A stretch of 33,041 bases of DNA, taken from contig JAHFAP010000011.1 in NCBI GenBank assembly GCA_023250495.1, positions 1 to 33,041 on the forward strand. The letters run 5' to 3'. The notes below the pieces were generated by a model. It did not search any database. It was not told the DNA's origin and saw only the letters and a program-made list of their open reading frames with translations. This document shows positions 1 to 33,041 of this stretch, piece after piece (the first letter of the stretch is position 1; every line of letters starts with the position of its first letter). Position numbers and translations under genes: made by a program. The stretch is from Deltaproteobacteria bacterium (lineage in GTDB: Bacteria; Desulfobacterota; Binatia; UBA9968).

Positions 1-95
1 CAGAGGCGGGGACTGTGACGTATAAGATGAGCCTGGATTCAAGCATTATCATCTTGGCCCGCTTTGCTTTTCGAGTCGGGGGCAGATCCTTGGAT

Positions 96-458
96 CTAAA
101 CATCAAAGCTTAATACGACAGCGAGAGCTTTTGCGATTGCGTTCATTGGATGGTCAGGAAGCTTTCCCAGTCGCCGCACAAATCTTTCCTGGGCTACTGA
201 GCGGACTTGAAACGTGTCGGCTGCCGAAGGCTTCTCCAGCCCGTTTTGCACATCAGGTTCTAATCGAACTATCCAAGGCGCTACGGAATAGCGTTCTTTC
301 CATTCGGTGATCGGGACAATTACTTTGAGCGGTAAGATTCCAATCGCGTCGTGGCTTACGATGACCGCCGGACGAGTTTTCTTGATCTCGGCGCCGATCG
401 TCGGGTCCAAATTGATTAGCCAGATTTCACCCCTTTGCACGAAAATCCTCGCCATCAA
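96..458 (-). CDS. MazF/PemK-family mRNA interferase toxin
   Basis: ORF protein has the MazF-like N-terminus 'QRGEIWLINLDPTIGAEIKKTRPAVIVS' and a PemK-like length; overlaps the upstream antitoxin ORF. Confidence 0.85.
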   Translation of the reverse strand: MMARIFVQRGEIWLINLDPTIGAEIKKTRPAVIVSHDAIGILPLKVIVPITEWKERYSVAPWIVRLEPDVQNGLEKPSAADTFQVRSVAQERFVRRLGKLPDHPMNAIAKALAVVLSFDV

Positions 459-672
459 GCGCCGTAAAGACAGTTAGCTCGCCACCAGACTCGTAGTCTG
501 GTAATAGAGCCTTTGCCGCCTTAGCGAGTTGCTGTTTTTCGTCTTTAACGGTTGCTGGTTGTGTTGTTTTCCGAAGGTCTTTACGAATGAGACGCAAAGC
601 GGCCTCCGCGACACTTAGCCGTTCGGCCGCCGTCAGTTCCTTTAACTTTTCCAGTATATCTAGCTGCGCCAT
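427..672 (-). CDS. Putative antitoxin of the MazF-like toxin
   Basis: Small 81-aa ORF directly upstream of and overlapping the toxin gene by ~30 nt; paired by operon position. Confidence 0.65.
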   Translation of the reverse strand: MAQLDILEKLKELTAAERLSVAEAALRLIRKDLRKTTQPATVKDEKQQLAKAAKALLPDYESGGELTVFTALDGEDFRAKG

Positions 673-764
673 ATAGCCCCCTTCACTGCAATCGTTGGGA
701 TTTCATCTCCAGATCATATTTCAACTTCGTGTTCGATTCAATCACAGTAGGCCCCACAGTGTCT

Positions 765-792
765 AGATTTTCCCCCGGGTAATTTCCCGGGG
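765..792 (-). terminator. Putative intrinsic terminator downstream of the radical SAM gene
   Basis: Perfect CCCCGGG-TAATTT-CCCGGGG hairpin (773-792), followed on the minus strand by an A/T-containing run. Confidence 0.45.
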
Positions 793-841
793 TTTCACGC
801 TGATCGCCGTATGAAGAGGTTATCGAAGGAGACAGGTTAAC

Positions 842-3106
842 TTAGCTGAGACGGCCGGAGGCCTTGAAGGACGAGGCAAAAGAGGTGGTAAGAAAAAAGT
901 CTTTGGCGAGATTGGCGACGAGCTTCCAGGGGCGGATATTCCACAGTCGCATGCCTCTCAACTGCTCCACGGTCTTGGCCCAGAACCGGTGAAGATCTTC
1001 GCGGGAATAGACGGCGCGGTTGCTCAAGGCGTCGAACTTTGCATGGGCGAGGCGAAACTTGGAGGGGAGGATATGCCTCAATCGGGAGTAAGTCTCTTGC
1101 CACTCCTGGATCCTGCTTCCGAGCCGGATGCCCTTGTGAATGCGGGACATCTCGTCGAGCCATCGCCGGGCGGCTTCCCCCTCCTGCGGAAGATGGCCGC
1201 GAAGTTCCTGGATTTTACTTTGCAGGCCCTCCCATTGTTTCAAAAACGCGTTCAGGTCTTTACGCGTGAAAAGGATCTTGGAGCACAACTCCTCAAATGG
1301 ATCGAGGAGCGCCTTGGCCTTGGCGGGGAGCGTTGCCTTGGCGTTGCTGTAAGTTTTTTGCCATTCTGCAATCTTTAAGGCCTGCCAGATCTCGCCCTGG
1401 ATCCTTTGAATCTCCTCCATCCAGCGCTCTTCCCGCTCGCTCTTCTTGCGCGTCTGGAGCCACACTTCCTCCATCTCCTTTATGAACTTAGCCCATGAGA
1501 CGAGTAGCCGGGTAACCTCTCTCGTCCGCTTCCGGAGATGGACCGGAAGGGGATCGACGGCAAAACCCGGACGGCGTGCGGTCCTGTCTTTCAGACGGAA
1601 GAAACCCGCGATCATCGGATGTTCCTTCTCGATGAGCGCAGCATTTTTATACCAGAAGAAGATGTGCATGAGAGTCCAATAGACCTTAGGGTTATGGTTC
1701 CAGCGCGACAGGATCTTGATCATGTTTTCTTTGCTATAGAAAGACTTCCATGCATCCTCGTAGGCTTGAGTCCATTCCTCGGCCGTCATGCCGGCGTGCT
1801 TGATGGTGGCGTGGAAGGAATCGCGCTTGTTGAAGTCGGGATCCATCCACTCACCCCGCTGCTTCATCTCTTTGTGATCCTGAGACCCTGGAAGCGGGGT
1901 GAGCATAAAGAAAGAGGCCTGGTCCGGCTGGATCACGTTCATCAAATAATCCATGTCCCGCTTCACGCCCTCTGTGGTATCCCAGGGAAGCCCGACGATG
2001 TAACCGGTGTGAACCACAACGCCGGCATCGTGCCATTCTTGGATGATGCCCTGGTACTCTTCAACTTTGTTTTGCGCTTTCCCCTCAGCCTTGAGATTCT
2101 CCGGGTTCACGCTCTCCATACCGATAAAGACCTGAGTGCAACCCGCCTTGGCCGCCAGCGGGACGAAGTCCTTCGGCTTTTTGGCCAGATCCACCTGCAT
2201 CATGAAAGAAACCTTGATGCCCTCTTCGTGTAGCTTGACGATCTCCTCGAAGGTCTCCCGCCACAGTTTCTTTCGAGCAAAGTTATCGTCGGTGAAAAAG
2301 TAGTAGGAGATGCCGTTGTCGAGATAATTCCTGCGCAGCAGCGCGGCAATTTTCTCTGGGCTCCGCTCCCGCATCTTCCGGCCTTGAACATTAATGATCG
2401 TGCAGAAGGAGCACGCAAATGGGCAGCCGCGCGAGGTATCAGCAGTCCCAAAGTCAGGCTTGACGAAGTGTTTCATGGTTTTTGGGCTGGTCATCGGCAA
2501 AGGCGCATCCTGGATGTCGACCAGGTTCTGGAGGTCCTGGGCGTAGTGATAGAGCGGTTTGAGTTGACCGTTGAGACAGTCGGATAGGATCCCCTCCCAC
2601 TTTCCTTCCACCTCTCCGGACACGACGGTGATGGACTCGCGGAAAAGCTCTTGGATGTCAGGCTCCTGTTCCCCCAGCATGGAGATGGTCCCGCTGGTGT
2701 GAAATCCGCCTATGATGACATCGATTCCATGGGCGCGGAACTGCTTTCCCATAACCACGGCTCTCGGGAATTGGTTGGTCTGGACCCCGACGAGGCAGAC
2801 CAGCAGTTTGGCGCCAGGGTCCCGACCCCAGCGGATGATTTTTTTGATCGGCACCTTTTCAGTCGTCTCATCGAACGTCACAACTTCTATCTTCATATCT
2901 CCGAACACCCGACGGTTTCTCACATCTTCGGTCAGGCCATGAAGAACGGCGAGGGTGTTGCTCGGGAGGACACCCCTCCAAAAGCGGATAACGTACCCGT
3001 CGTCGTCGTACTTGGAGGGTTTGATCAGAACGATCTTGAACTTCTGAATCCGGGCCTTTTTCTCCCCATGGGAGCTTTCCCTGACACTTGTAAGTTGGGC
3101 AAACAT
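842..3106 (-). CDS. B12-binding-type radical SAM protein with long C-terminal extension
   Basis: CxxxCxxC motif in 'SRGCPFACSFCTIINVQGRKMRERSPEKI', preceded by a cobalamin-binding-like N-terminal domain; 754 aa. Confidence 0.85.
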   Translation of the reverse strand: MFAQLTSVRESSHGEKKARIQKFKIVLIKPSKYDDDGYVIRFWRGVLPSNTLAVLHGLTEDVRNRRVFGDMKIEVVTFDETTEKVPIKKIIRWGRDPGAKLLVCLVGVQTNQFPRAVVMGKQFRAHGIDVIIGGFHTSGTISMLGEQEPDIQELFRESITVVSGEVEGKWEGILSDCLNGQLKPLYHYAQDLQNLVDIQDAPLPMTSPKTMKHFVKPDFGTADTSRGCPFACSFCTIINVQGRKMRERSPEKIAALLRRNYLDNGISYYFFTDDNFARKKLWRETFEEIVKLHEEGIKVSFMMQVDLAKKPKDFVPLAAKAGCTQVFIGMESVNPENLKAEGKAQNKVEEYQGIIQEWHDAGVVVHTGYIVGLPWDTTEGVKRDMDYLMNVIQPDQASFFMLTPLPGSQDHKEMKQRGEWMDPDFNKRDSFHATIKHAGMTAEEWTQAYEDAWKSFYSKENMIKILSRWNHNPKVYWTLMHIFFWYKNAALIEKEHPMIAGFFRLKDRTARRPGFAVDPLPVHLRKRTREVTRLLVSWAKFIKEMEEVWLQTRKKSEREERWMEEIQRIQGEIWQALKIAEWQKTYSNAKATLPAKAKALLDPFEELCSKILFTRKDLNAFLKQWEGLQSKIQELRGHLPQEGEAARRWLDEMSRIHKGIRLGSRIQEWQETYSRLRHILPSKFRLAHAKFDALSNRAVYSREDLHRFWAKTVEQLRGMRLWNIRPWKLVANLAKDFFLTTSFASSFKASGRLS

Positions 3107-3183
3107 ATCCTATAGATTATGGAACTATTCCACTGAGTTTTTGAGGAGCCTAGCAGTCGCCCAGGGGCATGTCAAGCTTTTTA

Positions 3184-3290
3184 TAGCTTTTAGCTGTCAG
3201 CGATCAGCAGTCAGCCAAAAGGCTAATAGTCGGGAACCTTTCTACCATCCTGGCTTTTCGCTGAACGCTGAAGGCTAAGTGCTGATAGCG
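3184..3290. repeat. 7-nt word dyad element (YAGCNNN words then NNNGCTR words)
   Basis: TAGCTTT|TAGCTGT|CAGCGAT|CAGCAGT|CAGCCAA (3184-3218), then TTCGCTG|AACGCTG|AAGGCTA|AGTGCTG (3257-3284), the reverse-complement words. Confidence 0.75.
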
Positions 3291-3300
3291 TTTTCATTGA

Positions 3301-3984
3301 ATGATCCATCTCTTTCGCGTCTCCAAGATCTATGCGCCCAATTATCCCGCCCTTGTCGATATTCACCTTGAGATTGAGAAGGGGGAGTTCGTTTTTCTCA
3401 GCGGACCGAGCGGGGCGGGCAAAACTACTCTCTTGAAGCTCCTGTTCCGCGGAGAGGAAGCGACCGAAGGGCAGATCATCGTCAACGGCCGCAACGTTAC
3501 CCGGCTGAACGGGCGCGGAGTCGCCCGGCTGCGCCAGGAGATAGGCCTCGTCTTTCAGGAATTTAGACTTCTCCCCACAATGACCGTCCTGGACAACGTG
3601 GCGCTGGCCGCGGAGGTGGTCGGGACTCCCGTGCGCGAGAGTCGCAAAAAAGCCTTCAATCTGTTGCGGGAGTTGGGGCTCAAGGATCGGCACGATGCCA
3701 AGCCGCCCGCGCTCTCCGGAGGGGAACAGCAAAGAGTGGCGATCGCGCGGGCCCTGGTCAACGACCCGATCCTGGTTCTGGCCGACGAGCCCACCGGCAA
3801 CCTGGATGCTGAAATGGCCGACGAGACGATGCGGCTCTTTGCCAGGATCCACGATCGAGGCACCACGATCGTGATCGCCACCCATGATGCAGGCCTGCTC
3901 AAGCGGTTCTCTTATCGAGCGGTCTTTCTCCAACGGGGGCGCTTGCTGGGCGACTCGAAGTTCGCGGGCGAGGCTGCGACGTGA
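3301..3984 (+). CDS. ftsE: Cell division ATP-binding protein FtsE
   Basis: ABC ATPase with Walker A GPSGAGKTT, signature LSGGEQQRVAIARA, Walker B LADEPTGNLD; followed by ftsX. Confidence 0.92.
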   Translation: MIHLFRVSKIYAPNYPALVDIHLEIEKGEFVFLSGPSGAGKTTLLKLLFRGEEATEGQIIVNGRNVTRLNGRGVARLRQEIGLVFQEFRLLPTMTVLDNVALAAEVVGTPVRESRKKAFNLLRELGLKDRHDAKPPALSGGEQQRVAIARALVNDPILVLADEPTGNLDAEMADETMRLFARIHDRGTTIVIATHDAGLLKRFSYRAVFLQRGRLLGDSKFAGEAAT

Positions 3985-4883
3985 GGCTGTCCCGGATTTC
4001 TTTCGTGTTCCGCCGCGTTCTCAAGAGTTTCAGGGAGCTGCTCTGGACTCATATCCTAACCTCCGGGACGATGGCGATGACGCTGTTCATTTTCGGCGGC
4101 TTCCTCCTCATTCAGCAGAATCTCCACGGCCTGCTCAAGGGATGGGGTAGTCAGATCCAGATTTTTGCCTACCTGGAAAATCGGCTCACTGCGGCGGAAG
4201 TGGAGCCTCTTGTGAATCGTCTGCGTGGCTATCCAGAGGTCGAGAGCGTGCGCTTTGTCTCCCAGGGGGAGGCGTGGGAGAATTTCAAAAAATCGCTGGG
4301 CTCCCAGTCCGGGGTGCTTGAGGGCTTATCGGCCGACATCTTACCCGCCTCGCTGGAGATCGCTCTCAAAGCGGCCTACCGCAACCACGATTCCCTGGCT
4401 GGCGTGGCGCAACGGCTGCGCACGGAGAAAGACATCAGCGAAGTCGAGTACCCGGAAGAGTGGATGGCAAGGTTCAGCCTGCTCGTCCTGGGGATTCAGT
4501 GGGCGAAATGGATCCTCGGAGGATTTCTCTTCATGGCTACGCTGCTGATCGTGGGAAACACCGTCAAGCTGGCGATCCTGGCGCGTAGGGAAGAGATAGA
4601 GATCATGCAGTTGGTGGGCGCGCCGGCGGGGCTGATCAAGACCCCTTTTGTGATCGAGGGAATGATTCAAGGGCTTCTCGGCGCCTCGCTCTCGCTGCTA
4701 TTTCTCTGGCTGCTTTTTCTTTTTTTAAGCTCCCAGCTTCCCTTCACGCTCGGTGTCCTCACCGACCGGGCCCAGCTCCGTTTTCTCGAGCCGGAAAGCC
4801 TCGCGCTGCTGCTTTTTCTAGGTTGGGCCATGGGAGCCGTCGGGAGCCTGCTCTCGCTGCGCCGGTTTCTCCAGCGATGGTAA
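3981..4883 (+). CDS. ftsX: Cell division permease-like protein FtsX
   Basis: Overlaps the ftsE stop; FtsX-like N-terminal TM, extracellular domain and C-terminal TM block. Confidence 0.9.
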   Translation: MRLSRISFVFRRVLKSFRELLWTHILTSGTMAMTLFIFGGFLLIQQNLHGLLKGWGSQIQIFAYLENRLTAAEVEPLVNRLRGYPEVESVRFVSQGEAWENFKKSLGSQSGVLEGLSADILPASLEIALKAAYRNHDSLAGVAQRLRTEKDISEVEYPEEWMARFSLLVLGIQWAKWILGGFLFMATLLIVGNTVKLAILARREEIEIMQLVGAPAGLIKTPFVIEGMIQGLLGASLSLLFLWLLFLFLSSQLPFTLGVLTDRAQLRFLEPESLALLLFLGWAMGAVGSLLSLRRFLQRW

Positions 4884-6037
4884 GGATGGTCATGGCCCGA
4901 GTGGCCATATTATTTTTGCTGCTTTCTTTCCTGCTAAGTTGGCCCACCCGCGCCGCGGAAGTGGAGCGGGAACTGGAGGGGATCAGGAAGAAAATGGAGA
5001 AAGAGCGGCAGGGGATCACCAAGGTCAAGAAGCAGGAGGGTTCGGTCCTCGGGAGTCTGGCCAAAATCGACGACGAGCTGGATAAGAAGAATAAGGAGTT
5101 GAAGAGGGTCAACGCGGCGCTGGAATCCATTCTGGCGGACCTCAAGAAAAAAGAAGAGGAGTCTCAGAAGATCAACTCCTCTCTCGGTGTCAGGAGAGAG
5201 CTGTTAAAACAGAGGGCGCGAGCGCTGTACAAATGGCAGCGGGCCGGAAGTCCATTTGTCTTGCTCAACGGCGCGGGCTCCGTGGCTGAGCTGATGCAGC
5301 GCAGGCATTATCTCGAGTTAACTCTGGCCTACGACCGGACGCTGGTCGACCATTTGAGCGATGAATCCGTCCGCCAGCAGGTTCTGAGAAAGGAGTTGGA
5401 ACAGAAGAGACAAGAGGTGAACCGGCAAAGAAAGGCGCTGGTTGACATCAAGGAATCCATCCGCCTCGAGAGACAGAAGAAGCAGGAAGTGCTCGCCAGC
5501 TTGCGGCGCGAGAAGGAGGGGCACCAGCGCGCCCTTAAGGAGTTGGAGCAAGCGGCCCAAAGGCTCCAGAAGATGATGGATGAGATCAGTCAGAAGTCGG
5601 TCGCGCTCTCCAGGGAGCCTTCACCCGGTTCTGGCTTTGAGGCGCTGCGGGGTAAACTGGACTACCCCGTCCGGGGAGCCGTGATGGGGGGATTCGGGAA
5701 GACCCGCCACCCGGAGTTTTCCGCCGAGTTATTTCGCAAAGGTATCGACATCGAGGCGCCGCTGGGGGAGGAGGTCAGAGCGGTGGAGGGGGGTAAAGTG
5801 GTCTTTGCTGACCGCTTTTCAGGCTACGGGAAGATGATGATCGTCGATCATGGCCGGAGATACTATACGGTTTATGCCCACCTCGCGGATCTGTTTAAGA
5901 AAGCTGGCGAGCCGGTCCGCAGGGGCGAACCCATAGCCCTCGTAGGCGACAGCGACTCCCTCGCCGGATCACGGCTCTACTTTGAAATCCGTAGGGACGG
6001 GAAACCTTTAGACCCTGCTCCCTGGTTTAGAAAGTAA
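4880..6037 (+). CDS. EnvC-like murein hydrolase activator (coiled coil + degenerate LytM domain)
   Basis: Signal-like N-terminus, long coiled coil, C-terminal LytM fold; ORF-track start at 4823 looks too early, and the ATG near 4880 overlapping the ftsX end is preferred. Confidence 0.85.
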   Translation, partial: VRMVMARVAILFLLLSFLLSWPTRAAEVERELEGIRKKMEKERQGITKVKKQEGSVLGSLAKIDDELDKKNKELKRVNAALESILADLKKKEEESQKINSSLGVRRELLKQRARALYKWQRAGSPFVLLNGAGSVAELMQRRHYLELTLAYDRTLVDHLSDESVRQQVLRKELEQKRQEVNRQRKALVDIKESIRLERQKKQEVLASLRREKEGHQRALKELEQAAQRLQKMMDEISQKSVALSREPSPGSGFEALRGKLDYPVRGAVMGGFGKTRHPEFSAELFRKGIDIEAPLGEEVRAVEGGKVVFADRFSGYGKMMIVDHGRRYYTVYAHLADLFKKAGEPVRRGEPIALVGDSDSLAGSRLYFEIRRDGKPLDPAPWFRK

Positions 6038-6101
6038 TGGCTATTTTGCCGCGTTTGAGATAGTGTAAAAAGTTGTCAGATTCCACCTTAAGGAGAGCGC
6101 C

Positions 6102-7451
6102 ATGAGGTTGTTTAAGAGACACAGATCTGTGGTCATGTTGCTGTTGTTCTGTCTTGGCTTGGTTTTTTCTCTGAGCGGCCAGGTTGTAACGAACGTCTCC
6201 GCTATCCCGCGCGAGGATTATGAGACCCTCGAGACCTTCACCAGCATCTTGTCCATCGTCAAAAAGAACTACGTGGACGAGACGAACTCCAAGGATCTGA
6301 TCACAGGCGCGATCAATGGCATGCTGAATTCGCTCGATCCTCACAGCGGCTACCTGACGCCCGATCTCTACAAAGAGCTGCAGATGGACACGCAGGGGAG
6401 GTTTGGCGGCCTGGGGATTGAGATCACGATCCGCAACGGAGTTCTCACCGTCGTCTCTCCGATTGAGGACACGCCTGCCTACCGCGCCGGGGTCAAGGCC
6501 GGGGATCAGATCATCAAGATCGAGGATGAGTTCACCAAGGACATGACCCTGATGGAGGCTGTCAAGAGGATGCGCGGGGCAAAAGGAACCAAGATTACCA
6601 TCTCTGTCAAGCGTGAAGGCGTGCCCGAGCTGCTGAACTTCACCCTCGTGCGCGACACGGTCCGTGTGCAGAGCGTCCGCAGCCGGCTGCTTGAGCAGGG
6701 TTACGGCTATGTCCGCCTGGCCCAGTTCCAGGAGCGCACTGACCGGGATCTCCAAAGGGCTTTGGAAAAACTGAGCCAGGAGAAAGGCGGGATGAAGGGG
6801 CTGGTGCTCGACCTGCGCAATAACCCAGGTGGGCTTCTGACCCAGGCCGTGAGAGTGGCGGATATGTTTCTCGATTCCGGACTGATCGTCTATACAGACG
6901 GGCGACTGGAGAGCCAGAAGCAGAAATACTTCGCGCACAAGGAGGGTACCTGGAGCAACTTCCCGATCATCGTCCTGGTGAACGGAGGCAGCGCCAGCGC
7001 CTCCGAGATCGTGGCTGGCGCGCTCCAGGATCATAAACGGGCTGTGATCCTGGGGACCAAGACTTTTGGCAAGGGGTCGGTGCAAACTATCCTGCCCCTG
7101 GATGACAACTCGGCGCTCCGCCTCACCACGGCCCGCTATTTCACGCCTAAAGGCCGCTCGATCCAAGCGACGGGCATCGTACCCGATATCGTGATCGAGA
7201 ACCCGACGACCGTGCCGGAAGGCAAAGCCGAGGAGGCCAAGCGCCCCAGCCTGAGAGAGGAGAACCTGCCGGGCCATTTGCAGAATCAGCAGCTCCCGCA
7301 GGAGCAGAAGGAAAAGGAGAAAGAAAAAGAGACGCCGGCGCAGCCACAAAACATCGAGGGCACGGAGAACGACGCCCAGCTCAGGCGCGCCTTGGAGTTG
7401 TTAAAGGGGTGGGACGTCTTCAAACAGTTTGTCCAGAAGAAGGCTGACTGA
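6102..7451 (+). CDS. ctpA: C-terminal processing peptidase, S41 family (PDZ domain)
   Basis: PDZ 'GLGIEITIRNGVLTVVSPIEDTPAYRAGVKAGDQI', catalytic 'GGSASASEIVAGAL' and 'GTKTFGKGSVQ'. Confidence 0.93.
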   Translation: MRLFKRHRSVVMLLLFCLGLVFSLSGQVVTNVSAIPREDYETLETFTSILSIVKKNYVDETNSKDLITGAINGMLNSLDPHSGYLTPDLYKELQMDTQGRFGGLGIEITIRNGVLTVVSPIEDTPAYRAGVKAGDQIIKIEDEFTKDMTLMEAVKRMRGAKGTKITISVKREGVPELLNFTLVRDTVRVQSVRSRLLEQGYGYVRLAQFQERTDRDLQRALEKLSQEKGGMKGLVLDLRNNPGGLLTQAVRVADMFLDSGLIVYTDGRLESQKQKYFAHKEGTWSNFPIIVLVNGGSASASEIVAGALQDHKRAVILGTKTFGKGSVQTILPLDDNSALRLTTARYFTPKGRSIQATGIVPDIVIENPTTVPEGKAEEAKRPSLREENLPGHLQNQQLPQEQKEKEKEKETPAQPQNIEGTENDAQLRRALELLKGWDVFKQFVQKKAD

Positions 7452-7452
7452 G

Positions 7453-7515
7453 ATCGTTACTCGTTATCGGTTAATCGTTGACTCGAATAACGAATATACG
7501 AACAACGAATCAACG
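7453..7515. repeat. 7-nt word dyad element (NTCGTTR words then reverse-complement words)
   Basis: ATCGTTA|CTCGTTA|TCGGTTA|ATCGTTG (7453-7480), then AATAACG|AATATACG|AACAACG|AATCAACG (7486-7515). Confidence 0.72.
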
Positions 7516-7517
7516 CG

Positions 7518-7549
7518 ATTAGCCCTCCCCCTGGAGGGCTAATCCTTTT
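7518..7549 (+). terminator. Intrinsic terminator after ctpA
   Basis: Perfect 11-bp stem ATTAGCCCTCC-CCCT-GGAGGGCTAAT followed by CCTTTT. Confidence 0.8.
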
Positions 7550-7560
7550 GTAGGGTCCCT

Positions 7561-8796
7561 ATGCGAGAAGGCAAAAGGGAAAGCGAACTGCCCTTGTTCT
7601 CCGAAGAGTCGCGGGTCTATCTCACCGTCAGTGAACTAAGCCAGATCATCAAGGGGACTCTTGAGCGAGAGCTGGAGGAGGTGTGGGTGGTCGGGGAGAT
7701 CTCCAATTTTCGCGTCCCGCCTTCAGGCCATCTCTACTTTACCCTCAAAGATGACAAGAGCCAGATCGGCGCGGTCATGTTCCGCCGCCAGGGATCGAAT
7801 CTCGCCTTTCAACTCGAGAACGGCATGGAGGTGCTCTGCTTCGGTCGCGTGAGCCTTTACGCGACCCGCGGGGACTTGCAGCTCTATGTCGAGATCATGG
7901 AGCCCAGGGGCAAGGGCGCGCTCTATCTGGCCTTTGAGCAGCTAAAGAAGCGGCTTGGTGATGAAGGGTTATTCGCCGCGGAGAGAAAAAGGGCGCTGCC
8001 GTTCTTGCCTGCGGCGATCGGGATCGTCACCTCGCTGCAAGGGGCGGTGCTGCGCGACATGCTGCGCATTGTCAATGATCGTTTTCCCGACCGCAGGGTG
8101 GTCATCAGGCCGGTCAAGGTTCAAGGAGAGGGGGCGGCGGAGGAGATCGCGCAAGGGATCGCTGAACTCGGCGACTCGGGGCTGGTGGAGGTCATGATCG
8201 TCGGCCGGGGCGGAGGATCGTTGGAGGATCTATGGGCCTTCAATGAGGAAGTGGTGGCGCGGGCGATTTATGCGGCGCCGGTTCCCGTGATCTCTGCCGT
8301 CGGCCACGAGGTGGACTTTACCATTGCCGATTTCGTCGCCGACCATCGAGCGCCGACTCCGACGGCAGCCGCGGAGATGGTGCTGCCGCAGAAGGAAGAG
8401 CTGGTCGAGCATCTCCGCGGCCTCGGCAGCCGCCTCCTCCGAGCCGTCCAGAGCAGGGTGGAATCCGAACGAGACGCATGGAAAGGCTTGGCCCGCAGGC
8501 TCACGGATCCACGCCGCAGGCTGCGCGAAAATCAGATGCGCCTGGATGAATTGTCGCTCAGTCTGTGGCGCCGCTTTCAGGATCATCTCGCGCGCTTGCG
8601 GGACCGGCTGGCGCATGGCTCGGAACGGCTAGGCGGCTTGAGTCCTTTGGCGGTGCTGGAGCGCGGCTACAGCATCGCGCACAAAATGCCCGAGGGGCGG
8701 ATCGTGAAAGACAGTGGCGCGGTCGACATCGGCGACAGGCTGCGCGTGACCTTCGCTCGGGGCAGGGCCTTGTGCAGGGTCGAACAGAAAGAATGA
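7561..8796 (+). CDS. xseA: Exodeoxyribonuclease VII large subunit
   Basis: OB-fold N-terminus 'YLTVSELSQIIKGTLERELEEVWVVGEISNFRVPPSGHLYFTLKD' and 'VGRGGGSLEDLWAFNEE'. Confidence 0.95.
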   Translation: MREGKRESELPLFSEESRVYLTVSELSQIIKGTLERELEEVWVVGEISNFRVPPSGHLYFTLKDDKSQIGAVMFRRQGSNLAFQLENGMEVLCFGRVSLYATRGDLQLYVEIMEPRGKGALYLAFEQLKKRLGDEGLFAAERKRALPFLPAAIGIVTSLQGAVLRDMLRIVNDRFPDRRVVIRPVKVQGEGAAEEIAQGIAELGDSGLVEVMIVGRGGGSLEDLWAFNEEVVARAIYAAPVPVISAVGHEVDFTIADFVADHRAPTPTAAAEMVLPQKEELVEHLRGLGSRLLRAVQSRVESERDAWKGLARRLTDPRRRLRENQMRLDELSLSLWRRFQDHLARLRDRLAHGSERLGGLSPLAVLERGYSIAHKMPEGRIVKDSGAVDIGDRLRVTFARGRALCRVEQKE

Positions 8797-9662
8797 AATC
8801 ATCGTGGACCACGACGCTCCTCCTGTGGCTCCTGGCGTCGCCTGCTCTTGCCGCGGAGCCCGACTGGATGATCACCGTCCAGCCCGCAGAGCTTCATCAA
8901 GGCGGGATCGCGCAGCTCAGGGTTTTGGGAAGAGACATCGCCGGGGTGAAAGCGCTTCGCGGTGGCGAGGAGATAGCGCTTTTTGTCGCCGAGGATGGCT
9001 CTTATTTTGCGCTTCTGGGACTGGATCTGGAGCAACGGCCCGGGCCCCTGGAGATTCCGCTACGCGGCCGGAGCGTTGGCGGAGAAAGCTGGGCGAGACA
9101 GGCGACCATATACGTAAAGGCAAAGGAATTTCCCCGGGAGACACTCTCCGTTTCGGCTGCTTTTGATCAGATCGATCGCGCGACGCTGAAACGGATTGAG
9201 AAGGAGCAGGCCGAGCTGGACCGGCTTTGGAAAATTCACAGTCTCGGGCGTTTATGGGAGGGGCGCTTTGTTGCTCCGGTTTCCGGTGGGATCACCTCGC
9301 CATTCGGCCTGCGCCGGGTGATCAATGGCTCGGCCCGCGCTCCGCACGGCGGGGTTGACCTGAAGGCCTCGTTGGGCGCCGAAGTGGTTGCGGCCAACCA
9401 TGGCCGCGTAGTTCTCCGAGACGAATTTTTCTTCAGCGGGAAAAGCCTGGTCTTGGATCACGGCGGTGGACTCTACACGATGTACTTTCACCTTTCTGAT
9501 TTTCGCGTGCAGAAGAACTCCCAGGTCCGTACTGGCGAGGTGATCGGGTTGGCGGGCATGACCGGTCGGGTAACTGGTCCGCATCTGCACTGGGGCGCGC
9601 GCCTGAACGGCGCGCGAGTCGACCCTGTGGAGCTGCTGGAGGTCACGGACGCGAAGCCATGA
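8793..9662 (+). CDS. M23-family (LytM) peptidase, secreted
   Basis: ATGA overlap with xseA; motifs HGGVD and HLHWGARL intact. ORF-track start (8565) is internal to xseA and rejected. Confidence 0.88.
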   Translation: MKSSWTTTLLLWLLASPALAAEPDWMITVQPAELHQGGIAQLRVLGRDIAGVKALRGGEEIALFVAEDGSYFALLGLDLEQRPGPLEIPLRGRSVGGESWARQATIYVKAKEFPRETLSVSAAFDQIDRATLKRIEKEQAELDRLWKIHSLGRLWEGRFVAPVSGGITSPFGLRRVINGSARAPHGGVDLKASLGAEVVAANHGRVVLRDEFFFSGKSLVLDHGGGLYTMYFHLSDFRVQKNSQVRTGEVIGLAGMTGRVTGPHLHWGARLNGARVDPVELLEVTDAKP

Positions 9663-9679
9663 GAGAGAGGCAAGGCAAG

Positions 9680-9937
9680 ATGGCGAAAAAGGATCAGGAG
9701 AAGAAGAGATTCGAAGAGGCGCTGGAGCAGCTGGAAAAGGTGGTGGAGCGATTGGAGTCGGGCGAGCTCTCTCTGGAGGAATCGCTGGCGGCGTTTGAAG
9801 AGGGGGTGAGGTTGGTGAAATTTTGCAATCAGAAATTGACCGAGGTCGAGAAGAAGATCGAGCTCCTGGTGAAAGACAAAGACGGCAAGCTCCAACTCAG
9901 ACCCCTGGAAGATGCCGGGGACGAAGAGCCGGAGTAG
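9680..9937 (+). CDS. xseB: Exodeoxyribonuclease VII small subunit
   Basis: 'FEEALEQLEKVVERLESGELSLEESLAAFEEGVRLVKFCNQKLTEVEKKIELL' is typical XseB; start probably at the MAKKDQ methionine. Confidence 0.93.
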   Translation: MAKKDQEKKRFEEALEQLEKVVERLESGELSLEESLAAFEEGVRLVKFCNQKLTEVEKKIELLVKDKDGKLQLRPLEDAGDEEPE

Positions 9938-9948
9938 AGGAGCCTTGC

Positions 9949-10833
9949 GTGTCCGCGTTCGATATCCAAGCCTACTTGAAAGAGCACAAGGCTCTAATCG
10001 ACCGCAGCCTGGATCGCTATCTCAAGAAATCCAAACAGCAGCCACGGACCATCTATAAGGCGATCCATTATGGGCTCTTCTCCGGAGGGAAGCGGCTGCG
10101 CCCGATTCTGACTCTGGCTTCGGGGGAGCTGTTCGGTGGGCAACAAAAAGTGCTGATGCCTTTTGCCTGCGCGCTGGAAATGATCCATATATACTCGATC
10201 ATCCACGACGATCTCCCTGCCCTGGACAACGATGACCTCAGACGGGGGGAACCGGCAAGTCATAAAATCTTCGGCGAAGGCATCGCGCTGCTGGCTGGGG
10301 ACGCGCTGCTTACGGAGGCGTTTCACCTGATGACCAGGCCGCAGGTGGCGCGTGCGCTGGAGCCCAGCCTGATCTTGAAGCTGATCCACGAGATCTCCCA
10401 CGGCGCCGGCGTCGGCGGTTTGGTCGGGGGCCAGGCCGTGGACCTTGAGGCAGAGGGCCGGGAAGCGGACGTCGCCACGGTCGAGTACATCCACGTGCGC
10501 AAGACCGGCGCGCTGATCCTAACTTCAGCCCGGGTTGGCGCGATCATCGGGGGCGCGACCCCGAAGGAGATGCGCCGGATCAGTCGCTACGCGGAGTTCT
10601 TGGGACTGGCCTTCCAGATCGCGGATGACATTATGGACATCGCGGAACATGCGGGCGGCGGCGAGGTCAGAGAGAAAAAAAAGGCGACCTACCCTGCGGT
10701 CGTGGGGCTGGCCGCGGCCAAGTACCGCGTGCAGGAGCTGCTCCACCAGTGCTTGAAGGAGATCGATCTTTTTGGTAAAGATGCAGACCCGCTCAGAGGA
10801 ATCGCTCGCTACGTTGTGGAACGAGCCGTCTAG
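9949..10833 (+). CDS. ispA: Polyprenyl (farnesyl/geranylgeranyl) diphosphate synthase
   Basis: GTG start proposed; motifs GGKRLRP, DDLPALDNDDLRRG, QIADDIMD. Confidence 0.92.
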   Translation: MSAFDIQAYLKEHKALIDRSLDRYLKKSKQQPRTIYKAIHYGLFSGGKRLRPILTLASGELFGGQQKVLMPFACALEMIHIYSIIHDDLPALDNDDLRRGEPASHKIFGEGIALLAGDALLTEAFHLMTRPQVARALEPSLILKLIHEISHGAGVGGLVGGQAVDLEAEGREADVATVEYIHVRKTGALILTSARVGAIIGGATPKEMRRISRYAEFLGLAFQIADDIMDIAEHAGGGEVREKKKATYPAVVGLAAAKYRVQELLHQCLKEIDLFGKDADPLRGIARYVVERAV

Positions 10834-10883
10834 AAGAATAACGTTCAGCAAGAACAGGACTGAGCTATGAGGACTGAGGGCAC

Positions 10884-10946
10884 TTTGAACGATTTAAACG
10901 TTTTGAACTATTCAAGTTGTTCAAACTGTTCAAGTCGTTAGCACTC
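10884..10946. repeat. 9-nt word dyad element
   Basis: TTTGAACGA|TTTAAACGT|TTTGAACTA (10884-10910), then TTCAAGTTG|TTCAAACTG|TTCAAGTCG (10911-10937), exact 9-nt phase. Confidence 0.75.
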
Positions 10947-10969
10947 ATCACTCAGCACTTTTTTTCAAG

Positions 10970-12889
10970 ATGATACGACTGCTTGACACCGTCCATGACC
11001 CGGCGGACATCCGCAAGCTGGCGATTGCGGACCTCACCACTCTCGCCCAGGAGGTGCGCGAGGAGATAATTTCAGTCGTCTCCGAGGTCGGAGGCCATCT
11101 TGCCTCCACTCTCGGCGCGGTGGAGCTGACGCTGGCGCTGCATTACGCCTTCGACACGCCGCGCGACCGCATCGTGTGGGACACCGGACATCAAGCTTAT
11201 GCCCACAAGCTGATCTGCGCTCGGCGGGAGAAGCTGGCGACCATTCGACAGCTCGGCGGGCTCAGCGGATTTTTGAGTCGCGACGAGAGCGAATACGATG
11301 TCTTTGGCGCCGGACACGCCGGGACTTCAGTCTCTGCCGCCCTGGGAATGGTGGCGGCGAAGTCGCTCCGGGGCTCCGGGCACAAGGTGGTGTCGGTGAT
11401 CAGCGACGGCTGCATGAGCGCCGGCCTGACCTTCGAAGGGCTGAACCAGGCCGGCCATCTCGGGAAGGATCTCATCGTGGTGCTCAACGATAACGCGATC
11501 TTCATCGATCCGCGCGTCGGCGCTTTCTCTTCTTTTCTCAGCAAGCGACTGACCACCGACCTGGCAGTCCGGTTGCAAAAGGAGCTTGTCCATCTCCTGC
11601 GCACCCTGCCCAAGGTCGGAGAAAATCTCTATCACGTCGCACGCAAGCTCAAGGAGTCGTTCCTGGGTCTGGTGACGCCGGGCTTCCTCTTCGAGGCCCT
11701 TGGCTTCCAATATGTCGGTCCGATTGACGGCTACGACCTGGCAGAGATGATTCAGACTCTTCAGAACGTCAAGAAGATGGACCACCCGACGCTGGTCCAC
11801 GTGATCAGCAAGAAGGGAAAGGGGTATAAGCCGGCGGAGGAAGAGCCGATCAAGTACCACAGCGTCGCGCCGTTTCACGTGCTCACCGGCAAACCGAAGA
11901 AAGAGAGGGGCCTGATTCCCACCTATACGGATGTCTTCGCCAATGCGTTGATCCGGCTGGCCAAAGAGAACCCGAAGGTCGTCGGCATCACCGCGGCGAT
12001 GGGCAGCGGGACCGGCATTGATAAGCTATCGCGCGAGCTGCCGGATCGTTCCTACGACGTCGGCATCGCCGAGCAGCACGCCGTGACCTTCGCCGCGGGG
12101 ATGGCGACGGAAGGCTGGATTCCGGTCGTGGCCGTTTACTCTACTTTTCTCCAGCGGGGATACGATCAGATCCTGCACGACGTGTGCATCCAGAATCTGC
12201 ACGTGGTCTTTGCCCTTGACCGGGGCGGTTTGGTCGGCGCCGATGGTCCCACTCACCACGGCGTCTTCGACTTTGCCTATCTCAGATCTATTCCCAACAT
12301 GGTGGTCATGGCCCCGAAAGACGAAAATGAGCTTCAGCAGATGCTCAAGACAGCCATCGAGCATGACGGACCGATCGCGTTCCGTTATCCTCGCGGCGAG
12401 GGTTGCGGGGTCAAGATGGAGAACGAAATCCGCGGCCTGGAGATCGGCAAAGGAGAGCTGCTGCGCCAAGGGAAGGACATCGCGATCCTGGCCATCGGCA
12501 ATATGGTCGCCCCGGCGCTCAAGGCTGCTCAGGACCTCGCCCAGTTGGGGATCGACGCCGCCGTCGTCAACGCGCGCTTCGTAAAGCCGCTCGACCGCGA
12601 GCTGCTGCTCGGTCTCTTGACGCAGGTGCCAAGGGCCATCACCGTCGAGGACCACATCGTGCAGAGCGGCTTCGGCAGCGCGGTCGTGGAGCTTTTGGCC
12701 GACGCGGGAATGACAGGGATAACTATCCGGCGCCTGGGCGTGCCGGACCGGTTCATTCCTCACGGAACGCAAGAAGAGCTCAGGAAGATCTGCGGCATCG
12801 ACAAGGACGCTATCGCGCAAACGGCTCTCCAGATGGTTCGGGGAGAGAAGAAGAGAAAAAAGGAGGGATGGGAAAGAGGGAGCGCTTAG
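10970..12889 (+). CDS. dxs: 1-deoxy-D-xylulose-5-phosphate synthase
   Basis: 'VGGHLASTLGAVELTLALHYAFDTPRDRIVWDTGHQAYAHK' and transketolase-like 'EQHAVTFAAGMATEG'. Confidence 0.95.
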   Translation: MIRLLDTVHDPADIRKLAIADLTTLAQEVREEIISVVSEVGGHLASTLGAVELTLALHYAFDTPRDRIVWDTGHQAYAHKLICARREKLATIRQLGGLSGFLSRDESEYDVFGAGHAGTSVSAALGMVAAKSLRGSGHKVVSVISDGCMSAGLTFEGLNQAGHLGKDLIVVLNDNAIFIDPRVGAFSSFLSKRLTTDLAVRLQKELVHLLRTLPKVGENLYHVARKLKESFLGLVTPGFLFEALGFQYVGPIDGYDLAEMIQTLQNVKKMDHPTLVHVISKKGKGYKPAEEEPIKYHSVAPFHVLTGKPKKERGLIPTYTDVFANALIRLAKENPKVVGITAAMGSGTGIDKLSRELPDRSYDVGIAEQHAVTFAAGMATEGWIPVVAVYSTFLQRGYDQILHDVCIQNLHVVFALDRGGLVGADGPTHHGVFDFAYLRSIPNMVVMAPKDENELQQMLKTAIEHDGPIAFRYPRGEGCGVKMENEIRGLEIGKGELLRQGKDIAILAIGNMVAPALKAAQDLAQLGIDAAVVNARFVKPLDRELLLGLLTQVPRAITVEDHIVQSGFGSAVVELLADAGMTGITIRRLGVPDRFIPHGTQEELRKICGIDKDAIAQTALQMVRGEKKRKKEGWERGSA

Positions 12890-13608
12890 ATAAGTTGCTG
12901 GTCGAGCGCGGGCTGGCAGCGAGCCGGGAAGAAGGGCGCAGGCGGATTTTGGCCGGAGAGGTGCTGGTCAACGATCAACCGTTCTCCAAGGCCGGGAGCC
13001 TGGTTGATGCGACTTCGCCGATCCGGCTGAAGGGCAAGGCAAGCCCCTATGTAAGCCGCGGCGGCGTCAAGCTGGAGAGGGCGCTAAGCGAATTTCGGGT
13101 CGATGTCGAAGGCAAGATCGTCCTCGATGTCGGCGCTTCAACCGGCGGCTTTACCGACTGTCTGCTCGCCTTCGGCGCCCGGCGGGTCTACGCGGTGGAC
13201 GTAGGCTACGGGCAGCTTGACTGGAAACTGAGAAACGATCCACGCGTCGTTGTACTGGAGAAGAGGAACATCCGCTATCTTAAAGCCGAGGAGCTCACTC
13301 AGCCTCCGCAGCTTGCGACCATTGATGCCTCTTTCATCTCGCTCCGTCTAGTCCTTCCCCAAGTCCGGGGCCTTCTCACTCCGGCGGGCGAGATCCTGGC
13401 CCTGATCAAGCCTCAGTTCGAGGTGGGCAAAGGAAAGGTAGGAAAGGGCGGAGTTGTGCGCCAGCACGAAGAGCACGTCAGGGTCATCGAAGAAATCAAA
13501 GAAGCGTCCACCGCGCTGCAACTTAAAGTAGTCGGCGTGATCGAGTCGCCGCTGCTGGGACCGGAAGGAAACAAGGAGTTTTTCATTTACTTGCGCAAGA
13601 CAGACTGA
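12868..13608 (+). CDS. tlyA: TlyA-family S4-domain/FtsJ-like rRNA methyltransferase (hemolysin A family)
   Basis: 'RLDKLLVERGLAASREEGRRRILAGEVLVND' S4 domain and 'VLDVGASTGGFTDCLL'; the ORF-track start at 12403 is upstream read-through inside dxs. Confidence 0.9.
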   Translation: MGKRERLDKLLVERGLAASREEGRRRILAGEVLVNDQPFSKAGSLVDATSPIRLKGKASPYVSRGGVKLERALSEFRVDVEGKIVLDVGASTGGFTDCLLAFGARRVYAVDVGYGQLDWKLRNDPRVVVLEKRNIRYLKAEELTQPPQLATIDASFISLRLVLPQVRGLLTPAGEILALIKPQFEVGKGKVGKGGVVRQHEEHVRVIEEIKEASTALQLKVVGVIESPLLGPEGNKEFFIYLRKTD

Positions 13609-13618
13609 CAACGGATGG

Positions 13619-13678
13619 AGGTTCTTCGCTACGCTCAGAATGACATGGGGCTGTCATCCTGAACGAAGTGAAGGATCT
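13619..13678. repeat. REP-like inverted repeat (TGTCATYCTGARCGAAGYGAAGRATCT type)
   Basis: Arms GGTTCTTCGCTACGCTCAGAATGACA and TGTCATCCTGAACGAAGTGAAGGATCT separated by TGGGGC. Confidence 0.7.
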
Positions 13679-13711
13679 CTGGCAAAATGACTGAACTAAC
13701 AACGTCGTTCC

Positions 13712-14890
13712 ATGACCTTCGCTCGAAAGATCGTCTGCCCGCGCTGCCAAAGAAACTTTCCCCTCGGAAAGGCGATCAATCTTTGTCCGTGTGGCTCGCC
13801 TTTGTGGGTCCACTATGATTTGAAGAAGATAAGGCGATCGGTTAAGAAGGCGGCCCTCAAAGCGAGGTCGTCCACCTTGTGGCGCTACCGGGAGTTTCTG
13901 CCTCTGCGTCGGGACAAGAACCGCGTCTCTCTGGGCGAAGGCTGCACCCCGCTCATGGAGGCGCCGCGGCTGGCTCAGGAGCTCAACGTCAAGCGGGTCT
14001 GGATCAAGGACGAAGCGCAGAACCCGACCGGATCGTTTAAGGATCGAGGTCTCTCAGTCGCGATCTCGCTCGCCAAGGAGTTGGGAATCAAAAAGGTCGC
14101 CATCCCTTCCGCAGGCAATGCCGGAGCTTCTCTGGCTGCCTATGCGGCGCGCGCGGGCATGGAGGCCTATGTCTTCATGCCCAAGGACGCGTCCCGCGCC
14201 AGCGTCTCTGAGGTTGAAAAATGTGGCGCCAGGCTCACGTTGGTGGATGGGCTGATCAACGACTGCGGCAGGCTGATCGCGGAGCGCAAGGATGCCGAGG
14301 GCTGGTTCGACGTCTCGACCTTGAAGGAGCCCTACCGACTGGAAGGCAAGAAGACTATGGGGCTGGAGGTCGCCGAGCAGCTCGACTGGAAGCTTCCTGA
14401 CGTTATCATCTTTCCTACGGGCGGAGGCACCGGGCTGATCGGGATGTGGAAAGGTTTCGCGGAGCTTGAAGAGATCGGTTGGATCGGTTCCAAGCGACCC
14501 CGTATGGTCTCGGTTCAGGCCGAGCAGTGCGCTCCGATCGTGCGCGCGTTTCTTGCGGGAAAAGACAAGGCGGAGCCTTGGCCCAACGCGCGAACGATTG
14601 CATCGGGCCTAAGAGTGCCTCAGGCCGTGGCTGACTTTCTCATGCTCAGAGTCATCCGCGAGAGCAGAGGGACCGCGCTCAGCGTGAGCGACGAGGAAAT
14701 GGTATCGGAGATTCATCGCGTGGGCCGTCTGGAGGGGCTTTTCTTCTGCCCTGAAGGCGGCGCGGGCGTGGCTGCCCTGCGTCGCCTCACCCAGCAGGGA
14801 TGGATCAAGCCATCTGAGAGTGTGCTTATCTTCAACACCGCTTCCGGTTTAAAGTATATTGACGTTCTTTCACAAGGGGCACAGCAGTAA
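13712..14890 (+). CDS. thrC: Threonine synthase (with N-terminal zinc-ribbon-like segment)
   Basis: PLP-binding 'NPTGSFKDRGLSVAISLAKE'; N-terminal 'CPRCQRNFPLGKAINLCPCGSPL'. Confidence 0.9.
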   Translation: MTFARKIVCPRCQRNFPLGKAINLCPCGSPLWVHYDLKKIRRSVKKAALKARSSTLWRYREFLPLRRDKNRVSLGEGCTPLMEAPRLAQELNVKRVWIKDEAQNPTGSFKDRGLSVAISLAKELGIKKVAIPSAGNAGASLAAYAARAGMEAYVFMPKDASRASVSEVEKCGARLTLVDGLINDCGRLIAERKDAEGWFDVSTLKEPYRLEGKKTMGLEVAEQLDWKLPDVIIFPTGGGTGLIGMWKGFAELEEIGWIGSKRPRMVSVQAEQCAPIVRAFLAGKDKAEPWPNARTIASGLRVPQAVADFLMLRVIRESRGTALSVSDEEMVSEIHRVGRLEGLFFCPEGGAGVAALRRLTQQGWIKPSESVLIFNTASGLKYIDVLSQGAQQ

Positions 14891-15624
14891 TGGGCGGTTT
14901 TATCAGAGTAGCTCACCGTGGCAGCTCCGGCTCTTACCCGGAGAACAGCCGCATCGCCCTTGAGAAGGCGATCGAGGCTGGAGTGGATATGATCGAAGTG
15001 GATTGCCAGCTCTCGAAAGACGGCCATGTGGTTGTTATTCACGACGAGCGTCTTCAGCGAACAGCGAGGGCGAAGGGTTACGTCCGGGGGCAAACCCTCA
15101 AGCAGCTCAAGAAGCTCGATGTCGGGGCATGGTTTAAAAAGGCATTCAAAGGGGAGCGGATTCTTACTATGGAAGAAGTCGTAGAGATCGTGGACGGCAA
15201 GGCAGATCTCAATGTGGATATCAAAGCCGTCAAGCAGGGGTCTCCAGGGATTGAGCTCAAGATCCTTTTCATCTTAAGCCACTACGGATATTTTGACCGC
15301 AGCATCTTGTCCTCTTTTGATTACCGGGCGCTCCGCCGGGTGCGCGAGCTGGCCCCCGAGGCCCAGATCGGAATTCTCCACGGAGCGGAGACAAAGGAGA
15401 ACCCGTTTCAAGTGGCGCGGGAGATCGGCGCCTATTCTCTCCACATCCAGAAGGAGCTGGCGACCTCTCCTCTGCTGGAGCGGGCGGCGCAGCTTGGCCT
15501 CAAGACGTTTGTCTGGACGGTCAACGAAGTCCCGGAGATGGAGAAGTTTCTGGCGCTTGGCGTCGACGGAATCATCTCCGATTTTCCGGAGAAGTTTTGG
15601 AAGATCAGGCAGAGAAAGAGATGA
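14890..15624 (+). CDS. Glycerophosphodiester phosphodiesterase
   Basis: 'VAHRGSSGSYPENSRIALEKAIEAGVDMIEVDCQLSKDGHVVVIHDERLQRTA'; TAATG overlap with thrC. Confidence 0.93.
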   Translation: MGGFIRVAHRGSSGSYPENSRIALEKAIEAGVDMIEVDCQLSKDGHVVVIHDERLQRTARAKGYVRGQTLKQLKKLDVGAWFKKAFKGERILTMEEVVEIVDGKADLNVDIKAVKQGSPGIELKILFILSHYGYFDRSILSSFDYRALRRVRELAPEAQIGILHGAETKENPFQVAREIGAYSLHIQKELATSPLLERAAQLGLKTFVWTVNEVPEMEKFLALGVDGIISDFPEKFWKIRQRKR

Positions 15625-15645
15625 AGAGGCTGTTCCCGTGTTCAA

Positions 15646-15775
15646 CAGACCGTTGAAAAACACTTCCGTCACCCTTCGACACGCTCAGGGTGACCGGCTA
15701 AGCGTGTGATTCTACGCTCCGCAACCGTTCGTGCTGAGCTTGTCGAAGCACGGTTGAGTTCTTTTCAACGGTCTG
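15646..15775. mobile_element. MITE-like/REP-like element with 14-bp terminal inverted repeats
   Basis: CAGACCGTTGAAAA (15646-15659) and TTTTCAACGGTCTG (15762-15775); internal CCCTTCGACACGCTCAGGGTGA and CGTGCTGAGCTTGTCGAAGCACGG. Confidence 0.7.
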
Positions 15776-18430
15776 TCACGGCCCTACGATCGCCAGCGCG
15801 TAGCCGTCCGGCGGAAGGTAGCGATAGGCGAATTTGAGGATGTCGGTGGCGCTGACTTTTTGGATCTCATCCTGATACCGCTGCGAATAGTTGCTGCCGA
15901 AGCCGAACAGCTCGTTGGTGGTCAGATCAGCGGCCTTGGCAGCGGGAGTTTGCCTGTTGATCAGATACTGTCCGATCAGATAATTTTTGGCCCGCTCTAA
16001 TTCATCGGGCAGAATTTCTTCCTCGCGCAGCCTGCGCAGTTCGGACAACATTCCCTCTTTCATTTTTTCCACGCTGGCCGGATCGGTGGCGGCGTAGATG
16101 CCGAACGCCCCCTGAAGCGGATCATCCAGGGAAAAGGCGCCTACGGAGTAGGCCAGACCCCGTTTATCTCTCAGCTCGACAAAAAGCCTTCCGCCGATCC
16201 GTGAGAGAACCGTCTCAAGCACCTTCATGGTGAAATAGTCCGACGCTCCTTTGGCCGGCGCCGGGAAGCCGAGAACCAGGTGGGTCTGTTGGGTTTTGGC
16301 CGTTTTCTTCGCCATGCGCAGCTCGCGCCGTCCATTCTCAGGCTGCGGCAGAGAGAGCGCGGTGTTGGTTCTCTGCAGGGGAGAGAGCTTGGCGCGCAGA
16401 TATCTTAGAATATTTTCCCCATCGACATCTCCCACGACGCTAACGACCATCCGCTCCGGAGAGAAGAGCTTCCGGTACTGGGCCAGGAGATCCTCACGGC
16501 GAAAACGGATCACCTGCTCCCTCTGGCCGGAAGGATCGAGGCGGTAAGGATGATTGCGGAGAAGGGTCTGGTAAAAGAAGCGCAGGGCCTGGTCGCGAGC
16601 GCGGTCTTCCCGGTTCTTGATGCGGAGAAGAATCTCTTGCCGCTTCTTCTCCAGCTCTTGCTCCGGAAAAGTCGGGTGGAGCAAGACGTCGAGGAATATC
16701 TCCAGCCCGCTTTCTGCCTGCTGACTGGCAAAGCTCCCGCTCAGGCTGAGCGTGCTGTTGCCCGACGAGCCGCTCAGGCTCCCTCCCAGTTGCTCGACGG
16801 CGCGAATCAATTGCGATGAGGACCACTGCTTAGTTCCCTGGGTCAGCATTGCGGCGACAAAATTGTCGATGCCGTTGTCCCTCTCGTCCTCTAGGGCAAG
16901 CCCGCCAATCACTCCTGCATGCACGGTGACTACTGGAAGGCGGTGGTCTTCCTGGATGAGGATCTTGAGGCCATTGTCCAGCGTCGCCGTAAGGATCACG
17001 TCGTCCCGTTTGGCGGCGCGTGGCGGACTCTGCAGGGAGCGGCTCAGGCCGGCGATCTTCTCGGCGTCCGTGAGGTTGGCTGTCCCCTCTGGAACCAACA
17101 GTGCTACCGAGAGGCCTTCGGTCTTGAAAAAACTTTGCGCCACGGCCCGCAAATCCTCCGCCTCGAGCCGGCGAATCTCCTTAAGATAGGCCTCCGCATA
17201 GTTTGGATCGCCGTAAACCGACTCAAAGCTCCCTAGCTGGCGGGCCTGGCCCTCCAGGGTTTCCCTGGTGCGAACGAAGGTGCGCTCAAAGTTGATGTGG
17301 GCCCGGTCCAGCTCCCACGGGGTGACCAGCTCTTCGCGCAGACGATAGACCTCCTGGAGAATCGCCGTCACGGCGTCCGTCAGTTTGTCCGTTTCAAGCT
17401 GGGCCTCGATGATGAACAGACCGGGCTCTTTGGTCGAAAAGCTCGATGCCGAGACCGAATTCACGAGCCCTCTCGCGATCTTTACTTTCTCCACCAAGCG
17501 CGAGCTTTCCCCTCGGCCCAGGACGAAAGCCAGCAGATCCAGAGCCGGAGCTGCTCTGTCCTTCGCCGCAGGTATGGGAAAGCCGAGCATCAAATGGGCC
17601 TGGGTGAAGGGGCCTTTAACAACGCTGAGGCGCGGCTGACTTTGCGCCGGCTCTCGAGGGAGGCGGCGGCCCGGACGCTCGCGCCCGGGCAAAGCCGCAA
17701 ACAGCTTGCTGATCTCGTCTTTGAGCCGATCAGTCTCGAAGTTTCCCACCGCGACTAAGATCATGTTCTTTGCCGCGTACCAGCGGCGGTAAAAGCCGCT
17801 GACGACTTCCCAAGTGACGCCGTTGAGGCTCTCCGGAGTCCCGATCACTGGGCGGCCGTAGGGATGGACACGGTAGGCGGCGCTGAACAGGGCGCTGCTC
17901 ACTTGCGCGCGGGGGTTGTCCTGGCCCTGTTTCCACTCGGCCAGCACCACCTGGACCTCTCTTTTCAACTGGGTCTCATCCAGGAGGGGCAGTTGCATCA
18001 TCTGAGCCAGAGCCTTGAGGCCGCTCGCGGCGTGCGCGGCCGGCAAAACCATGTGGTAGACAGTATGGTCACGAGAGGTGAAGCCGTTAATCGTTCCTCC
18101 AAGCTTCTCGACCTCAGCGGCGAGCTTTCCGGTTCCGCTCTCGGCCGAGCCGCGGAACAGGACATGTTCCAGAAAATGGGCCACGCCCGCTTCTTCCGCG
18201 CTTTCATCCGCGCCGCCGGTTTCAACCCATAGCTGTAGGGCGACAAGGGGCGCGGAAGAGTCCTGTTTGGCGATGACCCTCAGGCCATTGGGGAGAGCGA
18301 AGGACTCCGCCCGGTCAGAGGAGGCGAGACCCGCTTGGCAAAAAAAGAGCAGGGGCAACAGGAGAAAAAACGCCAGCGTGCTGGAGAGGAAGAATCTTTT
18401 TGCGGCCGACGTGTCCACCGACTGAAACAA
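15776..18430 (-). CDS. Two-lobed M16 (M16B-type) zinc peptidase
   Basis: N-half HFLEH zinc motif, C-half R/Y-type 'FVELRDKRGLAYSV'; signal-like hydrophobic N-terminus; 884 aa. Confidence 0.93.
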   Translation of the reverse strand: MFQSVDTSAAKRFFLSSTLAFFLLLPLLFFCQAGLASSDRAESFALPNGLRVIAKQDSSAPLVALQLWVETGGADESAEEAGVAHFLEHVLFRGSAESGTGKLAAEVEKLGGTINGFTSRDHTVYHMVLPAAHAASGLKALAQMMQLPLLDETQLKREVQVVLAEWKQGQDNPRAQVSSALFSAAYRVHPYGRPVIGTPESLNGVTWEVVSGFYRRWYAAKNMILVAVGNFETDRLKDEISKLFAALPGRERPGRRLPREPAQSQPRLSVVKGPFTQAHLMLGFPIPAAKDRAAPALDLLAFVLGRGESSRLVEKVKIARGLVNSVSASSFSTKEPGLFIIEAQLETDKLTDAVTAILQEVYRLREELVTPWELDRAHINFERTFVRTRETLEGQARQLGSFESVYGDPNYAEAYLKEIRRLEAEDLRAVAQSFFKTEGLSVALLVPEGTANLTDAEKIAGLSRSLQSPPRAAKRDDVILTATLDNGLKILIQEDHRLPVVTVHAGVIGGLALEDERDNGIDNFVAAMLTQGTKQWSSSQLIRAVEQLGGSLSGSSGNSTLSLSGSFASQQAESGLEIFLDVLLHPTFPEQELEKKRQEILLRIKNREDRARDQALRFFYQTLLRNHPYRLDPSGQREQVIRFRREDLLAQYRKLFSPERMVVSVVGDVDGENILRYLRAKLSPLQRTNTALSLPQPENGRRELRMAKKTAKTQQTHLVLGFPAPAKGASDYFTMKVLETVLSRIGGRLFVELRDKRGLAYSVGAFSLDDPLQGAFGIYAATDPASVEKMKEGMLSELRRLREEEILPDELERAKNYLIGQYLINRQTPAAKAADLTTNELFGFGSNYSQRYQDEIQKVSATDILKFAYRYLPPDGYALAIVGP

Positions 18431-18438
18431 TTGACCCT

Positions 18439-18467
18439 ATCGTACACACGGGGGCAACTGCCGTCAA
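18439..18467 (-). promoter_or_regulatory. Putative sigma70 promoter for the M16 gene
   Basis: Minus strand TTGACG-17 nt-TACGAT. Confidence 0.5.
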
Positions 18468-18485
18468 GTTTGGCCGTTGTTCAAC

Positions 18486-18513
18486 TTGACTTGGGACACG
18501 AATCGGCTAAAAT
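18486..18513 (+). promoter_or_regulatory. Putative sigma70 promoter for the rpsU operon
   Basis: TTGACT-16 nt-TAAAAT upstream of rpsU. Confidence 0.55.
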
Positions 18514-18570
18514 TAAGTCTTTAAGGGAAAAAGGGAAAGCGTTACGGTGGAGTGGGGGTGATGCAAAGAT

Positions 18571-18768
18571 ATGACCGGAATCAGAGTCAGAGACAACGAG
18601 TCCATCGAGAGCGCTATTCGACGGTTCAAAAAGCTTTGTGAAAAGGCCGGCATACTGGCGGAGTTGCGCAAGCGCGAGCACTACGAAAAGCCCAGCGTCA
18701 AGCGCAAAAAGAAGGCGATAGCGGCGAAAAAGAGGGCCTTGCGGCGGGCCCGGAGCCACTACTTTTAG
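18571..18768 (+). CDS. rpsU: 30S ribosomal protein S21
   Basis: '[43 protein letters not shown]'. Confidence 0.96.
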
Positions 18769-18797
18769 GCCCGTTGCCTTGGCGCTGCGTTCACAAA

Positions 18798-19247
18798 GTG
18801 GGACTCAAGAGCGAAATTCAGGATGGCATGAAGTCGGCCTTGAAGAGCGGTGACCGGGTCACCCTCTCCACGCTGCGGCTTTTGTTGTCGGCTCTCCATA
18901 ACGAAGAGATCAAGCAGCAGCGAGAACTCAGCACGGATGAGATTCTCAGGACCGTAGCTTCTCATTGCAAGCAGAGACAGGAGTCGATCGAGTACTTTCG
19001 CAAAGGGGGAAGGACCGATTTGTTGGAGCAGGAGGAGGCGGAGCTGGCGGTCCTGCGTCGCATGCTGCCGGAGGCGCCGAGCGAGGAAGAGATCCGCGCC
19101 GCCATCCGGAGTTCCATTGAGGAGTTGGGCGCTAAGGGTATCCAGGACCTGGGAAAAGTGATGAAGCAGGTCATGCCCAAAGTCGCCGGCCGGACTGACG
19201 GCAAACGAGTCAGCGAGCTGGCCAAAGAGATATTGAGCGGTGGATGA
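18798..19247 (+). CDS. yqeY: GatB/YqeY domain protein
   Basis: 'LKSEIQDGMKSALKSGDRVTLSTLRLLLSALHNEEIKQQRELS...KVMKQVMPKVAGRTDGKRVSELAKEIL'; GTG start proposed. Confidence 0.92.
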   Translation: MGLKSEIQDGMKSALKSGDRVTLSTLRLLLSALHNEEIKQQRELSTDEILRTVASHCKQRQESIEYFRKGGRTDLLEQEEAELAVLRRMLPEAPSEEEIRAAIRSSIEELGAKGIQDLGKVMKQVMPKVAGRTDGKRVSELAKEILSGG

Positions 19248-19309
19248 CGCGCGGGACGCCTCGACTGAGAGGCCGCGCGATCCCTTCCATCGTTGGATGT
19301 AGCCCGTCG

Positions 19310-19843
19310 GTGAATATCGTCGATCCGATCCTGCTTGTCCTTCTCGCGCTCTTTGCCCTGAGGGGCTACTCCAAAGGGCTGTTCCGTGAGGCCTTCTCTC
19401 TGCTGGGACTTTTTGTCGGCTTCATGGTGGCTGTCCGTTACGATGAACCCGTCGCTACCCTCTGGGCAGAGACCTGGAAGTCCTCGTTCATCGCTTTAAG
19501 GGCCATAACGTTTGTCGCCCTTTTCTTTGTAACCTACTTCAGCTTAAATTTGGTGGGTTGGCTTCTCGATCGCTCCGCTTCGCTCCTCTTCCTTCAAGGG
19601 ATCAATCGCATCGGGGGCATTGTGGTGGGAGTGGGGAAAGGGGCGATCATACTGGCTCTGGCGATTTTCTTCCTGAGCACGACACCGTTGCTATCGCAGA
19701 AGGCGAGGCAGGGCTTTGGTCATTCCTATCTCGCTTCCGCTCTCAGTCAGTTGGCCCAGGAGCTGGTCGGATTGGGGAGGGCCAAGCTGCTGGGGCAAAA
19801 GGACTCGCCACGGAGTGACCGTGAGGGTTTTGAATATCTTTAG
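19310..19843 (+). CDS. CvpA family membrane protein
   Basis: 'NIVDPILLVLLALFALRGYSKGLFREAFSLLGLFVGFMVAVRY' and TM segments; GTG start proposed. Confidence 0.82.
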   Translation: MNIVDPILLVLLALFALRGYSKGLFREAFSLLGLFVGFMVAVRYDEPVATLWAETWKSSFIALRAITFVALFFVTYFSLNLVGWLLDRSASLLFLQGINRIGGIVVGVGKGAIILALAIFFLSTTPLLSQKARQGFGHSYLASALSQLAQELVGLGRAKLLGQKDSPRSDREGFEYL

Positions 19844-21582
19844 GCGCGGCGCATGATCCCGGAAGAAAAAATCTCGCAGATCCGCGATCGCGCTTCCATC
19901 GTGGAGGTGATCTCGGATCACCTGACGCTGAAAAAGGCGGGCCGTAATTACCTGGGGCTTTGCCCGTTTCACTCGGAAAAGAGCCCTTCCTTTACGGTGA
20001 GCGAGGAAAAGGGTATCTTTCACTGCTTCGGCTGCGGCGCTGGTGGAAGCGTCTTTCATTTCCTGATGCAGTATGATCATCTGAGCTTCCCTGAGGCGGT
20101 GGAGCGCGTAGGCAGGCGCTATGGGATCGTGGTGGAGCGGCTCGAAGCGCCTGGAGCGAGGAGAGACACCGAGCAGAGAGAATCCCTCTACCGCGTCAAC
20201 GAGAGAGCTGCAGCCTATTTTCATGAGCTGCTGTTCGGCCATCCCGAGGGAAAACGCGCGTTGGAATATCTTAAGTCTCGCGGCGTGGACGATCGAGTGG
20301 CGCGGCGCTTCTATCTCGGCTACGCCCCGCAGGCGGGTCAGGGGCTGGTCGGTTTTCTAAAAAGAGAGGGGCTGTCGCTAAAAGACGCGACGCGCTTGGG
20401 GCTGATCAGCGACAGAGGGGCGGACCGCTACGGGGAAAAGTTCTTTGGCCGGCTCATCTTCCCGATTGCCGACGCTGCCGGGAAGGTCGTAGGCTTCGGT
20501 GGGAGGGTGATCGGGCAGGGCCTGCCCAAGTATCTCAACTCGTCCGAGACCCCGCTGTTTCACAAGGGAGCTACCCTGTACGGCCTGTTTCAAGCCAAGG
20601 AGACGATCCGGGAGAAAGATCGGCTGATCGTCGTGGAAGGCTACCTGGACGTGGTTGCCTTGTCTCAGTTCGGTGTCACCGACGTGGTCGCGACACTTGG
20701 AACTGCGCTCACGCCGGATCACGTGCGCATTTTGGCACGCTACACGAAAAACATTATCGCGCTGTTCGATGGGGATGAGGCGGGACGAAAGGCGGCGGCC
20801 CGGAGTTTTGAGATCTTCCTTGAAGGAGGGTTGTTGGGACGCGGCGCCTTCTTGCCCAAGGGAGAGGACCCTGACACCTTTGTCCGCTCCAACGGAAAAG
20901 AATCATTGGAGAAGATCATCGACCAGGCCGTTCCTCTTGCCGATTACTATTTTACCTGGCTGGAGGAGCGCCACGGCCGCAGCCTTGAGGGAAAAAGCCA
21001 GATCGCCCAGGAGATCAATCGGATCCTGGCAAAGGTGCGCAATCCCTTTGAAGCCGATCTACTGGTCCGGCGGGCGGTTGACATGTTGGGCATCAGGGAG
21101 AATCTGCTGCGCGCGCCGCTGCGCGCCTCGGGCGAGGCTCGGCGCCCGGCGGCTCCAGGGCCGCCCGCGAGCGCGGTTCAGTTGGAAGCCAGGGAGGACA
21201 TGGCGGAGTGCTCCTTGGTGGCCCTCATGCTTCGTTTTCCCTCGATGATTCAGCGCATGGAGCAGGAAGCGGAGCTGGAGCGGCTGGTCAGCCCGGCGTG
21301 GAACGAAGTGCTCCAGGGGATCGTGGCGCAGTGGCGGGAGCAGGGCAATGTGGATGGGGCGCGCCTGGCCCAGAGTTTTTCCCCGGAACGCGCGTCTCAG
21401 ATCGCCGGCCTGATCCTCGAAGGGGAGAAGATCGCCGAAGAGGACGCTGAAAAGATCATGGGGGATTGCATCGCCCATCTGCGCAGGAGGCAGCTCAGGA
21501 GCCTGCAGCGGGATCTCAGGCGAGCGATCCGAATCGCGGAAGAAAAAAAGGATGAGAAGACCAAAAAAGAAAGGATGCTGGA

Positions 21583-23451
<1,869 letters not shown>

Positions 23452-23552
23452 GGCGAATTTGGCTGGATGGCTCTTGCAAATGTAGCCAGAATCTGCGAGC
23501 CTTTGATTTCAATTCAAAATTCATAATTCATCCTTCATAATTGTCTTTTCAC

Positions 23553-23629
23553 GGGCCCATAGCTCAGCTGGTTAGAGCCACCGGCTCATAACCGGTAGGT
23601 CCCTGGTTCGAATCCAGGTGGGCCCACCA
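23553..23629 (+). tRNA. tRNA with CAU anticodon (Met or lysidine-modified Ile2), CCA encoded
   Basis: Full cloverleaf: acceptor GGGCCCA/TGGGCCC, D-arm GCTC/GAGC, anticodon arm ACCGG-CTCATAA-CCGGT, T-arm CCTGG-TTCGAAT-CCAGG, ACCA end. Confidence 0.95.
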
Positions 23630-23651
23630 AATTTTTGCTCCGCGAAAATTT

Positions 23652-23797
23652 AGAGCATTGGAGCATGGGACAATGGAACATTAGGCCAGTGTGACAATGC
23701 GGTCTACTGATCCATTGTTCTATTGGTCTCCGTTTTGAGACCAAGGGTCCATTCGACAATGGAACATTGGAGAATGTGTCCAATGCGGTCCACTGAT
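23652..23797. repeat. Repeat D, copy 1 (146 bp; 105-bp core 23693-23797)
   Basis: Core matches 25209-25313 with one mismatch seen by eye; left arm is 8-nt words GAGCATTG|GAGCATGG|GACAATGG|AACATTAG; central hairpin TTGGTCTC-CGTTTT-GAGACCAA. Confidence 0.9.
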
Positions 23798-23865
23798 CCA
23801 CTGCTCTATTGCTCGCTCGCTTTCCCCGCTTTCATTTTCTGAGCATCAGTCAAATTTCTATTGCT

Positions 23866-24045
23866 CTACTGCTCGCGTTTATCCGTACTCTTAATCAGCG
23901 CTGTGAGCATCTTAGACAGAACTTCCAGCTCCGCCTTCAGATCCGCGCACTTCTCCTCGGTTATCAACTTTTCGCGTTTGCAAAGCTCCAGCACGGGTAC
24001 GCACTCGAAGGCAGACCCTCGGGCATTGAACTCGTTCAGATACAT
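23866..24045 (-). pseudogene. C-terminal half of a four-helix-bundle (23S rRNA IVP/S23-like) protein, 5'-truncated
   Basis: Hand translation: MYLNEFNARGSAFECVPVLELCKREKLITEEKCADLKAELEVLSKMLTALIKSTDKREQ*. Family-typical 'ARGSxFEx...L.IAK...I..E....L..E.E..SKML..LI' pattern; N-terminal half absent. Confidence 0.72.
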
Positions 24046-24095
24046 GTGAGAAAGATTTGAGTTAAAAGGGAGGGGTTCTTAAGGAGAACCTCTCC

Positions 24096-24380
24096 ATGAC
24101 TTTCTTTGGACTGAATTGGCAATTCAACTGGGTATCTCGATACGGCAATGTCGAGCTGACACCTAAGGAGCGGGATCGGCTGAGAGCCCTAGCACTGTGG
24201 CAAGAAACTAAGGATGTAAAGCTAGTCTGTCGCACCTTCCAGATGAGCCAGGCTACTCTGTATCGGTGGCGCAAGCGCTTCAATCCTCACGATCTGGGAT
24301 CACTCAAGGAGCACTGCCGTTGCCCTAAGCACGTACGCTCTGCTCGCGACGGACCGCGCTGTCGACAGAGTTGCTTTTGA
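24096..24380 (+). pseudogene. N-terminal HTH fragment of an IS481-like transposase/integrase
   Basis: 'LTPKERDRLRALALWQETKDVKLVCRTFQMSQATLYRWRKRFNPHDLGSLKEHCRCPKHVR' resembles the transposase N-terminal HTH; no DDE catalytic domain follows. Confidence 0.65.
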
Positions 24381-24482
24381 ACCGAAACCGTTTCGGTTTT
24401 TGTGGGACTCCGTGGAGTGAAAGCGGGACTTTTAGGGATGATGGTGAGAGGGGCGCTTTTCTTTCCGTGCTGGTTCGAATCC
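24381..24482. repeat. Repeat R, copy 1 (102 bp), ending in a tRNA T-arm-like GGTTCGAATCC
   Basis: Ungapped match to 25017-25118, 93/102 identical by hand. Confidence 0.9.
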
Positions 24483-24494
24483 AGAACCTTTTTT
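24472..24494 (+). terminator. Small hairpin + T-run at the end of repeat R copy 1
   Basis: GGTTC-GAATCCA-GAACC-TTTTTT. Confidence 0.5.
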
Positions 24495-24576
24495 AAGGTA
24501 CCCCCCTCTCGGTCTTATTGCGTCGGTAACGCATCCTATGGTATTGTCCACTTGAACGAACCGACAGGAAAAATCC

Positions 24577-24792
24577 ATGGCTCACAAATACCTGGTCACT
24601 CTGACTCAAGGGGAAGACGGTTACATCGTGGCAGAGTGCCCCTCCCTTCCGGGATGTGTCTCTCAGGGAAAGAGCCGCGAAGAGGCCCTTAAGAACATCC
24701 AGGAGGCCATCGAGGGGATTGTTGAAGTCCGCAAGGCCCAGGATCTTCCTATACCTTCCCCTGACATCGTAGAGATCAGCGTAGCCGCTTAA
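24577..24792 (+). CDS. hicB: HicB antitoxin (short form)
   Basis: 'YLVTLTQGEDGYIVAECPSLPGCVSQGKSREEALKNIQEAIEGIVE'; TAATG overlap with hicA. Confidence 0.92.
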   Translation: MAHKYLVTLTQGEDGYIVAECPSLPGCVSQGKSREEALKNIQEAIEGIVEVRKAQDLPIPSPDIVEISVAA

Positions 24793-25010
24793 TGGCCTCG
24801 CTCCCCGTCATCTCGGGCCGAGAGGCGGTCAAGGCATTCCAAAAGCTAGGTTTTCTTTTCCATCACCAGAGAGGAAGCCACATAATTCTCTACCACGCTA
24901 ACGGGCGGCATCTCTCCGTCCCAGATCACAAAGAACTCGACCGGGGAACTTTGAGAGCACTCATCCGCGGGGCTGGCGTCACGGTGGATGAGTTTGTAAA
25001 GCTGCTCTAG
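24792..25010 (+). CDS. hicA: HicA mRNA interferase toxin
   Basis: 'SGREAVKAFQKLGFLFHHQRGSHIILYHANGRHLSVPDHKELDRGTLRALIRGAGVTVDEF'. Confidence 0.93.
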   Translation: MASLPVISGREAVKAFQKLGFLFHHQRGSHIILYHANGRHLSVPDHKELDRGTLRALIRGAGVTVDEFVKLL

Positions 25011-25016
25011 CGAAAG

Positions 25017-25118
25017 ACCGAAACCGTTTCGGTTTTTGTGGGGCTTCGTAGGGTAAAAGCGGGACTTTTGGGGATGACGGTAAGAGAGGCGCTTTTCTTT
25101 CCGTGCTGGTTCGAATCC
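25017..25118. repeat. Repeat R, copy 2 (102 bp), followed by tRNA-like GGGTGGGCCCA
   Basis: See copy 1; T-arm and acceptor-like tail GGTTCGAATCCGGGTGGGCCCA at 25108-25129. Confidence 0.9.
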
Positions 25119-25130
25119 GGGTGGGCCCAG

Positions 25131-25166
25131 AAAATAAAAAGCCCGGGTTCCCGGGTTTTTTATTTT
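25131..25166. terminator. Strong bidirectional intrinsic terminator
   Basis: AAAATAAAAAGCCCGGG-TT-CCCGGGTTTTTTATTTT, 17-bp stem with one G-T pair. Confidence 0.85.
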
Positions 25167-25167
25167 C

Positions 25168-25313
25168 AGAGCATTGGAGCAGTGGAGAGTGGAGCAATGG
25201 GTTGGGGCGACAATGCGGTCTACTGATCCATTGTTCTATTGGTCTCCGTTTTGAGACCAAGGGTCCATTCGACATTGGAACATTGGAGAATGTGTCCAAT
25301 GCGGTCCACTGAT
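25168..25313. repeat. Repeat D, copy 2 (146 bp)
   Basis: Same length as copy 1; core 25209-25313 near-identical, left arm re-worded. Confidence 0.9.
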
Positions 25314-25523
25314 GTACTGCTCGTGTTGATCCGTACTTCATCTTCGCCCTGAACAGGCTGCGAATGTGAGGCAAAATCCCGCCTTGACAAGAGCCGCCGC
25401 ATGCTCCAGAATCTTGCCAGCGTTTGGACCGCTTTGAAGGTGAAGATCTCCGGTCGTATGGCTCCGCTTGCCCTTCGAGCGGTTTAAGATGTCAAATAAA
25501 ATCACTGACGCAAGGGGGGAGAT

Positions 25524-26069
25524 ATGGCAAGCACTAATGTTCAGTTTCAATCGGTCGAGTCAAACGAGCAGACGACTCCGGTCCGGATCAAAAAGATCGG
25601 TCACGTGGTGTTAAGCGTTAGCGATATCGAGCGGAGCAGCAAGTTCTGGACTGAGATCATGGGCTTTAACTTCTCCGACCGGAACGAAAACGGCATGGTC
25701 TTTTTCCGCAACGCGACGGATCATCATACCATTGCGCTGATTCAAGCTAAGGAAAAAAACGAACTGCCCAAACGAGGGCAAGTGGGGTTTGATCATATGG
25801 CCCTTGAGGTCAGCAGCGTTTCGGAGCTCTTCAAGATTCGCGACTTCCTGCGCTCCAAAGGCGTCGAGATCTTTTATGAAGGACGCCGCGGACCTGGGGG
25901 GAATCCGGGCGTCGAATTCTACGATCCAGACGGTTATAAGATTGAAATCTATGCTGCCATGGATCAGATCGGCACCAATGGCAAAAGCCGCCCGGCTAAC
26001 GAGTGGAAGCGCGCCACGACGCTCGAAGAGGCGGTGGCGAATCCTTTGCCCGGAGCCAAGTACACCTAG
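25524..26069 (+). CDS. VOC-superfamily protein (glyoxalase/extradiol dioxygenase-like)
   Basis: 'IGHVVLSVSDIERSSKFWTEIMGFN...GFDHMALEVSS...EFYDPDGYKIEIY'. Confidence 0.88.
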   Translation: MASTNVQFQSVESNEQTTPVRIKKIGHVVLSVSDIERSSKFWTEIMGFNFSDRNENGMVFFRNATDHHTIALIQAKEKNELPKRGQVGFDHMALEVSSVSELFKIRDFLRSKGVEIFYEGRRGPGGNPGVEFYDPDGYKIEIYAAMDQIGTNGKSRPANEWKRATTLEEAVANPLPGAKYT

Positions 26070-26072
26070 TCC

Positions 26073-26147
26073 TCGCTTTGCTCGGAATCTCAAATTTCAG
26101 ATCTCATATGCGATCTGAGATTTGTCATCTGCAATCCCGAAGGGCGC
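26073..26147. repeat. 7-nt word dyad element
   Basis: AATCTCA|AATTTCA|GATCTCA (26086-26106), then TGAGATT|TGTCATC|TGCAATC (26116-26136). Confidence 0.7.
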
Positions 26148-26208
26148 GCTCTCGCCTGTCAAGGCTCGTCTATCTCGGTCTGCAGCATGTCGCGGCTGTA
26201 GAAACGCA

Positions 26209-27342
26209 ATGATCTCCATCCAAGGCCTCAGCAAAGAGTTCGCCGTGAGCGGCGGCAACGTCGCGGCGATCAAGGGGCTGGACCTCGAAGTGGCCGAAGG
26301 CGAGTTCTTCGTCATCGTCGGCGCCAGCGGTTCCGGCAAGACCACGCTGCTCCGCTGCGTCGCCGGTCTGGAGCTTCCCGACAAGGGCACGATCCGCATC
26401 GCCGGCCAGGTGGTTTCGTCGGACAATCCACCCACCTCGGTTCCGTCCCAGCAGCGCAGGCTCGGAATGGTCTTTCAGTCTTACGCTGTCTGGCCCCACC
26501 TCACCGTCTATGAAAACGTCGCCCTGCCTTTGGCTGAAGGCGCGCAACGGGTGCCGCGCCGTGAAGTCGCAAGCCGCGCGCGCGAAGCTCTGCGCCTGGT
26601 TCAGCTTGAAGAGGTGGCCGACCGCTCGGCAACATTGCTCTCAGGCGGGCAGCAGCAGCGCGTCGCGCTTGCCCGCGCCATCGCCGTCAACCCGAGAATT
26701 CTCCTGATGGACGAGCCGCTGAGCAATCTCGACGCGCGTCTGAGGGAAGAGGTGCGGGGCAAGATCCGCGAGTTGGCTAAGCAGCTCGGGGCCACCGTGC
26801 TTTATGTGACGCATGACCAGGTTGAAGCGATGGCGATGGCGGACCGGATCGCGCTCATGCAGGCGGGCGAGTTTCTTCAGGTCGGATCGCCGACGGAGCT
26901 GTACCGCGATCCGGCCCGAGTCGAGGTGGCCGAGTTTTTCGGGCTGATGAACTGGCTGAAGGGGAGGGTCGTTCAGCCTGGACTGGCCGAGACGCCGATC
27001 GGACCGCTGCGCTTCAAGGGAGCGGCGGCGCCCGCAGGCGAGGTCCTTCTCGGCTTCCGCCCTGAATGCGTCGCGATCCTGGAGTCGGCATCTCACGCCG
27101 AATCGAACAGCTTTCCCGCCGCGCTGCGCTCGAGCATGTTTTTGGGCGATCAGTTGGTTTATCACGCGGCGGTGGGCGAGCAGCTTTTTGCGGGAAAGTG
27201 CCGCACCGTCGCTGCGTGCTCCGGCGGCCGCCTGCAGCTCTACATCGACCCTGACGATGTGATGCTCTTTTCGGCGGGTAAGAGAGTCGACCAGGAGACG
27301 GCTGCGGCACGGCCGTCAGCCGCGGTCAGAGCCGCCGGTTAG
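26209..27342 (+). CDS. ABC transporter ATP-binding protein (Fe3+/spermidine-putrescine type)
   Basis: Walker A GASGSGKTT, signature LSGGQQQRVALARA, Walker B LLMDEPLSNLD, TOBE-like C-terminus; start proposed at MISIQGLSKEF. Confidence 0.92.
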   Translation: MISIQGLSKEFAVSGGNVAAIKGLDLEVAEGEFFVIVGASGSGKTTLLRCVAGLELPDKGTIRIAGQVVSSDNPPTSVPSQQRRLGMVFQSYAVWPHLTVYENVALPLAEGAQRVPRREVASRAREALRLVQLEEVADRSATLLSGGQQQRVALARAIAVNPRILLMDEPLSNLDARLREEVRGKIRELAKQLGATVLYVTHDQVEAMAMADRIALMQAGEFLQVGSPTELYRDPARVEVAEFFGLMNWLKGRVVQPGLAETPIGPLRFKGAAAPAGEVLLGFRPECVAILESASHAESNSFPAALRSSMFLGDQLVYHAAVGEQLFAGKCRTVAACSGGRLQLYIDPDDVMLFSAGKRVDQETAAARPSAAVRAAG

Positions 27343-27419
27343 CGTAGAGCGTTGCATCCCCGCCGGCCTTCGCGGTAAGGTCCGTGTTACCACCGCCAGT
27401 CTATAAGGAGGACTTCTGT

Positions 27420-28535
27420 ATGTCCGCACAACGTAAGAGTACAAGGCTGAGGCCGGTCTCTTTAATCTTTTCCGCTTTGGTTCTGTTCGTCTTTGCGGCA
27501 ACGACGCATGGGGCGCCGGCGGCCACGGTTGCCCAGTTCGTCGAAGGGGCGAAAAAAGAGGGAACGATCCGAGGGCAGTGGTCGCAGAACAGCTTCGGCG
27601 GCAGCGAGGGGTTCGCGGAGATCCTAGCCGGAGTGAACAAAAAATATGGTCTCGGTCTCAAGGGGCAGTTCACTCCCGGTCCGGATATGCAGGCGCTGAT
27701 GCTCCGCATCGCCCAAGAGGCGGCGGCAGGCCAGCCGGCCAGCACCGATCTCTATATGGGAAATTCCCAGGCGATCTTCGATGCCTTGAAGGCTCAAGTT
27801 CTGAAGCCCGTGGAATGGACTGCGATCCTGGACCGGCGTCCCGCGACGGAGCCGGGTTTCGATCCGATCGCCTCCGACGGCACTCACATGGCGGTTGCCA
27901 CCGCAGTTGTCGGGATTGAGTACAACACCAACCTCGTCAAAGGAGCGGACATCCCGAAGCGGCTCGAGGACGTACTGAATCCTAAATGGAAGGGGCGGAT
28001 CGCCTCGACCCCCTACGCGGCGGGAATGCGAGAGCTTGCTATGCCCGGCTTTTTAGGGCGCGAGTACATCGTCGAATATACAAAAAAACTCTCCAAGCAG
28101 ATCGGCGGCTTGATCCGCTGCGGCGAGGCGGAGCGTCTCACCAGCGGTGAGTTCGTCATGCTGGTGCTTACCTGCGGCGGCAACGACGCCACCGTGCTGC
28201 AAAGAAGCGGCGCGCCTTTAGCCCAAACAGTGGTGCAAGAGGGCACTGTCCTGCACATGAGATACGCGGCGGTGCCCAAGAATTCTCGGTCGCCGAATGC
28301 CGCGGCCTTGTTTGCCGCTTATTTGTTTACTCCCGAGGGACAGGCGCTGCTCTGGAAGCACGATGGGCTGGATCTCCATCTCTTCCCTGACTCTCACATG
28401 AAGAAAGATGTGGATACAGTGCGGGCCGCAGGCGGCAAGGTGGTGGTCAACACGCCGCAGTGGCTTGGGTCGCTCAAAGGCTACTCGGAGACGCAGAAGG
28501 AGTTGGAGAAGATCCTGCGCGAGGGGGGCCGGTAA
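27420..28535 (+). CDS. Extracellular solute-binding protein (Fe3+-type ABC transporter)
   Basis: Signal peptide-like N-terminus, periplasmic-binding fold sequence; between ATPase and permease genes. Confidence 0.88.
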   Translation: MSAQRKSTRLRPVSLIFSALVLFVFAATTHGAPAATVAQFVEGAKKEGTIRGQWSQNSFGGSEGFAEILAGVNKKYGLGLKGQFTPGPDMQALMLRIAQEAAAGQPASTDLYMGNSQAIFDALKAQVLKPVEWTAILDRRPATEPGFDPIASDGTHMAVATAVVGIEYNTNLVKGADIPKRLEDVLNPKWKGRIASTPYAAGMRELAMPGFLGREYIVEYTKKLSKQIGGLIRCGEAERLTSGEFVMLVLTCGGNDATVLQRSGAPLAQTVVQEGTVLHMRYAAVPKNSRSPNAAALFAAYLFTPEGQALLWKHDGLDLHLFPDSHMKKDVDTVRAAGGKVVVNTPQWLGSLKGYSETQKELEKILREGGR

Positions 28536-28545
28536 GAACAAAAAA

Positions 28546-28580
28546 TTACGCCATGCGCTAAGCGCAGAGCGCTAGGCGTG
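28546..28580. repeat. 7-nt word dyad element
   Basis: TTACGCC|ATGCGCT|AAGCGCA|GAGCGCT|AGGCGTG. Confidence 0.65.
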
Positions 28581-28592
28581 AGTGGAACGCCG

Positions 28593-30332
28593 ATGAAACA
28601 AGCCGTTTTGCGTCTGCCCGCGTTCATTGGTTGGAGAAACCAGGCGTCGCCCGCGCTGATGGGGCTGGCGTTGGCGCCGATCGGCGTCATCCTGGTGCTG
28701 GTCGCCGTGATGCTCTGGGTGAGCTTTCAGCGGGGCCTCTTCGGCACGCCCACGGCGATCTACACGCTGGAAAATTACCAGACGATTCTCTCCGACCCGT
28801 TTCTCTACCGGGTGCTGTGGAACACGGCGATCTTCACCCTCACGACGACTTGCGTCGCTCTCCTCACGGGTCTCCCCATCGCCTGGCTGGCCGAAAGAAC
28901 CACCATTCCGGGCAAGACGCTTATCTACGCGATCATGACTCTCGGCCTGCTGATTCCAGGCATCTACACGGCGATGGGATGGACTTTCATCGCCCATCCG
29001 CGGATCGGATTTTTAAACCGCTGGCTCGTGGATCTTTTCGGCCTTGAGAGCGCTCCCATAAACATCGCGACGCCGATCGGCATGGGCTTCGTCCAGGGGC
29101 TCAGCCTCGCTGCCGTAGCGTTCATACTGACCGCGCAGATGTTTCGCGCCATGAACCCGACACTTGAGGAAGCCGCTCAAGTGCACGGCATGAGTTTCGT
29201 CACGATCCTGCATCGGGTCACGTTCCCTCTCGCCCTGCCGGGCATACTGGCGGCGGTGATCTACATCGTGACGATCGGGGTGGCGACGTTCGACATCCCA
29301 GCCATCCTCGGACTCGGCAACCGCGTCTACATGCTCAGTACCTATATCTACATCAAGGTCCACCCTCAGGGCAGCGGCTTGCCGGAGTACGGCATCACGG
29401 GCGCCGTGGGAACCTTCATGATCGTCGTCGCCGCGCTGCTGACCTCGTGGTATGGGCAGGTGCTGCGGAGTGGTCACCGCTTCGAAGTCGTCACCGGCAA
29501 GGGCTACCGCCCCGCGCTGATCAAGCTCGGCCGCTGGGCGGTCGTCGGCTGGCTTTTCATCGGCCTCTACGCCTTTGTCTCCAAGCTGTTGCCGCTGCTC
29601 TTGATCACCTATGCGGCTTTGACCCCCTACTTCGCGCCGCCGTCACTGGAGATGATGCGCCAACTTTCGCTAGTGCACTTTTACAACATGGACTGGGAGC
29701 TGGTCTTGCGCGGCGCGCGCAACACGGCAACGCTGGTGCTGGTGGTGCCGCTGCTGGTGCTGCTCTTCGCGTTCGCCATATCGTGGCTGGTGGTGCGCTC
29801 GCGCAGCCGCGCGCGCTACGCGCTGGAGTTTTGCGCCTTCCTGCCGCAGGCGCTCCCGGAAGTAATTTTAGCAATCGGCGCGCTGCTGCTGGCGCTCTTT
29901 GTGCTGCGTGAATTCGTGCCGCTCTATGGTTCCGTATGGCTGATCGCCATCGTCTACGTGGTGGCCCGGATCGCCTTCGCCACCCGGGCGCTCAACGGCT
30001 CCCTGCTGCAGATCCACCGGGAGCTTGAAGAGGCGGCCTTTGTCTCCGGACTGTCAACGCTTCGCACCGCGCGGCGCGTCCTGCTGCCGCTGCTCTGGCC
30101 AACTCTCTTGTCGGTCTGGCTCTGGACGGCGTTGTTGGTCTATCGCGAGCTTACCGTCGCGGTATTTTTGGGCATCCACGACAACATCACCTTCCCGGCG
30201 GTCATCTGGAGCTACTGGTACGCGGGCGGGATGAACAAGGCCTCGGCCGTGACGCTGCTCATGACCGCCGTGCTCGCCCCGCTGATCGTGGCGTTCTGGT
30301 GGTTCGGCCGGCGCAGCCAGGTGCCGACGTAG
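28593..30332 (+). CDS. ABC transporter permease (fused two-domain, Fe3+-type)
   Basis: Two binding-protein-dependent permease modules ('EEAAQVHGMSFVTILHRVTFPLALPGI', 'EEAAFVSGLSTLRTARRVLLPLLWPTL'); ATG 28593 preferred over the GTG at 28578 inside the dyad. Confidence 0.92.
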   Translation: MKQAVLRLPAFIGWRNQASPALMGLALAPIGVILVLVAVMLWVSFQRGLFGTPTAIYTLENYQTILSDPFLYRVLWNTAIFTLTTTCVALLTGLPIAWLAERTTIPGKTLIYAIMTLGLLIPGIYTAMGWTFIAHPRIGFLNRWLVDLFGLESAPINIATPIGMGFVQGLSLAAVAFILTAQMFRAMNPTLEEAAQVHGMSFVTILHRVTFPLALPGILAAVIYIVTIGVATFDIPAILGLGNRVYMLSTYIYIKVHPQGSGLPEYGITGAVGTFMIVVAALLTSWYGQVLRSGHRFEVVTGKGYRPALIKLGRWAVVGWLFIGLYAFVSKLLPLLLITYAALTPYFAPPSLEMMRQLSLVHFYNMDWELVLRGARNTATLVLVVPLLVLLFAFAISWLVVRSRSRARYALEFCAFLPQALPEVILAIGALLLALFVLREFVPLYGSVWLIAIVYVVARIAFATRALNGSLLQIHRELEEAAFVSGLSTLRTARRVLLPLLWPTLLSVWLWTALLVYRELTVAVFLGIHDNITFPAVIWSYWYAGGMNKASAVTLLMTAVLAPLIVAFWWFGRRSQVPT

Positions 30333-30370
30333 TAGAAGGTTTGAAGCCATTTGGGAAAGGAGAAAGATCG

Positions 30371-31450
30371 ATGCGAATCAAGAAATGGGGTCTCCTGTTA
30401 ATATTGGTTGCCGGTGTGGCGATCGGCGCTGCCGCGCCGCAGAAGGGCGGCGAGGAGGAAACCGGACCGTATGAAGTTGTGCCCAACTGGCCGCAGCCGC
30501 TCCACAACGACGGCTGGACCTGGGGCTCCACGGCCGCGGTGTGGGCCGAATCGCCGGACCGCGTGTTTGTTTTCCAACGCGGTGAGCTGGAAGAGTTGAA
30601 GGACCCGGTAGGTGGGGGAGGCCTTCCAAAGCGGGTTGCGACCCAAGCCAAGCCGCGCTGGGAGCGTTGCCTAATGGTTTTCGATCGCAACGGCAAGCTC
30701 GTGGAATCGTGGCAGCAGCACGACGACAAGTTTGTCCGGCCGCATCGCGTGGCGATCAGCCCGTATGATGCGGAAAAAAACGTCTGGCTCGTCGATGACG
30801 GCGCGCATCAGGTGTTCAAGTTCACCAACGACGGCAAGAAGCTGCTGATGGTGCTGGGCGAGAAGCAAAAGCCCGGCAACGACCCGTATCACTTCAATCG
30901 CCCGACCGACATCGCCTTCCTGCCGAACGGTGACTTCTACGTGACCGACGGCTACAACAACACCCGCGTGGTGAAGTACTCCAAGGATGGGAAATATCTG
31001 TTCGAATGGGGCAAGCCCGGCAAAGGGCCCGGTGAGTTCAACCTCGTCCATGGCATCTCGATCGACGTCGACAAACAGCGAGTTTATGTTTCGGATCGCT
31101 CCAACTCGCGCATTCAGGTCTTCGACCTGAACGGCAAGTACATCGAGGAATGGAACAACATCCGCTCGCCGTACTACCTCGCGCTGTCGAAGGACCAAGA
31201 GCTCATCGTGTCCGACGGCGTGACGCAGAAGATCCTGAAGTACGACTTGGCCGGAAAGCTCCTCTACTCCTGGGGCACGTTTGGCCCGTTTCCGGGCGGC
31301 CTATGGGGCGTCCACCAAGTCAGCGTCGACAGCGAGGGCAACCTCTACGTCGCCGAGGTCTTCAACGGCCGCGTGCAGAAATTTCGCCCCAAGCCGGGCG
31401 CGGACCGGGCGAAACTCGCCGGGCAGACAGTCCACAGCCTGACGCGGTAA
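30371..31450 (+). CDS. Secreted NHL-repeat beta-propeller protein (peptidyl-hydroxyglycine lyase-like)
   Basis: Signal peptide and repeated 'FNRPTDIAFLPNGDFYVTDGYNNTRVVKYSKDGKYLFEWGKPGKGPGEFNLVHGISID'. Confidence 0.85.
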   Translation: MRIKKWGLLLILVAGVAIGAAAPQKGGEEETGPYEVVPNWPQPLHNDGWTWGSTAAVWAESPDRVFVFQRGELEELKDPVGGGGLPKRVATQAKPRWERCLMVFDRNGKLVESWQQHDDKFVRPHRVAISPYDAEKNVWLVDDGAHQVFKFTNDGKKLLMVLGEKQKPGNDPYHFNRPTDIAFLPNGDFYVTDGYNNTRVVKYSKDGKYLFEWGKPGKGPGEFNLVHGISIDVDKQRVYVSDRSNSRIQVFDLNGKYIEEWNNIRSPYYLALSKDQELIVSDGVTQKILKYDLAGKLLYSWGTFGPFPGGLWGVHQVSVDSEGNLYVAEVFNGRVQKFRPKPGADRAKLAGQTVHSLTR

Positions 31451-31514
31451 GGAAATCTCCTGAAGTTAGGAACGCCCCGCTACTCGTCTGTTGGAAAAAC
31501 GTAGGGATAGGGTT

Positions 31515-31778
31515 TTACACCTTAAATACCTGGTCGTGTTCGCGGACTTTGTCTTTGACTTTGATCCCGACCACTTTACCCTTTTCCGCGCGGGGCACGC
31601 TCTGGTGCTCGATCTGGATGGAATCTACGGTCTGGGTAAAGTCGGTGTGTTTGCCTTTGATGTGGATCGTGTCCCCGACCTTGAGTTCGCCGCCGGTGAG
31701 CTCGATGATGCCCACGCTGAGATGGGAGTAGTAGTGGGTGATCAGGCCAATGAGTGTTTCCTCTGACTTGGCATTCAT
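31515..31778 (-). CDS. Stand-alone EF-Tu domain II-like (translation-factor-like) protein
   Basis: 'GLITHYYSHLSVGIIELTGGELKVGDTIHIKGKHTDFTQTVDSIQIEHQSVPRAEKGKVVGIKVKDKVREHDQVFKV' matches the translational GTPase beta-barrel pattern, with no G domain. Confidence 0.8.
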   Translation of the reverse strand: MNAKSEETLIGLITHYYSHLSVGIIELTGGELKVGDTIHIKGKHTDFTQTVDSIQIEHQSVPRAEKGKVVGIKVKDKVREHDQVFKV

Positions 31779-31872
31779 GACAGCCCCTCCTCTGTAGAAT
31801 ACTTCAGGCTCAGGCATTCGTGTCTAGAGCATTTTCCGGCCCTCTACCGTTGACTACGCTGAAGAAAGATGA

Positions 31873-33041
31873 CTACACGTTCACAACCACCACGCCCTTG
31901 GGTTCGAGGTAGTAGTCCAAAGCCTCGGGGCCGTGTTCGCGGCCGAGGCCGCTGGCCTTGACGCCGCCGAAGGGAAGCTCATCATAGCCGTAGTGCAGCG
32001 AGTTCACCCAGACATTGCCTGCCTGGAGTTTATCGATCGCTTTGTTGGCGTGCGCGAGACTCCGCGTCCAGACGGATGAGCCTAGGCCGTAAATGGAACT
32101 GTTCGCTTTCTCGAGCGCCTCGTCCAACGTCTTGAACGTGAAGACCGGAAGCACCGGCCCGAAGGTCTCCTCGACGCTGACGCGCGCGTCGTCCGGCACG
32201 TTGGTGAGAAGCGTGGGCAGATAGAAGAAGCCCTTCTCGAGATCTCCGCCCTTAGGCCTTTCGCCGCCAAAGACGACCTTGGCGCCGCGCGCCTTGGCAT
32301 CTTCGACCTGCTCTTCGATCTCTTTGCGCTGGGAGTCGAGATGGATCGGTCCCATGCGGGTTTCTTTGGCCGCGCCGTTGCCGACCGTCTTGGTTTTCAG
32401 AATATCGGCCAGCTTGCCGACGAAAGATTCGGCGACCGATTCCTGCAGAAAGAGCCGCTTGACGCCGAGACACATCTGGCCGCAGTTGAAGAAGCGGCCG
32501 ATGTCGGCCATCTTGATCGCCATATCGAGATTGGCGTCGTCCATAACGATCATGGGATCGCTTCCGCCCAGCTCCAGCGTCACCCTCTTGATCTCCCGGC
32601 CAGCCACCTCCATCACATGCCGTCCCACTTCGGTCGAGCCTGTGAAGGCGATGCGGCGGATGCGAGGGTTCTTCAGCAGCTCCTCTCCCACCGTACTTCC
32701 CGGACCGGTCACAACATTGACTGCGCCTTTGGGCAGAGTTTTTTGCTGTTTTCCCTCGCCGTAAGTCGCCTGCTGAATCTGCTCCACGCAAAGCAGCGTC
32801 GCCAGCGGGGTCGTGCTGGCGGGCTTGATGATGATCGTGTTTCCCGCGGCGAGCGCCGGGCCAAGCTTCGTGCCCATGAGAGTGAGCGGAAAATTCCACG
32901 GGACAATTCCAGCGCAGACGCCGATCGGTTGGCGCACCACCATGCCGTAGGCGCCTTTCTGGGGCAGGGGAACATGAGAGCCGCGGACTTTAGAGGCGAG
33001 GCCCGCGTAGAATTCCAGGCCGTGGAGCAAGTGGTGGATTT
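31873..33041 (-). CDS. NAD(P)-dependent aldehyde dehydrogenase, partial (runs off the right edge)
   Basis: 'VPWNFPLTLMGTKLGPALAAGNTIIIKPASTTPLA', 'FTGSTEVGRHV', 'LELGGSDP', catalytic Cys in 'FFNCGQMCLG'. Confidence 0.93.
   Translation of the reverse strand, partial: IHHLLHGLEFYAGLASKVRGSHVPLPQKGAYGMVVRQPIGVCAGIVPWNFPLTLMGTKLGPALAAGNTIIIKPASTTPLATLLCVEQIQQATYGEGKQQKTLPKGAVNVVTGPGSTVGEELLKNPRIRRIAFTGSTEVGRHVMEVAGREIKRVTLELGGSDPMIVMDDANLDMAIKMADIGRFFNCGQMCLGVKRLFLQESVAESFVGKLADILKTKTVGNGAAKETRMGPIHLDSQRKEIEEQVEDAKARGAKVVFGGERPKGGDLEKGFFYLPTLLTNVPDDARVSVEETFGPVLPVFTFKTLDEALEKANSSIYGLGSSVWTRSLAHANKAIDKLQAGNVWVNSLHYGYDELPFGGVKASGLGREHGPEALDYYLEPKGVVVVNV

Follow-up and report, generated by a model that had tools for sequence, protein, structure and literature searches.

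A truncated four-helix-bundle gene beside tRNA-Met and the inverted word repeats that flank its relatives

Background

In the window (i.e., the whole stretch of 33,041 nt analysed here), a truncated gene of the S23/IVP-type four-helix-bundle family runs with its last codons into a tract of short repeated words. This raises the question whether gene and repeat belong to one and the same unit and, if so, what kind of unit this is. A preliminary description of the locus had suggested testing whether this protein family is physically linked to a locally re-worded repeat. For comparison, 224 loci of the family were collected from the window's order, from its phylum, and from a named set across GTDB, which spans Chloroflexi, Bacteroidota, Planctomycetota, Clostridia, Proteobacteria, Patescibacteria, and others. 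In the sample of the phylum, the family is present in 113 of 198 genomes. An alignment of the proteins of the entire family proved too diverse for scanning.

The truncated gene and its surroundings

The minus strand of positions 23866-24045 carries the C-terminal half of a four-helix-bundle gene (S23/IVP, TIGR02436), as established by translation and hmmscan. The translation is exactly the 59-aa peptide given before (MYLNEFNARGSAFEC...KSTDKREQ, followed by the stop), a length that lies under the usual floor of 60 aa for open reading frames. Its assignment to the family was borne out by the profile searches: the peptide matches TIGR02436 with 35.9 bits (E 7e-9, cut-off 24, model positions 61-108 of 109) and PF05635 with 30.4 bits (E 4.9e-7), the latter slightly under the whole-protein cut-off of 33.8, as is expected because only half a protein is present. 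At the 3' end of the remnant the DNA reads ...CGCGAGCAGTAGAGCAATAGAAATTTG, such that the word tract starts inside the final codons and the stop codon sits within the repeat words, in agreement with the preliminary description.

An intact gene of the same kind (L021) is found in a genome (G030) of the same bacterial family, next to the same tRNA-Met and with the same words. Residues 8-59 of the remnant are identical to this full-length protein at 45 of 52 positions (homologous part about 23866-24024), and the first seven residues fall outside the break point. The window copy lacks the N-terminal (5') half of the gene as well as the 5' arm of words described below, and it is best explained as a decayed copy of an element with word arms. 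Adjoining the truncated gene, a 94-aa open reading frame (24096-24380) contains a helix-turn-helix-like stretch and resembles the N-terminus of a transposase; it is possibly linked to the truncation.

Word tract A (23649-23880), composed of CAATGG/CCATTG-type words, comprises the 3' arm of the element and adjoining dyads and reaches into the last codons of the remnant; its folding is better than that of shuffled sequences (z -3.8). Word tract B (25165-25340) duplicates this tract over 158 nt with 90% identity; at its end lie the last approximately eight codons of the same bundle gene, in decayed form. The tRNA-Met (CAT) is situated on the plus strand at 23553-23629, and the stretch 25106-25172 on the same strand comprises a repeat of its 3' end and, following this, a AAAATAAAAAGCCCGGG...CCCGGGTTTTTTATTTTC terminator. 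This terminator directly follows the tRNA in the L021 locus, the order of which is tRNA, AAAATAAAAA-CCCGGG terminator, tract, and gene. In the window, the terminator (25125-25172) precedes tract B after the second tRNA 3' end (25106-25135), and tract A and the remnant come straight after tRNA-Met itself. The ancestral side of the locus is recognisable by this second tRNA 3' end with the terminator.

Direct repeats of 102 nt (91% identity; 24381-24482 and 25017-25118) start with the palindrome AACCGAAACCGTTTCGGTT and bracket a hicB-hicA-like pair (24577-25010). Each copy terminates in a tRNA T-arm-like CTGGTTCGAATCC, which suggests repeated insertion at the 3' end of tRNA-Met. The tract, the tRNA end, and the hicBA-like pair with its repeats are laid out as if the end of the tRNA had undergone a duplication or received an insertion; on the best explanation, the word tract was duplicated when another insertion entered there. 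Closely preceding tRNA-Met, a further word run (AATTCAAAATTCATAATTCATCCTTCATAATT, 23511-23543) has no inverted partner visible nearby.

Inverted word arms in the protein family

The genome of the window (2.9 Mb, 331 contigs, 83% complete) possesses seven PF05635 loci. By eye, their flanks contain short repeated words that are inverted across the gene and differ at most of the loci: TTCAA/TTGAA at L001, GGGATTGGGAATT at L002, GTCAGC/GCTGA at L003, GTTCAAGG at L004 (with the same core as L001), ATCTGA at L005, TTTTGGAT at L006, and CAATGG in the window. Four of these loci were usable in a quantitative test, and two of them pass its stricter threshold. In this test, 250 nt preceding the start of the gene were aligned with the reverse complement of 350 nt past the end of the profile match, a score of at least 28 being counted as arms.

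Among the 203 full-length family genes to which the test was applied, 153 (75.4%) reach this score, as do 82% of the named set alone; approximately a quarter of the family shows no arms by this test. The score is reached by only 1.9% of arm pairs swapped between different loci, by 13% in the direct (non-inverted) orientation, and by 9 of 319 ordinary genes (2.8%), which were sampled from 20-kb stretches of the same genomes and from the window. The difference between family and ordinary genes (Fisher p 9e-75) is nominal since the loci are related, and this and the other nominal p-values are too small for the same reason. The suspected link between protein family and repeat is supported by these frequencies, and the word repeat is part of the element; neither of the two outcomes that had been named as speaking against the link, a missing family match of the peptide or a lack of enriched word dyads at family genes, occurred. 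Concerning the position of the repeat, the preliminary description had noticed it on the 3' side only; the 3' words are indeed present, but intact genes bear inverted arms on both sides.

Most of the arms (110 of the 153 loci) fit best to a period of 7 nt; a period of 8 nt fits best in 28 loci and one of 9 nt in 10. In 42 of the 153, the 3' arm starts before the stop codon, as it does in the window. Very long arms, with about 230 nt of GGACGGT words per side, are found at a bundle gene of Planctomycetota (L109). The open reading frame lies in the loop between complementary ends in the family at large and in L021; in the window copy the 5' arm is missing. A complete element is a small intergenic unit that consists of a 5' arm of tandem 7-nt words, the bundle gene in sense orientation, and a 3' arm that is the reverse complement of the first, and measures about 430-570 nt in the best-studied case.

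Correspondence of words and protein subfamilies

Across the 153 armed loci, similarity of words is correlated with protein identity (Mantel r 0.34; the highest value among 2000 permutations was 0.075). Words are shared by under 2% of pairs with less than 45% amino acid identity, by 60% of pairs between 60 and 70%, and by 78% of pairs above 70%. When loci of the window's phylum are paired with loci of the named set, words are shared in 17 of the 20 pairs that have at least 60% amino acid identity. Yet the identity at four-fold degenerate sites in these pairs is just 36%, and the outer flanks are unrelated; the synonymous sites being saturated, the shared words are therefore not leftovers of recent copies. 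Word and protein are thus kept in step by some influence, and the inference that accounts for this most simply is that the bundle protein reads its word.

Hairpins without a gene

In the Mesorhizobium genome G233, the word AGGCAGT occurs at seven places, one of which is the element with the bundle gene; the other six are without this gene and are mostly short hairpins; the reversed pattern was found nowhere in that genome. The same genome contains four family genes with four different words, and the word types of Mesorhizobium bundle proteins include AGGCAGT, AGTAGTC, and AGGGGAGT. In the genome of the window, the word GTTCAANN has 32 matches at about 16 places, only one of them at a family gene, and its reversed control has no match there. 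The window's own word is found at one further place, as a solo hairpin after another tRNA. Solo dyads numbered 9 in 543 kb of genomes with the family vs. 1 in 347 kb of genomes without it (p 0.05), which is merely suggestive. Chance as an explanation was rejected on the swapped-arm, ordinary-gene, and reversed-pattern controls.

Alleles at one insertion site in Mesorhizobium

The joined flanks of an element of G233 (L180) were used as a query against 81 genomes drawn from the genus, all of which matched. Thirty of the alleles read are empty sites of 26-32 nt that contain no words, and 20 are intact, with the gene between AGGCANT arms of 2-15 words. Four alleles possess a decayed gene (L318, L319, L331, L334), and six are word hairpins without a gene (L317, L338-L342). 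The remainder comprises four short degenerate hairpins, one 51-nt variant, and three alleles (L316, L327, L332) in which an unrelated palindromic insert, ATGCATGTCGCCCAAAAGTGCGCAGCGGTTTTGGG...GACATGCAT, occupies the same gap.

Among the decayed alleles, L331 is in the same condition as the window copy, in that nothing but the C-terminal end of the gene and the 3' arm is left. In L334, both arms have switched to the 8-nt word AGGGCAGT; since both have changed, this allele is evidence that re-wording affects the two arms together. The intact genes are without internal stops and exhibit dN/dS values of 0.075-0.081, by which strong purifying selection on the bundle gene is shown at the level of the coding sequence.

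The comparison of empty with filled alleles likewise shows, for this gap, that the arms arrive with the element; pre-existing words as a landing site are ruled out here by the wordless empty sites. No target-site duplication was recognised in the alleles of this gap and no transposition event was seen, and the series may represent one old insertion with many losses. At another position, the gap between nuoC and nuoD, bundle elements with different words are situated in Mesorhizobium (L277) and in Rhizobium/Xaviernesmea (L130/L140), which would make this gap either a recurrent site or the place of a re-worded old element.

Structure of the bundle protein

The intact protein of L021 matches PF05635 with 111 bits, and its AlphaFold model consists of four helices (pLDDT 95). 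The structures nearest to the model are 2GSC (TM 0.90) and 2RLD, followed by Avd of diversity-generating retroelements (DGRs; 4DWL, TM 0.80) and the DGR complex, in line with the likeness to Avd that had been pointed out beforehand. A solved relative of the protein is pentameric. Nine positions are invariant in 18 diverse members (L5, Q36, S43, N47, E50, G51, R54, S70, E73); no known catalytic motif was found in the protein.

Words at a second gene family

A scan of the background for word dyads revealed 9-nt words, CACGAAGGA and CGCAAAGAA, away from bundle genes. Their source is presumably to be sought in GxxExxY genes (PDDEXK_3, PF13366), a family unrelated to the four-helix bundle. At the GxxExxY loci of the order (L427-L444), inverted arms with a score of at least 28 are present in 12 of 13 cases, mostly with 9-nt words such as these two. 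The swapped-arm control is high here (22%), owing to the shared words. This parallel in a nuclease-like family favours the reading of word-arm units as mobile elements.

Interpretation and alternative explanations

The explanation that we consider fairly probable is that of a word-arm element, decayed in the window, whose protein binds and spreads its own word hairpin. The build of the element, the inverted words proper to each locus, their covariation with the protein, the empty, filled, and decayed alleles, the solo hairpins, and the purifying selection are shown by sequence; recognition of the word by the protein, active spread, and the mechanism of re-wording are inferences. The bundle protein would bind the hairpin as RNA or single-stranded DNA and would help it to copy or insert itself, the catalytic step probably being carried out by host enzymes; the solo hairpins would be non-autonomous passengers. 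New words would arise through slippage of the tandem words, with both arms changing to match. Decay of elements via internal deletion, the window copy included, is seen in the sequences themselves.

The alternative that retains most weight, although we regard it as unlikely, is a host or selfish function at the RNA level without mobility: RNase III would cut the long stem that the arms form in the operon transcript, in the manner of 23S rRNA intervening sequences, the protein would bind or regulate that RNA, and spread would occur via ordinary recombination only. The orientation of the genes would be compatible with this, given that, of 140 bundle genes with two co-directional neighbours, 131 have the sense and 9 the antisense orientation, with several elements inside operons (nuoC-nuoD, groES-groEL, and guaB-guaA; gene identities read from sequence), but a sense gene in an operon is equally true of any ordinary gene. 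Purines predominate on the coding strand of the 5' arm (124 vs. 24 loci, p 2e-17), the predicted RNA fold of the arms is a long, stable stem (z -4.5), and RNase III cleaves the intervening sequence of Coxiella in vitro (PMC4990558). However, same-word solo hairpins at many unrelated sites and clean empty sites remain unexplained by such a function.

Improbable is the assumption that a REP-associated tyrosine transposase (HUH, RAYT-like) moves the hairpins in trans while the bundle protein tunes or blocks it. Y1 transposases are available in 35 of 36 genomes of the order, but they are equally present where the family is absent, and no word arms accompany the single copy in the genome of the window (L407) within the stretch that was read; lacking association with the family, they were rejected as its specific partner.

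To regard the bundle gene as a passenger caught between host microsatellites or terminator-like hairpins seems very improbable: words do occur without a gene at many places, and tandem-word copy number varies as in microsatellites, but word and protein subfamily coincide across phyla in spite of saturated synonymous sites, arms accompany 75% of the family as against 2.8% of ordinary genes, and empty sites are wordless.

A DGR-type system, in which the protein would take the part of Avd and a reverse transcriptase would act in trans, is hardly tenable in spite of the common fold, because RVT_1 is absent from the genome of the window, not only from the window itself (where no DGR had been claimed), and a reverse transcriptase exists in only 12 of 24 genomes of the order with a bundle gene vs. 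8 of 12 without, the RT-free gene-bearing genomes including several that are more than 93% complete; dependence on reverse transcription was rejected on this uncorrelated distribution, and the link between family and repeat does not need it.

Beyond the word-arm element of the window, a wider reading is put forward only tentatively, as something that we would not yet expect to hold in full: a class of selfish hairpins throughout bacteria, with arms in a word code specific to the protein, in which a pentameric bundle reads its own 7-nt word in folded nucleic acid and spreads gene and hairpins without transposase or reverse transcriptase, with GxxExxY as a parallel 9-nt class and with rRNA intervening sequences and cyanobacterial STRR heptamer repeats as members. 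If true, STRR hairpins, the scattered rRNA intervening sequences, and the S23/IVP genes in cas operons would have a single origin, and an orphan family would become a set of predicted protein-word pairs. It would also bear on the action of Avd-like proteins in DGRs and provide annotators with a rule by which to recognise word-arm elements and their decayed remains.

Comparison with known systems

The word-arm element is best read as an intergenic, REPIN/RAYT-like relative of the 23S rRNA intervening sequence, recognition and mobility remaining inferred. No prior report linking S23/four-helix-bundle genes with heptamers, inverted repeats, or GxxExxY was found in the openly licensed literature. 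S23/IVP genes inside cas loci have been reported as a possible CRISPR association (PMC3936711); insertion into operons would explain them more simply.

With the 23S intervening sequences of Leptospira and Coxiella, the element shares the protein family and the location of the open reading frame in the loop of complementary termini. In Coxiella, terminal inverted repeats, an S23p open reading frame, and three tandem heptamers GACAGAT just before it are described, and the copy number of the heptamer differs between strains (PMC4990558). Despite this similarity, word-arm elements are situated between protein or tRNA genes (in the window beside tRNA-Met), none of the 203 loci being in a 23S context according to a motif scan. 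Furthermore, their arms consist entirely of words, each protein subfamily has words of its own, and hairpins without the gene are scattered over the genome.

As in REPIN/RAYT systems, dispersed intergenic hairpins match the flanks of a gene whose family tracks the type of hairpin. RAYT, however, is an HUH tyrosine transposase, whereas the protein of the word-arm element is an unrelated four-helix bundle (TIGR02436) without known active site, and the arms are tandem 7-nt words instead of a fixed palindrome. With the Avd proteins of DGRs the four-helix-bundle fold is common to both; unlike a DGR, the word-arm element requires no reverse transcriptase.

Hairpins of tandem 7-nt words, either between genes or within an RNA loop, are also known from cyanobacterial STRRs, whose function is given as unknown (PMC2670836), and from the P6b stem of the trnL intron, where the origin of the repeats is given as unknown (PMC4476775). 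No driver protein has been assigned to these, whereas bundle genes on cyanobacterial plasmids, in Nostocales and other cyanobacteria, bear such heptamer arms in all five cases read.
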